A stretch of DNA of 64,000 nucleotides from Falsiroseomonas tokyonensis (GTDB lineage: Bacteria > Pseudomonadota > Alphaproteobacteria > Acetobacterales > Acetobacteraceae), in NCBI RefSeq assembly GCF_019024325.1, contig NZ_JAFNJS010000005.1, positions 434,001-498,000 of the forward strand. The letters run 5' to 3'. Both the position numbers and the translations under genes were made by a program. Shown here one piece after another: positions 1 to 64,000 of this stretch (within the stretch, counting starts at the first letter, position 1; each line of letters starts with the position of its first letter). Under the pieces are notes generated by a model that saw only the letters and a program-made list of their open reading frames with translations, was not told where the DNA came from and searched no databases.

Positions 1-36
1 ATTGCCTCGATACCGGTCCGATCGGAGATCCTGCCC

Positions 37-1014
37 ATGCGCCGCCGCCATCTGCCCGTTCTCGCGGCATTCGCCGCCCTTGCCACCGGCACCGGGCTGC
101 GCGCCCAACCCGCCTGGCCGGCGCGGCCGATCCGCATCATCGTCACCTTTCCGCCCGGCGGATCCTCCGACATCGTGGCGCGCGTGCTGGCGGAGGTGCT
201 GTCCCAGCGCCTGCCGCAGCGTGTGCTGGTGGAGAACCGGCCCGGCGCCGGCGGCACGCTGGGCGCGGCCTATGTCGCGACGCAGCCGGCAGATGGCTAC
301 ACGCTGCTGCTGTCCAATACCGCGCCCATCGTCACCTCGCCCCCGATCTACGCCAATGTGCCCTACGACCCCGTCACGGGCTTCACCCACATCGCCTACC
401 TCGGCGCGACGCCGCTGGTGATCATGGTGAACCCGCGGCTGGTGCCGGCCACCGACCTCGCGGGCCTGGTCGCCTGGATCAAGGCGCAGGCCACGCCGCC
501 GGGCTTCGGCAGCTCCGGCGCCGGCTCCGTCGCGCATATCTTCGGCGAAGCCTTCACCCAGCGCACCGGGGCGCAGCTGACGCATGTGCCCTATCGGGGC
601 AGCGCGCCGATGCAGGCGGATCTGCTGGGCGGGGCCATTCCGCTGGCCTTCGACACGCTGCCGCAGAATGTCGAGAACATCCGCGCCGGCCGGCTGCGCG
701 CCATCGCCATCACCGCTCCCGCGCGGCAGGAGATGGCGCCGGAGGTGCCGACCACGGCGGAGGGCGGATTCCCCGGCCTGGTCGCCGAGAACTGGCTGGG
801 CCTGGCCGGCCCGCCCGGCCTGCCCGCGCCCGTCGTCGCCACGCTGCACCGGGAAGTGGCGGCGGCGCTGGAAAACCCGCTGATGAAAAGCCGCATCCTG
901 GAACACGGCATCGCGGTGCGGCCGATGACCCAGCCGGAATTCACCACCTATGTGGCGGAGGAGGTGCGCGTGGTCGGCGGCGCGGTGAAGGCGCTGGGCC
1001 TGACCGCGCAATGA
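37..1014 (+). CDS. Bug/TctC-family periplasmic solute-binding protein
   Basis: Binding protein of the tripartite tricarboxylate transporter type, expected to capture an organic acid or related solute in the periplasm. It is 325 aa, normal for the family. Residues 1-24 form a signal peptide (MRRRHL, hydrophobic core, cleavage near LRA/QP). The family hallmark FPPGGSSDIVAR follows near residues 39-50, and ENRPGAGG comes shortly after. GGAG lies 9 bases before the ATG, which supports this start. No TctA or TctB membrane genes are nearby, as is common for orphan Bug proteins. It overlaps the next gene by 4 bp (ATGA), so the two are co-translated. The ligand cannot be read from the sequence. Confidence 0.92.
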   Translation: MRRRHLPVLAAFAALATGTGLRAQPAWPARPIRIIVTFPPGGSSDIVARVLAEVLSQRLPQRVLVENRPGAGGTLGAAYVATQPADGYTLLLSNTAPIVTSPPIYANVPYDPVTGFTHIAYLGATPLVIMVNPRLVPATDLAGLVAWIKAQATPPGFGSSGAGSVAHIFGEAFTQRTGAQLTHVPYRGSAPMQADLLGGAIPLAFDTLPQNVENIRAGRLRAIAITAPARQEMAPEVPTTAEGGFPGLVAENWLGLAGPPGLPAPVVATLHREVAAALENPLMKSRILEHGIAVRPMTQPEFTTYVAEEVRVVGGAVKALGLTAQ

Positions 1015-1928
1015 GCAGCCTGCCCCGCGTGGTCGCCGTGCTCTTCGGGCGGCCGGGGAGGGACCCGCTGGAGATCGGCGCCTTCAACGCGGCGGGCCTG
1101 CAGGGCCTGGCGCGCGCCGCCGACCTGCCCGCGCGGATCGAAACGGTGTGGGAGCCGAACCCGGCCCGCCGCACCGCCACCATCGAGGCCGCGGCGGCAA
1201 GGGCGGAGCTGGTGGTGGCGCATGGCGGGCAGGGGGAGCAGGCGGTGGCCGAGGTGGCGCCCGCCTTCCCCGATGTCGCCTTCGCCGTCACCCAGGGCCG
1301 CATCACCGGCCCCAACATTGCGGGCTTCGAGGTGCTGCAGGAGCAATCCGCCTTACTGGCCGGCGCGCTGGCCGGCTGGTGGATCGCGCCCGGCGACACC
1401 GCCGCGCATCTGTCCGGAGAGCCGGTGCCGCCCGGGCTGCGCGGCCGCGCCGGCTTCGCCGCGGGCCTCGCCCATGCCAACCCCTCCGCACGCCTGCTGA
1501 GCGGCTTCTGCGGCAATCAGCACGACCCGGACCTGGCAGCGCGCTGGATCGCGGCCCAGGCGGCGGCGGGGGCCCGCGTGAACTTCGCCATGCTGGATGG
1601 CGGCCGCGCGGGGGCGATCGCGGCCTGCAAGGCGGCGGGGATGCGCGCCATCGGCAATGTGCGCGACTGGACGGCGGAGGATGCGGTCTTCCTCGCCTCT
1701 GCCATCGCCGACAATGGCGTGGCGATGCAGGCCGCCATCACCGCCTTCCTGTCCGGCGATTTCGCCGATCGCCGCATCGGGCTGGAGGCGCCGGAGGCAG
1801 TGCGCCTGGCGCTGGCCGCCGATGTGCCGCCGGCACTCGCCGCGCGGCTGGATCAGCTGCGCGAGGCGATCCTGCAGGGCGCGCTTACGGTGCCGGAGGC
1901 GTGGGCGGGGGCGGAGTGGGCGCCATAG
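1011..1928 (+). CDS. BMP-family (Med/PnrA-like) binding protein lacking a signal peptide
   Basis: The 305-aa protein resembles basic membrane lipoprotein family receptors for nucleosides and related ligands. It has an early segment of the type ELVVAHGGQGEQAV, a PDVAFAV strand, an LAGALAGWW helix, and a later RAIGNVRDW segment where the family rebinds ligand. What is missing is any signal peptide or lipobox: the protein starts MSSLPRVVAVLFGRPG, directly on the first beta strand. It may therefore act in the cytoplasm as a sensor or enzyme partner rather than as a transporter receptor. The start overlaps the upstream TctC stop by 4 bp. Its 3' end overlaps the convergent mscL gene by 44 bp. No BMP-type permease or ATPase is visible. 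Confidence 0.75.
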   Translation: MSSLPRVVAVLFGRPGRDPLEIGAFNAAGLQGLARAADLPARIETVWEPNPARRTATIEAAAARAELVVAHGGQGEQAVAEVAPAFPDVAFAVTQGRITGPNIAGFEVLQEQSALLAGALAGWWIAPGDTAAHLSGEPVPPGLRGRAGFAAGLAHANPSARLLSGFCGNQHDPDLAARWIAAQAAAGARVNFAMLDGGRAGAIAACKAAGMRAIGNVRDWTAEDAVFLASAIADNGVAMQAAITAFLSGDFADRRIGLEAPEAVRLALAADVPPALAARLDQLREAILQGALTVPEAWAGAEWAP

Positions 1929-2370
1929 GCTCCGGGCGCTTGCGCAGCTCCGCCAGGATATCGGCCAGCAGCACATCGGTGGAGCTCGGGCCCTTCACCG
2001 CCTCCTGCCGGATGCGCAGGCGGGTCAGCACCTTCAGCAGCCAGAAGATCGCCAGCGCGACGATGATGAACTTGATGATGGCGTTTATGAAGCGGCCGAT
2101 GGCGAGCACCGCCGCGCCACCCTCCCGCGTCGCCTCCAGCGTCGCGCGGCGTTCGCCGCTGAGCACGACGAAGACATTCGAGAAGTCGATGCCGCCGACC
2201 AGCAGGCCGATGATCGGGTTGATGAGGTCCTCGACCAGGCTCCCGACGATCGCCGTGAAGGCGGCGCCGATGACGATGCCGACGGCCAGGTCCACCACGC
2301 TGCCGCGCATGATGAAGGCCTTGAACTCGCGCAACCAGGCGGGTTCGTGGATCGGGATCGGTGGCATCAT
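1885..2370 (-). CDS. mscL: Large-conductance mechanosensitive channel MscL
   Basis: Inner-membrane channel that opens under membrane tension and releases solutes on osmotic downshock. The 161-aa protein has the conserved N-terminus: an amphipathic helix, then FIMRGSVVDLAVGIVIG and AFTAIVGSLVEDLINPIIG, forming TM1 with the pore glycines. A periplasmic loop follows, then TM2 near residues 85-108 and a charged C-terminus. The C-terminus is longer than usual and ends in a Pro-rich tail (APTPPPPTPPAP). It is a monocistronic minus-strand gene whose 3' end lies inside the end of the convergent BMP-like gene. Confidence 0.95.
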   Translation of the reverse strand: MMPPIPIHEPAWLREFKAFIMRGSVVDLAVGIVIGAAFTAIVGSLVEDLINPIIGLLVGGIDFSNVFVVLSGERRATLEATREGGAAVLAIGRFINAIIKFIIVALAIFWLLKVLTRLRIRQEAVKGPSSTDVLLADILAELRKRPEPMAPTPPPPTPPAP

Positions 2371-2400
2371 GGCGGGCTCCTTGCTGGCCCGCCAGGGTGC

Positions 2401-2492
2401 GGCGCCAGGTGGCGCCGCGCCAAGCCCAAAACTGCGTGTGCGGTGTTTGGTCCGTGCCGCTCCGCGGCAGTTGGGCCTTACCGCTCCGCGGT
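2401..2492. repeat. Cluster of three short perfect hairpins between M20 hydrolase and mscL
   Basis: The 124-base gap holds GGCGCC/GGCGCC (2401-2406 and 2411-2416), TGCCGC-TCC-GCGGCA (2455-2469) and ACCGC-TCC-GCGGT (2480-2492). The last two share the core CCGCTCCGCGG, so they look like two copies of one unit. They lie directly downstream of the M20 stop on the minus strand and could stabilise or end that transcript, but no T-run follows. Confidence 0.5.
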
Positions 2493-2494
2493 GG

Positions 2495-3790
2495 TCAGTC
2501 CGCGCCGCACCAGCCGGCGATCAGCGCCGCCACCACGGCGACCCCGCGGCGGTAATCCGCCACATCCACCCATTCGTCCCGCCCGCCATTCTGCGTCAGG
2601 TCGCCGCAGAGGGGGCCGAGGCCGACGCAGGGAATGCCCGACTGCACCATCGGGTTGCGGATATCGGAGGAGGTATGCAGCGGGTTGATCTCCGGCATGG
2701 TGCCGGTGCCGCGGCGCACCGCCTCGCAGGTCTCGATCCAGAGCGGGTGGTCCATCGGCACCTCGGCGCCGGTAACGCCGGAGAGGAAGGTGGTCTCCAG
2801 CACCAGCTCCGCATCGGCGGCCTGGGCGGCGGCCAGCGCGGCCTCCACCTCGGCCCGCACATCGGCCAGCTTCTCCCCGGGCGGGAAGGACAGGGCGCAG
2901 GACAGCTGCACGGCGGGCGGCACCCGCGCGGCGCGGCCATCGCCCAGCGTCTTGAAGTCACCGACCAGCAGGTTGGTGCTGCGGCCGATTGCCGCATCCA
3001 GCGCCGGGTGATGCACGCGCGCGCCGCGCTTCGCATCCAGCGCCTTCAGCGCGGCCAGCACGGCCATCGCCTTGTCGATCGGGTTGATCGCGGTATGGGC
3101 GAAGGCGGCGTGGCCCGGTTCCTGCGTCGCCGGCAGGCGGCCCTTCACCACGATGCGGAAGACCAGCTGGCCGGAAGCGAGCGCCTTCACCTCCCGCATG
3201 CCGATGCCGGATTCGGCCGGGTGCAGATACACCGCCGCATCCGCCGTGATGCCACCATGCAGCAGCGCATGCACGCCGCGCGCATGCCGCTTGGACGGGG
3301 TGGAGGTGAGGATCACATCGCCCTTCGGCACGACGCCCGCCGCCCGCACGGCGCGCAGCGCCTCCACCATCGTGGCGACGCCAGCCAGGTCATCGGCCAC
3401 GCCCCAGCCATGGATGCGGCCATTGTCGATCTCGCCGGCCATCGGGTCGTGCAGCCAGCCATGCTGCGGGTTGAAGGGCTCGCCATCCGGATGGGCGAAG
3501 AAGATCACGCTGCGGCCGCCGCCGCTGCCGGGGAAGCGCGCGACGACGGCGGCGCGTTCCTCCGCGGCCATCGCGGCCTCGCTGGCGAATTCCTCGCGCA
3601 GCACGATGCTGGCGGGCTGGTAGCGCCGCGTCTCCACGATGCAGCCGAGATCTTCCAGCGCCGCGGCGACGCGCGCCTGCACCGCTTCCTCACCGCCCGA
3701 TTGCAGACGGATCAGGTCGCGCAGGAAGCCGACCGCGGCCTCGCCCCCCGCTTCCGCTGCCTGGTCCACGCGTGCCGCGATGCCGTCCAT
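2495..3790 (-). CDS. M20-type metallohydrolase with altered metal ligands
   Basis: 431-aa protein with the M20 peptidase/deacylase layout: an N-terminal catalytic lobe, an inserted dimerisation lobe (near residues 200-310, including GHAAFAHTAINPID) and a return to the catalytic lobe with HTSSDIRNP. H100 and D102 (AHPDGEP) and D133/D134 (GVADDLAG) fit two metal-site motifs. However, the Glu-Glu pair that normally supplies the general base and a ligand is replaced by TPSKRHARG at 164-172, and the following acidic ligand position reads YLHPAES (H190). It may be an atypical subgroup or have lost peptidase chemistry. The start at 3790 is chosen because AAGGA lies about 10 bases upstream; the frame stays open 17 codons further. 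Divergent from the ABC transporter operon. Confidence 0.8.
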   Translation of the reverse strand: MDGIAARVDQAAEAGGEAAVGFLRDLIRLQSGGEEAVQARVAAALEDLGCIVETRRYQPASIVLREEFASEAAMAAEERAAVVARFPGSGGGRSVIFFAHPDGEPFNPQHGWLHDPMAGEIDNGRIHGWGVADDLAGVATMVEALRAVRAAGVVPKGDVILTSTPSKRHARGVHALLHGGITADAAVYLHPAESGIGMREVKALASGQLVFRIVVKGRLPATQEPGHAAFAHTAINPIDKAMAVLAALKALDAKRGARVHHPALDAAIGRSTNLLVGDFKTLGDGRAARVPPAVQLSCALSFPPGEKLADVRAEVEAALAAAQAADAELVLETTFLSGVTGAEVPMDHPLWIETCEAVRRGTGTMPEINPLHTSSDIRNPMVQSGIPCVGLGPLCGDLTQNGGRDEWVDVADYRRGVAVVAALIAGWCGAD

Positions 3791-3852
3791 TTTCGCTTCG
3801 TCCTTCTGCGCCGGCGCCAACTTAGCGGCTGCGGCGCGCACGGCAACCGGGT

Positions 3853-3867
3853 GCGAACAGGGTTCGC
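3853..3867. promoter_or_regulatory. Inverted repeat in divergent promoter region (operator candidate)
   Basis: GCGAAC-AGG-GTTCGC is a perfect 6-3-6 palindrome in the 171-base gap between the divergent M20 hydrolase (start 3790) and the ABC transporter SBP gene (start 3962). It sits 63 bp upstream of the hydrolase start and 95 bp upstream of the SBP start, so a bound regulator could control both. No regulator gene is adjacent. Confidence 0.4.
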
Positions 3868-3961
3868 GCGTATACGGTAAGCCACTGGCGTTTCAGGGGT
3901 TGCCGCGGTGCACAGCTTGCGTCCATGCTTCGTTGGAACCGAAGAACAAGGGGGCTCAGGC

Positions 3962-5509
3962 ATGGACGGGATGATCGGCCGGCGCGGTGCGCTCACGGGC
4001 CTTGCGGGCATTCTGGCGGCGGCCTCCTTGCCCCGCAGCGCCGGCGCGCAGCCGCGCGGCACGGTCACCGCCTCCCTGCTCGGCAACCTGCCGAATATCC
4101 ACCCCTGGCATGTCGGCAATGTGGAAACGGCGGCGGCCAATCTGCTGGCCTATTCCAACCTGCTGAAGGTGGGCGTTGATGGCTCGCTGCAGCCGGACCT
4201 GGCCGTGGCGCTGCCGCAGATTACCGATGACGGGCTGAACTACACCTTCGAACTGCGGCGCGACGTGCGCTTCCACAATGGCGACCGCCTGACCGCGGAG
4301 GACGTGCTTTACAGCTACGAGAAATACCTCAGCACCGGCCGCCGCCGTGGCAATCTGCGCCGCTTCATCGCCGATGTGCAGAAGGATGGCGATTACGTCG
4401 TCAAGGTCTCGCTGAAGGAGCCCTGGGTCGGCTGGATGCGGCTGATGGGCTACGAGGCCGCCATCGTCCGCCGCGGCAGCGACGTGACGAATGACACCGC
4501 GACGGGCGAAAACCTGTATCGCGGCAGCCGCATGGCCGGCTGCGGCCCCTTCATCCCGAAGAATTTCCAGGCCGATGTCGGCGTCGAGTTCGAGGCCTTC
4601 CCGGGCTACTTCGGCGGTGCGCCGGCGACGCAGACCATCAAGCTGGTGCGCATCCCCGATGCGGCGACGCAGCTGGCCAATCTGCGCACCGGCAGCGTGG
4701 ACATCATCTCCAACTGCCCGCCGAAGGATTTCGCTCCGGTCAGCCGCGAGGCCGGCTTCGGCGGCGCGGTGCGGCCTTCCGCCGGCATCTTCTACATGCC
4801 GATGAACGTGGCCAAGGCACCCTTCGACAATATCAACCTGCGCCGCGCCGTCTCCTGCGCCGTGGACCGCGACTATATCTGCGAGGAAATCTATTCCGGC
4901 CTGGTCACCGCCAGCGCGCTGCCCGCCTCGCCCAATGAATTCTGGTACGAGGAAGACCTGGCGAAGCAGCTCGCCTATGACCCGGACCGCGCAAAATTCC
5001 ACCTGCGCGCCGCGGGCATGCCGCGCGGCTTCGCCTTCGAGGCAATCGTGCCAGTGCCCTCGGCCTATGTGGAGGCGCGGGAGGCCGCGGTGGTGATGCA
5101 GGCCAACCTCGCCGAGGTCGGCATCCGCATGAACATCCGTCAGACCGACTTCGTCAGCATGTATCGCAGCGCGCAGAACGGCGACTGGCAGGCCTTCCCG
5201 CATCCCTCGATGCAGTCCTCAGTCGAGGACTATCTGATCTGGAACAACTACCACAAGGACGGCAACCAGGCGCAGTGGATGGGCTACCGCAACCCGGCCT
5301 ATGACACCGCCGTGATGGAAAGCTTCCGCTACCTGGATGAGGCGCGGAAGAAGCCGGCGCTGCGCAAGGTGTCCGAGATTCTCGTCGATCATTGCCCGGC
5401 GCTGTGGATCGGGCGGCTGAATGCCTATCACCTGTGGCGCGCCGATGTGTCCGGCTTCGGGCCGCGCTATTCCTATTTCATGGACCTGACGTCCGCCAAG
5501 AAAGGCTGA
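3962..5509 (+). CDS. Peptide/nickel-type (family 5) ABC transporter substrate-binding protein
   Basis: Periplasmic receptor of the Opp/Dpp class, 515 aa. The start MDGMIGRRGALTGLAG gives an Arg-Arg-containing signal sequence ending near AGA/QPRG. A GTG 54 bases upstream is open in frame but would bury the signal peptide. The SBP_bac_5 pattern is clear: LLAYSNLLKVGVDGSLQPDL, then YTFELRRDVRFHNGDRLTAEDV, and later RRAVSCAVDR. It is the first gene of an operon with two permeases and two ATPases; the next ATG shares one base with this stop codon (TGATG). The ligand is unknown; family members carry peptides, glutathione, opines or nickel. Confidence 0.93.
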   Translation: MDGMIGRRGALTGLAGILAAASLPRSAGAQPRGTVTASLLGNLPNIHPWHVGNVETAAANLLAYSNLLKVGVDGSLQPDLAVALPQITDDGLNYTFELRRDVRFHNGDRLTAEDVLYSYEKYLSTGRRRGNLRRFIADVQKDGDYVVKVSLKEPWVGWMRLMGYEAAIVRRGSDVTNDTATGENLYRGSRMAGCGPFIPKNFQADVGVEFEAFPGYFGGAPATQTIKLVRIPDAATQLANLRTGSVDIISNCPPKDFAPVSREAGFGGAVRPSAGIFYMPMNVAKAPFDNINLRRAVSCAVDRDYICEEIYSGLVTASALPASPNEFWYEEDLAKQLAYDPDRAKFHLRAAGMPRGFAFEAIVPVPSAYVEAREAAVVMQANLAEVGIRMNIRQTDFVSMYRSAQNGDWQAFPHPSMQSSVEDYLIWNNYHKDGNQAQWMGYRNPAYDTAVMESFRYLDEARKKPALRKVSEILVDHCPALWIGRLNAYHLWRADVSGFGPRYSYFMDLTSAKKG

Positions 5510-6450
5510 TGGCCCGCTTCCTTCTCGGCCGCGCGGCGACGCTGGCGCTGGTGCTGTTCGGCGCCAGCGTGCTGATCTTCCTGGTGGTGCGCGCGCTGCC
5601 GGGCGACCCCGCCATCGCGATGATGACCAGCAACGCGACGCCCGCCGAGATCCAGGCGATGCGGGAGGCGCTCGGCCTGCATCTGCCGCTGTGGCAGCAG
5701 TACCTCACCTGGGTGGGCGGCGCCGTCACCGGCGATCTCGGCCGGTCCTTCATGTATTCGAACGGCGTCGCCGCGATGATCGCGGAACGCTTTCCCGTCA
5801 CGCTGCATGTCTCGCTGGTGGCGCTGGCCATTGCCATGGCGATCGCGATTCCGGCTGGCGTGCTCTCGGCCCGCTACAAGGGCGGGGCGCTGGACCATAT
5901 GTTCCGCGTGGTGGCGATGATCGGCATTTCGATGCCGGTCTTCTGGCAGGGGCTGCTCTCCATCCTGCTGTTTGCAGTGATTCTCGGCTGGCTGCCGCCC
6001 GGCGGCTACCAGCCGCTGAGCGCCGGCCTCGGCCTGTCCACCGCCCACATCATCCTGCCGGCGGTGGCGCTCGGCACCGCCTATGCTGCGACCATCACCC
6101 GCATGCTGCGCTCCTCCATGCTTGATGTGCTGGGGCGGGAGCATATCGCGGTGGCGCGTGCGCATGGCGTGCCGGAACGCACCATCATCTGGACCGACGC
6201 CTTCCGCAATGCGCTGATCCCGACGCTGACCGCCGCGGGCTTTTCCTTCGGCTATCTGCTGGCCGGCGCGGTGCTGACGGAGGTGATCTTCAACCTGCCG
6301 GGCATGGGGCGGCTGCTGTATGAGAGCATCCTCTCGCGCGACTATCCGCTGGTGCAGGGCCTGGTGCTGCTGAACGTCACGCTGTTTGTGCTGATCAACT
6401 TCGGAATGGATGCGCTCTACGCCGTGCTCGACCCCCGGATCCGCCGATGA
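5509..6450 (+). CDS. ABC transporter permease, DppB/OppB type
   Basis: Inner-membrane permease of the peptide-type importer, 313 aa with six predicted membrane helices. The N-terminal helix contains FLVVRALPGDPA, the typical DppB start. The cytoplasmic coupling loop carries the EAA motif around ARAHGVPERTIIWTDAFRNA. The C-terminus ends with the conserved DALYAVLDPRIR. The ATG at 5509 shares an A with the upstream TGA, and the stop overlaps the next ATG by 4 bp, so translational coupling is tight. The frame is open 39 codons upstream, but those residues overlap the SBP gene and are not membrane-like. Confidence 0.93.
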   Translation: MARFLLGRAATLALVLFGASVLIFLVVRALPGDPAIAMMTSNATPAEIQAMREALGLHLPLWQQYLTWVGGAVTGDLGRSFMYSNGVAAMIAERFPVTLHVSLVALAIAMAIAIPAGVLSARYKGGALDHMFRVVAMIGISMPVFWQGLLSILLFAVILGWLPPGGYQPLSAGLGLSTAHIILPAVALGTAYAATITRMLRSSMLDVLGREHIAVARAHGVPERTIIWTDAFRNALIPTLTAAGFSFGYLLAGAVLTEVIFNLPGMGRLLYESILSRDYPLVQGLVLLNVTLFVLINFGMDALYAVLDPRIRR

Positions 6451-7358
6451 GCGCGACGCTGGCCGCGCCGCGGCGCCCGAACCGGCTGTGGATGGTGATG
6501 AAGCGCGATCCGCTCGCGCTGGTCGCCTTCGCTTTCCTGCTTGTCCTGGTGATCGTCGCCATCTTCCCCGAGCAGATCGCGCAGTTCCTGCCGAACCGTC
6601 CCTCCCGCCTCCGCCTGCGGCCGCCGGATGCCACCTTCTGGTTCGGGACCGACCAGTTCGGACGCGACATCTTTGCCAGATGCGTGCATGCAACGCGGGT
6701 TTCGCTGACGGTGGGGCTGACGACGGTGGGCATCGCGGTGGCCATCGGCGTGCCGCTCGGCGCCATCGCGGCCTTCCGCAGCCCAGGCTTCACGGACTCC
6801 GCCATCATGCGGGTCATGGACGTGCTGATGGCCTTCCCGCCCATCGTGCTGGCCATTGCGGTCGTGGCCGCACTGGGCACGCAGGACCTGGAATTCGGCC
6901 CCTTTGTCATCCCGCACATCATGAAGGTGATGGTGGTGATCGGGCTGCTGAACGCACCAAAAGTCGCCCGCATCGTGCGCGCCGCCGTGCTGGTGGAACG
7001 CAACGAGCAATATGTGATGGCCGAACGCGCGGTGGGCGCCAGCGAGACGCGCATCCTGTTCCGCGACGTGCTGCGCAACTGCGTCTCGCCCGTTGCCGTC
7101 TTCGCCACGCTGCTGGTGGCGACGAGCATCCTGACGGAGGCCTCGCTCTCCTTCCTCGGCCTCGGCATCCAGCCGCCGGAGCCGAGCTGGGGCGGCATGC
7201 TGGCCGATAGCCGCACCTATGTCATGTCCGGCCAATGGTGGCTGACCATCTTCCCGGGCCTGCTGATCTTCCTCACCGTCGTCGCCTTCAACCTGGCCGG
7301 CGACCTGCTGCGGGATGTGCTGGACCCGGCCCAGCTGACACGGCGTGGCGATGCCTGA
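6447..7358 (+). CDS. ABC transporter permease, DppC/OppC type
   Basis: Partner permease, 303 aa. It shows the DppC plan: an N-terminal helix after MKRDPLALVAFAFLLVL, a periplasmic stretch with FWFGTDQFGRDIFARCVHA (the hallmark GTDxxGRD motif), then the core helices. The EAA loop falls at AERAVGASETRILFRDVLRN. The C-terminus contains SFLGLGIQPPEPSWGGML and ends FNLAGDLLRDVLDP, both characteristic. It starts inside the stop codon of the previous permease (ATGA) and overlaps the following ATPase by 8 bp. Confidence 0.93.
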   Translation: MSATLAAPRRPNRLWMVMKRDPLALVAFAFLLVLVIVAIFPEQIAQFLPNRPSRLRLRPPDATFWFGTDQFGRDIFARCVHATRVSLTVGLTTVGIAVAIGVPLGAIAAFRSPGFTDSAIMRVMDVLMAFPPIVLAIAVVAALGTQDLEFGPFVIPHIMKVMVVIGLLNAPKVARIVRAAVLVERNEQYVMAERAVGASETRILFRDVLRNCVSPVAVFATLLVATSILTEASLSFLGLGIQPPEPSWGGMLADSRTYVMSGQWWLTIFPGLLIFLTVVAFNLAGDLLRDVLDPAQLTRRGDA

Positions 7359-8312
7359 GCCATTGTTCGAGGTGCGTGACCTGGTCACGCGATTCCGCAG
7401 CGAGGGTGGCGAAATCCGCCCCTCCCGCGGCGTCTCCTTCCACATCGCGGCGGGCGAAGTGCTGGGGCTGGTGGGCGAATCCGGCTCCGGCAAATCTGTC
7501 ACCGCCCGCGCCTCCATCCGCCTGCAGCAACCGGAAAGCGCCACCATCGGCGGCGAGCTTTTCTTTCGTGGCCAGGATCTTCGCAAGCTGGATGCCGAGG
7601 CGCTGCGCGGCCTGCGCGCGAAGCAGATCGCCATGGTGGTGCAGGACCCCGCCGCGGCGCTGAACCCGGTGATGACCATCGGCGACCAGCTGACCCGCAT
7701 CCACCGCCTGCATGGCGGCAGCGAGGCCGAGGCGCGGGAGGCGGCACTGCTCCTGCTGCGCCGCATGCGGATCGCGGAGCCCGAAAGCCGGCTCGCCGCC
7801 TATCCGCACCAGCTTTCGGGTGGCATGCGCCAGCGCGTGCTGATTGCCCTCGCGCTGATCTGCCGCCCGTCTTTGCTGATCGCGGACGAGCCCACCACGG
7901 CGCTGGATGTGACGGTGGAGGCCGAGATCCTGGCGCTGCTGGACGAGCTGCGTCGCGAACTCGGCATGGCCATGCTGATGATCTCGCACAACCTGTCGGT
8001 CATCGGCCGCATCTGCGACCGCGTCGCCGTGATGTATGCCGGCCGCATCATGGAGGAAGCGCCGACCCAGGCGCTGCTCGCCACGCCGCGCCACCCCTAT
8101 ACGATGGCGCTGCTCGCCAGCGTGCCGCGCGGCACCAAGCGCGACGGCCCGCTGCCCGCCATTCCCGGCGAGCCGCCGGATCTCGCGCGCCTGCCGCCTG
8201 GCTGTCCCTTCCAGGCGCGCTGCCCCGGCGCCGCGCCCCAATGCACCGCGGAGCAGCCGCTGCGCGACATCGCTCCCGGCCGCAAGGCCGCCTGCTGGCG
8301 CGCGGAGGCCGC

Positions 8313-8316
<4 letters not shown>
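7351..8316 (+). CDS. ABC transporter ATP-binding protein, DppD/OppD type
   Basis: Cytoplasmic ATPase energising the importer, 321 aa. Walker A is GESGSGKS, the signature is LSGGMRQRV and Walker B runs into [10 protein letters not shown]. The C-terminal oligopeptide-transporter extension carries the Cys cluster [16 protein letters not shown] 7351 ([12 protein letters not shown]) is preferred over an in-frame GTG two codons earlier because it begins exactly where homologues do. It overlaps the permease by 8 bp upstream and the second ATPase by 4 bp downstream. Confidence 0.92.
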
Positions 8317-9274
<958 letters not shown>

Positions 9275-9275
<1 letters not shown>

Positions 9276-9961
9276 TGAAGCTGATCATCGGCGGCAAATG
9301 GTCCTCCACCTGGACCATGCGCGGCTGGCTGGCCTGCAAGCTTTCGGGCCTTGAATTCGAGACGGAGACGCTGCTGCTGTCGCGCGACGACAGCAAGGCG
9401 AAGCTCGCCGCCATTTCCCCCACCGGGCTGATCCCGATCCTGTTCGACGGCGACCTCGCCATCACCGACACCTGGGCGATCGCGGAATATCTTTGGGAGA
9501 AGGCGCCGGGCTGCGACATCTGGCCGGCCGACCTGCCCGCGCGCACCGCGGCCCGCGCCTCGGCCGGGGAGATGCATGCGCATTTCGTCGAGCTGCGCGC
9601 GGCGATGCCGATGAACCTGGTGAAGCGCTGGCCCATCGCCAATGGCGTGCCGAGCAATGCGAAACTGCTCGGCCGTCCGGGCGTCGCGCCGCAGGTGGCG
9701 CGGGTGCAGGAAAGCTGGCGGCAGACCCGTGCGAATTGGGGGCAGGGCGGGCCGTACCTTTTCGGCGCGTGCTTCTGCTTCGCGGACGCCATGTGGGCGC
9801 CCATGGCCAGCCGCTTCCGCACCTATTCCGTGCCGCTGGCGCCGGACGCGCAGGCCTATGCGGATGCCGTCCTGGCACATCCCTTCGTCGCCGAATGGGT
9901 GGCGGGCGCCGAGGCGCAGGCGCGCGAGATCGGCTGGGAAGCCTGCGCCGCCTTTCCGTAA
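9275..9961 (+). CDS. Glutathione S-transferase family protein
   Basis: 228-aa soluble protein with an N-terminal thioredoxin-like domain (MKLIIGGKWSSTWTMRGWLACKL), a cis-Pro region at PTGLIPIL and the ITDTWAIAEYL segment that begins the glutathione-binding acidic site. A helical C-terminal domain follows from about residue 90, with the FGACFCFADAMWAP segment that matches the N-capping region of GSTs. It is translationally coupled to the peptide-type ABC operon (TGATG), so the imported substrate may be glutathione or a thiol-conjugated compound. That link is inference from gene order. Confidence 0.85.
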
Positions 9962-9986
9962 TTCAGACCCTCAGGCGCCGGGCGGC

Positions 9987-10005
9987 GTCGGGGCAGTGCC
10001 CCGAC
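9987..10005. terminator. Perfect GC hairpin between convergent genes
   Basis: GTCGGGGC-AGT-GCCCCGAC, an 8-bp stem with a 3-base loop, lies 25 bases after the GST stop and about 55 bases before the PdeM stop on the opposite strand. The position between converging genes suits a bidirectional terminator. There is no T-tract, as is usual in GC-rich genomes. Confidence 0.5.
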
Positions 10006-10059
10006 CCGCGGCCTTGGCTCGCCGCATAAGCGGCGGCGCCCATTCGGGCGCAGGGTGCG

Positions 10060-10791
10060 CTATCCCGACTGGAGGCTCGGCCCCGCCAATTCCGGCTCCC
10101 GCGCTGCGCCGCGCAGCGGGCCGGTCGGAAAGCTGTAAAGCCGCTCCGGCCCCAGCAGGAATGCGCGGCCGCCGCGCGGAAACAGGGTCGCGATCGCCGG
10201 GTCGCGCACCTCCAGCCCACCGGTATAGGCGCCGAAGGCCGGCAGCAGCAGGCGGCGGCCATCGGTGAGGAAGCAGGGCCGTGTCACCGCGCCGGCGCGC
10301 ACCGGCATGGTGGCCTTCGGGTGGTAATGGCCCGAGAGCTCGCCGGGCGGCAGGCCGCGGGCGGGATCCGCGATATGGCGGAAGACGAAGGGGCCACGCC
10401 GGAATTCCGCCATCGCGATGCCCGGCAGACCCACCGGCGGTTCCGGATCGTGGTTGCCGAGCACCCAGACCACCTCCGCCAGCGTGCCCAGCATCCGCTG
10501 CAAGGCCGCGCAATCCGAAGGGTGCAGCCGGGCGCAGCCGTGCCGGTCATGAAAACTGTCGCCCAGCAGCACCAGCCGTTCCGGCCGCCAGCGGCGCAGC
10601 GCCAGCGCCAGGCGTTCCAGCGTTTCCCGCGTGTCATAGGGCGGCACGAAGCTGCCGCGGGCGGCAAAGCTGCTGCCCTTCTCCAGATGCAGGTCGGAGA
10701 CGACGAGCAGTTTTTCGGCAGGCCAGATGGCAAAGCCGGCGGGGTCCAGCATCAGGCGCTGGCCGGCGATGTGCAGAGGCGCGGCGGTCAT
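10060..10791 (-). CDS. pdeM: Ligase-associated DNA damage response metallophosphoesterase PdeM
   Basis: Calcineurin-like phosphoesterase of the group found with Lhr-type helicases and ATP-dependent ligases, 243 aa. All metal motifs are present: D33-L-H35 (VVSDLHLEKG), GDSFHD at 77-82, GNHD at 112-115, and GHYH at 154-157. The start at 10791 (MTAAPLHIAG) overlaps the helicase stop by 4 bp, so the two are one transcription unit. A much longer in-frame extension runs inside the helicase gene and is rejected because it is low-complexity Arg/Pro/Gly. Homologues act as nucleases or phosphodiesterases in a proposed DNA repair pathway. Confidence 0.92.
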   Translation of the reverse strand: MTAAPLHIAGQRLMLDPAGFAIWPAEKLLVVSDLHLEKGSSFAARGSFVPPYDTRETLERLALALRRWRPERLVLLGDSFHDRHGCARLHPSDCAALQRMLGTLAEVVWVLGNHDPEPPVGLPGIAMAEFRRGPFVFRHIADPARGLPPGELSGHYHPKATMPVRAGAVTRPCFLTDGRRLLLPAFGAYTGGLEVRDPAIATLFPRGGRAFLLGPERLYSFPTGPLRGAAREPELAGPSLQSG

Positions 10792-13343
10792 CGCGGCGCG
10801 CCCAGGTTCTTCGGCGCGTTGCGGATGAAGCGCGCATTGCGTCGCTTCGGATCGCGCGGGCGGCGGGCGCGGTCGCGATCGCCGCGGGGAGGGATGGCTT
10901 CGGTCACGTTGGCCAGGATCTCGTTGAACAGGTCGGCGCCGTCGGTGGCTTCCGCGACGAGGTCCGCGGCCTCCGCCAGCAGCGCGTCCTGCGCCCCGCC
11001 GGCGACCCATTCGCGGCCTTCCTCGATCAGCGCCGGCACCGACAAGGGCGAGGCGCGGTCCAGCACCATGTGGCGGATGCCGCCCGCCCGCGCGCGCGCC
11101 AGCAGCAGGGAGATGCGCGCCACATCGGTCAGCCCCGCCGCCGCCTCCCGCCGCGTGGCGCGCAGCAGGATGTGGTCGGGCTCGTGCCGGCGCAGCACGT
11201 CGTAGATCAGATCGGCATTCATGGTCATCGCGCGGCCCGACTTCTCCTGCCCGGGATGGTTCTTCTCGATCAGCCCCGCAATGGTGGCGATGTTGCGGAA
11301 GGTGCGGCGGAGCATGCTGCTTTCGGCCATCCAGGCCTCCAGCTCCTCACCCAATATGTCCTCCTCGAACAGCCTTTCGATGCCGGTCGGCGCGAAGGCA
11401 GACCAGCAGGCGAGGACATAATCCGTGGCGAGATAGCCGAGTGGCGCCATGCCGAGCCGTTCCATCCGCTTGGTCACGAGCATGCCGAGCGTCTGGTGCG
11501 CCAGCCGTCCCTCGAAGCAATAGGCCACGAGAAACCAGCGCTCGCCCCGCGGAAAGGTCTCCACCAGCAGCCCGTCGCGGGGCGGCATGATGGAGCTGTG
11601 CTGCTGCAGCCGCAGCCATTCCCGCACGGATTCGGGCAGCGCCGGCCAGGATTTCGGATCGTGCAGGATGCCGCGCACGCGGGCGGCGAGATGGGTGGTC
11701 AGCGGCATGCGGCTGCCGGCATAGGCGGGCACGCGCGGCTCGCCCTCGCCGCCGCGCGTGACGACGCAGGCCAGCGCGTCCAGCCCCTCGAATCGCAAAA
11801 GCTGGCCGGCGAAGATGAAGCAGTCGCCGGCGGTGAGGGTGGAGACGAACCATTCCTCCACCTCGCCCAGCACCGGCCCGCCGCGCAGCCGGACCTTGAC
11901 CAGGGGCGTCTCAACGATGGTGCCGAGGTTCATCCGCAGCTGGCGCGCGGCGGCGGGGCCGCGGATGTGGATCATCCCCTCCGCATCGCGGAACAGGCGG
12001 CGGAAGCGCTCGTAGGATTGCAGGGCATAGCCGCCATCCTCGACGAAGCGCAGCGCATCGTCGAAATCTTTCCGCGTCAGCGTGGCGTAGGGGGAGGCCC
12101 GCAGGATCTCGGCGTAGAGGTCGTCCGGGTGGAAGGGACTTGCTACCGCACATGCCAGAATGTGCTGGCAGAGCACGTCGAGCCCGCCCTCCCGCGGCGG
12201 GTCGCCATCCAACTCATGCGCCGCGACGGCCTGGCGGGCGGCGACGCATTCGATGACCTCGAAGCGGTTCGCCGGCACCAGCACGGCCTGGCTCGCCTCG
12301 TCCATCCGGTGATTGGCGCGGCCGATGCGCTGCAGCAGTCGCGACACACCTTTAGGCGCGCCCACCTGCACCACCTGGTCCACCGCGCCCCAGTCGATGC
12401 CGAGGTCGAGCGAGGCGGTCGCCACCACCGCGCGCAGCCGCCCCTCCGCCATCGCGGCCTCCACCTTGCGGCGCTGTTCCACCGTCAGGCTGCCGTGATG
12501 CAGGCCGATCGGCAGGTTGTCGTCGTTCAGCCGCCACAGCGCCTGGAAGCAGAGCTCCGACTGCGCGCGGGTATTGACGAAGACGATGGTGACGCCGGCG
12601 CCGCGAATGCGGCGATAGACCTCCGGCATCGAGGCCAGGCCCATATGCCCGCCCCAGGGCAGGCGGCCCTCCGGCAGCAGGATGTCGAGCGAAGGCTCCG
12701 CCCCCGCCGCGCCCTGCACCAGCGCCACATCGGTGGCGATGCCGGTGGGGGAGAGGAAGGCGCGCAGGGGGGCGGGATGCGCCACGGTGGCGGAAAGCCC
12801 GATGCGGCGTGCGCCGGGCGCCAGCGTCGCCAGCCGCGCCAGGCCAAGCGAAAGCTGGTCGCCGCGCTTGCTGCCGGCCAGCGCATGGATCTCGTCCACC
12901 ACGATGGCGTGGAGCCCGGCGAACATCTCCGCCGCATCCGGCAGGGTCAGCAGCAGCGCCAGGCTTTCGGGGGTGGTCAGCAGGAAATTGGGGGGGTCCA
13001 CCCGCTGGCGGGCGCGGCGATTGGCCGGCGTGTCGCCGGTGCGGGTCTCGATGCGGATCGGCAGGCCCATGGCCTCGACGGGGGTGGTGAGGTTGCGGGC
13101 GATATCGACGGCCAGCGCCTTCAGCGGCGAGATATAGAGCGTGTGCAGGCCCGGACGTGGGTTCTCATGCAGATCGACCAGGGAGGGCAGGAAGCCCGCC
13201 AGCGTCTTGCCGCCGCCGGTCGGCGCCACCAGCAGCGCGCTGGCCCCGCCTTGCACGGCGCCGAGCAGCGCCAGCTGGTGCGGCCGCGGCGCCCAGCCGC
13301 GATCGGCGAACCAGGCGCGAAAAAGTTCCGGCAATGTTCCCAT
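10788..13343 (-). CDS. Ligase-associated DEXH-box helicase (Lhr-type)
   Basis: Superfamily 2 helicase, 851 aa, probably a 3'-5' translocase on DNA. Walker A is APTGGGKTL at 40-48, motif II D150-E-I-H153, motif III SAT at 185-187, then HHGSL and the motif V/VI region ATASLDLGIDWG...RIGRANHR. The rest is the winged-helix and Lhr-core C-terminal domain. The start MGTLPELFRAWF is where homologues begin; 47 in-frame codons upstream are Pro-rich and unlikely to be translated. No strong Shine-Dalgarno is visible. Stop overlaps pdeM. Its usual partners, exonuclease and ligase, lie 8.6 kb away on the other strand. Confidence 0.93.
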   Translation of the reverse strand: MGTLPELFRAWFADRGWAPRPHQLALLGAVQGGASALLVAPTGGGKTLAGFLPSLVDLHENPRPGLHTLYISPLKALAVDIARNLTTPVEAMGLPIRIETRTGDTPANRRARQRVDPPNFLLTTPESLALLLTLPDAAEMFAGLHAIVVDEIHALAGSKRGDQLSLGLARLATLAPGARRIGLSATVAHPAPLRAFLSPTGIATDVALVQGAAGAEPSLDILLPEGRLPWGGHMGLASMPEVYRRIRGAGVTIVFVNTRAQSELCFQALWRLNDDNLPIGLHHGSLTVEQRRKVEAAMAEGRLRAVVATASLDLGIDWGAVDQVVQVGAPKGVSRLLQRIGRANHRMDEASQAVLVPANRFEVIECVAARQAVAAHELDGDPPREGGLDVLCQHILACAVASPFHPDDLYAEILRASPYATLTRKDFDDALRFVEDGGYALQSYERFRRLFRDAEGMIHIRGPAAARQLRMNLGTIVETPLVKVRLRGGPVLGEVEEWFVSTLTAGDCFIFAGQLLRFEGLDALACVVTRGGEGEPRVPAYAGSRMPLTTHLAARVRGILHDPKSWPALPESVREWLRLQQHSSIMPPRDGLLVETFPRGERWFLVAYCFEGRLAHQTLGMLVTKRMERLGMAPLGYLATDYVLACWSAFAPTGIERLFEEDILGEELEAWMAESSMLRRTFRNIATIAGLIEKNHPGQEKSGRAMTMNADLIYDVLRRHEPDHILLRATRREAAAGLTDVARISLLLARARAGGIRHMVLDRASPLSVPALIEEGREWVAGGAQDALLAEAADLVAEATDGADLFNEILANVTEAIPPRGDRDRARRPRDPKRRNARFIRNAPKNLGAPR

Positions 13344-13551
13344 TCGCCGGGGAATATGCTGGCGGAGCGGCGAAAGGGGAAGGGGTCTCGGAGCCTGACC
13401 CGGAAGGTCGGCGGCTGAGGGCCGGTCGCGGATTTTTCGTCCTGGCCAGGACGGCAACGCCGCCGATGCTGGTTGCACCGGCAAGTTGTCGGACGCCGCC
13501 AGGGCGGAAAAGATGTCCCGGACCGACCCGACGATCTTTTGGGTCAGGCTC

Positions 13552-14049
13552 TCAGCCCAACGCGGCCCGCAGTTCCGCCAGCGAAGCCTCCAGGCTGCGC
13601 CCCGCCGTGTCGATGCGCAGCGGCGGGCGGTCCCAGCCTTCGTAGGCGCGGCCCTTCACCGCCGCCCAGCTGGGTGGAACGAGGCCGGGGATGTCGATGT
13701 GCCGGGTCTCGACCCGGCGGCGGTGCTCGGCGGGGTCGGAGCAGACGACCTCCACCTCCACGATCCGTGCGCCGGCCCGCCGCGCCGCCTGGCGCCAGGC
13801 CGTGCGGGTGATCTGCAGCGGGTTCACGCTGTCCGCCACCACGTCCAGGCCGAGCGCGAGATTGGCCTCCGCCAGCGCATAGCCGGCCAGGTAACCGGCC
13901 GGCCCGACCTCCGCGATGCCGGCCTCGCGCAGCGCCTGCTCGATATGGTCGATGCGGATCCAGGTGGCGCCGAGCGCCTGGGCCAGGCCGCGAGCCAGGG
14001 TGGATTTGCCGGTGCCCGGCAGGCCGGCGAAGGCGAGGAGGAGGCTCAC
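13552..14049 (-). CDS. P-loop kinase-like protein (AAA_33 type)
   Basis: 165-aa small NTPase. Walker A is GLPGTGKST at residues 9-17, followed by a helix and the IRIDHIEQALRE strand-helix, a layout like zeta-toxin, gluconate-kinase or polynucleotide-kinase-type phosphotransferases. DVVADSVNPLQITR fits the second acidic strand, and the late VETRHIDIPG segment may form the lid with Arg residues. The substrate cannot be named. The start overlaps the MOSC gene stop by 4 bp. The 208-base gap on its 3' side, up to the helicase start, must hold the helicase promoter. Confidence 0.8.
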   Translation of the reverse strand: MSLLLAFAGLPGTGKSTLARGLAQALGATWIRIDHIEQALREAGIAEVGPAGYLAGYALAEANLALGLDVVADSVNPLQITRTAWRQAARRAGARIVEVEVVCSDPAEHRRRVETRHIDIPGLVPPSWAAVKGRAYEGWDRPPLRIDTAGRSLEASLAELRAALG

Positions 14050-14588
14050 ACCCGTTCCAGCGCCCGATGTGGCTCCGCCGGCAATTCCACGCGCAGCGTA
14101 TCACCCGCCGCCAGCTCCCCGCCCTCCACCACCACCGCCATGATTCCGGCCCGCAGCAGCAGCGCCCCATCCGGCGCCCGTTCCAGCGTCGCCTTCATCA
14201 GCCCCTTCTGGAAATCGTCGAGCTGGTGGCAGGGGTTGCGCAGCCCTGTCACCTCCACCACCGCCGTCGCGCCCAGATGCAGCCGGCTGCCGCGGGGCAG
14301 GGCAAAGAGGTCGACGCCCTCCGTCGTCACATTCTCGCCGAGCGCGCCCGGCGCCACGTCGAATCCCTGGGCGCGCAGCGAGGCGAGGCGTTCGGCCGGG
14401 ATCAGGTGCAGCTGGCGCAGGTTCGGCTGGTTCGGATTCGCCCGCACGCGGGACCGATGCTTTACCAGCTCCCCGCAATGCGCATCGCCCTGCACGCCGA
14501 GCCCGGCCAGCAGCGTGATGCGCGGCAGCACCGGCTTCGAGAACTCATGGCCCGACGAGGCCGCCACCGCCACCACACGACCCTGCAT
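14046..14588 (-). CDS. MOSC domain-containing protein
   Basis: 180-aa single-domain MOSC protein. Such domains bind the sulfurated molybdenum cofactor through a conserved Cys and take part in sulfur transfer or N-hydroxylated compound reduction. The hallmark residues are visible: GVQGDAH at 31-37, GALGENVTTEG at 81-91, and the cofactor Cys as C120 in GLRNPCHQ. No N-terminal beta-barrel or ferredoxin domain is fused, unlike mARC/YcbX. Its stop overlaps the kinase start. The pairing of MOSC and a small kinase is noted but gives no clear function. Confidence 0.9.
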   Translation of the reverse strand: MQGRVVAVAASSGHEFSKPVLPRITLLAGLGVQGDAHCGELVKHRSRVRANPNQPNLRQLHLIPAERLASLRAQGFDVAPGALGENVTTEGVDLFALPRGSRLHLGATAVVEVTGLRNPCHQLDDFQKGLMKATLERAPDGALLLRAGIMAVVVEGGELAAGDTLRVELPAEPHRALERV

Positions 14589-14615
14589 GCCCTGATCTCC
14601 GCCTGACGGCGGCGG

Positions 14616-15083
14616 TTATTGCAGGAATCCGATCCAGCGTCCCGCCAGCAGCGCGCCCAGCCAGGCCGCCAGCGACACCGCCGCCGCCACCCGCAGCCGC
14701 CCCGCCACCGCCCCGCCGGCCAGCGCCGCGCGCCAGGGCCGCCCGGCATGAAGCAGTGCCAGGTTCAGGACCGCCAGCGCCAGCAGCGCCAGCTTCGCCA
14801 GGAAGGCCGGATTCTCCAGGTAGGTCCCCGGCCGCGTGCTGAACAGCGCGAGGCCCGTCAGCGCCGCCAGGCCGAGCCCCACCCCCGCCACCCGCACCAG
14901 CGGCGGCGCCAGCACCGCCACCGGCGCGGCCCGGAAGGCGCCCAGCAGCCGCAGGTCGAGCGTCGCGATGGCGCCGACCAGCAGGCCGAGCCCCAGCACA
15001 TGCGCCGCATTCACCAGCAGATAGAACGTGACGGAGCCGCGCAGCGCCACCGCGGGGGCGGAGGCCGCGAGCAGGTCCAGCAC
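14616..15083 (-). CDS. DUF6644-like four-helix membrane protein
   Basis: 155-aa integral membrane protein with four hydrophobic segments near residues 20-42, 58-82, 90-112 and 125-150. The first helix contains YLLVNAAHVLGLGLLVGAI, where His could bind a haem or metal; the loop TRPGTYLENPAFLAKL is typical of this uncharacterised family. Six bases separate it from the upstream DUF6152 gene, and the two families commonly sit together, so an envelope copper- or electron-transfer role has been guessed. I cannot confirm that from sequence. Confidence 0.7.
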   Translation of the reverse strand: MLDLLAASAPAVALRGSVTFYLLVNAAHVLGLGLLVGAIATLDLRLLGAFRAAPVAVLAPPLVRVAGVGLGLAALTGLALFSTRPGTYLENPAFLAKLALLALAVLNLALLHAGRPWRAALAGGAVAGRLRVAAAVSLAAWLGALLAGRWIGFLQ

Positions 15084-15089
15084 GCGCCG

Positions 15090-15491
15090 TCAGCCGCCCT
15101 GGATGCGCTCCGGATAGAAGTCGAAGCGCCGGTTGCCGGCGGTCACCCGCACCGCCTTCAGCCGACGCTCCGAACTGTCGCGGGACCGGTTGCCGAGCGC
15201 CACGATCTCCTGCCCCGGGCGCAGCGAGGTCTCGGTGAAGCCGGCGCGTTCGGTCTGGCGCGGATTGCCCAGCTCCACCGTCCAGATCTGGCCATTGGCC
15301 TCGACGCGCAGCGTCGGGTGCGGCGGGCCGACATAGATTTCCCGCACCGTGCCGGTCAGCGTGCCCTGCTCGCCCTCGGCCCAGGACCAGCCGTGATGGG
15401 CGAGCGCGGTGCCCGTGCCGGCCCCCAGGCTGGCGCCGATGCTGCCGAGCAGGCCGAGCGCGCCGCGCCGGCCGATTTTCGTGAAGGCCAT
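15090..15491 (-). CDS. DUF6152-family exported protein
   Basis: 133-aa secreted protein. The N-terminus MAFTKIGRRGALGLLGSIG has a twin-arginine-like start and a hydrophobic core ending AHHGW; HHGWSW right after the cleavage region is the family hallmark. The remainder is a small beta domain (GTVREIYVGPPHPTLRVE..., then GQEIVALGNRS). Start 15491 has GGAGGA 5 bases upstream, better than ATG 15503 or the far-upstream codon at 15572. It is followed after 6 bases by the DUF6644-like gene. Function unknown; the HH pair suggests metal binding. Confidence 0.75.
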   Translation of the reverse strand: MAFTKIGRRGALGLLGSIGASLGAGTGTALAHHGWSWAEGEQGTLTGTVREIYVGPPHPTLRVEANGQIWTVELGNPRQTERAGFTETSLRPGQEIVALGNRSRDSSERRLKAVRVTAGNRRFDFYPERIQGG

Positions 15492-15568
15492 GTCATCCTC
15501 CATCCCTTCGCCTGCCGCAGGTTGGGTCCACCTGTCGGCATGTCGAGTCGGGCAGGATGACAAGCCGT

Positions 15569-15811
15569 TCATCCGGGCAGGCGCGCATTCACCATCGCCA
15601 CCAGGTCGCCGAAGGTCGGGCAGTCCGCCAGCAGCGCCGCATCCACCGCGGCGCCCGTCTCCGCCTCGATCTCCACGCTGATCAGCGTGTGGTTCAGGCT
15701 GTCCCAGCCGGGCACATCGGCGGCCTCCATCTCCGGCGCCAGGACGATCTCCCGGTCGCCGATCACCGTGCGGGCAATGGCCTGCAGATGGGCCAGGGTG
15801 AAGGCGGGCAT
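15569..15811 (-). CDS. Acyl carrier protein
   Basis: 80-aa ACP. The phosphopantetheine site is S38 in GWDSLNH, at the start of helix II; MEAADVPGW precedes it and CPTFGDLVAMVNARL forms helix IV. A stand-alone ACP next to an adenylating enzyme is the usual arrangement for loading of acyl groups outside fatty-acid synthesis. ATG 15811 is preferred, since GGAG lies 8 bases upstream; GTG 15820, overlapping the ligase stop, is the alternative. It follows the ligase gene by 5 bases in the same operon. The carried acyl group is unknown. Confidence 0.85.
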   Translation of the reverse strand: MPAFTLAHLQAIARTVIGDREIVLAPEMEAADVPGWDSLNHTLISVEIEAETGAAVDAALLADCPTFGDLVAMVNARLPG

Positions 15812-15816
15812 GGGGG

Positions 15817-17447
<1,631 letters not shown>

Positions 17448-17451
<4 letters not shown>

Positions 17452-18476
17452 GCGGCCATGCCCCAGTTCTGCAGGCAGGCCAGCAGCGCCTCCGCATAGG
17501 CCTGCTCGAAGTCCAGCCCCTGGGCGCTGTCGGCCTCGTCGTCATTCGCCCAGACATAGCGCGGATGCGGATAGGGAACGGCGATCAGCGCCGTGCCATC
17601 CTCCAGCCAGGTCAGGCCACGGGTGCCGCCGCGGCGCGGCTGGCTGGTGAGGATCAGGCGGCAGTCCGGCTGGCCGGTGGCGCGCGCCAATGCCTGGCGC
17701 AGCGGGGCGAGGAAGGGGATGGGCGCCTTGGGTGGCACATCGACGCGGCTGTCGCCCATCAGGAAGACCAGCCCCTCCGCCCGGCAGGATTGGCGGAAGG
17801 ACTCGGCGCGGAGGGTCAGCGACTGGCGCAGGCCGGCGTAATCCTCATCCAGCCAGGCGGGGCCGCGATGGTGGTTCCACACCGCGCCGCCATCCTGGCG
17901 CATGGCGATGCGCTGGCCCTGCGGCGTCGTCGCCTCCCGCATCAGCGCGGGCTCGGCATAGGCGCCGAAATCCTGCGCGATGGCCTGCACCACCGTATCC
18001 GCCTTATGCACCGCCATGCAGAAGGGATTCTGCAGGCTGATGAACTGCGGCGTGTCCCGGAAGCCCCAGCGGTTCACCAGTGTCCAGGGCAGGCAGTGCA
18101 GGCCGAGCGAGACGAGGGTGAGGGGGCCCTTACGGCCTGCTTGAAGCCGCAGGCGGAAATCCTGCCGCCGCGCCACCGCCTGCCAGACCGGGCGCAGCCC
18201 CGCATCCTGCTCTGCCCGGTCGCGCAGCGCATCCAGCAGCCCCTGCAGCAGCGACGGCTCCAGGCAGGCGCGTTCCCCGAAGCGAAGCAGGAACAGCAGA
18301 TGCGAAAGGGAGGGTTGCGCAATCCGGTCGAGATGCGCGACCGCCTGGCGCAGCAGGGACTGGAAGGCCTCGTGCTTCTCGGCATGGAACAGCTGGCGCA
18401 GGCTGGCGCCGAGCGGGCCCTCCTGCGTCAGATCCACATCCGGCGCGGCCCGCGGCACGGCGTGGCTGGCGTTCAT
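17448..18476 (-). CDS. DUF1796-like (putative papain-like) protein, paralogue A
   Basis: 342-aa protein, not firmly recognised. The C-terminal two thirds carry a conserved Ser-Leu-Gly-x-x-Cys motif (SLGLHC, C128) followed by PF at 151-152, a DFGAY stretch, then WNHHRGP at 200-206 and a C-terminal YVWANDDEADS. This order of Cys, PF, DF and His matches my memory of DUF1796, predicted papain-like cysteine enzymes, so C128 and a His in NHH are catalytic candidates. The N-terminal 115 residues are helical. It is a clear paralogue of the upstream gene and overlaps it and the ligase by 4 bp each. An ACP-dependent acyltransferase role, as in the papain-fold BtrH, is an inference from context. Confidence 0.6.
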
Positions 18477-19597
18477 GCCTCGGCGGGCGCCGCCAGGCGC
18501 TGCAGCACGCCCCAGCGCAGCAGGCTGCGGATCAGCGTCAGCATGTAGCTGCGCTCGAACTCCTGCCCCGCCGGGCTGTCGGCCACCGCATCGTCGTGCC
18601 AGACGTAGTCGGGGGAAGGGAAGGGGCTGTAGGCGAAGGTGGTGCTGGCATTCACGCGCAGGCTGGCGGCCGCAGGCCGATGCGCGGTGTGGTTGGTGAT
18701 CAGGATGCGGTTGCCGCCGCGGCCGGTGAAACGCGCTAGCGCCGCATCCAGTGCGGGCAGGAAATCCAGCTTCTCCTCCGGATATTCCACCTGGCAGCCG
18801 GCCAGCAGGAAGACCGCATCCGGCCGGCGGCAGGCCGCCCGGAACAGCGCGGCCTTGGCCTGCATGCTGGCGCGCAGCGGGGCGGCATCCTGCCCCAGCC
18901 AGTAGGGGCCGCGATTATGGTTCCAATGCGCCGCGCGGTCCTTGCGCATGGCCATATCCTGCCCGCGCGTGGTGGTGACGATGCGCAGCGTCTCCGGCGT
19001 GCAATAGGTGGCGAAATCCTCCTCCAGCGCCGCGATCATGCCGGGGATGCGGTGGCCGGCGAGGGAGAAGGGGCCGAAGAGCGCGGTGAAATCCTCCTCC
19101 CGCCGCAACCCCCAGCGGCCCGGCAGGTGCCAGGGCAGGCAGTTGGTTCCGAGCGAGATGAGGGAGACGCCGCCGGCGAAGCGGGTGGGCATCGCATCCC
19201 GGTAATTCTGCCGCCGCCGCGCGGCGCGCCAGGCCAGCAGTAGTTCGGGCGCGGCCAGCGCGGCGGGCCTGGTCGCATCCAGCGCGGCGGCGATCTCGGC
19301 CGGTGGCAGGCAGCAGCGTTCGGCGAAGCGCAGCAGCGTGGCGAGCCATTGTACGGTGGCCGGCGGCAGCGCGCCGCCCGGCAGCCCCGCTGCGCCGAGT
19401 GCGGCAAGCTGCCGGCGCGTGGCCTGCTGCAGCCCGGCATAGTCCTGCAATTCGAACAGATAGCGCAGCTGGATATAGCCGGCCTGCGGGTCCGCCGCCG
19501 CGTCGATGCCGGCCAGCGACTGCACCGCGCCGGGCAGGTCACCCGCTTCGCGAAGCCGCGCTGCCTGGCGCAGGGGGGAGGCGTCCGGATGTGTCAT
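18473..19597 (-). CDS. DUF1796-like (putative papain-like) protein, paralogue B
   Basis: 374-aa paralogue of the next gene. Shared signatures: SLGTNC with C153, RWG at 161-163, GPF at 175-177, EEDFATY, then HWNHNRGPYWL at 224-234, and near the C-terminus YVWHDDAVADS. The N-terminal 100 residues are Ala/Leu-rich helices with a repeat-like look (LREAGDLPGAVQSL). Start 19597 is chosen since the protein then aligns with its paralogue; in-frame ATGs at 19660 and 19741 would add a 16-bp-repeat-encoded leader. It is the first gene of the overlapping run B, A, ligase, ACP. Keeping both Cys and His in both copies argues that each is an active enzyme with different substrates. Confidence 0.6.
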   Translation of the reverse strand: MTHPDASPLRQAARLREAGDLPGAVQSLAGIDAAADPQAGYIQLRYLFELQDYAGLQQATRRQLAALGAAGLPGGALPPATVQWLATLLRFAERCCLPPAEIAAALDATRPAALAAPELLLAWRAARRRQNYRDAMPTRFAGGVSLISLGTNCLPWHLPGRWGLRREEDFTALFGPFSLAGHRIPGMIAALEEDFATYCTPETLRIVTTTRGQDMAMRKDRAAHWNHNRGPYWLGQDAAPLRASMQAKAALFRAACRRPDAVFLLAGCQVEYPEEKLDFLPALDAALARFTGRGGNRILITNHTAHRPAAASLRVNASTTFAYSPFPSPDYVWHDDAVADSPAGQEFERSYMLTLIRSLLRWGVLQRLAAPAEA

Positions 19598-19630
19598 GCC
19601 TGCCGCTTGTCTGGGCGGGGCATTGGCCCC

Positions 19631-19662
19631 GCCGCCTGTTTCATCCGCCGCCTGTTTCATCC
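19631..19662. repeat. Tandem perfect 16-bp repeat
   Basis: GCCGCCTGTTTCATCC occurs twice without a spacer (19631-19646 and 19647-19662), 34 bases upstream of the first gene of the ligase/ACP operon. On the minus strand it duplicates an ATG and nearby purines, so it might add a second initiation site or a regulator site in the 257-base leader region. It could also be replication slippage. Confidence 0.6.
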
Positions 19663-19854
19663 TCTGCCGGGCGGCATCGTCCCGGTGAAGGCCGGCGCCC
19701 CCGGGGGTCCGGCCGAGCGATATGTGCAGGGTAATGCCCATCCCGGCAAGGCCGCGCAGCAGGCAGTGGCCGATGCGCCGGTCGCCGCGGCAGGTCTCCG
19801 GCCAGCCTTCGCGCCTCAGCCTGCCGCCCGCCCAGCCCGGGGGGCGGGCCGGCT

Positions 19855-21777
19855 TCAGGCACCGGACTCATCCGCGGCACCCGGCTTGCCGGCGCCACCC
19901 GCCTGGCCTGGGCGCTTCAGGATCAGCCCGCGGCCGGCAAGGTCCAGCAGCACCGTCTCGCCCAGCCGGGTCCATTCGCGGCGATTGCCGGCCCAAAGTT
20001 CCTGCATGTCCTCGCGCAGCTTGGCGCTGCTCAGCCCGGGATTGGCGCGCAGATGCAGCTGGCGCCAGATGCTCTGGCCCAGGGTGCGGGAGAGTTCCGG
20101 CAGGTCCTCCATCACCGGCTCCGGCAGGGTCTGGGCCGCGGCGGGGCGGGGCGGGGCGGGGGGGGCGCTTGGCGCCGCGGAAGGCGGCTCGGCCGGGGTG
20201 GCGGCGAAATTGGGCACGGCCAGGCCGATGGCGATATGCGCGCGCAGCGCCTCCGCCTGTTCCGGCCGGGCCAGCTGGGCGACGATGAACAGGTCGCGCC
20301 CGCTCTCGCTGCCATCCCGCGGGTTCCAGTGGCCGGCATAGGTGATGTCGAAGCCCAGCTTCTCCAGCAGCGGCCGCACCAGGCCGTAGCTCTGGAATTC
20401 GAAGCGCGCGCAGGTCTGCCCCTGGAAGGCGAAGTAGCGTCGGATATCGGCCAGCAACCGGGCAAAGCCGGCCTCCGTCGTCGCATCCGCCAGCTGCAGC
20501 ACCAGCCAGCCGCCGGGCCGCAGCAGCAGCGCGGCGTTCAGCCAATAGGCAAGCTGGTATTGCAGGTCGACATGCACCATGGCGTCGATGCTGAAGACCG
20601 CGTCGATGTCCCGCGCCAGGCCCTCGCGCTCGAACAGCTTCAGCATGCCGTCCGGATGCACCGGATCGACCGGCTGGAAGCCCAGCCGCCCGGCGGCCAC
20701 CGCCTCTGGCAGCTTCGCCGCCGCCGCCTTCATCAGCCGCTCGCTGACATCGAAGACGGTCAGCTGCAGCGTGGGATTGGCCTGCAGCACCTCCGCCGTG
20801 AAGCGGGCATCGCCGGTGCCGATCTCGATCGCCCGGCGCCAGCGGCCGATCTCCGCCATGTCGAACAGCCGCCGGCGCACCGCGGCCGCATCCGGCCGGT
20901 CCCCCCGCCCCGCCAAGGCGCGGGAGGCTTCGCGAGTCCAGTAGTCGGCATAGGAATCGGGGCGGCCGGACTGGCCGGGCGGGGTCGCGGCGGGGTCGGC
21001 GCGCAGCGCGTCGCGGAAGGCTTCGGCCTTCGCCGGATCGGCCAGTCGGGCGCTGAGATAAAGGTCGCGCGGCGGCCGGCCGGGATGGTTGGACCAGGGC
21101 TCCAGCAGCTCGATCTCGAAGCCCAGCCGCGTGAGGATGGCGCGCACGATATCGGTCGAGAGGTATTCGAACTTCGGGCAGATGCGGCCCTGCATCCGGT
21201 AGAACTTGCGAATGTCGCGCAGGATCTTCTGGAAGCCACCGCCGGTATTGGGGTCGGCCAGCGTCATCAGCACGCGGCCGCCGGGCTTCAGCAGCAGCGC
21301 CGCATTCATCCAATAGGTGGTCAGGTAGGTGAGGTCGACATGGACCATGGCATCGATGCTGAAGACTGCATCCAGCCGCCGCGCCTGCCCTGCCTCCGCC
21401 AGCAGGGTGAACATCCCGTCGGGATGGGCCGCATCGATCTCATGCAGCGAAAGCCGGCCGGCCTTGATGTCGTCGCCCAGCCGCGCCGCGGTGGCATCCA
21501 GGAAATTGCGGGAAACATCGAAGCCCCAGACCCGCACCGCCTGGCCTGCGCGCAGCACGCGCTCTGTGTACTTGCCGCTGCCGCCGCCGATCTCGATCGC
21601 TGCCTGCCAGGACTGTACGCCGGCGGGGACGAAGAGCTTGTCGAAGATGCGCTGCCAGCTTGCCTCATTGCCCCATTCCTGGCCGGGCCAGGCGAGGCGC
21701 TGGTCCTCCTTCTGCAGGCGCGGGAAGGACTCGGCGACATAGACGTCCCAGAGCTGGCCATAGGTCTGCTTCTGCAT
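19855..21777 (-). CDS. Tandem class I SAM-dependent methyltransferase with C-terminal helical domain
   Basis: 640-aa protein built from an internal duplication. Unit 1 (about 59-245) has motif I IEIGGGSGKYTE and unit 2 (about 315-503) IEIGTGDARFTA. Both share the block FSIDAMVHVDL followed by YW.NAALLL.PGG, spaced 256 residues apart (138-167 and 394-423), then D..KFY or D..RYF and a G..C..FE segment. A Pro/Ala linker (522-556) leads to a separate helical domain (558-622) of unknown role. The start MQKQTYGQLWDVYVAESF is natural; 67 upstream in-frame codons are Arg/Pro-rich. It lies upstream of the DUF1796/ligase/ACP operon in the same direction after 257 bases. Substrate unknown. Confidence 0.8.
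   Translation of the reverse strand: MQKQTYGQLWDVYVAESFPRLQKEDQRLAWPGQEWGNEASWQRIFDKLFVPAGVQSWQAAIEIGGGSGKYTERVLRAGQAVRVWGFDVSRNFLDATAARLGDDIKAGRLSLHEIDAAHPDGMFTLLAEAGQARRLDAVFSIDAMVHVDLTYLTTYWMNAALLLKPGGRVLMTLADPNTGGGFQKILRDIRKFYRMQGRICPKFEYLSTDIVRAILTRLGFEIELLEPWSNHPGRPPRDLYLSARLADPAKAEAFRDALRADPAATPPGQSGRPDSYADYWTREASRALAGRGDRPDAAAVRRRLFDMAEIGRWRRAIEIGTGDARFTAEVLQANPTLQLTVFDVSERLMKAAAAKLPEAVAAGRLGFQPVDPVHPDGMLKLFEREGLARDIDAVFSIDAMVHVDLQYQLAYWLNAALLLRPGGWLVLQLADATTEAGFARLLADIRRYFAFQGQTCARFEFQSYGLVRPLLEKLGFDITYAGHWNPRDGSESGRDLFIVAQLARPEQAEALRAHIAIGLAVPNFAATPAEPPSAAPSAPPAPPRPAAAQTLPEPVMEDLPELSRTLGQSIWRQLHLRANPGLSSAKLREDMQELWAGNRREWTRLGETVLLDLAGRGLILKRPGQAGGAGKPGAADESGA
20143..20165 (+). other. 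Potential G-quadruplex tract inside methyltransferase gene
   Basis: On the plus strand four G-runs of 4, 4, 4 and 8 bases are separated by single C residues. This fits an intramolecular quadruplex with one-base loops. On the coding (minus) strand the tract encodes the Pro/Ala linker, so it may be a by-product of codon choice. Confidence 0.6.
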
Positions 21778-21976
21778 TGCGCCCCGCTTCGTCCCGGCTC
21801 CGCCCGGTCGCGGCCCCCGGCCACTTCTGGCATAGGTTACCAGGGGGTTACTCGGGAGGGAAGCCAATGCTGCGGCGCGGCGCGGCGGGGCCTTCCGCCT
21901 TTCGTGTTGCCCTGGCCGCGCCTGCACGGTGCCGCGGCCCCTTGTCTGCCTCGCCGGCCGAGCGATCTGGGGTGGC

Positions 21977-23038
21977 ATGCCTCACCCCGAGACCTGGATG
22001 CGCGTGACCCCGCAGGGCCTCTACTGCATCCCCGGCGATTTCTTCATCGACCCCGCCCGCCCCGTGCCGATGGCCGTCATCACCCACGGCCATTCCGACC
22101 ATGCGCGGCCCGACCATGGCCGCGTGCTGGCCAGCGCCGAGACGCTGGCGGTGATGCGCATCCGCATGGGGGCGGACCGCGCCGGCCGCCAGCAGCAGGT
22201 GGTGGCGATGGGGGAGGTCGTGACCCATAACGGCGTCCAGATCCGGCTGGTGCCGGCGGGCCATGTGCTGGGGTCCTGCCAGGTGGTGCTGGACTGGCAG
22301 GGCAGCCGCATCGTCATTTCCGGCGACTACAAGCGCCGCCGCGACCCCACCTGCGCGCTGTTCGAGCCGGTGCCCTGCGACGTCTTCGTCACCGAGGCCA
22401 CCTTCGGCCTGCCGGTCTTCCGGCACCCGGATGCGGGGGCGGAGATCGGCCGGCTGCTGGAAAGCCTGCGGCTGTTCCCGGAGCGCACGCATCTCGTCGG
22501 CGCCTATGCGTTGGGCAAGGCGCAGCGGGTGATCGCCTTGCTGCGGGAGGCCGGCTGGGACCGGCCCATCTATCTGCACGGCGCGCTGCTGGCGCTGTGC
22601 GAGCTGTACGAAAGCCTCGGCGTGAAGCTGGGGCCGCTGGCGCCGGTGCCGGTGCCGGCCAAGCGGGGCGGCGGCGGGCTGCTGGCGGGGGAGGTCGTGC
22701 TGGCGCCGCCCTCGGCCGAGGCCACCGCCTGGGTGCGGCGATTGGCGGAGCCGGTGATCTGCGCCGCCTCCGGCTGGATGCGCGTGCGCCAGCGCGCCAA
22801 GGCCAAGGGCGTGGAACTGCCGCTGATCATCTCCGACCACGCCGATTGGGACGAGCTGCTGGACACGGTGGCGGAGGTGCAGGCGCCCGAGGTCTGGGTG
22901 ACGCATGGCCGCGACGATGCGCTGGTGCATGCGCTCGCGCTGCGCGGCATCCGCGGCCGTGCGCTGCATCTGCTCGGCCGTGGCGATGAGGAGGAGGACC
23001 AGGCGCCGGCCGAGGTGGTGGCGGAGGCCACGGCATGA
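21977..23038 (+). CDS. Ligase-associated DNA damage response exonuclease (MBL/beta-CASP type)
   Basis: 353-aa metallo-beta-lactamase-fold nuclease related to SNM1 and CPSF-73. The metal motif THGHSDH is near residue 32, VPAGHVLGSCQV near 95, and ISGDYKRRRDP follows; a late VTHGRDD supplies the last ligand. Homologues in bacteria are coded with an ATP-dependent ligase, an Lhr helicase and PdeM and are proposed to trim damaged DNA ends. Start 21977 (MPHPETWMRVTPQG) is used; M at 21998 is a possible alternative. It overlaps the ligase gene by 4 bp and is divergent from the methyltransferase. Confidence 0.9.
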   Translation: MPHPETWMRVTPQGLYCIPGDFFIDPARPVPMAVITHGHSDHARPDHGRVLASAETLAVMRIRMGADRAGRQQQVVAMGEVVTHNGVQIRLVPAGHVLGSCQVVLDWQGSRIVISGDYKRRRDPTCALFEPVPCDVFVTEATFGLPVFRHPDAGAEIGRLLESLRLFPERTHLVGAYALGKAQRVIALLREAGWDRPIYLHGALLALCELYESLGVKLGPLAPVPVPAKRGGGGLLAGEVVLAPPSAEATAWVRRLAEPVICAASGWMRVRQRAKAKGVELPLIISDHADWDELLDTVAEVQAPEVWVTHGRDDALVHALALRGIRGRALHLLGRGDEEEDQAPAEVVAEATA

Positions 23039-24642
23039 GCCTGCCGGCTTTTGCGAGCCTGCTGGAACGGCTGGCCTTCACCCCGGGTCGCCTGGCGAAA
23101 CTGGCCTTGCTGCGGCACTGGTTCGAGACCCAGCCAGACCCGGATCGCGGGATCGGCCTCGCTGCGCTGACGGGCGAGCTGGTCTTTCGGGCCGCCAAGC
23201 CGGGGATGGTGCGGGAGCTGGTGGCGGCGCGCACGGACCCGGTGCTGTTTGGCCTCTCCTACGACTATGTCGGGGATCTCGCCGAGACCGTCGCGCTGAT
23301 CTGGCCCGCGCGCCACGGCGTGAATACGCCGCCGCCCGGCCTGGCGGAGGTGGTGGCGGCGATGGGATCGACGCCCAAGGCCGCACTGCCTGATCTGCTG
23401 GCCGGCTGGCTGGATGCGCTGGATGCCAATGGCCGGCTGGCGCTGATCAAGCTGGTGACGGGTGGGCTGCGCGTCGGCGTCTCCGCCCGGCTGGCCAAGA
23501 CCGCGCTGGCCGAATGGGCCGGCGAGGATGTGGCGGAGGTGGAGGAGGTCTGGCATGGGCTGACCCCGCCCTATCTCGACCTGTTCGCCTGGCTGACGGA
23601 GCAGGGGCCGCGGCCCTCCTCCGAGGATCGCCCGGTGTTCCGCCCGCTGATGCTGGCGCATCCGCTGGAGGAGCCGGATTTTCCAAGCATCGGGCCGGAG
23701 ACACATCGGGCCGAGTGGAAGTGGGACGGCATCCGGGTGCAGCTTTCGGCCACGCCCGGCGGCCGCGCTTTGTGGTCGCGCGGCGCCGAGGAAATCTCGG
23801 GCGGCTTTCCGGAAATCGTCGCGGCGATGGACTTCCATGCCGTGCTGGATGGCGAGCTGCTGGTGATGCGCGACGGGGAAGTGGCCCCCTTCGCCGACCT
23901 GCAGCAGCGCCTGAACCGCAAGGTGGTGACGCTGAAGATGCAGGCGACGCATCCCGTCGGCGTGCGGCTCTACGACATCCTCTTCGACGGCGCCGAGGAT
24001 TTGCGCGCGCTGCCCTTCGATGCGCGCCGTGCCCGGCTGGAGGCCTGGTTCGCGCGCACGCAGCCCGCGCGCATGGACCTCTCCGAGCTGATCCCCTTCG
24101 CCAGCATGGCGGAGCTGGAGGCGGTGCGCGCCGGCGCCCGCGAAGCCGCGATCGAAGGCCTGATGTTGAAGCGCGCCGACAGCGAATACGCCGCCGGCCG
24201 CCAGAAGGGGAAATGGTGGAAGTGGAAGCGCGCGCCGCTCGGCGTGGATGCGGTGCTGATGTACGCCCAGCGCGGCCACGGCAAGCGCAGCAGCTTCTAT
24301 TCGGACTTCACCTTCGGCCTCTGGCGCCCGGACGGGCAGGGGGGGCAGGAGCTGGTGCCGGTGGGCAAGGCCTATTCCGGCTATACCGATCAGGAGCTGC
24401 TCTGGATCGACCGCTGGATCCGCAACAACACCACGGCCCGATTCGGCCCGGTGCGGGAGGTGGAGAAGACCCTGGTGATCGAGGTGATCTTCGACGCCGC
24501 CCAGCGCAGCGGCCGCCACAAATCCGGCGTCGCGCTGCGCTTCCCGCGCATCGCCCGCCTGCGCACCGACAAGCCGGCGGAGGAGGCGGACCAGCTGGCG
24601 ACGCTGGAGGCGATGATCGTGGGGGAGGAGGCGGCGGATTGA
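23035..24642 (+). CDS. ATP-dependent DNA ligase
   Basis: 535-aa ligase sealing nicks with ATP. An N-terminal DNA-binding domain (1-200) is followed by nucleotidyltransferase motif I EWKWDGIR with adenylated K229, motif III LDGELL, motif IV IEGLMLKR and motif V region KWWKWKRAP. An OB-fold domain with IFDAAQRS and SGVALRFPRIARLR ends the protein. It belongs to the bacterial group of the ligase-associated repair operon. Start overlaps the exonuclease stop (ATGA), so both are one operon. It is not the replicative NAD ligase. Confidence 0.92.
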   Translation: MSLPAFASLLERLAFTPGRLAKLALLRHWFETQPDPDRGIGLAALTGELVFRAAKPGMVRELVAARTDPVLFGLSYDYVGDLAETVALIWPARHGVNTPPPGLAEVVAAMGSTPKAALPDLLAGWLDALDANGRLALIKLVTGGLRVGVSARLAKTALAEWAGEDVAEVEEVWHGLTPPYLDLFAWLTEQGPRPSSEDRPVFRPLMLAHPLEEPDFPSIGPETHRAEWKWDGIRVQLSATPGGRALWSRGAEEISGGFPEIVAAMDFHAVLDGELLVMRDGEVAPFADLQQRLNRKVVTLKMQATHPVGVRLYDILFDGAEDLRALPFDARRARLEAWFARTQPARMDLSELIPFASMAELEAVRAGAREAAIEGLMLKRADSEYAAGRQKGKWWKWKRAPLGVDAVLMYAQRGHGKRSSFYSDFTFGLWRPDGQGGQELVPVGKAYSGYTDQELLWIDRWIRNNTTARFGPVREVEKTLVIEVIFDAAQRSGRHKSGVALRFPRIARLRTDKPAEEADQLATLEAMIVGEEAAD

Positions 24643-24697
24643 CCCGGGCGGCGCGCGCATGGTCGCCTGCCGCATCGCCGGGGAAGGAAACCACGCC

Positions 24698-25480
24698 ATG
24701 CCGCTCGTCCCGAATCACGTCCGCCGCCGCCTGGCCGAAGGCAGCCTGGCGCTGGGCTTCGGCGTGCACCACCTGCGCGGCAGCGCCACCGGGCTGATCG
24801 CGCAGGCGACCGGCTTCGACTGGCTGTTCATCGACATGGAACACGGCGCGATGAGCGTCGACGATGCCAGCCGCATCGCCGTCGCCGCGCTGGGCCAGGG
24901 CATCACGCCCATCGTGCGCATCTGCAAGGACGCGCTGCATGAGGGCACGCGCTGCCTGGACAATGGCGCCATGGGTGTGGTGGTGCCGCATGTGGATACG
25001 GCGGCGGAGGCCGAGGCCGTGGTGCGCGCCTACCGCTTCCCGCCGCTTGGCGCGCGCAGCTGGGGCGGTCCGCCCTTCGCCTATGGCCTGGGCGCGGTGG
25101 ATGCCGGCGCGGCGCAGGCCGAGCTGAATGCGGAGATCCTGGTCGCGGTGATGATCGAGACGCCGGAAGCCGTGGCCAATGCGGAAGCGATCGCCGCGGT
25201 GCCGGGCGTGGACGTGCTGATGTTCGGCACCAGCGACCTGACGGCGACCATGGGCATTCCCGGTCAGATCGGCCACCCGGATGTGCGCGCCGCCTATGCG
25301 AAGGTGGGCGCCGCCTGCGCCGCCCGGGGCAAGGTGATGGGCATGGGCGGCGTGTATGACGAGAAGGTGGCGCCGGACTACATCGCCCTCGGCGCGCGCT
25401 TCATCCTGGGCGGCAACGACCATTCCTTCCTGATGGCGGGTGCCGCACAGCGCGCAGGCTTCCTGCGCGGACTGGGCTGA
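24698..25480 (+). CDS. HpcH/HpaI-type aldolase/citrate lyase family protein
   Basis: 260-aa class II (metal-dependent) pyruvate aldolase fold. WLFIDMEHGAMS gives the metal/pyruvate-site strand, VRICKDALHEGTRCLDNGAMG the next, and ARSWGGPPFAYGLG the conserved loop after. VAVMIETPEAVANAEAI contains the Glu ligand and FGTSDLTATMG the Asp ligand. Enzymes of this family cleave 2-keto-4-hydroxy acids to pyruvate plus an aldehyde. ATG 24698 has GGAAGGA upstream; an earlier in-frame codon is rejected. It stands alone between the ligase and the iron SBP gene. Confidence 0.88.
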   Translation: MPLVPNHVRRRLAEGSLALGFGVHHLRGSATGLIAQATGFDWLFIDMEHGAMSVDDASRIAVAALGQGITPIVRICKDALHEGTRCLDNGAMGVVVPHVDTAAEAEAVVRAYRFPPLGARSWGGPPFAYGLGAVDAGAAQAELNAEILVAVMIETPEAVANAEAIAAVPGVDVLMFGTSDLTATMGIPGQIGHPDVRAAYAKVGAACAARGKVMGMGGVYDEKVAPDYIALGARFILGGNDHSFLMAGAAQRAGFLRGLG

Positions 25481-25536
25481 GGCGGCCGGCAGGGCGCGGC
25501 CCGCCGGGGCCGCGTGCCGGGCGTGATCGCGGCGCT

Positions 25537-25551
25537 TGCGAACGCTTCGCA
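25537..25551. promoter_or_regulatory. Fur-like operator upstream of the iron-binding protein gene
   Basis: TGCGAAC-G-CTTCGCA fits a 7-1-7 Fur-box layout; extended by one base each side it is TTGCGAA-CGC-TTCGCAA with perfect arms (25536-25552). It lies 47 bases before the ATG of the Fe(III) SBP gene. A second site with the same half-site consensus (TGMGAAY) precedes bfd-bfr at 26760. The iron context suggests Fur, inferred only. Confidence 0.55.
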
Positions 25552-25598
25552 ATTGCGCTATTGCCCGGCCACGCCACGTCAGACGAGAGACCCAAGCA

Positions 25599-26648
25599 AT
25601 GCGCCGTCGCCATCTGCTTTCGATGCTCGCCCCCGCCGGCCTTGCCCTTCTGGCCTCGGCCGCGCTGTCCCCGGCCGCCCTGGCCCAGGGCCAGGAAATC
25701 AATGTCTATTCCTCCCGCCACTACGATACCGACCGGGAGCTGTACGATACCTTCACCCGGGAAACCGGCATCCGCATCCGGCTGATCGAGGGCGATGCGG
25801 ACCAGCTGATCCAGCGCATCCGGACGGAGGGGGCGAACAGCCCCGCCGATGTGCTGATCACGGTCGACGCCGCCCGCCTGGCCCGCGCCAAGGAAGCCGG
25901 CATCCTGCATCCCGTGCAGAGCGAGGTGCTGACCAGCCGCATCCCGGCCAATCTGCGGGACCCGGAGGGCCATTGGTTCGGCGTGTCCAAGCGCGCCCGC
26001 GTCATCATGTATGACCGCCAGGCCGGCCGGCCGGAGGGTCTGAACCGCTTCGAGGACCTGGCCGATCCGCGCTTCCGCGGCCAGATCTGCGTCCGCAGCG
26101 CGTCTCACCCCTACAACACCTCGCTGACCGGCTCGGTGCTGGCGGCCAATGGGCCGGAGGCGACGGAGGCCTGGGCGCGCGGCCTGGCCAACAACATGGC
26201 CCGCCCGCCGCAGGGCGGCGACCGCGACCAGTTCCGCGCCATCCCCTCCGGCCAGTGCAAGCTGGCGATCGCCAATACCTACTACCTGGGCGGCATGCTG
26301 ACCTCCCAGAGGGCCGAGGACCGTGAGATCGCGCAGCGCATCGGCGTGATCTTCCCGAACCAGGGCGAGGGCGATCGCGGCGCGCATGTGAACATCTCCG
26401 GCGCCGGGGTGGTCCGCACCGCCCCCAATGCCGCGGGCGCGCAGCGCTTCCTCGAATACCTGACCAGCCCGCGGGCGCAGGAGATCTTCGCGGTGGGCAA
26501 TATGGAATACCCGGTCGTGGCCGATGCCCCGGTGCATCCGGCGCTGGCCGGCTTCGGCAGCTTCCGCGAGGACCAGCTGAACGCCGGCATCTATGGCGCC
26601 AATTCGGCCGAGGCGCTGCGCATCATGCAGCGCGCGGGCTGGCGCTGA
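25599..26648 (+). CDS. Fe(III) ABC transporter periplasmic binding protein (FbpA/FutA-like)
   Basis: 349-aa ferric-ion receptor. Signal peptide MRRRHLLSMLAPAGLALLAS ends near ALA/QGQ; the mature chain opens EINVYSSRHYDTDRELYDTF, typical for FutA/FbpA with a Tyr/His ligand. The paired Tyr ligands appear in AIANTYYLGGML. Start 25599 was chosen because an upstream in-frame codon would fall within the operator palindrome. It is followed by the bacterioferritin genes, which fits iron homeostasis. Its likely permease lies 3 kb downstream on the other strand; no ATPase gene is in the window. Confidence 0.92.
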   Translation: MRRRHLLSMLAPAGLALLASAALSPAALAQGQEINVYSSRHYDTDRELYDTFTRETGIRIRLIEGDADQLIQRIRTEGANSPADVLITVDAARLARAKEAGILHPVQSEVLTSRIPANLRDPEGHWFGVSKRARVIMYDRQAGRPEGLNRFEDLADPRFRGQICVRSASHPYNTSLTGSVLAANGPEATEAWARGLANNMARPPQGGDRDQFRAIPSGQCKLAIANTYYLGGMLTSQRAEDREIAQRIGVIFPNQGEGDRGAHVNISGAGVVRTAPNAAGAQRFLEYLTSPRAQEIFAVGNMEYPVVADAPVHPALAGFGSFREDQLNAGIYGANSAEALRIMQRAGWR

Positions 26649-26759
26649 GGATCGGCGGCCGGCGCCGGGCCCCCAGCCTCGGACCCCGGCGCCAGGTTGC
26701 AGGGCGGGCGGCGGATGCACGCCTGGGCGAAAGGGACCGGCTGGCGGCTGCCCATCCGG

Positions 26760-26774
26760 TGAGAATCGTTCGCG
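26760..26774. promoter_or_regulatory. Fur-like operator upstream of bfd
   Basis: TGAGAAT-C-GTTCGCG has the 7-1-7 shape with imperfect arms. Its half-sites (TGAGAAT, CGCGAAC) resemble those of the 25537 site (TGCGAAC, TGCGAAG). It lies 34 bases before the bfd ATG, overlapping where a promoter would be, in an otherwise featureless 160-base gap. Confidence 0.5.
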
Positions 26775-26808
26775 TTCCAAAACCCCTGGTGCAAAAAGGA
26801 TCGGCTGC

Positions 26809-26985
26809 ATGTATGTCTGCATGTGCAATGCGCTGACGGATAAGCAGATCGCCGCCGTCGTGGCGGCGGGCGCCGACCGCCCGCATGATGTCTATGCGGC
26901 CTGCGGCTGCCGCGCCCAGTGCGGCGGCTGCACGGGGACCATCCTTTCGATGGTCCGCGCGGGGTGCAGCGCCGGCGGCAAGTAG
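26809..26985 (+). CDS. bfd: Bacterioferritin-associated ferredoxin Bfd
   Basis: 58-aa [2Fe-2S] protein that donates electrons to haem in bacterioferritin so stored iron is released as Fe(II). The four cluster ligands are in their exact family positions: C4 and C6 (MYVCMCNA), C38 and C41 (RAQCGGCTG). AAGGA lies 8 bases before the ATG. The upstream reading frame is open but begins in the SBP gene and is not Bfd-like. The bfr gene follows after 51 bases, probably in the same transcript. Confidence 0.95.
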   Translation: MYVCMCNALTDKQIAAVVAAGADRPHDVYAACGCRAQCGGCTGTILSMVRAGCSAGGK

Positions 26986-27036
26986 CCGCCCCGCCCGCCT
27001 CCCGGCCGGGCCACTGGTGCTGGAGAGGATGCGGAC

Positions 27037-27519
27037 GTGCGCGACGCCAAGGTCATCGAATATCTGAACATGCAGCTCACCAACGAGCTGACCGCGATCA
27101 ACCAGTATTTCCTGCATTCCCGGACGCTGCGGCACTGGGGCGTGACCAAGCTGGCACGCAAGGAATACGAAGAGTCGATCGAGGAGATGAAGCACGCCGA
27201 CTGGCTGATCGAGCGGATCCTCTTCCTCGGCGGCCTGCCCAATGTGCAGCGGCTGAACCAGGTGCTGGTGGGCCAGAACGTGCAGGAAATCCTCGAATGC
27301 GACCTGAAGCTCGAGGAGAAGGCGCTGGTCGACCTGCGCGACGGCATCGCGCATTGCGAATCGGTGCGCGACTATGTCTCCCGCGACCTCATGCTGAAGA
27401 TCCTGGCGAATGAGGAGGAGCACGAGGACTTCCTCGACCGCCAGTTCGACCTGATCCGCCAGATCGGCATCGAGCGCTACATCCTGCTGAACAGCGACGC
27501 GGCGCCCGACCAGGAGTAA
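27037..27519 (+). CDS. bfr: Bacterioferritin Bfr
   Basis: 160-aa four-helix-bundle ferritin that assembles into a haem-bearing iron-storage shell. Ferroxidase residues are all present: E17, E50, H53, E93, E126 and H129. The haem axial Met is M51 (EEMKHAD). The start is GTG (MRDAKVIEYLN), one residue shorter than the Escherichia coli MKGDTKVINYLN; no ATG fits. It is downstream of bfd and the Fur-like site, which fits induction when iron is plentiful or regulated storage. Confidence 0.96.
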   Translation: MRDAKVIEYLNMQLTNELTAINQYFLHSRTLRHWGVTKLARKEYEESIEEMKHADWLIERILFLGGLPNVQRLNQVLVGQNVQEILECDLKLEEKALVDLRDGIAHCESVRDYVSRDLMLKILANEEEHEDFLDRQFDLIRQIGIERYILLNSDAAPDQE

Positions 27520-27522
27520 CTT

Positions 27523-28620
27523 CTACGCTGTAACGCTGCTGCCGCCGAACACCACCTGGCGGCGCAGCGCCGGCGTGAACAGGCCGTAGAGCATCGGCAG
27601 GTCCGGCGCGCTGGCGGCATCCAGTGCGCCGCGCTGGTCCTCCGTCAGCCGCAGGTCGGTAGCCGCGATGTTGTCGTGCAGCTGCGAGACGCGGCTGACG
27701 CCCATCAGGGCGGTGGTCACGCCCGGTGTGCCCAGCACCCAGGCCACCGCCACGCGGGACATGGGCTGGTCCATGCCCTGCGCCACCTCGCGCAGCGCCG
27801 CGACGATTCGCCAGTTGCGCTCGGTGAAGAGCATGTCGCCAAAGGGATTGGCGCCGTCGAGGCGCTTGTCGCCCTCCGACCGCGCGGCGCCGCCGGCCTC
27901 ATGGGGCAGGCCGCCCTGGCGCGCCGGGCCGGCCTCGACCGTCGCGCGGTCGTATTTGCCGGTCAGCAGCCCATAGGCGAGGGGACTCCAGGGCAGGAAG
28001 CCCAAGCCCAGCTCCCGCGCCATCGGCAGATGCTCCGCCTCCAGTTCCCGGCTCACCAACGAATAGAAATGCTGCACGGCGATCGGCCCCGGTTTTCCGT
28101 GAATCGCGGCCAGGGTCGCGATCCTGGCCACATACCAGGCGGGCGCATTGGAGATTCCCCAATAGCGGATGCGGCCGGCGCGGATCAGCGCCGCCATCGT
28201 CTCCAGCAACTCCTCCGCCGGCGTCACCGTGTCCCAGACATGGGCCCAGTAAAGGTCGATGTGATCCGTCCGCAGCCGGCGCAGCGAGCCCTCGAGCGCC
28301 TTATGGACATGCTTGGCGCCGTTGCCGCCGGCCTGCGGACCCTGTCCGTCGGCGAAGCCGGACTTGGTGGACAGCACGATGCGGTCGCGCAGCCCGCGCG
28401 CGGCGATGATGGCGCCCAGCATCTCCTCGCCCGCGCCGCTGGCATAGACATCCGCGGTGTCCACCAGATTGCCGCCGGCCTCGACATAGGCGTCGAACAC
28501 CGCCTCCGCCGCCGCCTGGTCCATGCCCCAGCGGCCGACGCCGAAGGTCATGGTGCCCAGCGCCAGCGGGCTGACGGCCAGGCCGGAGCGGCCGAGGGTG
28601 CGGTAGTCGGCGAGGGCCAT
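27523..28620 (-). CDS. Aldo/keto reductase
   Basis: 365-aa NADPH-dependent oxidoreductase with an (alpha/beta)8 barrel. The catalytic tetrad is D54, Y59, K86 and H127 (DTADVY, STKSG, YWAHVWD). The length and WSPLAYGLLTGKYDR region place it in the larger AKR11/12-like group. Start MALADYRTLGRSG at 28620 matches the family; the longer open frame runs through the operator. It is divergent from a TetR regulator with a palindromic operator between them (28629-28650), so the TetR protein probably represses it. Only 3 bases separate its stop from the convergent bfr stop. Confidence 0.92.
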   Translation of the reverse strand: MALADYRTLGRSGLAVSPLALGTMTFGVGRWGMDQAAAEAVFDAYVEAGGNLVDTADVYASGAGEEMLGAIIAARGLRDRIVLSTKSGFADGQGPQAGGNGAKHVHKALEGSLRRLRTDHIDLYWAHVWDTVTPAEELLETMAALIRAGRIRYWGISNAPAWYVARIATLAAIHGKPGPIAVQHFYSLVSRELEAEHLPMARELGLGFLPWSPLAYGLLTGKYDRATVEAGPARQGGLPHEAGGAARSEGDKRLDGANPFGDMLFTERNWRIVAALREVAQGMDQPMSRVAVAWVLGTPGVTTALMGVSRVSQLHDNIAATDLRLTEDQRGALDAASAPDLPMLYGLFTPALRRQVVFGGSSVTA

Positions 28621-28628
28621 GATGCATA

Positions 28629-28650
28629 TTCCATAGTGATTACTATGGAA
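28629..28650. promoter_or_regulatory. TetR operator 1 (perfect palindrome)
   Basis: Arms TTCCATAGT and ACTATGGAA, 9 bp each, flank the spacer GATT. It is 8 bases upstream of the aldo/keto reductase ATG, where a bound repressor would block transcription or initiation of that gene. A related site lies at the TetR start. Confidence 0.8.
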
Positions 28651-28687
28651 GGTCATCGCCCGCTTGTCCGCCCTGGTCAAGGACAAT

Positions 28688-28701
28688 ATAGTGATCGCTA
28701 T
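28688..28701. promoter_or_regulatory. TetR operator 2 overlapping the regulator start codon
   Basis: ATAGTGATCGCTAT is a near-palindrome around GATC that shares ATAGTGAT and CTAT with operator 1. It includes the first two bases of the TetR ATG at 28700, which suits autorepression. Confidence 0.65.
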
Positions 28702-29293
28702 GAAACCCTCCGCGCATCCGCGACGCGGCGGCCGCCCCCTGTCTTTCGACCGAGACGCGGCGCTCGACGCCGCCATGCGGCTGTTCTGGCAGCAGGGCTA
28801 TGAGGCGACCTCGGTGGCGGAGCTGACCCAGGCCATGGGGATTACCCCGCCCAGCCTCTACGCCGCCTTCGGCGACAAGCGCCGCCTGTTCCGGGCGGCG
28901 GTGGACCGCTACCTGACCGGCGCGCGCACGGTCGAGCAGATCATCGGGGAGGCGCCGACCGCCCGCGACGCGGCGCGGGACCTGCTGATGGCGGCTGCCC
29001 TTGGCGACACCGGCGAGTCCACGCCACCCGGCTGCCTGTTGGCCAGCTCCCTTGTCACGGGCTCCGCAGAGGCGGCGGCCCTGCGGGAGGAGTTGGCAGA
29101 GATCCGGCGCGGCATCGAGGCCCGGCTGCGGGCGCGCATCGCGCAGGAGCAGGATCCGGGCGAGGCCGAGGCGTTGGCCGGCCATGTGATGGCGGTGATC
29201 CAGGGCATGTCCACCCTGGCCAAGGATGGCGCGGACCGGGCCAAGCTCCTGGCGATCGTCGAGACCGCCCTGGCCGGCTGGCCGCCGGGCTAG
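28700..29293 (+). CDS. TetR/AcrR-family transcriptional repressor
   Basis: 197-aa regulator. The N-terminal helix-turn-helix is GYEATSVAELTQAMGITPPSLY.AFG (about residues 33-60). The C-terminal domain has CLLASSLVTGSAEAAAL and AGHVMAVIQGMSTLAKDGA, as in TetR_C proteins that respond to electrophiles or quinones. Start MKPSAHPRRGGRPLSFD is chosen; 12 codons upstream would cross operator 2. Divergent from the aldo/keto reductase, its likely target. The effector could be a reactive aldehyde or ketone handled by the reductase (inference). Confidence 0.93.
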   Translation: MKPSAHPRRGGRPLSFDRDAALDAAMRLFWQQGYEATSVAELTQAMGITPPSLYAAFGDKRRLFRAAVDRYLTGARTVEQIIGEAPTARDAARDLLMAAALGDTGESTPPGCLLASSLVTGSAEAAALREELAEIRRGIEARLRARIAQEQDPGEAEALAGHVMAVIQGMSTLAKDGADRAKLLAIVETALAGWPPG

Positions 29294-29532
29294 CGCCCGC
29301 CCAGCGCCCGCGCGATGGCTTGGCCTTCCTCCACCACGCTGCCCTGGCCTGGGCTGCGGCCGGCGCGGCGGTACCAGTAGCCGGCATTGGCTTCGTCGCC
29401 CTCCACCCGATGCAGCCAGGCATGCACCCAGGCGGCGTCGGCGCCCGGCTCGGCCTGGGCGATCTCATGCGCCGCCTGCCAATCCCCCGCCTGGGCCAGG
29501 CGAACCGCCTGCAAAAGCGCCTCGTCCGTCAT
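29290..29532 (-). CDS. Small conserved TPR-like hypothetical protein
   Basis: 80-aa protein, mostly helical, with the look of a pair of TPR-like helices: LLQAVRLAQAGDWQAAHEIAQ then AWVHAWLHRVEGDEANAGYWYRRAG. No catalytic motif is seen. The start ATG overlaps the stop of the iron permease by 4 bp (ATGA), so it is translated with it. The 3' end overlaps the convergent TetR gene by 4 bp. Role unknown; a link to the permease is only positional. Confidence 0.7.
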   Translation of the reverse strand: MTDEALLQAVRLAQAGDWQAAHEIAQAEPGADAAWVHAWLHRVEGDEANAGYWYRRAGRSPGQGSVVEEGQAIARALGGR

Positions 29533-31202
29533 CCCCGCCGCATCCCCCGCACGAGCGCCGCCACCGGCAGCAGCCCCACCAGCACGATCAGCAGCGCGGC
29601 GGTGGAGGCCTCCGCCAGCCGCTCGTCGGACGCCAGGTTGTGCACCCGCACCGCCAGCGTGTCGAAGTCGAAGGGCCGCACGATGAGGGTGGCCGGCAGC
29701 TCCTTCATCGTATCGACGAAGACCAGCACCCCCGCCGTCATCAGCGCCCCGCGCGCCAGTGGCAGCTCCACCAGCCGCACCGCCTGCCCCGGCGTGCGGC
29801 CCAGCACGCGGGCGGCGCCGAAGAGGCTCGGCCGGATCCGCGCCAGCCCTGATTCCACCGCCGACAGCGCCACGCCCAGAAACCGCACGAGATAGGCAAA
29901 AACGAGCGCCGCGATGCTGCCCGAAAGCAGCAGCCCGGTGGAGATGCCGAAGCGCGCCCGCATCCAGGCATCCAGCGCATTGTCGAAGAGCGCGAAGGGC
30001 ACCAGCGCGCCCACCGCGATGACCGATCCCGGCAGCGCATAGCCCAGCGCTGCCACGCGGTTGGCCGAGGCCCGCAGGCGGGAGGGGTGCAGCCGCTGCC
30101 CCCAGGCCAGCAGCGCCGCCAGCGCCACGGCGAGCACGGCGGCAATGCCCGCCAGCGTGATGGAATTCAGCGCATAGGGCAGGGTGCGGCGGTGGTCCAA
30201 GGGGTCGCCGGCTTCCAGCATCAACCCGAACAGCGCGCCGGCGGGGATCAGGAAGCCGAGGCAGACGGGAAGGGCGCAGGTCAGGATCGCCGCCGCCTCC
30301 TTCCAGCCGCGCAGCACCACCGGCCGCAGCGGCGGGCTGCGCGTGGTGGTGGGGTGGAACCGCCGGCCGCCGCGGGAGGCCCGCTCCGCCAGCAGCAGCA
30401 GGGCCACCAACCCCATCAGGGCGGTGGCCAGCTGCGCCGCGGCCGGCCGGTCCCCCAACCCGAACCAGGCGTCGTAGATGCCGGTGGTGAAGGTGCGCAC
30501 GGCGAAATGCTGCACCGTCCCGAAATCCGCCAGCGTCTCCATCAGCACCAGCGCCACGCCGCCGGCCAGCGCCGGGCGCGCCATGGGCAGCGCCACATGC
30601 AGGAAGGTGCGCGGCAGGCCGTGGCCGAGCGTGCGGCTCGCCTCCAGCAGACACACGCTCTGCTGCAGGAAGGCGGTTCTGCACAGCAGATACACGTAGG
30701 GGTAGAGTACGGCCGCCAGCATCAGCGCGGCGCCGGGCAGGCTGCGGATCTCGGGGAACCAGTACTCACCCCAGCGCAGCCCCGTCGCCTCCCGCAGCGC
30801 GGTCTGCACCGGGCCCGCCACATCCAGCAGCCAGACATAGGTATAGCCGCAGACATAGGCGGGCATGGCCAGCGGCAGCAGCAGCGCGATCTCCAGCAGG
30901 CCGCGGCCGCGGAAGGCGCAGCTGGCCACCAGCCAGGCCGTCACCGCCCCCATGATGGCGGCAAGCGTGCCGACCAGCCCGGCCAGCAGCACCGAATTGG
31001 CCAGCAGCTCCGGCAGCAGGGTCTGGAAGATATGCGCCTGGTCGTCGCCCAGCGGCGCCACCGCGGTGACCAGCACGGCGGCCAGCGGCGCCGCGATCAA
31101 CCCGGCGGCGAGCAGCGAGATCCAGGCCCAGGCCGGCGCCAGGCGTCGGCTGCGCGGCGGTCCCGGCTGCTGGCGTTCCGCCGGAAAGCCGGCCAGCGAC
31201 AT
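29529..31202 (-). CDS. Two-domain ferric iron ABC transporter permease (FbpB-like)
   Basis: 557-aa inner-membrane protein with about twelve helices in two homologous halves, each a binding-protein-dependent permease unit. Each half has an EAA-type loop: LEASRTLGHGLPRTFLHVALP in the first and GAARVLGRTPGQAVRLVELP in the second. AMPAYVCGYTYVW and LADFGTVQHFAVRTFTTGIY are typical of FbpB/FutB. Start MSLAGFPAERQQPG; the upstream extension overlaps the flavin reductase gene and is non-membrane. It would accept iron from an FbpA-like SBP such as the one at 25.6 kb. No ATPase gene is adjacent. Confidence 0.9.
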   Translation of the reverse strand: MSLAGFPAERQQPGPPRSRRLAPAWAWISLLAAGLIAAPLAAVLVTAVAPLGDDQAHIFQTLLPELLANSVLLAGLVGTLAAIMGAVTAWLVASCAFRGRGLLEIALLLPLAMPAYVCGYTYVWLLDVAGPVQTALREATGLRWGEYWFPEIRSLPGAALMLAAVLYPYVYLLCRTAFLQQSVCLLEASRTLGHGLPRTFLHVALPMARPALAGGVALVLMETLADFGTVQHFAVRTFTTGIYDAWFGLGDRPAAAQLATALMGLVALLLLAERASRGGRRFHPTTTRSPPLRPVVLRGWKEAAAILTCALPVCLGFLIPAGALFGLMLEAGDPLDHRRTLPYALNSITLAGIAAVLAVALAALLAWGQRLHPSRLRASANRVAALGYALPGSVIAVGALVPFALFDNALDAWMRARFGISTGLLLSGSIAALVFAYLVRFLGVALSAVESGLARIRPSLFGAARVLGRTPGQAVRLVELPLARGALMTAGVLVFVDTMKELPATLIVRPFDFDTLAVRVHNLASDERLAEASTAALLIVLVGLLPVAALVRGMRRG

Positions 31203-31210
31203 GGGCGAGG

Positions 31211-31849
31211 TCAGCCTTCCGCCTTCGCGGCCAGCTGGGCGGCGCTGACGCGCTTCACCTCCAGCCGGTCGTCCAGCCGTGCGTACCAGCCGGCGCCATG
31301 CATTCGCCCCACCAGGCCGAGGGCGGGGCTGTCGATGTAGCAGCGCTCGACGTCCATCACCGCCTCGTCCCGCACATGCATGGCGCGCACCTGGCCCAGC
31401 ACCAGGCTGTGGCTGGCGCCCAGCGTCACGGTCTGGAACAGGGTGCATTCCATGGCCACGGGGCTGTCGGCCAGCCGCGGCGGGGCCACCTTGGTGGAGG
31501 GCAGGGTGGCCAGGCTCGCCTGCGCAATCTCATCCACCCCCGCCGGGAAATCGGCGGCGGTGATGTTCATGCCGGGCAGGGTGGCCTCGGTCACCAGGCA
31601 GATGGTGAATTCACCGGTGGCCAGGATATTCGCCATGGTGTCCTTCGGCAGGCCGCTCGGCCGGTTGCCGACGCCGAGGCCAATGATGGGGGGGTCGGAG
31701 CCAAAGACATTGAAGAAGGAATAGGGCGCCGCATTCCGCACCCCGGCCGCGTCCTGCGTCACCACCCAGGCGATCGGCCGCGGCACCACGGTGGCGGTCA
31801 GCAGCTTGTAGCGGCTGGCGGTCGGCAGGGCATCGAGGTCGAAGAGCAT
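31211..31849 (-). CDS. Flavin reductase family protein
   Basis: 212-aa FMN-binding split-barrel protein of the DIM6/NTAB type, reducing flavin with NAD(P)H or serving as a monooxygenase component. Conserved stretches are RPIAWVVTQDAAG near the N-terminus, NAAPYSFFNVFGSDPP for FMN binding, and a central Asn/Ile region (ATGEFTICLV). It is upstream of the iron permease by 8 bases in the same direction, so one transcript is likely. Flavin reductases can also reduce Fe(III), which could link it to iron uptake, though this is speculative. Confidence 0.88.
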   Translation of the reverse strand: MLFDLDALPTASRYKLLTATVVPRPIAWVVTQDAAGVRNAAPYSFFNVFGSDPPIIGLGVGNRPSGLPKDTMANILATGEFTICLVTEATLPGMNITAADFPAGVDEIAQASLATLPSTKVAPPRLADSPVAMECTLFQTVTLGASHSLVLGQVRAMHVRDEAVMDVERCYIDSPALGLVGRMHGAGWYARLDDRLEVKRVSAAQLAAKAEG

Positions 31850-31930
31850 CGGCGGGCTCCGGCAGGTTGAGGCCCTACTGCCGCCCGGCGCCGCCCTTGT
31901 CGAGGCCCCGCGGGCCGGCCCGCCCTGCCT

Positions 31931-32287
31931 TCAGCAACGGCGGCTTTTCGGCACCTGCATCCCGCGCAGCTCTCCTTCCGCGACCAGCTCCGCCGATTCT
32001 GCGAGCGCCGCCGTCAGGGGCAGGCCCAGCGAGCGTGCGATGCGGGAGAGCGCGGCGCCGCAGGCGCGCAGCGCCTCCACCGAGACCGTGCCAGGGTCGT
32101 CGCCCAGCTCCAGCGGCCGCTCCATCGGGTCCACCATGTCGAAGACGAAGGTCCGGCTGCCATCCTCGTGCCGGGTGACCAGGGGGGTTTCCTGCAGCAG
32201 GGCGCGCAGCAGGTCCTGGTCTGGCAGCGTTTCCAGCCGTCCTTCGCGGTCACGAACAAAGAGGGTGATCCGTGCGACCTGGCTCAT
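31931..32287 (-). CDS. Uncharacterised 118-aa protein
   Basis: I do not recognise the family. It is acidic and soluble, starting MSQVARITLFVRDREGRLE, with a beta-rich first half containing RTFVFDMVDPMERPLELGDDP, a helical second half (ALRACGAALSRIARSLG), and a short basic tail with a final Cys. No signal peptide or membrane segment is seen. A start further upstream is possible but would encode Pro/Trp/Arg-rich residues. TTGACA (minus strand, 32387-32392) lies about 100 bases upstream as a possible -35 element. Confidence 0.65.
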   Translation of the reverse strand: MSQVARITLFVRDREGRLETLPDQDLLRALLQETPLVTRHEDGSRTFVFDMVDPMERPLELGDDPGTVSVEALRACGAALSRIARSLGLPLTAALAESAELVAEGELRGMQVPKSRRC

Positions 32288-32339
32288 GGTCCTCCGCGGC
32301 CGATGCCACCTGGCTGCGGTGCGGCCCGGGAGGGGCCAC

Positions 32340-32425
32340 ACCGTTGGTTGGCACAGCACCGTCTAACGAAACCACCACGGGTTGAATGTCAAGCCGAAAT
32401 GGTTGTATTTCGCTCAACCAACGGT
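32340..32425. repeat. Perfect 11-bp inverted repeat bracketing a promoter region, with inner hairpin
   Basis: ACCGTTGGTTG (32340-32350) is repeated in reverse complement as CAACCAACGGT (32415-32425), 64 bases apart. Between them are the hairpin CGAAAT-GGTTGT-ATTTCG (32395-32412) and the minus-strand TTGACA at 32387-32392. The right arm includes the end of the hydroxyacid dehydrogenase gene. It could be a terminator for that gene plus a looped operator for the 118-aa gene. Confidence 0.5.
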
Positions 32426-33391
32426 ATCGGGTGCAGCCATCCCGCGCAACAGAACAGAATCCACGTTTCCCAGGGCGCGCTGGCCCATCGCGTCGCGCGT
32501 CTCGATGGTGGCGCTGCCGAGATGCGGCAGCAGCGCGACATTCTCCAGCCCCAGATAGCCGGGGAAGATCTTCGGCTCCCCGTCATAGACATCGAGTCCC
32601 GCGGCGCGGATCTGGCCGGAGCGCAGCGCCTCGACCAGCGCCGCATCGTCCACGGAACCGCCGCGGCCGGTGTTGATCACCAGCGCGCCGGGGCGCATCC
32701 AGGACAGGCGCTCGGCATTCAGCCATTTCCGCGTCGCCTCCCCGCCCGGCATATGCATCGACAGGATATCGATGGCGCCCAGGAATTCCCGGTCCTCGCC
32801 ATGGAAGGTTGCGCCCTGCTCCAGTTCCGGCGGCACGCGCCGCAGGTCGCGGTAATGGATATCCATCCGGAAGCCGCGCGCCATGGCGGCCAGTTCCCGT
32901 CCGATGCGGCCGAAGCCGGCGATGCCAAGGCGCTTGCCCTCCAGCGTCACGCCCATCAGCTGCGTCGGCGCCCAGCCTTCCCACTTTCCGGCGCGCACCA
33001 GGCGCTCGCCCTCGCCGGCGCGGCGGGCGGCCATCAGCATCAGGGTGAAGGCGGTCTCGGCGGTGGCGAAGGACAGCACCTCGGGCGTATTCGCCACCGT
33101 GATGCCGCGCGCCTTGGCCGCCGCCACGTCGATATGGTCGGTGCCGACGGAGAAGGTGGCGATGATCTTCACGCTGTCCGGCAGGGCGGCAATCGTGGCG
33201 GCGCCCATCGGGTCGCCGGCGGCGCAGAGGATGCCGGCGGCCTGTACCTCGGTGGCGCGGCGGGCGATCTCGGCGCCGTCGCGGTACCAGGGGTCATCGG
33301 CGCTGTTCAGCCGCGCATCGTAGTCGCGCACGGCGCGCGCCTCGATGGCCTCGGGCAGGCGGCGGGTCAGCAGCAGGATGGGCTTCGGCAT
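32414..33391 (-). CDS. D-2-hydroxyacid dehydrogenase
   Basis: 325-aa NAD(P)-dependent enzyme interconverting 2-oxo and D-2-hydroxy acids (glyoxylate/hydroxypyruvate reductase-like). The nucleotide motif is GIAGFGRIGRELA. Catalytic Arg is in INTGRGGSVDD, Glu in DVYDGEPKI, and His in LLPHLGSAT. The substrate-binding N-terminal lobe has SVGTDHIDVAAA. It is divergent from the SDR gene and the carbamoylase/HyuAB operon, with 136 bases between. Confidence 0.93.
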   Translation of the reverse strand: MPKPILLLTRRLPEAIEARAVRDYDARLNSADDPWYRDGAEIARRATEVQAAGILCAAGDPMGAATIAALPDSVKIIATFSVGTDHIDVAAAKARGITVANTPEVLSFATAETAFTLMLMAARRAGEGERLVRAGKWEGWAPTQLMGVTLEGKRLGIAGFGRIGRELAAMARGFRMDIHYRDLRRVPPELEQGATFHGEDREFLGAIDILSMHMPGGEATRKWLNAERLSWMRPGALVINTGRGGSVDDAALVEALRSGQIRAAGLDVYDGEPKIFPGYLGLENVALLPHLGSATIETRDAMGQRALGNVDSVLLRGMAAPDTVG

Positions 33392-33472
33392 GGTGCGTCA
33401 CATCTCCCAGGCGGTGTCCACCCTGGTAGCAGACGCAGCTTGGCTTGCCAGCCGGGGCCGCAGGTAGCAGGT

Positions 33473-33512
33473 TCCGGCGCAAGCGCCGGACAGGAGTTCC
33501 GGCCCAAGCCGG
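33473..33512 (+). promoter_or_regulatory. Two GC hairpins in the leader of the SDR/Hyu operon
   Basis: TCCGGCGC-AA-GCGCCGGA (33473-33490) and CCGGC-CCAA-GCCGG (33499-33512) lie just before the Shine-Dalgarno-like AAGGGAAAG and the ATG at 33528. Both share GTTCCGGC..CAAGC, so they look like duplicated units. They could act as a transcriptional pause or stability element. Confidence 0.4.
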
Positions 33513-33527
33513 CAAGGGAAAGACAAC

Positions 33528-34319
33528 ATGGATCTGGGTCTCAAGGGCAAGCGCGCGCTGGTCATGGGCGCCTCAAAGGGCCTCGGCCGCGCCATCGCGG
33601 ACAGCCTGGCGGCGGAGGGCGCCGCGGTGGTGGTCAGCGGCCGCGACCAGGCGAAGCTGGATGCGGTGGCGGCTGAGCTGAAGGCCGCCGGCGCCTCCGC
33701 CGCCTTCGGCGTGCCGGCCGATGTCGCGAATGGCGCCGACATGGACCGCTTGGCGGATGAGGCCACGCGCCTGATGGGCGGCGTCGATATCCTGGTGCTG
33801 AACCATGGCGGCCCGCCGCCCTGCATCGCCTCCGAGATCACGGATGCGTCCCTGCACACCTGGTTCGAGCAGATCGTCGCCTCCCCCATCCGCATCTGCA
33901 ACCGGCTGATGCCGGCGATGCGCAAGCAGGGCTGGGGCCGGGTGATCGTGGTGGGCAGCACCGGCATGCAGCACCCGATTCCGAACCTGGCGCTGTCCAA
34001 CACCCTGCGCGCGGCGATCTGGGGCTGGCTGAAGACCTTCTCCGGTGAGGTGGCGAAGGACGGCGTGACGATGAACGTCCTGGCGCCGGGCAGCATCATG
34101 ACCGACCGCATCAACCAGAATGCGGCCTCCCGCGCCGAGAAGGCCGGCACGACGGCGGAGGCGGAGATCGCGCAGATGGCCTCCGAAGTGCCGGCGCGGC
34201 GCATCGGCCGGCCCGACGAATTCGGCCCGATGGGCGCCTTCCTGGCCAGCGAGCAGGGCGCCTATATCACCGGCAGCATGATCCGCGTCGATGGCGGCCG
34301 CGTCCGCAGCATGCTCTAG
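33528..34319 (+). CDS. SDR-family protein with divergent active site
   Basis: 263-aa Rossmann-fold protein resembling 3-oxoacyl-ACP reductases. The nucleotide motif GASKGLGRAIA is at 14-24 and the NxxG region reads NHGGPP at 92-97. S144 is present, but where YxxxK is expected (13 residues later) the sequence has S157-N-T-L-R161. This LSNTLRAA pattern marks a known FabG-like subgroup lacking the classical catalytic tetrad, so its reaction is uncertain. It opens the run SDR, carbamoylase, HyuA, HyuB; 11 bases separate it from the carbamoylase gene. Confidence 0.85.
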   Translation: MDLGLKGKRALVMGASKGLGRAIADSLAAEGAAVVVSGRDQAKLDAVAAELKAAGASAAFGVPADVANGADMDRLADEATRLMGGVDILVLNHGGPPPCIASEITDASLHTWFEQIVASPIRICNRLMPAMRKQGWGRVIVVGSTGMQHPIPNLALSNTLRAAIWGWLKTFSGEVAKDGVTMNVLAPGSIMTDRINQNAASRAEKAGTTAEAEIAQMASEVPARRIGRPDEFGPMGAFLASEQGAYITGSMIRVDGGRVRSML

Positions 34320-34330
34320 GATTTGTCGCT

Positions 34331-35596
34331 GTGATCCCGAACCTCTCCCCCGATGTCGAACTGGCCGCAAAGCTGTTCGACGAGCTGCGCGAAGCGAGTT
34401 TCGACGGTGTCGGCATCACGCGCGACGCCTATGGCGCCGGCGAGCGCCGGGCGCATGAGATCGTGCGCGCGGCGGCGGAGGGGATCGGGCTGGAATGCCG
34501 CGCCGACCCCGTGGGCAACCTGCTGATGACCCTGCCGGGCAGCGACCGCGCGGCGAAGCGCGTGCTGCTCGGCAGTCACCTCGACAGCGTGGCGGAGGGG
34601 GGCAATTTCGATGGCGCCGCCGGCGTGCTGTGTGGGCTGGCGACCGTGGCGGGGATGAAGCGCGCGGGCTTCGTGCCGGGGCGGGACGTGACGGTGGTGG
34701 CGGTGCGGGCGGAGGAGGCGGGCAGCTGGTTCCCGATCTCCTACCCCGGCTCGCGCGGCGCGCTCGGCCTGCTGAAGGCCGAGGAGCTGGCGGTGAAGCG
34801 GCAGGACAATGGCCGCTCGCTGGCGGACCATATGCGCGACGAAGGTTTTGAGCCGGGCTTCGTCGAGCGCGGCGGCAAGACCTTTTCGAGTGACGACACC
34901 GCGGCCTTCCTCGAACTGCATATCGAGCAGGGGCCGGTGCTGGAAGGGCAGGGCGTGCCGGTCGGCATCGTCACCGGCATTCCGGGCTCCCGCCGCCTGC
35001 GCGCGGCGCGCGTGCTGGGCGAGTACAATCATTCGGGCGCGACCCCCCGCAAATACCGGCGCGATGCGGCGATCGCACTGGCCGAGCTGGCGCATCGCGT
35101 CGATGACCGCTGGGTGCAGCTGGAGGCGCAGGGCCACACGCTGGTCGTCACCTTCTGCGTCATGGGCACGACGGAAGACGCCGGCTTCACCAAGATCGCC
35201 GGCGAGGCGCGCTTCCAGCTGGATGTGCGCAGCGTGAACCCGCGCAGCTGCGACCTGCTGATGGAGACGCTGTATGACGCGGTGCCGGGGATCGAGGCGC
35301 GCCGTGGCGTGCGCTTCGAACTCGGCGCCGAGACCACCAGCCGCGCCGCGCCGATGGATGCGGCCATCCGCGAAGGCCTGGCGCGCGCGGCCGATTCACT
35401 GGGTGTGAAGCATCTGGCGATGGCGAGCGGCGCCGGCCATGATGCGGCCGCCTTTGCCATGGCGGGCATCCCCGCGGGGATGATCTTCGTCCGCAACCAA
35501 CATGGCAGCCACAATCCGAAGGAAGCGATGCGGATGGACGATTTTGCCCAGGCCTGTGCCGTCGTGACGCGTTGGGCGAGCGAGGTCGCGCAGTGA
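34331..35596 (+). CDS. Zn-dependent amidase of the L-carbamoylase/hydantoinase-carbamoylase family
   Basis: 421-aa M20-fold amidohydrolase that cleaves N-carbamoyl-L-amino acids, ureidopropionate or allantoate. Metal motifs: H83 and D94 (GSHLDSVAEGGNFDGAAGV), E128/E129 (VRAEEAGSWF), LHIEQGPVLE, and the C-terminal GAGHDAAAF. The start is GTG 34331, with AGGA a few bases before. The GTG of hyuA overlaps its stop. Placing an N-carbamoylase in front of HyuA/HyuB suggests use of hydantoin or ureide nitrogen. Confidence 0.9.
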   Translation: MIPNLSPDVELAAKLFDELREASFDGVGITRDAYGAGERRAHEIVRAAAEGIGLECRADPVGNLLMTLPGSDRAAKRVLLGSHLDSVAEGGNFDGAAGVLCGLATVAGMKRAGFVPGRDVTVVAVRAEEAGSWFPISYPGSRGALGLLKAEELAVKRQDNGRSLADHMRDEGFEPGFVERGGKTFSSDDTAAFLELHIEQGPVLEGQGVPVGIVTGIPGSRRLRAARVLGEYNHSGATPRKYRRDAAIALAELAHRVDDRWVQLEAQGHTLVVTFCVMGTTEDAGFTKIAGEARFQLDVRSVNPRSCDLLMETLYDAVPGIEARRGVRFELGAETTSRAAPMDAAIREGLARAADSLGVKHLAMASGAGHDAAAFAMAGIPAGMIFVRNQHGSHNPKEAMRMDDFAQACAVVTRWASEVAQ

Positions 35597-37674
35597 CCAT
35601 TGGCGCGCGTTTGGCCGTCGATATCGGCGGCACCTTCACCGATGTGGCCGTCGAACGGGACGGCGAGCGCTGGACCGGCAAGGTGCTGACCACGCCGCAT
35701 GCGCCGGAGCTTGGCGTGCTGAACGGCGTGAAGCTGGTCATGGAGAAGGCGGGACTGACGCCGGCCGATATCGCGCTGGTCATTCACGGCACCACGCTGG
35801 CCACCAATGCGATCATCGAGCGCAAGGGCGCGAAGACCGCGCTGCTGACCACCGAGGGCTTCCGGGATGTGCTCGCGCTGGGCAATGAGTCCCGCTACGA
35901 CCAGTACGACCTGAATATCGACCTGCCGCAGCCGCTGATCCCGCGCCGCTGGCGCCTGACGGTGCCGGAGCGGCTGGACAATGAGGGCCATGTCCTGCTG
36001 CCGCTGGACGAGGCCGCGCTGCGCGCGCAGGTCGCGGTGATGCGCGCCGAGGGCATCGAGAGCCTGGCCATCGGCTTCCTGCATGCCTTCGTGAACCCCG
36101 CGCATGAGAAGCGCGCCGCCGCCATCGTGCACGACATGTGGCCGGACCTGCCCATTTCGCTGTCGTCCGAAGTCTCGCCCGAGATGCGGGAATGGGAGCG
36201 TTTTTCGACAACCGCCGCCAATGCCTATGTGCAGCCGCTGATGGCGAGCTATCTGCGCCGCCTGGAAAAGGGCCTCGCGGCCGGCGGCTTCACCTGCCCG
36301 CTGTTCATGATGCTCTCGGGCGGTGGCCTCACCACGCTCGACACCGCCGCGCGCTTCCCGATCCGCCTGGTGGAGTCCGGCCCGGCGGGCGGCGCCATCT
36401 TCTCGGCGCATGTCGCGAAGCAGCGCGGCTGGTCCAAGGTTCTGTCCTTCGACATGGGCGGCACCACAGCCAAGGTGTGCCTGATCGACGATTTCGCGCC
36501 GCAGGCGTCCCGCACCTTCGAAGTGGCGCGCGTCGGGCGTTTCAAGAAGGGCTCCGGCCTGCCGCTGCGCATCCCCGTGATCGAGATGGTGGAGATCGGC
36601 GCCGGCGGTGGCTCCATCGCGCATCTCGATGCGCTCGGCCGCATCCAGGTGGGGCCGGAAAGCGCGGGCGCCGATCCGGGCCCGGCCTGCTATGGCCGCG
36701 GTGGCGACAAGCCGGCCGTGACGGATGCGAACCTCTCGCTCGGCCGCTACGAGCCGGACCTCTTCGCGGGCGGCGCGCTGAAGCTGCATGTGCAGCCCGC
36801 GCTGGATGCGCTGGAGGCGCATGTGGGTCGCGGGCTCGGGCTGGCGCCGGAAATGGCGGGGCTCGGCGTGGTCGAGATGGTGGATGAGAACATGGCCAAT
36901 GCGGCACGTGTCCATGCCATCGAATCCGGCAAGGGCTATGGCGGCCGCGGCATCATCGCCTTCGGCGGCGGCGGGCCGGTGCATGGCTATCGCGTGGCGG
37001 AGAAGATCGGCGTGGACCGCGTGCTGGTGCCGTCCGGCGCCGGCGTCGGCTCCGCCATCGGCTTCCTGCGGGCGCCGGTTGGGTATGAGGTGGTGAAGTC
37101 CCTCTACCAGCGTTTCCGCACCTTCGACGTGAATGCGGTGAATGCGCTGCTGGCCGAGATGTCGGCGGAGGCGTCGCGCGTTGTCGCGGAAGGCTCCTTC
37201 GGCGCGCCGACCGAGGAGCATCGCATCGCCTTTATGCGATATGTCGGCCAGGGCCATGAGATCAACGTGGCGCTGCCCGCGCGGCCGCTCACGGTGCAGG
37301 ACGTGGCCGAGATCCGCGCGGCCTATGATGCCGAATACACACGCTTCTACGACCGGCCGGTGCCGGGCAGCGATGTCGAGATCCTGTCCTTCGCGGTGAC
37401 GGTTGCGACGGTGGCGGATGCGGTGGAGCCGGTCGCGCCCGTCGCCGATGCGCCCGCCCCGGCGCCAATCCGCGTGCAGCAGGTGCGTGACACGGCCACG
37501 GGCCAGGTGGCGCCCTGGCAGGTCTATGACCGGCCCGCGATGCCGCCTGGCTGCACCGTGCCCGGCCCCTGCATCGTCGCGGAAGCCGAGACCAGCACGC
37601 TGGTCGGGCCCGGCTGGCGTTGCCGCGTGGATGGCCTCGGATACCTTGAACTCACCCGCGGGGAGGCTGCGTGA
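35593..37674 (+). CDS. hyuA: HyuA: hydantoinase/oxoprolinase subunit A (ATP-dependent)
   Basis: 693-aa large subunit with an actin/ASKHA ATPase fold. The phosphate-binding loop near the N-terminus is AVDIGGTFTDVAVE, the second SFDMGGTTAKVCLID, and the third IIAFGGGGPVHGY. Related enzymes hydrolyse 5-oxoproline, N-methylhydantoin or acetone (carboxylase) using ATP. The GTG start at 35593 overlaps the upstream stop. It is coupled to hyuB (TGATG). The exact ring substrate cannot be assigned. Confidence 0.92.
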   Translation: MTIGARLAVDIGGTFTDVAVERDGERWTGKVLTTPHAPELGVLNGVKLVMEKAGLTPADIALVIHGTTLATNAIIERKGAKTALLTTEGFRDVLALGNESRYDQYDLNIDLPQPLIPRRWRLTVPERLDNEGHVLLPLDEAALRAQVAVMRAEGIESLAIGFLHAFVNPAHEKRAAAIVHDMWPDLPISLSSEVSPEMREWERFSTTAANAYVQPLMASYLRRLEKGLAAGGFTCPLFMMLSGGGLTTLDTAARFPIRLVESGPAGGAIFSAHVAKQRGWSKVLSFDMGGTTAKVCLIDDFAPQASRTFEVARVGRFKKGSGLPLRIPVIEMVEIGAGGGSIAHLDALGRIQVGPESAGADPGPACYGRGGDKPAVTDANLSLGRYEPDLFAGGALKLHVQPALDALEAHVGRGLGLAPEMAGLGVVEMVDENMANAARVHAIESGKGYGGRGIIAFGGGGPVHGYRVAEKIGVDRVLVPSGAGVGSAIGFLRAPVGYEVVKSLYQRFRTFDVNAVNALLAEMSAEASRVVAEGSFGAPTEEHRIAFMRYVGQGHEINVALPARPLTVQDVAEIRAAYDAEYTRFYDRPVPGSDVEILSFAVTVATVADAVEPVAPVADAPAPAPIRVQQVRDTATGQVAPWQVYDRPAMPPGCTVPGPCIVAEAETSTLVGPGWRCRVDGLGYLELTRGEAA

Positions 37675-39326
37675 TGTCGGATGCCCTGACAAAAATCCAG
37701 CAGCAGATCCAGTGGAACCGCCTGATCGCGGTGGTGGAGGAGCAGGCGCAGATCATGATCCGCACCGCCTTCTCCACCACGGTGCGGGAAGCCGGTGACC
37801 TTTCGGCCGGCGTCTTCGACCTGCAGGGCCGCATGCTCGCCCAGGCCGTTACCGGCACGCCGGGCCATGTGAATTCCATGATGGAATCGGTCGGCCACTT
37901 CCTCGCGAAATTCCCCGCCGAGACGATGAAGCCGGGTGACCACTATATCACCAACGACCCCTGGCTCGGCACAGGCCACCTGCACGACCTCACCGTCGTC
38001 ACGCCGGCCTTCCAGCGCGGCAGAATCGTCGGCCTGTTTGCCAATACCGCGCATGTCATCGATGTCGGCGGCCTCGGCATGGGCCCCGAGGGCCGCAGCG
38101 TCTTCGAGGAGGGGCTCTATATCCCCATCGTGAAGTGCTTCGACCAGGGGAAGCCGAACGAGACGCTCTTCGATTTCGTCCGCGTCGGCACCCGCACGCC
38201 GGTGGAGCTGGAGGGCGACATCTACTCCCTCTGCGCCTGCAACGATGCCGGCGCCAAGAGGCTGGTGGAGATGCTGGACGAGTTCGGCATGGACAGCCTG
38301 GACCCGCTGGCCAGCTACATCTTCGACAGCTCGCTGAAGGCGACGCTGGAAGAAATCGCGAAGATTCCCCAGGGCAGCTACGCCGCCCAGATCACCTCGG
38401 ACGGCTACGAGGCCCCCGTCACGCTGAAGGCCGCGATGACGGTGAAGGCGGATGAGATCGTGGTGGACTATACCGGCACCTCCGGCCTTTCGGGGCGCGG
38501 TATCAACGTGCCGGCCTCCTACTGCCGCGCCTATTCCTGCTTCGGCATCAAGGTGGTGGTGGCGCCGGAGATTCCGAACAACTGGGCGTCCCTGGCTCCC
38601 TTCCGCATGGAGATCCCGGAGGGCTGCATCCTCAATGCGCCGCGGCCCTATCCGGTCTCGGTGCGGCACGTGGTCGGCCAGCTGCTGCCGGACCTGATGA
38701 TGGGCTGCCTGCACCAGGCGGTGCCGGATCGCGTGACGGCGGAGGGCTCCTCCGCCCTGTGGAACCCGCCCTTGCGGGGCGGAGCCCAAGTCTCGGGCGC
38801 GGCTGCGGAGCTGCCGGATTTCGAGATCATCACCTTCAACTCCGGCGGCACCGGCGCGCGTCCCACCAAGGACGGCATGGACGGCACCGCCTTCCCCTCC
38901 GGCGTGCGCACCATGCCGGTGGAGGCGACGGAAAACGTCGCGCCCGTGATCTTCTGGCAGAACCAGATCCGCGAAGGCTCCGCCGGCGCCGGCCGCACCC
39001 GCGGCGGCTTCGGCAAGGTCATGGAGATCGGCACCAAGGGCGAGGCCGAATTCGCCGTGAACGCCATCTTCGACCGCGTGGCCAATGCGCCCAAGGGCCG
39101 GGACGGCGGTGGCGACGGCGCGGCCGGCTGGGTCGGCCACACCGATGGCACCACCATCCGCACCAAGGGGTTCCAGATTGTCCCCAAGGGCAAGCGCCTG
39201 TTGCTGAACCTGCCCGGTGGCGGCGGCATGGGCGACCCGAAGCAGCGCGACCGCGCGCTGGTGGCGCGTGACGTGGCCGATGGGCTGATCAGCCCGGAGC
39301 AGGCGAAAGCGCTCTACGGCGGCTGA
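37674..39326 (+). CDS. hyuB: HyuB: hydantoinase/oxoprolinase subunit B
   Basis: 550-aa partner subunit that forms the hydrolysing half of the complex. Family motifs include FSTTVREAGDLSAGVFD near 35-50, YITNDPWLGTGHLHDLTV around 90, and near the C-terminus RLLLNLPGGGGMGDP. ATG 37674 shares its A with the HyuA stop, and GGGGAGG lies 7 bases upstream. A GTG 3 bases earlier is possible. A strong hairpin follows the stop at 39367. Confidence 0.92.
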   Translation: MSDALTKIQQQIQWNRLIAVVEEQAQIMIRTAFSTTVREAGDLSAGVFDLQGRMLAQAVTGTPGHVNSMMESVGHFLAKFPAETMKPGDHYITNDPWLGTGHLHDLTVVTPAFQRGRIVGLFANTAHVIDVGGLGMGPEGRSVFEEGLYIPIVKCFDQGKPNETLFDFVRVGTRTPVELEGDIYSLCACNDAGAKRLVEMLDEFGMDSLDPLASYIFDSSLKATLEEIAKIPQGSYAAQITSDGYEAPVTLKAAMTVKADEIVVDYTGTSGLSGRGINVPASYCRAYSCFGIKVVVAPEIPNNWASLAPFRMEIPEGCILNAPRPYPVSVRHVVGQLLPDLMMGCLHQAVPDRVTAEGSSALWNPPLRGGAQVSGAAAELPDFEIITFNSGGTGARPTKDGMDGTAFPSGVRTMPVEATENVAPVIFWQNQIREGSAGAGRTRGGFGKVMEIGTKGEAEFAVNAIFDRVANAPKGRDGGGDGAAGWVGHTDGTTIRTKGFQIVPKGKRLLLNLPGGGGMGDPKQRDRALVARDVADGLISPEQAKALYGG

Positions 39327-39366
39327 ACCCGTTCCGGTCTAGTAGCCTTTTCAAGGTGTAACCGAA

Positions 39367-39395
39367 GCCTCCGCCGCTCTTGGGCTGGCGGAGGC
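39367..39395 (+). terminator. Hairpin after hyuB
   Basis: GCCTCCGCC and GGCGGAGGC form a perfect 9-bp stem around an 11-base loop, 40 bases after the HyuB stop and 18 bases before the next start. It lacks a T-run; a C-rich stretch follows. Confidence 0.5.
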
Positions 39396-39413
39396 AGCCC
39401 CCAACTCCGGGGC

Positions 39414-40430
39414 ATGATCGAAACCACCCGACGCGCCGCGCTCGCCGGCGGCTTTTTGCTGATGGCTGCCCCGGCACTGCGGGCGCAGCCACGCCCCCCG
39501 GCCGGGCGCCTGGCCGCCGGCCTCGAACTTGCCGGGGAGACGCCCGGCCTGCGCAGCCTGATCGTCGCCCAGAACGGCACGCCGATGGCGGAGCGGGTGT
39601 TTCGCGGGGGCGGGCTGGACCGGCCCACCAATATCAAGTCGGCCTCCAAGACCATCCTCGCCATGCTGGCCGGCATCGCCATCCAGCGGGGCGTGCTGCG
39701 CGGGCTGGATCAGCCGGTGGCGCCGATCCTCGGCAGCCGCATCCCGCGCGATGCGGACCCCGCGGTGCGGCGCATCACGCTGGGCAATCTGCTCTCCATG
39801 CAGGCGGGGCTGGAGCCGACCTCCGGCGCCAATTACGGCCGCTGGGTCAGCAGCCGGGACTGGGTGGGCTTCGCGCTGTCCCGGCCGATGGTGGATGAGC
39901 CGGGCGGGCGGATGCTCTATTCCACCGGCACCTCCCACATCCTGGCCGCCGTCCTGGCACGTGCCAGCGGCCGCAGCATCCGGGACCTGGCAACGGAGTG
40001 GCTGTTCCAGCCGCTCGGCCATGCCGTGCCGGAGTGGACGCGGGACCCGCAGGGCCTGCACTTCGGCGGCAATGAGATGGCGATCTCGCCCCAGGCGCTG
40101 CTGGATTTCGGCGAATGCTGCCGCAATGGCGGGCGCCATGCGGGCCGCCAGGTGATCCCGGAGGCCTTCCTGCGCGACTCGTGGCGGCCGCGTGGCCAGT
40201 CCTTCTGGTCGGGTCAGAGCTATGGCCTCGGCTGGTGGATCGCCGAGGCGCGGGGCGAGCCGGTGGTCTTCGCCTGGGGCTATGGCGGGCAGATGGTCTA
40301 TCTGCTGCCGGGGCTGGGGCTGACGGTGGTGATGACCTCGGATGCCGATGTGCCCCGCGTCCGCGGCCAGGTGCAGACCCGGCACGCGCTGTTGGTGGAG
40401 GGCATCCTGCCGGCCTTTACCGAGACCTAG
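39414..40430 (+). CDS. Serine hydrolase, class C beta-lactamase family
   Basis: 338-aa exported esterase/peptidase-like enzyme. N-terminus MIETTRRAALAGGFLLMAAP is a signal peptide with Arg-Arg. The active-site SxxK is S76-A-S-K79 and the second motif Tyr is in LYSTGTSH. The KTG-box region is degenerate (AWGYGGQ), as in esterase EstB-like or D-amino-acid amidase-type members. No antibiotic role is implied. It is followed closely by a small minus-strand gene, with 4 bp overlap. Confidence 0.85.
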   Translation: MIETTRRAALAGGFLLMAAPALRAQPRPPAGRLAAGLELAGETPGLRSLIVAQNGTPMAERVFRGGGLDRPTNIKSASKTILAMLAGIAIQRGVLRGLDQPVAPILGSRIPRDADPAVRRITLGNLLSMQAGLEPTSGANYGRWVSSRDWVGFALSRPMVDEPGGRMLYSTGTSHILAAVLARASGRSIRDLATEWLFQPLGHAVPEWTRDPQGLHFGGNEMAISPQALLDFGECCRNGGRHAGRQVIPEAFLRDSWRPRGQSFWSGQSYGLGWWIAEARGEPVVFAWGYGGQMVYLLPGLGLTVVMTSDADVPRVRGQVQTRHALLVEGILPAFTET

Positions 40431-40621
40431 TCGTCCGGCGCACCCTTTGTCTCGTCCGTCACACCCGGCGGGTCCGGGTAGAGGTCGGAGGGCACCTTCG
40501 CCTTCGGGTTCCGGGTGGTGCCGCCCTGCTGCACCTTGTCGGCGGTGTTCTTGCTGGCGGGGTCGGCGCTGTTCATGCGCTCGGCGGCGCCGGTCGGCGG
40601 GGTCTTGCTGTCCTGGGTCAT
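40427..40621 (-). CDS. Small hydrophilic hypothetical protein
   Basis: 64-aa, low-complexity, Pro/Thr/Asp/Lys-rich protein (MTQDSKTPPTGAAERMNSAD...). It lacks a signal peptide or structured motif, so it may be disordered. It lies in a pocket between two plus-strand genes and overlaps the serine hydrolase end by 4 bp. Its composition differs from random antisense Arg/Pro/Gly frames, which favours a real gene, but confidence is moderate. Confidence 0.5.
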   Translation of the reverse strand: MTQDSKTPPTGAAERMNSADPASKNTADKVQQGGTTRNPKAKVPSDLYPDPPGVTDETKGAPDD

Positions 40622-40713
40622 GCGGCCTGAACGCGCTGGCGGGGCAGGGGCTCCCTATCGGAAAGCGGCGCCGCTTGCCATGATCGCGGCGCCTCATCCA
40701 AGGGACCCCCGGC

Positions 40714-42180
40714 ATGGCGCTCCGCTGCGACCTCATCATCCGCGACGCGACCCTCATCGACGGCACCGGCGGGCCGCGGCGCACCGGCGACCTCGGCGTG
40801 AAGGGCGACCGCATCGTGGCGATCGGCGACCTCGGCGGCGCCTCCGCGGACCGGGAGGTGATGGCCACCGGCCGCGCCCTCGCGCCCGGCTTCATCGATG
40901 CCCATACGCATGACGACCGTGCGGTGCTCTGCGGCCCCGCCTGCACCACCTGCAAGACCAGCCAGGGCGTCACCACCGTCGTCGTCGGCTGTTGCGGCGT
41001 CTCCCTCTCCCCGGCGCGCTTCAAGCGCATGCCGCCGCCGCCGCTGGACCTGATCGGCGCCGAGGGCTGGTGGCGCTTCGGCGACTTCGGCGACTATGCC
41101 GAGGCGCTGCGCAAGCAGGGCAGCGAGGTGAACACCTACGCCCTGGTCGGCCACCAGACCATGCGGGTGGAGGCAATGGATGGCGACGTGATGCGCCCCG
41201 CCAATGACCGCGAGATCCACCACATGCACCAGCGGCTGAAGCAGTCGCTGGCCGAGGGCGCCTCCGGCTTCTCCACCGGCCTCTACTACGACCCCAACAA
41301 GCACGCGACGACCGAAGAGGTGATCGCGGTGGCGGAGGCGCTGCGCACCACCGGCGGCCTCTATTCCACCCATATGCGGGACGAGGCCGACAAGGTCCTG
41401 GCCTCGATCGAGGAGACGATGAAGATCGGCAAGAAGGCCGGCGTCGGCGTGCAGATCAGCCACCACAAATGCTCGCTGCCGGAGAATTTCGGCCGCTCGA
41501 CCCAGACGCTGCCGCTGATCGCCGAATATGCGCGGACGCAGGAGGTGGCCTACGACGTCTACCCCTATCCGGCCGGCTCCACCGTGCTGATGCCGGACCG
41601 GCTGCGCGACGACGTGAAGGTGATGATCACCTGGTCCGTCCCGCACCCCGAGATGGCGGGCAAATACCTGCATGAGATCGCGCGCGGCTGGAACAGCGAC
41701 ATCAAGGCGGCGGCCGAGCGCCTGACGCCCGCCGGCCAGATCAGCTTCCAGATGGATGAGGAGGATGTGCGCCGCATCATGGCGCATCCGCTGTCGATGA
41801 TCGGCAGCGACGGCATCCCGCACGACGCCCATCCGCATCCCCGCCTCTGGGGCACCTTCCCGCGGGTGCTGGGGCATTACGTGCGCGATGTCGGCCTGTT
41901 CTCGCTCGAGACCGCCGTGCACAAGATGACCGGCCGCTGCGCCGAGGCCTACGGCATCGTCGATCGCGGCACGCTGGTGGAAGGCGCCTATGCCGACCTG
42001 GTGCTGTTCGACCCCGCCACGGTGATCGATGCCGCCACCTTCGAGACGCCAACCCTGCCTTCGATCGGCATCGAGGAAGTCTGGGCCAATGGCGTGCCCA
42101 CTTTCCGCGCCGGCTTCGGCGACAAGGGCGGGGCCACCGGGGAAAAGCCGGGCAGGCTGGTGACGCGCCATCGCGGCTGA
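40714..42180 (+). CDS. N-acyl-D-amino-acid deacylase (D-aminoacylase family)
   Basis: 488-aa amidohydrolase-superfamily enzyme. The metal motif is FIDAHTHDD near residue 65, the bridging-Cys region VVGCCGVSLSP follows, and later SHHKCS and SDGIPHDAHPHPR supply the His and Asp ligands. FGTLVEGAYADLVLFDP is the terminal hallmark as RGTLVEGAYADLVLFDP. It removes acyl groups from D-amino acids, which suits the D-carbamoylases further on. It appears monocistronic. Confidence 0.9.
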   Translation: MALRCDLIIRDATLIDGTGGPRRTGDLGVKGDRIVAIGDLGGASADREVMATGRALAPGFIDAHTHDDRAVLCGPACTTCKTSQGVTTVVVGCCGVSLSPARFKRMPPPPLDLIGAEGWWRFGDFGDYAEALRKQGSEVNTYALVGHQTMRVEAMDGDVMRPANDREIHHMHQRLKQSLAEGASGFSTGLYYDPNKHATTEEVIAVAEALRTTGGLYSTHMRDEADKVLASIEETMKIGKKAGVGVQISHHKCSLPENFGRSTQTLPLIAEYARTQEVAYDVYPYPAGSTVLMPDRLRDDVKVMITWSVPHPEMAGKYLHEIARGWNSDIKAAAERLTPAGQISFQMDEEDVRRIMAHPLSMIGSDGIPHDAHPHPRLWGTFPRVLGHYVRDVGLFSLETAVHKMTGRCAEAYGIVDRGTLVEGAYADLVLFDPATVIDAATFETPTLPSIGIEEVWANGVPTFRAGFGDKGGATGEKPGRLVTRHRG

Positions 42181-42316
42181 ATCGCTCCCACCGCCGCGGC
42201 CGCGCGCCTGGTACCAGCCTGCGCCGACCCCGGCCAATGACCTGGGGCCGACGGGAAGCGGGCAGCCCCTTGGGCGGCCGGACCCAAAGCCACGCACCGC
42301 CCGCAACGCGCTGATC

Positions 42317-42673
42317 ATGGGGCTGCTGCTGCTGGTCGCGCTGTTCCTCGGCGCGCAGCTGTTCAGCGGCGGCTGGACCGCCCGGCCGGAGATGGAGCCC
42401 TATGTGAAGGCCGGCACCCGGGCGGGGGCGGAGCGTCTGCAACGGGACCTGCTGGCGGCGCATCCGCCCGGCGCCAATCTTGGCCCGCTGATGGCCCGGC
42501 TGCAGCGCTACGGCTTCACCTGCCATCCGGTGCGGAAGGACGGCGTGGCGGAGACCTGCCGCTTCCGCCTGCGCCGCAGCGACGACCAGGTGCTGACGGC
42601 GGAGGTCGATCTCGGGCATGATGGGCTGGTGGTGCAGGCCATTGCGGTGCGCATGGCGCTGGCGCCAAACTGA
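42317..42673 (+). CDS. Membrane-anchored hypothetical protein
   Basis: 118-aa with a single N-terminal hydrophobic segment (MGLLLLVALFLGAQLF) and a soluble extracytoplasmic domain containing GFTCHPVRKDG and ETCRFRLRRS; the two Cys could form a disulfide. The reading frame stays open upstream with basic residues (KPRTARNALI), so a non-ATG start further 5' is possible. Family not recognised. Thirty-seven bases precede the LysE gene. Confidence 0.6.
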   Translation: MGLLLLVALFLGAQLFSGGWTARPEMEPYVKAGTRAGAERLQRDLLAAHPPGANLGPLMARLQRYGFTCHPVRKDGVAETCRFRLRRSDDQVLTAEVDLGHDGLVVQAIAVRMALAPN

Positions 42674-42710
42674 GCTTTCAGAACGTCAGCATTGCTGTCA
42701 CGATCCGCGC

Positions 42711-43304
42711 ATGGACTGGTTGCCCCTCTTCGGCTTCGCCATCGCCTCCTCGGTCACGCCGGGGCCGAATGTGCTGATGGTCGCGGCCTCCGCCGCTGCG
42801 CACGGCCTCCGGCGCGTCTGGCCGCATATGCTGGGCATCACCTTCGGCTTCGGGGGGATGATCCTGGTGGTGGGGCTGGGCCTGGCGGGGCCGCTGCTGG
42901 CCAGCCGGGTCCTGCATGAGGTGCTGCGCTGGGCCGGCGCGCTGTGGCTGCTGTGGCTCGCATGGAAGATCGCGACGGCGCCACCCCCCCAGGCCGTGGG
43001 GCAGGGGGCCGCAAAGCCGCCGTTGGGTTTCGTGGGCGGCGCGCTGTTCCAATGGGTGAACCCGAAGGCCTGGATGATTGCCGCCGCCGTGGTGCCCGCC
43101 TTCACCCGGCCGGGCGAGCCCATGCTGCCGCAGGTGGTGGCGATTTCGCTGGTCTTCCTGTCCATCACGCTGCCCTGCCTGCTGGTCTGGGCCGGCATCG
43201 GCGTCGGCACCGGAAGGCTGCTGCGCAAGCCCGCGCATCTGCGCGCCTTCAACATCGCCATGGCGCTGCTGCTGGTGGCCAGCCTGGTGCCGATGCTCCG
43301 ATAG
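42711..43304 (+). CDS. LysE/RhtB-family amino acid exporter
   Basis: 197-aa inner-membrane exporter with about six helices. The hallmark SVTPGPNVLMVAASAAAHG occurs near residues 14-33, and FQWVNPKAWMIA near 120. The family exports amino acids such as threonine, homoserine or lysine. Start MDWLPLFGF at 42711 is the natural N-terminus. It appears independently transcribed. Confidence 0.92.
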   Translation: MDWLPLFGFAIASSVTPGPNVLMVAASAAAHGLRRVWPHMLGITFGFGGMILVVGLGLAGPLLASRVLHEVLRWAGALWLLWLAWKIATAPPPQAVGQGAAKPPLGFVGGALFQWVNPKAWMIAAAVVPAFTRPGEPMLPQVVAISLVFLSITLPCLLVWAGIGVGTGRLLRKPAHLRAFNIAMALLLVASLVPMLR

Positions 43305-43371
43305 GGGGGCGGCGGTAGACGTCCGCGCTTTCGCGCCTTAATCCCGGGGGTAACCCCGGGAGACGCCCTCG

Positions 43372-44535
43372 ATGGACATGCACCAGCCCGCCACCGATCC
43401 GCATGCCGAGATCCGGGAGGAAGTGCGGAAGCTCTGCGCCCGCTTCCCCGGCGAATACTGGCGCGAGCTGGATGCCCGCCGCGGCTACCCCACGGAATTC
43501 GTCAATGCGCTGACGGAAAGCGGCTACCTGGCCGCGCTGATCCCCGAGGAATTCGGTGGCGCCGGCCTGCCGCTGGCGGGTGCCGCCGCGATCCTGGAGG
43601 AGATCCAGGCCAGTGGGTGCAACGGCGCCGCCTGCCACGCGCAGATGTACATCATGGGCACCATCCTGCGGCATGGCAGCCCGGCCCAGAAGGCGCAGTA
43701 CCTGCCCGCCATCGCCGAGGGCCGCCTGCGCCTGCAGGCCTTCGGCGTCACCGAGCCCACCAGCGGCACCGACACCACCGCGCTGCGCACCACCGCCCGC
43801 CGCGAAGGCGACAAGTACATCGTCAACGGCCAGAAGATCTGGACCAGCCGGGCGGAGCATTCCGACCTGATGCTGCTGCTGGCCCGCACCACGCCGCGGG
43901 ACCAGGTGACGAAGAAGACCGAGGGCCTGTCCACCTTCATCGTCGACATGCGGACCGCAAAGGGCCTGACCATCCGCCCGATCCGCACCATGATGAACCA
44001 CAATTCCTGCGAGGTCTTCTTCGACAATATGGAAGTGCCGGCGGAGAACCTGCTCGGCACCGAGGGCAAGGGTTTTCGCTACATCCTGGACGGCATGAAT
44101 GCCGAGCGGCTGCTGATCGCCGCCGAGTGCATCGGCGACGCCAAGTGGTTCATCGCCAAGGCCAGCGCCTATGCGAAGGAACGCGTGCTGTTCGGTCGCC
44201 CGATCGGCCAGAACCAGGGCGTGCAATTCCCCATCGCCAAGGCCTATGCCCAGATGCGCGCGGCGGAGGCCATTATCGAGAAGGGCCTCGCCAAATTCGC
44301 CGCCGGCCAGAACTGCGGCGAGGAGGCGAATATGGGCAAGATGCTGGCCGCGGAGGCCAGCTGGGCCGCCGGCGAGGCCTGCGTGAACACCCATGGCGGC
44401 TTCGGCTTCGCCGAGGAATACGACATCGAGCGCAAGTTCCGCGAGACGCGGCTGTACCAGGTGGCGCCGATCAGCACGAACCTGATTTTGTCCTATATCG
44501 GCGAACACGTGCTGGGCATGCCGCGGAGCTACTGA
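43372..44535 (+). CDS. Acyl-CoA dehydrogenase family protein
   Basis: 387-aa FAD enzyme, full length. FAD/substrate motifs: FGVTEPTSGTDTTALRTTA near 125-143 and NGQKIWTSRAEHSD near 155. GRPIGQNQGVQFPIAKAYA and THGGFGFAEEYDIERKFR mark the C-terminal helical domain. The canonical catalytic Glu in YEGT is replaced: the segment reads LYQVAPISTNLI. This subgroup therefore uses another base or another reaction. It opens a three-gene operon with a HAD phosphatase (2 bases later) and a CoA-transferase. Confidence 0.9.
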   Translation: MDMHQPATDPHAEIREEVRKLCARFPGEYWRELDARRGYPTEFVNALTESGYLAALIPEEFGGAGLPLAGAAAILEEIQASGCNGAACHAQMYIMGTILRHGSPAQKAQYLPAIAEGRLRLQAFGVTEPTSGTDTTALRTTARREGDKYIVNGQKIWTSRAEHSDLMLLLARTTPRDQVTKKTEGLSTFIVDMRTAKGLTIRPIRTMMNHNSCEVFFDNMEVPAENLLGTEGKGFRYILDGMNAERLLIAAECIGDAKWFIAKASAYAKERVLFGRPIGQNQGVQFPIAKAYAQMRAAEAIIEKGLAKFAAGQNCGEEANMGKMLAAEASWAAGEACVNTHGGFGFAEEYDIERKFRETRLYQVAPISTNLILSYIGEHVLGMPRSY

Positions 44536-44537
44536 GG

Positions 44538-45371
44538 ATGATCCCCGTCGCGATCGCCTACGACTTCGATGGCACGCTCGCGCCGGGGAATATGCAGGAA
44601 CACGTCTTCCTGCCGGCGCTGGACATCAAGCCGGACGTGTTCTGGGCGAAGACGGAGCGGCTGGCGCGGGACCAGCAGGGCGACCCCATCCTCACCTATA
44701 TGCACCAGATGCTGCAGGAGGCGCGCGATGCCGGCCTGCCGATGCGACGCGAGGACTGGGTCGCGCATGGCCGCGACATACCGCTTTTCGCGGGTGTCGA
44801 GAGCTGGTTCGACCGCATCGATGCGGCGGCCAGCGCGCGCGGCATCGCCGTTCAGCACTACGTCATCTCCTCCGGCCTGCGGGAGCTGATCGACGGCACG
44901 CCGATCCGCAGCCACCTCGCAAAAGTCTTCGCCTCGGGGTTTCTCTACGATGCTTCGGGCGTTGCCGTCGCAGCGGCGATCGCGGTGAACTACACCACCA
45001 AGACGCAGTACCTGTTCCGCATCAACAAGGGCGCGCTGGACATCGCGGACAACAAGGCGGTGAACGCCTATCAGCCGCCGGACCAGCGGGCGGTGCCCTT
45101 CAGCAACATGATCTTCATTGGCGATGGAGAGACGGACATCCCCTGCTTCCGGCTGGTGAAGGAACAGGGGGGCCATTCGATCGCCGTCTACAATCCGACC
45201 CATGCGGCCGGTCCCGAACTGGGCCAGCGCCTGATCCAGGAAGGCCGCGTGCATTGCGCCGTGGCGGCGGATTACCGGGAGGGTGGCCCGCTGGAAGCGC
45301 GGGTCCTCGCCGTGCTCGACCTGCTGCAGGCCCGCGCCCTGGTGACGGCACCGGAGACACCCCGCCCATGA
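44538..45371 (+). CDS. HAD-superfamily phosphatase
   Basis: 277-aa hydrolase. Motif I with nucleophile and acid Asp is YDFDGTLAPG at the N-terminus, motif II SSG near residue 114, and motif IV GDGETDIPCF. The cap is helical and inserted between motif I and II (C1 type). It lies between an acyl-CoA dehydrogenase and a CoA-transferase, whose ATG overlaps its stop, so all three form an operon; a role in trimming a phosphorylated acyl or cofactor fragment is possible but unproven. Confidence 0.87.
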   Translation: MIPVAIAYDFDGTLAPGNMQEHVFLPALDIKPDVFWAKTERLARDQQGDPILTYMHQMLQEARDAGLPMRREDWVAHGRDIPLFAGVESWFDRIDAAASARGIAVQHYVISSGLRELIDGTPIRSHLAKVFASGFLYDASGVAVAAAIAVNYTTKTQYLFRINKGALDIADNKAVNAYQPPDQRAVPFSNMIFIGDGETDIPCFRLVKEQGGHSIAVYNPTHAAGPELGQRLIQEGRVHCAVAADYREGGPLEARVLAVLDLLQARALVTAPETPRP

Positions 45372-46498
45372 CTGCCAAGCCGCTGGAAGGCCTTCTCGTC
45401 GTCGCCATGGAACAGGCCGTCGCCGCGCCGACCTGTTCCGTGAAGCTGGCCGATGCCGGCGCCCGCGTGATCAAGATCGAGCGCGCGGAGGGCGACTTCG
45501 CCCGGGGCTACGACACCGCCGCGGCGGGCCAGTCCAGCTATTTCGTCTGGCTGAACCGCGGCAAGGAATCCCTCACCCTCGATATCAAGCAGCCCGGGGA
45601 CAAGGCGCTGCTGGCCCGCATCCTGGCGCGCGCCGATGTCTTCATCCAGAACCTCGCCCCCGGCGCCATGGCCCGCGCCGGCTTCGGCAGCGCGGAGCTG
45701 CGCGCGAAACATCCGCGCCTCATCACCGTCGATATCTCCGGCTATGGCGAGGAAGGCGACTACGCCGCGATGAAGGCCTATGACCTGCTGGTGCAGGCGG
45801 AATCGGGCCTGGCCGCCATCACCGGCCACCCCGCCGGGCCGGGGCGCGTCGGCGTTTCGGTGGTCGATATCGCCTGCGGCATGAACGCCCATGCGGCGGT
45901 GCTGGAGGCGCTGATCGCGCGGTCCATCACCGGCCAGGGCACCGGCATCGCCGTCTCGCTCTTCGACGGCATGGCGGATTGGATGAACGTGCCCCTGCTG
46001 TATTTCGAGGGCACCGGCAAGGCGCCCGCCCGCGTAGGCCTCGCGCATCCCTCCATCTGCCCCTATGGCGCTTTCGCCACGGCGGATGGGGCGCTGGTGC
46101 TGATCTCGATCCAGAACGAGCGCGAATGGGCCGCCCTCTGCGCCGGCTTCCTGGGCGAGCCCGGCCTTGCCACCCGGCCCGGCTGGTCCTCCAACAATGA
46201 CCGCGTGGCGAACCGCCCGGCGGTCGATGCGCATGTCGCCAAGGCTTTCGCCGGGCTGACGCGGGATGCCGCGGCGGCGCGGCTGAACGCGGCGGGCATC
46301 GCCTATGGCTTCGTCAATGGCGTGGCGGAGCTGGCCAGCCACCCGGCCCTGCGCCGCCTGGTGGTGGAAACCCCCAATGGCCCGGTACCTGTCGCGGCCC
46401 CCGCGGCGCGGCTGGCCGGGCAGGCGCGCAGCTACGGCCCGGTGCCCGCGCTCGGCGCGCACAGCGCCGCCATCCGCGCCGAATTTGCCGCCGAATGA
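45368..46498 (+). CDS. CoA transferase family III (CaiB/BaiF)
   Basis: 376-aa enzyme moving CoA between carboxylic acids. N-terminal VVAMEQAVAAPTCSVKLADAGARVIKIE is the family signature; D139 in KAYDLLVQAESG is the expected acyl-anhydride Asp. Start 45368 (MTAKPLEGLL) overlaps the HAD stop by 4 bp. With the acyl-CoA dehydrogenase it would activate and then oxidise an unidentified acid. Confidence 0.92.
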   Translation: MTAKPLEGLLVVAMEQAVAAPTCSVKLADAGARVIKIERAEGDFARGYDTAAAGQSSYFVWLNRGKESLTLDIKQPGDKALLARILARADVFIQNLAPGAMARAGFGSAELRAKHPRLITVDISGYGEEGDYAAMKAYDLLVQAESGLAAITGHPAGPGRVGVSVVDIACGMNAHAAVLEALIARSITGQGTGIAVSLFDGMADWMNVPLLYFEGTGKAPARVGLAHPSICPYGAFATADGALVLISIQNEREWAALCAGFLGEPGLATRPGWSSNNDRVANRPAVDAHVAKAFAGLTRDAAAARLNAAGIAYGFVNGVAELASHPALRRLVVETPNGPVPVAAPAARLAGQARSYGPVPALGAHSAAIRAEFAAE

Positions 46499-46566
46499 AG
46501 CCGGCCTTTACGATCGGCTAGCCTCCCGCCGCTAGGCTGCGCGCCGCCATCGACTGGAAGTGCCGC

Positions 46567-48534
46567 ATGAACCGCCTGGCCTCGATTCGCCTGCAACTGG
46601 CTGGCGGCTTCGCCGCGGCCGCCATCTTCGCCTGCCTGGCCCTCTCGGCCTGGTCCTGGTGGGCCATGCAGGATCGCCATGCGGCTGCGGCCGTCCAGGC
46701 CCTGGCGCAGGGTGAGGCCTCGCTGGACGACGCCCTGGCCGAGGAACAGCATCGCCAGCTGATCCTGGCCCGTGCCCTGGCGGCGCTGCCCCAGGTCCAG
46801 GCGGCCGCGGCCGCCAAGGACCGCGAGGCCATGCTCGCCGCCATCCTGCCCGCCTTCGAGGCGCTGCGCGCCGCCGGCGACGTGACCAATATGTCCTTTG
46901 TCGTGCCGCCCGGCGTCACCCTGCTGCGGCCCCATGCACCGACCAATTTCGGCGACGACATCACCACCCGCCGCCCCGACATGGTGGCGGTGCTGCAGGG
47001 CGGCCCGGCCAGCAGTGGGGTGGAGCAGCTGGTCAGCGGCACCGGCATCGCCGCCATCGTGCCGATCCGCCAGGGCGGGCAGGTGGTGGGCGTGCTCAAT
47101 GTCGCCACCGTCTTCAACCAGGCCGAGCTGAACCGGATCCGCGATGCCACGGGCCTGGCGATCGCGGTGCATGCCGTGCGGCCGGATGCGATCCGCACCT
47201 TCGGCGCCACGCCCGGCTTCCGCCGCGTGGCGGATGACGCGGCGCTGCGCGCGGCGCAGACCCAGCCGCCGGCGCCCTGGGCCACGCGGCAGGACGGCGT
47301 GCCGGTGATGGTCACGCTGAAGCCGCTGCGCAATTCCCAGGGTCACACGGTGGCGGTGGCGGAACTGCTGCTGGATCGCAGCGGGGCGGAGGCCGAGGCG
47401 GCGCAGGAGCGCGCCTGGCTCGCCGGCCTGGCGCTGGGCGTGCTGGCCCTGGTGATGCTGCTGGCGGCGGTGCTCGGCCGCGCCATCGCCGGCCCGATCG
47501 ATCGCATGACGCGCGCCATGTCGGACCTCGCCGGCGGGCGGCTGGAGACGGAGATCCCGGGCCTCAGCAAGGGGGGCGAGCTCGGCGCCATGGCGCGGGC
47601 CGTGCAGGTGTTCAAGGACAATGCCCTGGCCGTGCGGCGGCTGGAGGCGGAGCAGCGCGCCGCGGAAGGGGCCGCCGCCGCCCAGCGCCAGGCCGATATG
47701 CGCAAGCTGGCCAGCGACTTCCAGGCGGAGATCGGCGGCATCATCGAACAGGTGGCGGCCGCGGCCAGCCGCATGGAGAGCTCCGCCAAGGGGCTCACCG
47801 CCTTTGCCGAACGCTCCAGCGAAAAGGCGGGCGCCGCCAGCGATGCGACCCAGGATGCCAGCGCCAATGTGCAGACCGTCGCCGCGGCGACGGAGCAATT
47901 GGCCACCAGCGTGAACGAGATCTCGCGCCAGGTGGTCAATTCCTCCGCCATCGCCAGCCGCGCGGTGGCCGAGGCGCAGGCAACGGATGGCCGCGTGCAG
48001 GGGCTTTCGGCGGCGGCCAACCAGATCGGCGACGTGGTGCGGCTGATTTCCGACATCGCCGCCCGCACCAATCTGCTGGCGCTGAACGCGACCATCGAGG
48101 CCGCTCGCGCCGGGGAGGCCGGGAAGGGCTTCGCCGTGGTGGCGGCGGAGGTGAAGAACCTGGCCGAGCAGACCGCGCGCGCCACCGGGGAGATCGGCGC
48201 CAAGGTGGGCGAAATCCAGACGGCGACGGCGGAATCGGTCGGCGCCATCCGCAGCATCGGCCAGGTGATCGACGAGATGGCGGAGATCGCGCGCGGCATC
48301 GCCGTGGCGGTGGAGGAACAGGGCAATGCCACCCGCGACATCGCCCGCAACGTGCAGCAGGCGGCGCGCGGCACCAGCGAGGTAGTGGGCCATATCGGCG
48401 GCGTGGCCGAGGCGGCGCAGGAGGCCGGCGCCTCCGCCGGCGGCCTGCTGCAGGAAGCCAGCGGCCTGTCGCGTCAGGCCACCCGCCTGCGCAGCGAGGT
48501 CGCGACCTTCCTCGGCACCATGCGCGCCGCGTGA
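46567..48534 (+). CDS. Methyl-accepting chemotaxis protein
   Basis: 655-aa transmembrane chemoreceptor. TM1 is about residues 10-32, a periplasmic Cache-like sensor about 35-280, TM2 about 283-304, HAMP about 305-360 ([20 protein letters not shown]), then the signalling coiled coil. The signalling tip is [19 protein letters not shown] near 498-516. Q/E-rich methylation stretches flank it. No C-terminal CheR pentapeptide is seen; the tail ends TFLGTMRAA. The ligand is unknown; it converges on a polar amino acid transporter operon, but this does not prove a ligand. Confidence 0.94.
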
Positions 48535-48544
48535 TGGCGGCGCG

Positions 48545-49219
48545 CTACTTCCGCCCGGCGATCCGCCGGTTCTCCAGCCGCGAGAGCAACCGCACGAAGG
48601 GCCAGAGCAGCAGGAAGTAGATCACCGCCGCCACCATGATCGGCGTCGCGTTGTAGGTGATGCTCTGCGCCTGGCGTGCCTGGTAGAGCAGTTCCGGCAC
48701 CGCGACGACGCTGGCGATGGAGGTCAGCTTCACCACCTCCAGCGTATTGCTGATCAGGTCGGGCAGGACGTTGCGCACCGCCTGCGGCAGCACCACGAAG
48801 ATCCAGACCTGCCAGCGCTTCAGCCCCAGCGCGCGTGCGGCTTCGGGCTGGCCGCGCGGCACGCTCTCGATGCCCGCGCGCAGGATCTCGGCATAATAGG
48901 CGCCGGTGTTCAGCAGGAAGGCCAGGGCGACGGAGCCCCAGGCGCCGAGGTCGATGCCGCCGAAGGGCAGGGCGGCATAAAGAAAGATCAGCAGCACCAG
49001 CGGCGGAATGGCGCGGAAGAAATCCGTGAAGGCCATCAGCGGCCAGCGAAGCCAGGGGGTCTTCTGCGTCGACAGCACCGCCAGCAGCACGCCCATGAGC
49101 ATGCCGAGCGGCACCGTCATCAGCGCCAGCAGCATGGTCTGCAGCAGCCCGATCCACAGCAGGTGGGAGGAGGCGACGGCGATCTCGGCGTTGAGGAAGG
49201 CCTGGACGAAGTCGTTCAT
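48545..49219 (-). CDS. Polar amino acid ABC transporter permease (HisM/GlnP type), second
   Basis: 224-aa inner-membrane permease with about five helices. TDFFRAIPPLVLLIFLYAA is the typical motif, and the EAA loop is at EAARALGLKRWQVWIFVVLPQ. Start MNDFVQAFLNAEIAV overlaps the previous permease's stop by 4 bp. It is last in the SBP/permease/permease operon, and no ATPase follows; the chemoreceptor converges 10 bases after its stop. Confidence 0.92.
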   Translation of the reverse strand: MNDFVQAFLNAEIAVASSHLLWIGLLQTMLLALMTVPLGMLMGVLLAVLSTQKTPWLRWPLMAFTDFFRAIPPLVLLIFLYAALPFGGIDLGAWGSVALAFLLNTGAYYAEILRAGIESVPRGQPEAARALGLKRWQVWIFVVLPQAVRNVLPDLISNTLEVVKLTSIASVVAVPELLYQARQAQSITYNATPIMVAAVIYFLLLWPFVRLLSRLENRRIAGRK

Positions 49220-49896
49220 CGGCGCCACGCGAAGCGCGTCTCGATCCAGCGCCCGGCGATGACGACGGGGATGAAGAGGACGATATAGGCCAGCGCACCG
49301 AGGGTCAGCGGCGTCGGGTTGCCGGAAAAGGCCATGCCGGATTGCGCCGCCCCGAGGATTTCGGAAACCGCGACGACGCTGCCCAGCGCCGTGCCCTTGG
49401 TGATGGCGATGGTGCGGTTGACCAGCGGCGGCACCGCGATGCGGATCGCCTGCGGCAGCACGATTTTTGTCAATGTCGGCAGGAAGTGCAGGCCCAAAGC
49501 CCGGCCGGCTTCCCACTGGCCCTGCGGCACGGCCGAGATGCCGGCCCAGAAGATCTCCTCCGCAAAGGCCATCAGCACCAGCGTCAGGGCGAGCCAGGTC
49601 GCCCAGAAACCGGACATGGAAAGCCCCGCCGCGGGCAGACCGAAATAGATCAGCACGATGATGACCAGCGGCGGCAGTGCGCGGAACACGTCGACGATGA
49701 AGATGATGCCCCAGTTCACCACCCGCAGCCCGAAGGCGCGCAGCACCGCCAGCGCCAGGCCGAGCGTGAGCCCGGCCAGGATCACTAGCACCGCCAGCAG
49801 GATCGTCACCCCCAACCCCGCCAGGATCATCGGCGCGTATTGCGCCGCGACCTCGGGGTTGAGGAAGTTCTGGGCGAAGGCCTGCCAGCCCGTCAT
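49216..49896 (-). CDS. Polar amino acid ABC transporter permease (HisQ/GlnP type), first
   Basis: 226-aa permease with helices from about residue 20 onward (ILAGLGVTILLAVLVILAGL). VDVFRALPPLVIIVLIYFGLP and the EAA-like loop EAGRALGLHFLPTLTKIVLPQ are diagnostic. It pairs with the overlapping downstream permease. The SBP gene lies 23 bases upstream. Confidence 0.92.
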   Translation of the reverse strand: MTGWQAFAQNFLNPEVAAQYAPMILAGLGVTILLAVLVILAGLTLGLALAVLRAFGLRVVNWGIIFIVDVFRALPPLVIIVLIYFGLPAAGLSMSGFWATWLALTLVLMAFAEEIFWAGISAVPQGQWEAGRALGLHFLPTLTKIVLPQAIRIAVPPLVNRTIAITKGTALGSVVAVSEILGAAQSGMAFSGNPTPLTLGALAYIVLFIPVVIAGRWIETRFAWRR

Positions 49897-49919
49897 GCCA
49901 TCAGGCCCCGCAGCTGCAT

Positions 49920-50759
49920 TCAGCAGCGCGGCTCGCGCGGCGCCGGGTCGTAGCCCGCCAGGCCCGGCACGCCGGTGCCCGGGAAGACGGTGTTCTCGGC
50001 ATCATCCGCCGCCGGCGCCGTGCCGAACCACTGCTGCGAGAGGCGTGCGATCGTGCCGTCCCGCTTCATGCATTCCAGCGCATTCTCGAGCTGCACGCGC
50101 ATCTCGGTCGCGCCCAGCGGCAGCGGCGCGGACCAATGCGCGCGGGTGTCGGTCATCACGAAGTCGGCCACGAATTGCGGCGTGCGGGTGGCGGCGTAGC
50201 GCACCACGGTATTGCCGCCGAGATTGGCGTAGGCGCGGCCCGAGGTCACCGCCTGCACCGCATCTGTCTGCGTGTCGTAGGTCTGCACGGTGAAGCCGTA
50301 GCGCGCCGCATTCGCCGCGGCCCAGGCGTCATAGGCGCTGCCCTTGTTCACGCTGATCGCCTTGCCGCGCAGGTCGTCCATGCTGCGGATCGGCGCGCTG
50401 CCGCGGCGGATGCCGAACTGGAAGGCGGTGTAGAGATAGCCCTCGGTGAAGAGCATATTCGCCGCGCGCTCCGCCGTCGCCGTGGTCGGCGCGCAGAGGA
50501 AGTCGTAGCGGCCGGCATTCATCGCCGGGATCAGGCCGGAGAAGCTGGCGCTGTCGATGGTCAGCTCGCGGCCCATGCGCTTCGCGGCTTCGCGGAACAG
50601 GTCGATGTTGAAGCCCTGCACGCCGCCCTGCAGCGTCGGGAAGGCATGCGGCGCGAAGGTTCCGTCCACGGCGCAGCGCAGCGGCGGCTGGCCTTGGGCG
50701 AGCGCAGCGGTGGTGGTGAAGGCCATGCCGAAAAGGCATGCGGCAAGCAGGCGGCGCAT
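49920..50759 (-). CDS. Polar amino acid ABC transporter substrate-binding protein
   Basis: 279-aa periplasmic receptor of SBP family 3. Signal peptide MRRLLAACLFGMAFTTTAALAQ; mature chain LRCAVDGTFAPHAF, then GFNIDLFREAAKRMG, FSGLIPAMNAGRYDFL and DDLRGKAISVNKGSAYD. The C-terminus has an extension rich in Pro/Gly ending in Cys (about residues 255-279). It is first in an operon with two permeases. The ligand is likely an amino acid or opine. Confidence 0.92.
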   Translation of the reverse strand: MRRLLAACLFGMAFTTTAALAQGQPPLRCAVDGTFAPHAFPTLQGGVQGFNIDLFREAAKRMGRELTIDSASFSGLIPAMNAGRYDFLCAPTTATAERAANMLFTEGYLYTAFQFGIRRGSAPIRSMDDLRGKAISVNKGSAYDAWAAANAARYGFTVQTYDTQTDAVQAVTSGRAYANLGGNTVVRYAATRTPQFVADFVMTDTRAHWSAPLPLGATEMRVQLENALECMKRDGTIARLSQQWFGTAPAADDAENTVFPGTGVPGLAGYDPAPREPRC

Positions 50760-50955
50760 GGTGAAGCTCCCGATTTATGAAGTTGTCTCCCGGGCCGGAC
50801 GATCCCATCGCGGGGGATTCGGCGCAACCTCCAGGGACCCTCGGCTGCCGCATTTCGGGGCAAATGTGGAGCGATTTTCATAATACTCCGGCGATTGCCC
50901 CAATCCTGCCGCGACAGCGTCGCGCCGGGGCCAAGCCCTGCGCGTAGAACCCAGC

Positions 50956-51182
50956 ATGTCAGCACGGACCTTTTGGAACCTCGCCATGCCCCGTTTCGCG
51001 CTTCTGCTGGTCGGTCTCGGCCTCGTCGCCATCCTCGGCACGGTGACGCTGGTGCTGGGCGATGCAACGCTGCCAGGCCGCGTGCCCCTGTTCGCCGCCG
51101 CCTGCCTGGCCGGCTTCGGCGGGCTTTCCCTGGTGGCCGGCCTCTGGCTGCTGGAGCCCTCCGGCCGGGGCCGGGCCGCGAA

Positions 51183-51201
<19 letters not shown>
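50956..51201 (+). CDS. Small two-helix membrane protein
   Basis: 81-aa hypothetical protein with two hydrophobic segments (about 14-34 and 45-65) and no known motif. ATG 50956 (MSARTFWNLAMPRFAL) is used; ATG 50986 is possible. The tail overlaps the convergent mtnA gene by 19 bp. The 196-base gap before it also holds the promoter of the divergent SBP gene. It is a plausible but weakly supported gene. Confidence 0.5.
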
Positions 51202-52271
<1,070 letters not shown>

Positions 52272-52286
52272 GTTCAGTCCGCTGCC

Positions 52287-52778
52287 TCAGATCCGCTGGT
52301 GCAGCGCGCAGACCAGGGTGAAGAGGCGCCGCGCCGTCTCGAAATCGATCTCGACCTTGCCGTCCAGCCGTTCCGTCAGCAGGGTCGCGCCCTCGTTGTG
52401 CAGGCCGCGGCGGCCCATGTCGATGGCCTGGATGCGCGCCTCCGACCCGCCCTCGGCCACCGCCTTCTCATGGCTCTCGACCACCATGTGGTAGTCCTTG
52501 ATGAGCCGGCGAAAGGGACCCAGCGCCAGGACCAGCGCATGCAGCGGCGCATCCGCCGCGTCGCGGATTTCCAGCATCAGCCGCCCGTCGCGCACCGCGA
52601 TGGCCAGGCCGAAGGGCCCCGGGCCCAGCCCGGCCGGGCGGAAGCGGTTGCCGGCCAGCAGATCCTCCACCGCCTGGCGCCGATCGGCCTCGGCATAGGG
52701 GCTGGGCAGCAGGGCATGGCCGTCCGGCAGTTCGATGCGGATCAGGTCGCGCAGACCGGCGGGCTGGCTGTCAGGCAT
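52287..52778 (-). CDS. UPF0262 family protein
   Basis: 163-aa protein of a family confined largely to alphaproteobacteria. The signature block is RRLIKDYHMVVESHEKAV, followed by AIDMGRRGLHNEGA and the C-terminal DFETARRLFTLVCALH. No enzymatic function is known. The start overlaps the end of the DUF983 gene by 8 bp. Confidence 0.92.
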   Translation of the reverse strand: MPDSQPAGLRDLIRIELPDGHALLPSPYAEADRRQAVEDLLAGNRFRPAGLGPGPFGLAIAVRDGRLMLEIRDAADAPLHALVLALGPFRRLIKDYHMVVESHEKAVAEGGSEARIQAIDMGRRGLHNEGATLLTERLDGKVEIDFETARRLFTLVCALHQRI

Positions 52779-53262
52779 GGTCTTGGCGCGGCGGTCCCGG
52801 CGGCGCTGCGACCCCCTTGGGGGACGCCCCCAACGGCGCAGACCCCAGCGGCGTCGCCTCCTCGGGTGCCTCGAAGCCCAGCCGCACCATCCAGCCCACG
52901 GTCGCGCCCTTGATCGGTCGCAGCAGCAGGGTGCAGGCGATGGCGAAAGCCGGCAGCCAGACCACCATGTGCAGCCACATTGGCGGCATCCAGGCCTTCT
53001 CCACCCAGAGCACGGGCGGGAACAGGATATGGCCGGCCACGAAGATGGTCACATAGGGCGGCAGGTCGTCCGCGCGCAGCGCGCCGAGCGGGGCCTGGCA
53101 CACCTCGCAATTGTCGACGACCCGGAGGAATCCCTTGAAGACCTTGCCCTCGCCGCAGACCGGGCAGCGGTTGCACGCACCCCGGCTGACCGCCGTCCAG
53201 AAGGAGGTGGGGGGAGTCTCGGTATAGGCGGGTGCCGGTCGGGTGGGCTCCCAGCGCGTCAT
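52771..53262 (-). CDS. DUF983 family zinc-ribbon membrane protein
   Basis: 163-aa protein with Cys pairs C30/C33/C36 (ACNRCPVCGEG) and C52/C55 (CEVC), a likely zinc ribbon on the cytoplasmic side, then two membrane helices (about 70-90 and 98-120) and an extended Ala/Pro/Gly C-terminus. Members are common in alphaproteobacteria and often near cytochrome-oxidase genes, which are not seen here. Start 53262 has AAGGAA upstream; the longer frame would run through a hairpin. Confidence 0.9.
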   Translation of the reverse strand: MTRWEPTRPAPAYTETPPTSFWTAVSRGACNRCPVCGEGKVFKGFLRVVDNCEVCQAPLGALRADDLPPYVTIFVAGHILFPPVLWVEKAWMPPMWLHMVVWLPAFAIACTLLLRPIKGATVGWMVRLGFEAPEEATPLGSAPLGASPKGVAAPPGPPRQDHA

Positions 53263-53284
53263 GAGGCGTTCCTTTCGGCCTTGT

Positions 53285-53315
53285 CGCCTGCCACTGGAGT
53301 GCCCGGTGGCAGGCG
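53285..53315. repeat. Perfect 10-bp inverted repeat in divergent region
   Basis: CGCCTGCCAC and GTGGCAGGCG enclose 11 bases, 23 bases upstream of the DUF983 start on the minus strand. The 239-base gap also serves the divergent racemase gene. A hairpin in the leader RNA, or an operator, is possible. Confidence 0.5.
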
Positions 53316-53501
53316 CGGCCGTTGTGCGATGCAATATGTCGTCTCGGAGGCAACCGATCAAGCTTGGCGCGGCCCAGGCGCCACGAAGACGAGCCTGGCG
53401 GCCTTCGGCATGCCGCCCGCTTGCAACGGGATCCGTGCAGGGCGATCCTGTCCCAACGCGAGGCAGGGCGCGAGGTTCGGCCCTTGCGGGAGGGCGGATG
53501 G

Positions 53502-54182
53502 ATGGCGGACCGGATCCTGGTGATCAACCCGAACAGCAGCGCCAGCTGCACCAGCGGCATCGACGCCGCGCTGGACGGCTTCCGCGCCCCCGGCCTGCCG
53601 CGGATCGAGGTGACGCAGCTGGAAGGCGGCCCGCCGGCCGTGGTCACCTGGCGGGACTGGTTCGGCGTGGCAGAGCCGCTCTGCCGGCTGGTGGAGCGGG
53701 AGGCCGCTGCCGCCTATGTGATCGCCTGCGTCTCCGACCCCGGCGTGGATGCGGTGCGGACGGTCACCCGCGCGCCGGTCTTCGGCCCGCTGCGCAGCGC
53801 GGTGGCCGCGGCGCTGGCGCGCGCCGACCGCTTCGGCATTATCGCCTTCGGTGACCCGTCCCTGCCGCGGCAGCGCCGGGCGCTGCAGGCCATGGGGGTG
53901 GAGGGCAGGTTGCTCGGCCACATCCCCCTGAACCTGCCGATGGAGGTGCTGACCGATCCCGCCGCGCCCCGCGCCGCGCTGATCGCCGCAGCGCGGCGCA
54001 TCGCGGAGATGGGGGCGGAGGCGGTGATCCTCGGCTGCGCCGGCATGGCCTTCCACCGCGCGGCGGTGGAGGAGGCCTGCGGCATCCCGGTGATCGAGCC
54101 CTGCCAGGCGGCGGTGGCGCTGGCGCTGCAGGCGGTGGTGGCGGCGCAGCCCGCCCGGGTTCTTGCCCAGGCGGCGGAGTAG
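53502..54182 (+). CDS. Asp/Glu/hydantoin racemase family protein
   Basis: 226-aa cofactor-independent racemase-like enzyme. INPNSSASCTSGID near residue 8 binds substrate. The two catalytic Cys positions are C74-type (YVIACVSDPGVDA) and ILGCAGMAF near residue 175. LLGHIPLNLP and PVIEPCQAAV are also typical. GGGAGGG precedes ATG 53502. It would interconvert 5-substituted hydantoins and thereby supply the D-specific hydrolases nearby. Confidence 0.87.
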   Translation: MADRILVINPNSSASCTSGIDAALDGFRAPGLPRIEVTQLEGGPPAVVTWRDWFGVAEPLCRLVEREAAAAYVIACVSDPGVDAVRTVTRAPVFGPLRSAVAAALARADRFGIIAFGDPSLPRQRRALQAMGVEGRLLGHIPLNLPMEVLTDPAAPRAALIAAARRIAEMGAEAVILGCAGMAFHRAAVEEACGIPVIEPCQAAVALALQAVVAAQPARVLAQAAE

Positions 54183-54189
54183 CGCCGGC

Positions 54190-54948
54190 CTACTTCAGCT
54201 TCGGGCCGGCCGGCTTGCCGTCCCAGCTCTGCACCATCCAGGTATAGGCGGTGGTCCAGGCCGGGTCGGTGTTCGGCGGCAGCCGGCCCGCCTTGAGGTC
54301 GGCCAGATCCACATCCGCCAGCTGCAGATGCGGCGTCTCGCCGGGCTTGGAGACCAGCCCCTCATCGGCGCCCACCGCATGCAGGCGGTCCCACATCCGG
54401 GCCTGGCCCTCATCCGCATCCCAGGACCAGCGGCCTTCCAGCGCCAGCACGAAATCGGCGGCCAGGCCGTACTGGTGCAGGCTCTCGAAGGCCTGGACCG
54501 GGGTCAGGATGCGGCCGGTGCGGCTGCGGCCGGAGGCATAGAGGTGGTTCTGCCGCCAGGGGCCGCGCATGCCCTCATAGATGCCGAAGGGGATGCCCTC
54601 CGCGTTCAGCCGGGCCACGGTGCGCAGGGCGCGGTTGCGGAAGGCGGGGTGCAGCATCTTCGGGTCGCGGTTGACGCGGTCCACATTCCGCCAGGGGAAG
54701 GTCTCGGTCACGTGCTGCGGTGCCTTGGCACCGGCCACCTGGCGGCGCAGCAGCCCGGCCGGGGCGAAGCCCTGCTGGCCGGAGGGCGCCTCCACCGGCA
54801 GCCAGCCTTCCGCGACCTCTCCCACCAGCACCAGCACCTGGTCGATCGGCAGCGTGCGGATCGCCTTCTGGTCGGGTCCCGGCCCCTCGCGCAGCTCCGT
54901 ATTGGCGATGACGCGATACAGGACGGGGTAGGCGGAAGCTTCACTCAT
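54190..54948 (-). CDS. SH3-domain M15-type peptidase (VanY-like)
   Basis: 252-aa protein with an N-terminal SH3b fold (about 12-70: YRVIANTELREGPGPDQKAI) and a C-terminal D-Ala-D-Ala carboxypeptidase/endolysin-type domain. Metal ligands are likely the His and Asp of SLHQYGLAADFVL and the His of ETPHLQLA. There is no signal peptide, so export must be non-Sec or the target cytoplasmic/phage-like. Surrounding genes are not phage genes. Seven bases separate it from the convergent racemase stop. Confidence 0.83.
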   Translation of the reverse strand: MSEASAYPVLYRVIANTELREGPGPDQKAIRTLPIDQVLVLVGEVAEGWLPVEAPSGQQGFAPAGLLRRQVAGAKAPQHVTETFPWRNVDRVNRDPKMLHPAFRNRALRTVARLNAEGIPFGIYEGMRGPWRQNHLYASGRSRTGRILTPVQAFESLHQYGLAADFVLALEGRWSWDADEGQARMWDRLHAVGADEGLVSKPGETPHLQLADVDLADLKAGRLPPNTDPAWTTAYTWMVQSWDGKPAGPKLK

Positions 54949-55017
54949 GCGGAACGACCTTTTGGGGAGGGTCTCTAGGGTAACGCGGCGCTACCGGCTT
55001 CACCAGCCAGGGGGGCG

Positions 55018-55983
55018 TCAGGCCTTGGGCGACCAGACGGAAGGCGGTTCGCTGCCGGTCTGGCCGGTGATGCGGCCATAATGCTCCGGCCGGCGATGGC
55101 GGGCAAAGTTGAAGATGGTGCTGCGGCCGAGCTCGCACATGCCGAGGTCGCAATCGGCGACGATCACCTCATCCGCCCAGCTGGTGGCCTGGGCCATGAT
55201 CTCGCCCTGCGGATTGACGATGATGGAATGGCCGAACAGCTCGTGCCCGTCCTCCGTCCCCGCCTTGGCGACGCCGACGCCGAAGCAGGAATTCTGGTAG
55301 CAGCCGGCCTGGATCGAGAGGTGGCTATGGGCGACGCGCAGGTGATGCGCCTCGAAGCCCCGGTTTTCCATGTTCAGGCTGGGCGTGTTGTAGCCGAGCA
55401 TGACCAGCTCCACCTGCTGCAGCCCCAGCACGCGCCAGGCTTCCGGCCAGCGGCGGTCGTTGCAGATCAGCATGCCGACATTCACCGGCCCGGCGCTGCC
55501 GACCGGCGCGCGGACCACGGGGAAGCCGAGGTCGCCCGGCTCGAAATAGCGTTTTTCAAGATGCTGCACGGTGCGCACCGGGTCGTATTCCGCGTGGCCG
55601 GGCAGGTGCACCTTGCGGTATTTCAGCACGATCTCGCCGCTGGGATGCACGAAGACCGCGGTGTTGTAGCGATGACCGTCGGCCGTCTTCTCGGCGTAGC
55701 CGAGATGAAAAGCCACGCCGAGGCGCCGCGCCGCGTCGAACAGCGGCGCCGTCTCGTTGGACGGCAGCGCATGCTCGTACCAGTGGTCCGCCTCGGCCAG
55801 GTTCTCATGGTACCAGCGCGGGAAGAAGGTGGTCAGCGCGAGCTCGGGATAGACCACCACCTCCGCCCCCCGGCGCGCCGCGGTCTCCATCAGCCCGACC
55901 ATGCGCGCCACGGCGACATCGCGGCCCTCGGCCTTCTGAATGGGACCCATCTGGGCGGCGGCGACAACGAGGCGACGGGACAT
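55018..55983 (-). CDS. N-carbamoyl-D-amino acid amidohydrolase-like nitrilase (copy 1)
   Basis: 321-aa carbon-nitrogen hydrolase. Catalytic triad E47 (YPELALTTFFPRW), K124 (KYRKVHLPG) and C174 (LICNDRRWPE). HLEKRYFEPGDLGFPV and GSYQN-like GCYQN match Agrobacterium D-carbamoylase closely, so cleavage of N-carbamoyl-D-amino acids is the best guess. Start 55983 (MSRRLVVAAAQ) is used; a GTG 15 bases earlier is in frame. The gene is divergent from the diguanylate cyclase. Confidence 0.9.
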   Translation of the reverse strand: MSRRLVVAAAQMGPIQKAEGRDVAVARMVGLMETAARRGAEVVVYPELALTTFFPRWYHENLAEADHWYEHALPSNETAPLFDAARRLGVAFHLGYAEKTADGHRYNTAVFVHPSGEIVLKYRKVHLPGHAEYDPVRTVQHLEKRYFEPGDLGFPVVRAPVGSAGPVNVGMLICNDRRWPEAWRVLGLQQVELVMLGYNTPSLNMENRGFEAHHLRVAHSHLSIQAGCYQNSCFGVGVAKAGTEDGHELFGHSIIVNPQGEIMAQATSWADEVIVADCDLGMCELGRSTIFNFARHRRPEHYGRITGQTGSEPPSVWSPKA

Positions 55984-56143
55984 CGGGTGGTCTCTCACGG
56001 CTGGTGGCCGGCAGATGCCAGAGCGGGCGGGGCAAGGCCAGCCCCACCCCCCTGCACATCGCCCGGCAGCGGGGCTTTGACGTGGGTGTTAAAGCACGGC
56101 GCGTACTTGATCATAGGTTAAGAAATCACCTTTTCCACGCGCC

Positions 56144-57739
56144 ATGGTTGCAGTATGTGGGCCTAGGACAATTCCTACGGTGTCAGCCTTGGCGAAACCT
56201 GTTCAGCTCCCGGTTTTCGCATCGCGCCTGCGCACCACCCTGATCACCGGCGCGCTCTGCCTGCTGCTGGGCGCCGTCTTCTCCACCGTCGCCCTGATGC
56301 GGGAGCGGGACAGGTTGGTGCAGGACCACGGCGCCCGCCTGGCCGCGGTGGCCGGTGCCATGGCCGCCCGGCTGGATGCAGGCCTCAGCGCCTGGGCCCG
56401 CGATGTCGCCCTCCTTGCGCGTTTCGCCGCCTTCCAGCAGGACCCGCCCGACCCGGCCGCGGCACGGCGCCTGCTGGAGGATCTGCAGACCCGCTCGCCA
56501 GAGTTCTCCTGGATCGGCTTCGCCGGCCCCGATGGCCGGGTGATCGCCGCCACCGGCGGGCTGCTGGAGGGGCGCGACGTCTCTGCCCGCCCCTGGTTCG
56601 GCGGCGGGCTGCGCGGCCTCTACCTGGGCGATGTGCACCCGGCCGTGCTGCTGGCGCGGCTGCTGCCGGCTTCGGAGGGCGGGGACGGTGCCTATTTCGT
56701 CGATGCCGCCGCCCCCGTCATCGGCGCGGATGGCCAGCTGCGGGGCGTGGTCGCGGGCCATATGAACTGGCTCTGGGCCGAGGGCGTGCGGCAGGAGATG
56801 CTGCGCCTGTCCAGTGAACGCCCGGCGCCCGAGCTGCTGGTGGCGGGTAGCGACGGCAATCTTCTCCTGGGGGCGGAGGCGGAGCGGGGCCAGGCCGTGC
56901 CGGGCACCGCCATCCTTCGCGCGCGCCAGGCGCTGCAGGATGGCTGGCAGGAGGAGGCGGATGGCCCGCTGACCGGCTTCGCCCCCACCCGCGGCACGGC
57001 GGATCATCCGGGCCTCGGCTGGGTGGTGCTGGCGCGACGGGACATGGCCGCGGTGCTGGAGCCGCTCTGGACACTCGGCCTCTGGCTCGCGCTCGGCACG
57101 CTGGGCCTTGCCGCGGCCGGCGGGCTGCTGGCCGGCAGCGTGGTGGCGCGCTTCGGCACCGCGCTGCGGGCGATGAATGACGGCCCCGGCGGGCGGGATG
57201 CGGCGGAGGAGCTGGACCGGCTGGCGGCGACGCTGAAGCGGCTGCGCAACACCGCCTATCGCGACCCGCTGACCGGCCTGCTGAACCGCGCCGGCTTCGC
57301 CGCCTGGCGCGAGGCCAATCCGGCGGCGGAACGCGACTGCGCCCTGCTGGCGCTGGACCTCGATGGCTTCAAGCCGATCAACGACCGGCTGGGCCATGCC
57401 GCCGGCGATGCGGTCCTGGTCGCGATCGGCAGCTGGTTCGAGGCCAATCTGCGCATGGGCGACTGCGCCGTGCGGATGGGCGGCGACGAATTCCTGGTCT
57501 GCCTGCGTGGCCCCGCGGCGATGGCGGAGTCGGCTGCGGCGGAGGTGGCGGCGCGCTTCCAGGCGGCCCTGACCGAGGGGCTGACAACCTCCGAGGGCCG
57601 CATGCAGCTGGGCTGCAGCATCGGCATCGCCATCATCCCCCGCGACGCGCCGGGGATCGAGGCGGGCATCCCCAAGGCGGATGCCGAGCTGTATCGCGTG
57701 AAGCGGCTGCGCAAGGCCGAGACCGTTTCCCTCCGCTGA
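56144..57739 (+). CDS. Membrane diguanylate cyclase with periplasmic sensor
   Basis: 531-aa GGDEF enzyme making cyclic-di-GMP. TM1 is about 33-52, a double-Cache-like sensor about 55-290 (with WIGFAGPDGRVIAAT and ARPWF), TM2 about 300-326, and the catalytic domain from 370. The signature G446-G-D-E-F450 is intact, and the inhibitory I-site RMGD sits five residues before it. The first GGDEF-domain motif DPLTGLLNR is present. The start is uncertain: an in-frame GTG at 56180 would drop 12 residues. It lies between two D-carbamoylase genes. Confidence 0.92.
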   Translation: MVAVCGPRTIPTVSALAKPVQLPVFASRLRTTLITGALCLLLGAVFSTVALMRERDRLVQDHGARLAAVAGAMAARLDAGLSAWARDVALLARFAAFQQDPPDPAAARRLLEDLQTRSPEFSWIGFAGPDGRVIAATGGLLEGRDVSARPWFGGGLRGLYLGDVHPAVLLARLLPASEGGDGAYFVDAAAPVIGADGQLRGVVAGHMNWLWAEGVRQEMLRLSSERPAPELLVAGSDGNLLLGAEAERGQAVPGTAILRARQALQDGWQEEADGPLTGFAPTRGTADHPGLGWVVLARRDMAAVLEPLWTLGLWLALGTLGLAAAGGLLAGSVVARFGTALRAMNDGPGGRDAAEELDRLAATLKRLRNTAYRDPLTGLLNRAGFAAWREANPAAERDCALLALDLDGFKPINDRLGHAAGDAVLVAIGSWFEANLRMGDCAVRMGGDEFLVCLRGPAAMAESAAAEVAARFQAALTEGLTTSEGRMQLGCSIGIAIIPRDAPGIEAGIPKADAELYRVKRLRKAETVSLR

Positions 57740-57764
57740 CGCGGCTTTCCTCCGCTGACGCGGC
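57730..57764. repeat. Short direct repeat at the convergent junction
   Basis: CCTCCGCTGACGCGGC occurs at 57730-57745 and again at 57749-57764. The first copy contains the cyclase stop TGA and the second repeats it. Each copy has CCGC-TGAC-GCGG self-complementarity. It is probably a local duplication at the end of the gene. Confidence 0.6.
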
Positions 57765-57765
57765 C

Positions 57766-58713
57766 TCAGGCGGGCGGTTCCGCCCCCACCTGCTCGACGA
57801 TCCGGCCATACCATTGCGGCCGGCGATGCGCCGCGAAGTTGAACATCTTCTCCTTGCCCTGGCGGCAGGCATCCAGGTCGATTTCGGCCAGGATCACCTC
57901 ATCCGCCGTGGTCTTGGCCTGCGCCACCACCACGCCATTGGGGTCCACGATCACGGAACCGCCGATCAGCCCGGCGCCGTCCTCCACCCCGGCCTTGGCG
58001 ACCGCGATGGCCCAGGTGGCGTTCATATAGGCATTGGACTGTGCGGCCAGGATGGAGTGGAAGGTGCGCAGCTGCTCGCTCTCACCCTCTCCGCCATTCG
58101 GGTCATAGGCGGCGGAATTGTAGCCCACCATCACCAGCTCCACCCCCTGCAGGCCGAGGCAGCGCCAGCCCTCCGGCCAGCGGCGGTCGTTGCAGACCAG
58201 CATGCCGAGCACAGGCCGGCCCCAGTCCTGCGGACCGCGTGCCACCGGGAAACCCATGTCGCCATACTCGAAATACATCTTTTCGAGCTGCTGGTACTTC
58301 TGGCCCGGCTTCACCTGGTCCGAGCCCGGCAGGTGGATCTTGCGGTACTTGAACAGGATCTGCCCGTCCGGGCCCACGGTGATGGCCGAATTGAAGCGGT
58401 GGCCGTCCGGGGTCAACTCGGCATAGCCGATGTAGAAGCCCACCCCCAGCTCCCGCGCCCGGTCGAACAGGGGCTGCACTTGCGGATTGGGCATGGCGGG
58501 TTCGAAGCTGGCCAGCAGTTCCGGCGCGTCGCGGTCCATCGGCCAGCGCGGAAAGAAGGTGGTGAAGGCGAGTTCCGGGAAGACCACCAGCTTGGCGCCC
58601 TGTGCCGCCGCCTGTTCCAGCAGCGCCACCAGGCGCGCCAGGGTCTGGGCGCGGCTGTCGGCGCGCTGGGTGGGGCCCATCTGGGCGCCGGCGAGGCGGA
58701 GAAGACGGCTCAT
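57766..58713 (-). CDS. N-carbamoyl-D-amino acid amidohydrolase-like nitrilase (copy 2)
   Basis: 315-aa paralogue of the gene at 55018. The triad is E47 (FPELAFTTFFPRW), K125 (KYRKIHLPG) and C174 (LVCNDRRWPE). It differs in the region after the Cys (VGYNSAAYDPNGGEGES), which may change substrate. Start MSRLLRLAGAQ at 58713 overlaps the upstream membrane protein stop by 4 bp. It is the last gene of a six-gene unit that begins with a cyclic amidohydrolase at 62100. Confidence 0.9.
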   Translation of the reverse strand: MSRLLRLAGAQMGPTQRADSRAQTLARLVALLEQAAAQGAKLVVFPELAFTTFFPRWPMDRDAPELLASFEPAMPNPQVQPLFDRARELGVGFYIGYAELTPDGHRFNSAITVGPDGQILFKYRKIHLPGSDQVKPGQKYQQLEKMYFEYGDMGFPVARGPQDWGRPVLGMLVCNDRRWPEGWRCLGLQGVELVMVGYNSAAYDPNGGEGESEQLRTFHSILAAQSNAYMNATWAIAVAKAGVEDGAGLIGGSVIVDPNGVVVAQAKTTADEVILAEIDLDACRQGKEKMFNFAAHRRPQWYGRIVEQVGAEPPA

Positions 58714-59000
58714 TTGAACAGGTTCCTGATGTCTTGCCTTGTGCCGCCGAAGCCGCGCCACAGCACGATGAAGCCGAGTATGAAGCCGAGCCCGGCGGCG
58801 AAGCCCGGCACCCCCGGCCGCGCGCCGGCCAGCTGCGCCAGCACCACGCCGACGATCCCGGTCGCGATCCCGGTCGCGATCGCCATCAGCAGGTGGATGC
58901 GCCCCGGCCCGACTCGCGGCGGCGGGCCGGGCAGGGTGGTGCGGGAGGGGCGGGGCGGGCGCTTGACCCAGCGCTGCCCCGGCGGGCGGTTGGCCGCCAC
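58710..59000 (-). CDS. Small membrane protein, two helices (operon member)
   Basis: 96-aa protein: a basic, Pro-rich N-terminal 35 residues, then two hydrophobic segments (about 36-58 and 64-83) and a charged tail RGFGGTRQDIRNLFK. No known family. The stop overlaps the carbamoylase start and 3 bases separate it from the upstream 72-aa gene, so it is co-translated with genes of solute binding and hydrolysis. A transport accessory role is possible. Confidence 0.75.
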   Translation of the reverse strand: MAANRPPGQRWVKRPPRPSRTTLPGPPPRVGPGRIHLLMAIATGIATGIVGVVLAQLAGARPGVPGFAAGLGFILGFIVLWRGFGGTRQDIRNLFK

Positions 59001-59003
59001 GCC

Positions 59004-59222
59004 TCAGGGCCGCAGCATGACGCGCAGGACGATGAGCCCTGCGACCGCGCCGAAGCCCAGATACCCGGCGCCGCCAACGTCATCCGCCCGCAGGCCCAGA
59101 ACCTCGAAGGCGGCCACGCCGATCCCGACCAGCACGAGGGCCGCGATCAGGATGTAGTGGCCCTGGAAGCCGGCCTTCCGCTCCTCCTCATCCTCATCGT
59201 GCTGTGGCTGTGCGGGGTTCAT
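59004..59222 (-). CDS. Small membrane protein, 72 aa (operon member)
   Basis: 72-aa protein with an acidic N-terminus (QHDEDEEERKAG), then two hydrophobic segments (about 22-44 and 50-69). The ATG overlaps the TctC stop by 4 bp. It is too short for TctB (usually about 150 aa with four or five helices), so if it replaces TctB, it is a novel type. Family not recognised. Confidence 0.75.
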   Translation of the reverse strand: MNPAQPQHDEDEEERKAGFQGHYILIAALVLVGIGVAAFEVLGLRADDVGGAGYLGFGAVAGLIVLRVMLRP

Positions 59223-60217
59223 GCGTCGAGCTCCGGGCGGATCGCCTCGACGATCGGGCGATAGCGATCGACCTCCGCGGCGATGGCAGTGGCGGCACTT
59301 TCGGGCGTTCCGGGGGAAGCGGCCTCGATCCCCGCGGCCGCCAGGCTGGTGCGGAAGGCGGCATCCGCTAGCGCCGCATTGCTGGCCTGGGACAGGCGGG
59401 CCAGCACCGGGGCGGGCAGGCCGGGCGGGGCGAAGACGGCGTGCCACAGCACGGCGGTGAAGCCCGGGCGGCCCAGCGCCTCGGCCGCCGTCGGCACATC
59501 GGGCGCCTGCGGCGCACGGGCGGCGGAGGCCACGGCCAGCATCCGGGCGCGGCCGCCCTGGTGAAGCGGCAGGCCGGCGCCCAGCGTGTTCACGGCCAGC
59601 GCCAGCGTGCCGGCGACCAGGTCGTTCATGGCCGGCGCCGCGCCGCGATAGGGGATGTGGTTCAGCGGCACGCCGCCGCCCTCCCGCTTCACGATCTCGG
59701 TCGCCAGGTGCATCAGCGTGCCGGTGCCGGGCGAGCCATAGGCGAGCGGCGGGGCGGCACTGCGCGCGGCCGCCAGGAAGTCCGTGAGCGTGGCCGGCTG
59801 GGCCGGATGCGCCAGCCAGCACAGCGGCCCGCCGCCCAGCATGGCAACGGCCTGGAAATCCCGCTGCGCATCGTATTGCGGCTGGCGCGTGACCAGGTTG
59901 TAGAGCGCGTGGGTGGAGGCGGTGCCGAACAGCAGCGTATGCCCATCCGGCCGGGCGCGCGCCACTTCCAGCGACCCGATGGCGCCGCCGGCGCCGCCTC
60001 GGTTTTCGGTGACCACCGGCTGGCCGAGCTCGCGCGACATCCGCTCCGAATAGAAGCGGGCATAGACATCGGTGGGGCCGCCGGCGGGGAAGGGGATCAC
60101 CAGCCGGATCGGCCGGGCGGGGAAATCCTGCGCCCAGGCGGGGGCGATGCTGGGGGCTGCCAGCAGGGCGCCGCCGCTGGCCAGCAGGGCGCGGCGGGTG
60201 GGGCTAAAGTCCGGCAT
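59219..60217 (-). CDS. Bug/TctC-family periplasmic solute-binding protein (second)
   Basis: 332-aa receptor. N-terminus MPDFSPTRRALLASGGALLAAPSIA is an Arg-Arg signal peptide ending AWA/QDF. Family motif FPAGGPTDVYAR and ENRGGAGG follow. The start lies 14 bp inside the end of the upstream DUF336 gene. It is part of a six-gene run whose enzymes suggest a cyclic ureide or carbamoyl compound as ligand, by context only. Confidence 0.9.
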   Translation of the reverse strand: MPDFSPTRRALLASGGALLAAPSIAPAWAQDFPARPIRLVIPFPAGGPTDVYARFYSERMSRELGQPVVTENRGGAGGAIGSLEVARARPDGHTLLFGTASTHALYNLVTRQPQYDAQRDFQAVAMLGGGPLCWLAHPAQPATLTDFLAAARSAAPPLAYGSPGTGTLMHLATEIVKREGGGVPLNHIPYRGAAPAMNDLVAGTLALAVNTLGAGLPLHQGGRARMLAVASAARAPQAPDVPTAAEALGRPGFTAVLWHAVFAPPGLPAPVLARLSQASNAALADAAFRTSLAAAGIEAASPGTPESAATAIAAEVDRYRPIVEAIRPELDA

Positions 60218-60701
60218 CGCGCCAATTCTCCACGGGATTTTCTGGATGGGGCAGCAGGCCCGCGGCATGCACGCCGGCGATCGCCGCATATTCGTCCTTG
60301 TCCGAGGCATCGCCGGAGACGCCGACCGCGCCGATCACCGCCCCGTCGTCGCGGCAGATGAGCACGCCGCCGGGCACCGGGATGAAGCGCCCTTCGCTGG
60401 CCGCCGCAATGGCCGATTGGAAGGCGGGGCGGTCGCGCAGCCGGTCGCGGATCACGCGGCTGCCGATGCCCATGCCGAGCGCCCCATGCGCCTTGCCGCG
60501 CGCGATCTCGGCGCGGAGGATGCCGGAGCCATCCTCCCGCTTCTGCACCACCACATGGCCACCGGCATCCAGCACCACCACGGTCAGCGGCAGCAGCGCC
60601 GCCTGCCGGCCGGCGGCCAGCGTCGCATCGGCGATGTGTTCCGCCACCGCGAGGCGGAGATCCACCGCCAGGTGCTTGATGTAGTAGCCCTCGGTGCTCA
60701 T
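60204..60701 (-). CDS. DUF336/GlcG-like (HbpS-type) protein
   Basis: 165-aa protein of the Haem_degrading family. VVVLDAGGHVVVQKREDG and the PVPGGVLI segment followed by IGAVGVSGDASDKDE are family hallmarks. Members occur in operons for diols, glycolate or aromatics and may bind haem or cobalamin-type ligands; function is unclear. It lies 7 bases after the cyclic amidohydrolase gene. Confidence 0.88.
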   Translation of the reverse strand: MSTEGYYIKHLAVDLRLAVAEHIADATLAAGRQAALLPLTVVVLDAGGHVVVQKREDGSGILRAEIARGKAHGALGMGIGSRVIRDRLRDRPAFQSAIAAASEGRFIPVPGGVLICRDDGAVIGAVGVSGDASDKDEYAAIAGVHAAGLLPHPENPVENWRDAGL

Positions 60702-60708
60702 GCCCCCC

Positions 60709-62100
60709 TCACGCGTCCAGCGCGCTGCGCTTGTGCTGGCGCGGCACGAAGCGGCCGTCGCCGGGCTTGGCCTTCACCTCGGTCCCGTTCCAGATTTCCG
60801 TGCCGCGCAGCAGCGTCGCCGCCACGCGCGCCTTCATGGCGCGGCCGTGATAGGGCGACCAGCGGAAATCGTCGCGGTCCTGGATGATGCGCTCGTCGAA
60901 GACGAAGTCGCCGGTCTCCAGCACGCAGAAATCCGCGTCCGCACCGATCCGGATGCCGCCCTTCTTCGGGTCCAGCCCGTGGTAGCGCGCCGGCTCCTCG
61001 GAGCACATGCGGGCCATGACGGTGGGCGAGAGGCCGCGCTCGGCCAGCAAGGTATACATCAGCGGTGCGAAGCTCTGCAGCCCGGTGAGGCCGGCGCCGA
61101 CCGGGAAGATGTCGCCGGTATATTCCTTCTTCGCCCGCGGCCAGGGCGCGTGGTCCGTCGAGACATAGGCCATGGTGCCGGCCGCCATCGAGGCCCACAT
61201 GCGCTCCACCTCCTCCGCCGTGCGGAAGGGAGGGTTGCACTTCCCATAGCCCTGGAGGCGCACGATGTCGTCCTCCGTCATGCAGAGATACTGGATGCAG
61301 GCCTCGCCCGAGGTCTTGGCGCCCATGTCGCGGTAGATCTTGGCCAGGTCGAAGCCGCGCGCGATGGAGGAATGCGCGATGTGCACATGCGCACCGGTCT
61401 CCAGCGCCATCTCGAAGATCTCGAGGTCGGCCATGCTTTCGGCCAGCGGCGGGCGGGTGCGGCAATGCCAGATGGGGGAGGTATTGCCGGCGGCCTTGGC
61501 GGCCTCCGTCAGCTTCACCACCAGCTCCTGGTCCTCGTTGTGGACCGCGACCATCAGCCCGGTCTTCGCCATCTCGGCGAAGCCCGCCAGCATGGTCGGG
61601 TGATCCAGGCGCGGGAAACGGTGCGCGTCGTATTCGTAGGTCGAGACCTTGAAGGCGGAGGCGCCGGCCTCGGCCATCGCCGCCACATCCTCCGCGCCGC
61701 CCGTCTTCCGGATGGTGGCGTAGAGCGCCATGTCGACATGCGCCAGGCGGTTCACCCATTCCACCTTCTCGGTGAAGATGGCCGCCGACATCACCGGATT
61801 CGGCACGTCATAGGGCATGTCGCAGACGGTGGTGACCCCGCCGGCCGCCGCCGTCAGCGTCGCATTCTCGATCCCCGGCCAGCCGGTGGAGGAGGAGGTG
61901 TGCATATGGCCATCGACCAGGCCGGGCAGGATGACCTTGCCCCGATGGTCCGCCACGGCCTTGGAGGGCGGCGGCGCGCCCTCGCCGATCGCCGCGATGG
62001 TCTCGCCGCGGATGCCGACATAGCCATCCGCCAGGACACGGTCTGAGAGCACCACGGCCCCGCGCAGGACAAGGTCGAAGGGCTCGGCAGCGTGGGACAT
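60709..62100 (-). CDS. Dihydroorotase/allantoinase-like cyclic amidohydrolase
   Basis: 463-aa amidohydrolase. Metal ligands: PGLVDGHMHTSS (HxH), carbamylated Lys in SAFKVSTYE, VHNEDQE, IAHSSIA and STDHAPW. These fit dihydropyrimidinase, hydantoinase or allantoinase; the exact ring is not decidable. It is the first gene of a unit with a carbamoylase at its end, which together would open a ring and remove the carbamoyl group. The divergent TRAP operon lies 254 bases away. Confidence 0.9.
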   Translation of the reverse strand: MSHAAEPFDLVLRGAVVLSDRVLADGYVGIRGETIAAIGEGAPPPSKAVADHRGKVILPGLVDGHMHTSSSTGWPGIENATLTAAAGGVTTVCDMPYDVPNPVMSAAIFTEKVEWVNRLAHVDMALYATIRKTGGAEDVAAMAEAGASAFKVSTYEYDAHRFPRLDHPTMLAGFAEMAKTGLMVAVHNEDQELVVKLTEAAKAAGNTSPIWHCRTRPPLAESMADLEIFEMALETGAHVHIAHSSIARGFDLAKIYRDMGAKTSGEACIQYLCMTEDDIVRLQGYGKCNPPFRTAEEVERMWASMAAGTMAYVSTDHAPWPRAKKEYTGDIFPVGAGLTGLQSFAPLMYTLLAERGLSPTVMARMCSEEPARYHGLDPKKGGIRIGADADFCVLETGDFVFDERIIQDRDDFRWSPYHGRAMKARVAATLLRGTEIWNGTEVKAKPGDGRFVPRQHKRSALDA

Positions 62101-62280
62101 GCGGGATCTCTCTCGAAGGATGCGGCGCGGAGGCTAGTGCGGGTGGGGTGTTCCGCCAATCCTCGGTGCGGCGCAAGCCTCATGCCGTGTCCTGCCGCTG
62201 CTGCCGGTTGGCCGGGCAGTTCGGCGCAGGAAATGGGCCGATTGCAGATTGGATGCAGCGCCGGCCGCATGTTCCGGCCT

Positions 62281-62296
62281 TGGCATGAGGTTTGCA
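62281..62296 (+). promoter_or_regulatory. Sigma-54 promoter of the TRAP operon
   Basis: TGGCATGAGGTTTGCA fits the consensus TGGCAYRNNNNTTGCW at every defined position, with GG at 62282-62283 and GC at 62294-62295. Transcription would begin around 62306 and reach the dctP ATG at 62355. Upstream palindrome-like segments (GGCCG...CGGCC around 62264) might bind an enhancer protein, but no sigma-54 activator gene is present. Confidence 0.7.
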
Positions 62297-62354
62297 ACCC
62301 TTTGCACCCGAACCGGGCGCCAACCAGGCGCCCCAGCAATTCGGGAGAGTCTGG

Positions 62355-63440
62355 ATGCAGCGTCGCAACCTTATCGCCGCCGCCACCGCCGGCGGCGCCG
62401 GCGTGCTGGCCGCCCCCGCGGTGGCCACCGCCCAGACCACCTTCAACTGGCGCATGACCAGCTTCTACGGCCCGCAGGCGGCCTTCTATTCGGCCGGTCC
62501 GGGATCCGCGAAGGACCTGATCGACCGCATCCAGAAGATGTCGAACAACCGCATCCGCATCCAGTTCTTCGGCGCGGGGGAGCTGATTCCGGCGGCCGAG
62601 GGCTTCGATGCCGTCTCCTCCGGCATCGTCGAGATGAACTATGCCAATGCCTATTTCTGGACCGGCAAGACCTTCGCCGCCCAGTATTTCACCGCCGTTC
62701 CCTTCGGCCTGAACTACCAGGGGCTGAACGGCTGGATGTATGACGGCGGCGGCCTCGACCTGTGGCGCGAGGTCTATGACCGCTTCAACCTGGTGCCCTT
62801 CCTCTGCGGCAATACCGGCGTGCAGATGACCGGCTGGTTCCGCCGCCCGATCGAGAAGGTGGAGGATTTCCGGGGGCTGAAGATGCGCATCCCGGGGCTG
62901 GCCGGGCGCGTCTACCAGCGGCTCGGCGTCGATGTGCGGCTGCTGCCGGGCGGCGAGATTTTTCCGGCGCTGGAGCGCGGCGTGATCGATGCGGCGGAAT
63001 TCGTCGGCCCCTATCTCGACCGCCAGCTCGGCCTGCAGCGCGTGGCGAAGTTCTATCACACCACGGGCTGGCATGAGACGGCGACCGCTTCCGAGCTCAT
63101 CATCAACAAGGCCGCCTGGGCGCGGCTGCCAGCGGACCTGAAGGCGATCGTCGAGAATGCGGTGGCCGCCTGCAACGTGATCTCCGAGGCCTGGTGCCAG
63201 AAGAACAACGCGGAGGCGATGGACGACCTGGTGAAGAACCAGGGCGTCACCGCCCTGCCGCTGCCGGATGAGGTGGTGGCGCGGCTACGCACCGAGACCA
63301 ACGCCGTGCTGGAGGAAGCCGTGGCCCGCGACGCGGTGACCCGGCGCGTGCATGAGAGCTACATGGCCTACAAGCAGAAATACGAGGCCTGGGCGAGCTA
63401 CAGCGAGGTTCCCTACCACAACAAGATCCGCCAGGGCTGA
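62355..63440 (+). CDS. dctP: TRAP transporter substrate-binding protein DctP
   Basis: 361-aa periplasmic receptor of the TRAP type. Signal peptide MQRRNLIAAATAGGAGVLA ends near ATA/QTT, then WRMTSFYGPQAAFYSAGPG. DFRGLKMRIPGLAGRVYQRLG carries the conserved Arg that binds carboxylate, and GGEIFPALERGVIDAAEF follows. This subgroup handles aromatic or 2-oxo acids in some species. GGGAGAG sits upstream of ATG 62355. The DctQ ATG overlaps its stop (TGATG). Confidence 0.93.
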   Translation: MQRRNLIAAATAGGAGVLAAPAVATAQTTFNWRMTSFYGPQAAFYSAGPGSAKDLIDRIQKMSNNRIRIQFFGAGELIPAAEGFDAVSSGIVEMNYANAYFWTGKTFAAQYFTAVPFGLNYQGLNGWMYDGGGLDLWREVYDRFNLVPFLCGNTGVQMTGWFRRPIEKVEDFRGLKMRIPGLAGRVYQRLGVDVRLLPGGEIFPALERGVIDAAEFVGPYLDRQLGLQRVAKFYHTTGWHETATASELIINKAAWARLPADLKAIVENAVAACNVISEAWCQKNNAEAMDDLVKNQGVTALPLPDEVVARLRTETNAVLEEAVARDAVTRRVHESYMAYKQKYEAWASYSEVPYHNKIRQG

Positions 63441-63937
63441 TGGCGGCACTCTCGCGCGCGGCGGATGCGATCGACGGTTTCGTCGATCGCGTCGGCCAGG
63501 TCTCCGCGCTCGCCGTCGCCGCGCTGGTGGTGGTCATGGCGGGCAATGTGCTGCTGCGCTACGGATTCTCGCTCGGCAGCGTCTGGGCGCAGGAGCTGGA
63601 ATGGCACCTGATGTCCCCCATCGCGCTGTTCGGCGCCGCCTATGCGCTGCGCCATGGCGAGCATGTGCGCGTGGACGTGCTCTATGCGGGCTTCTCGGAG
63701 CGCAACAAGGCGCGGGTCGATGTGCTGGCGGGCGTGGCCGGCATGGTGGTCTGCGTGCTCGTGATCCAGCTGTCCTGGCGCTACGTGCTGCAGAGCTGGG
63801 GCCAGGATGAGGGATCGGCCAATCCCGGCGGCATTCCCGCGCGCTATCTGCTGAAGGCCTTCATCCCCGCGGGCTTCGCGCTGCTGCTGCTGCAATTCGT
63901 GGCCGAAACCTTCCGCGCCCTATCGCGCCTGCGCTGA
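63440..63937 (+). CDS. dctQ: TRAP transporter small permease DctQ
   Basis: 165-aa four-helix membrane subunit of the TRAP transporter, linking DctP and DctM. Helices lie near 20-40, 55-72, 90-110 and 135-155; AALVVVMAGNVLLRYGF and AYALRHGEHVRVDVLY are typical. It is coupled to dctP and followed after 7 bases by dctM. Confidence 0.92.
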   Translation: MAALSRAADAIDGFVDRVGQVSALAVAALVVVMAGNVLLRYGFSLGSVWAQELEWHLMSPIALFGAAYALRHGEHVRVDVLYAGFSERNKARVDVLAGVAGMVVCVLVIQLSWRYVLQSWGQDEGSANPGGIPARYLLKAFIPAGFALLLLQFVAETFRALSRLR

Positions 63938-63944
63938 GAAAATT

Positions 63945-64000
63945 ATGTACCTGACAGAGATCTACGCCATCCTCATGCTGGTGGCGTTCTTCGGCCTGCT
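63945..64000 (+). CDS. dctM: TRAP transporter large permease DctM, N-terminal fragment
   Basis: Only 18 codons remain before the window end (MYLTEIYAILMLVAFFGL). A membrane segment starts at once, as expected for DctM. The gene is not broken; it is cut by the window edge. The assignment rests mainly on gene order dctP, dctQ. Confidence 0.7.
   Translation, partial: MYLTEIYAILMLVAFFGL

What the first reader, a model, noticed from the sequence alone, without database searches (positions are those of the whole stretch)
15569..21777. Undescribed acyl-loading locus: ACP, acyl-AMP ligase, two papain-like DUF1796 paralogues and a double methyltransferase
Seen: five minus-strand genes in one direction. 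Four of them (paralogue B, paralogue A, ligase, ACP) overlap by 4 bp or are 5 bp apart; the methyltransferase is 257 bp upstream. Known: FAAL-type enzymes load acyl groups on ACP, and papain-fold proteins such as BtrH move acyl groups from ACP onto amines. Inferred: the duplicated SLGxxC/NHxRGP proteins are the acyltransferases, and the methyltransferase tailors the product or a substrate. I know of no named system with this gene set. The product may be a lipid, a glycan or protein modification, or a small metabolite.
Basis: partly seen in the sequence, partly recalled or inferred. Interest (0 to 1): 0.75.

Follow-up and report, generated by a model that had tools for sequence, protein, structure and literature searches.

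The report
Ligase–carrier–DUF1796 acyl-transfer gene cassette
A Falsiroseomonas bacterium carries a small gene set that probably activates an acid, loads it on a carrier protein and hands it to two cysteine–histidine proteins of unknown function, which may attach it to a surface sugar; similar pairings recur in other genomes and give a testable function for an uncharacterised protein family.

Summary
Five co-directional genes (double methyltransferase, SLGxxC paralogues B and A, FAAL-type ligase, ACP) recur in the same order in four genomes of the genus. The paralogues are distant DUF1796 relatives: below Pfam's cut-off, but 98.3% by profile-profile comparison. In 21 aligned sequences only G125, C128, H202 and G205 are invariant, fitting a Cys-His pair. 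No solved papain structure was matched, so 'papain-like' remains a label. The neighbourhood test is positive: the order SLGxxC-FAAL-ACP recurs in three genomes outside the genus; 11 of 23 FAAL loci in the family have an SLGxxC gene nearby against 0 of 16 control stretches (9 of those 11 helped build the models). Several others have WcbI or GSCFA genes. The cassette occupies a site where 6 of 11 sister genomes carry a glycosyltransferase. Best reading: FAAL loads an acid on ACP and the SLGxxC proteins transfer it, most likely to a surface glycan. Loading rests on homology; transfer and acceptor are inferred, and most solo relatives lack FAAL and ACP nearby. Text searches of the held PMC library found no paper naming DUF1796. 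New variant of a known kind, directly testable.

The parts
15569..15820 (-). Acyl carrier protein, 83 aa (80 aa from the ATG at 15811); phosphopantetheine serine in GWDSLNHT
   Evidence: PF00550 above cut-off; Ser38, with A30, G35 and W36, invariant in the 13 ACPs aligned from FAAL loci
15817..17451 (-). FAAL-type acyl-AMP ligase, 544 aa
   Evidence: PF00501 129 bits; best NCBIfam models include fatty acyl-AMP ligases, all below their curated cut-offs; best stretches to FadD23 and a fatty acyl-adenylate ligase run almost end to end, those to CoA ligases start at residue 321 or later
17448..18476 (-). Paralogue A, 342 aa: helical N-terminal part plus SLGxxC domain (C128, H157, N201-H202)
   Evidence: Invariant residues; model pLDDT 81.7; Foldseek matches to viral proteins annotated papain-like cysteine peptidase
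18473..19741 (-). Paralogue B, 422 aa from the longest start, 374 aa from 19597: helical, TPR-like N-terminal part plus SLGxxC domain (C153, H182, N226-H227 in the 374-aa form)
   Evidence: Alignment; model pLDDT 81.7; TPR structures among weak Foldseek hits (best E 0.44)
19855..21978 (-). Double class-I SAM methyltransferase with C-terminal extension, 707 aa from the longest start, 640 aa from 21777
   Evidence: PF08242 and PF13649, two stretches each; conserved in four genomes; partial copy at the contig start in L039

Best explanation
The cassette is an ACP-dependent acylation module. Step 1 (supported by homology): the FAAL-type ligase activates a carboxylic acid as acyl-AMP and loads it on the phosphopantetheine of the dedicated ACP. 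Step 2 (inferred): the SLGxxC proteins A and B, distant DUF1796 relatives, take the acyl group from the ACP on their conserved cysteine, helped by the conserved histidine of the NH motif, and pass it to an acceptor. Their helical N-terminal parts may hold the ACP or the acceptor. Step 3 (inferred from context only): the acceptor is most likely a sugar of a surface glycan or its precursor; the double methyltransferase tailors the same product. Two paralogues that both keep Cys and His suggest two acceptor positions or a heterodimer. The acid is unknown.
For: Same five genes in order in four genomes. The order SLGxxC-FAAL-ACP recurs outside the genus: G157 with methyltransferase and one paralogue, G244 and G074 with the three-gene core. 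Reverse survey: an SLGxxC gene near 11 of 23 FAAL loci, 0 of 16 control stretches, in several branches of the FAAL tree. Only G125, C128, H202, G205 invariant in 21 aligned sequences. Distant homology to DUF1796 (98.3%) and to a TPR-SLGxNCEFG family (94.5%). Glycan context: one relative (L050) lies beside an FkbH-type gene and an ACP-like small gene (named by eye; no Pfam match), another (L049) is followed by a glycosyltransferase; a viral protein annotated glycosyltransferase is A's top hit in BFVD; two GSCFA genes stand beside the cassette in G007; 6 of 11 sister genomes have a glycosyltransferase at the cassette's site.
Against: I found no tested activity for the superfamily (searches). No solved fold matches, and no coordinates were at hand to measure a Cys-His distance. 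No glycosyltransferase lies inside the cassette. In 9 of the 12 stretches fetched around relatives outside the genus, and around the solo copy in G007 (L017), no FAAL or ACP match was found. 12 of 23 FAAL loci lack an SLGxxC hit (one is cut by a contig end, others lie on short contigs). The SLGxNCEFG type was noticed because it lay beside FAALs and is common in the family, and 9 of the 11 positive loci supplied sequences for the models used, so that contrast is partly built in.
Confidence: 0.5

Rival explanations
1. A and B are thioesterases or editing hydrolases that release the acid from the ACP, or cysteine peptidases, and not transferases.
For: A Cys-His pair serves hydrolases as well; Pfam calls the family a putative papain-like cysteine peptidase.
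Against: A dedicated ligase and ACP followed by mere hydrolysis would be futile (argument, not test); both paralogues are kept in all four cassettes. Signal peptides and peptide substrates were not looked for.
Confidence: 0.15
2. The cassette makes a small specialised metabolite (an acylated, methylated compound), not a glycan decoration.
For: FAAL and ACP pairs start many lipopeptide and polyketide pathways (recalled); a compact gene set with a methyltransferase; a GSCFA gene also occurs in the detoxin-like miramide cluster (PMC9503745, passages).
Against: No NRPS, PKS or transport family among the ten proteins scanned at 13552-23038; some FAAL loci and relatives lie near glycan-type genes.
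Confidence: 0.2
3. The acceptor is a protein, for example a secreted calcium-binding repeat protein, acylated from ACP as HlyC-type enzymes do (comparison recalled).
For: A 206-aa RTX-repeat protein sits beside the cassette in F. oleicola and a 610-aa one near a solo relative in G202.
Against: Beside one of four cassettes only. HlyC-type genes were not searched for.
Confidence: 0.1

Closest known systems
DUF1796 (PF08795)
   Same: SLGxxC motif and a later NH/HH motif; 98.3% profile-profile probability; the A/B-family member L048 passes Pfam's cut-off with 31.7 bits
   Different: A and B score below the cut-off, have PFxLAxH in place of PFDW and carry a helical N-terminal part; no function known for the family
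BtrH (butirosin ACP:aminoglycoside acyltransferase, PF14399)
   Same: Acyl transfer from an ACP by a papain-superfamily enzyme (PMC10318531, passages)
   Different: No profile similarity to the one BtrH_N protein compared; that paper places BtrH_N near C39 and C70, and its main text names neither DUF1796 nor PF08795
WcbI (PF18588), capsule biosynthesis
   Same: Putative glycan acyltransferase with Cys and His side chains at the acyl thioester, proposed to need a partner (PMC4104973, abstract and passages); WcbI genes stand near FAAL in L100 and L101
   Different: Not among the 50 PDB rows shown for either model; binds CoA
FAAL-ACP loading modules
   Same: Ligase and ACP as expected
   Different: Known ones feed polyketide, peptide or lipid assembly (recalled); here the partner is a DUF1796-type protein

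Membership tests
FAAL | Near end-to-end similarity to fatty acyl-AMP ligases rather than CoA ligases | tested here: met
   Best stretches 8hd4 (FadD23) 20-531, 3pbk (fatty acyl-adenylate ligase) 47-540; CoA ligases such as 4fuq 356-537, 3r44 358-539, 6qjz 321-531
FAAL | Forms acyl-AMP and loads an ACP, not CoA | not testable with these tools
   Needs an assay
Acyl carrier protein | Phosphopantetheine serine in a GWDS context | tested here: met
   PF00550 above cut-off; Ser invariant in 13 of 13 aligned
DUF1796 (PF08795) | Score over Pfam's gathering cut-off | tested here: not met
   A 12.3, B 14.9 against 23; linking relative L048 31.7
DUF1796 (PF08795) | Homology by profile comparison | tested here: met
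   hhalign 98.3%, E 1.7e-14, SLGxxC aligned
DUF1796 (PF08795) | Fold like that of DUF1796 proteins | tested here: inconclusive
   Top 7 BFVD hits at probability 1.00, 3 of them at E 0.001 or below; 6 of 7 bear the name papain-like cysteine peptidase, but their DUF1796 membership was not tested
DUF1796 (PF08795) | PFDW motif | tested here: not met
   PFxLAxH instead
Papain-like peptidase fold | Structural match to solved papain-like enzymes | tested here: inconclusive
   No PDB hit at E 0.001 or below and no papain among the 50 rows shown for either model; C128 opens a helix after a strand
BtrH | BtrH_N homology | tested here: inconclusive
   0.4% probability against a single BtrH_N protein; one sequence is a weak test
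GSCFA / SGNH | Profile similarity | tested here: not met
   0.1% against two GSCFA proteins

The most novel reading that the evidence does not exclude
The SLGxxC superfamily (A/B, canonical DUF1796, TPR-SLGxNCEFG proteins, and structurally similar giant-virus proteins, one of them annotated glycosyltransferase) is an unrecognised class of carrier-dependent Cys-His acyltransferases with a fold not yet solved, which decorates glycans with acyl groups loaded by FAAL or by FkbH-type enzymes.
Probability: 0.3. Interest if true: 0.8.

Novelty: new variant of a known kind. Interest (0 to 1): 0.58.

Why it matters
Text searches of the held PMC library found no paper naming DUF1796 or PF08795. A compact cassette that supplies the acid activator, the carrier and the candidate enzyme makes the family's function directly testable in a tube. 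If right, it assigns an activity to a family of bacteria (and, by name and predicted structure, giant viruses), adds a new end step to carrier-based acylation, and suggests where WcbI- and GSCFA-type proteins near FAAL genes may get their acyl donor.

Tried and rejected
Tried without result: plasmid collection with B (none); viral contigs with B (none); solved-structure sequence searches with the A/B profiles and with DUF1796 (best E 0.11, unrelated proteins); solved structures for the methyltransferase (none); promoter and terminator scan (no more than in shuffles). Phylum and class surveys with the A/B profiles found no match outside the family (1 of 398 genomes; 2 of 289), but at most 5-6 candidates per genome were scored, so absence is not shown. 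The idea that A/B belong to the GSCFA/SGNH group because of a similar G-x-x-C motif was rejected. My first tally of SLGxxC genes at FAAL loci (10 of 23, notebook) missed L098 and became 11 of 23. Neighbourhood tally of canonical DUF1796: 16 stretches fetched (the place on G087:C108 was not fetched), proteins of 120-900 aa called, 140 of 159 used (14 of 16 stretches); control 136 of 152 (14 of 16 stretches). Among the 25 commonest families shown, glycosyltransferase models matched 4, 3, 3, 2 and 2 members against 2, 2 and 2 in the control; the families overlap in members, so this is weak.

Full report
What is there. The window is G000:C45:434001-498000. Two cassette-bearing relatives in its genus lie on contigs of the same length and match position as records of Falsiroseomonas (Roseomonas) oleicola and of a Falsiroseomonas MAG (taxonomy). 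On the minus strand, 15569-21978 holds, in order of transcription, a double methyltransferase, B, A, a FAAL-type ligase and an ACP. The last four overlap or are 5 bp apart. The flanks are a ligase-associated exonuclease and DNA ligase on one side, and DUF6152, a DUF6644-like protein (below cut-off), MOSC, a small AAA_33 ATPase and the ligase-associated helicase on the other.

Conservation in the genus. B hits 4 of 59 genomes searched, own genome included, which is 3 of the 14 other genus members. In all four, the five genes stand in the same order between the same flanking genes. The exonuclease is in 15 of 15 genus genomes. In the 11 without the cassette, the gap between exonuclease and helicase is empty in 2 (G004, G011), holds a glycosyltransferase gene in 6 (GT61 in G006, G008, G003, G005, G012; Core-2/I-branching in G009), holds a chemotaxis-type gene in 1 (G013), and could not be judged in 2 (G014, contig end; G010, helicase not seen) (the helicase was confirmed by model in G004, G005, G009 and G011 and read by eye elsewhere). 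So this is a variable site that often holds glycan genes. In G007 two GSCFA genes of lower third-position GC lie there beside the cassette, and in F. oleicola an RTX-repeat gene does.

The paralogues. A and B are 35-40% identical. Pfam gives DUF1796 below its cut-off for both. In 21 aligned A/B-family sequences the invariant residues are G125, C128, H202 and G205 of A. As a profile this set matches seven DUF1796 proteins at 98.3% (E 1.7e-14) with SLGxxC aligned; the member L048 passes Pfam's cut-off. The Cys is kept in 6 of the 7 DUF1796 proteins. AlphaFold models of A and B from six sequences reach pLDDT 81.7 each. Neither has a PDB match at E 0.001 or below. Against viral models, A's first seven hits have probability 1.00 (3 of them E 0.001 or below; TM-score by query length 0.33-0.49): a glycosyltransferase of Pyramimonas orientalis virus over 237 columns, then six giant-virus proteins named papain-like cysteine peptidase, the name Pfam gives DUF1796; their DUF1796 membership was not tested. 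Kinship with DUF1796 is thus supported; a papain fold is neither shown nor excluded. B's N-terminal part resembles TPR structures, weakly (best E 0.44).

The loading pair. The ligase's best stretches to FAAL structures run almost end to end, those to CoA ligases start at residue 321 or later. The ACP keeps its serine.

Recurrence outside the genus. In 299 genomes of the family, 13 have an A/B-type match; 3 are in the genus. I fetched 12 stretches from the ten others. G157 (L039) has methyltransferase, one B-type gene, FAAL (60%) and ACP (65%). G244 (L043, a 6.9-kb contig) has an A/B-type gene, FAAL (49%) and ACP (54%). G074 (L047) has an A/B-type gene, FAAL (42%) and ACP (30%). The order is the same each time. 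In G327 (L050) a TPR-bearing relative converges with an FkbH-type gene and a small gene that I call ACP-like by eye from its WDSL motif; Pfam gave it no family. FkbH is known to make glyceryl-ACP (recalled). The second copy there (L049) is followed by a glycosyltransferase. In the other 9 of 12 stretches, L049 and L050 included, and at the solo copy in G007 (L017), no FAAL or ACP of this type was matched.

Reverse survey. The FAAL has 23 matches at E 1e-60 or below in 22 of 200 family genomes, with 7 candidates scored per genome. Among the 19 loci fetched for this, an ACP match lies in 14 of 19. Models of the A/B type and of a second, TPR-bearing SLGxNCEFG type (first noticed beside these FAALs) hit 11 of the 23 loci and 0 of 16 control stretches of the same family (314 kb against 192 kb, controls chosen by hand). 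Nine of the 11 loci supplied sequences for the models; L098 and L102 did not. The two SLGxxC types are related (94.5%, E 7.4e-8; DUF1796 against the second type 76.3%). On a tree of 25 FAALs (22 of the 23 plus G001, G002 and G244; L103 left out because only part of its FAAL was matched), SLGxxC partners occur in three or more well-supported branches, and two of these hold both types. Of the remaining loci, L100 and L101 have WcbI genes, L103 a borderline one, L104 the look-alike of L101's weakly WcbI-like gene (by eye), and L099 a GSCFA gene; L098 has a GDSL gene besides its SLGxxC gene. L088 is cut at the contig end; in L090, L093, L095, L096, L105 and L106 I saw none of these, though L095 and L096 have DUF4422 and WsaF genes, which I recall as glycosyltransferase-related. 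Against this, the SLGxNCEFG model matches 126 of 150 family genomes (many of these are TPR-only matches), so part of its co-location may be shared residence in glycan regions.

How it most likely works. FAAL charges the ACP; A and B take over the acyl group by Cys-His chemistry and pass it on; the methyltransferase tailors the product. Shown by sequence: gene set, order, recurrence, motif invariance, DUF1796 kinship. Inferred: transfer chemistry, acceptor, role of the methyltransferase. The methyltransferase was not matched in L043 and L047, and its first domain departs from the GGGSGKYT loop in two of the four genomes.

Known work. DUF1796 and PF08795 gave no paper in the held PMC text. A 2023 classification of papain-like enzymes names neither in its main text and places BtrH_N near C39 and C70 (PMC10318531, passages). 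WcbI binds CoA between a Cys and a His, showed no activity alone, and is proposed to need a partner (PMC4104973, abstract and passages). GSCFA is an SGNH family without known function (PMC9487903, passages). The search listings showed no title or abstract start that describes this system; apart from the BtrH paper those papers were not opened.

Noticed in passing
L012:4140-4760: F. oleicola has a 206-aa RTX-repeat protein with a double-glycine leader-like start between the methyltransferase and the exonuclease.
   Followed up: partly
L016:11066-13634: Two GSCFA genes of lower third-position GC, 32% identical to each other, lie beside the cassette in G007.
   Followed up: partly
window 13485-21929 and L124-L134: The junction between ligase-associated exonuclease and helicase is a variable site: GT61, Core-2/I-branching-type or chemotaxis genes, or nothing, in sister genomes.
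   Followed up: yes
L091:221-7149: Four tandem SLGxNCEFG genes, TPR-bearing in the two scanned, stand directly before a FAAL gene in G183.
   Followed up: partly
L050:7165-10646: An ACP-like small gene (by eye) plus an FkbH-type gene converge with a TPR-bearing DUF1796-like gene, suggesting a non-FAAL way of loading a carrier.
   Followed up: partly
L041:7726-13018: A solo DUF1796-like gene stands between a sulfatase and a 610-aa RTX-repeat protein.
   Followed up: no
L017:4264-8378 and L047:7807-13655: The solo relative in G007 and the FAAL/ACP module in G074 both lie beside a CaiB-type and an aldehyde-dehydrogenase-like gene (named by eye), though in different order.
   Followed up: no
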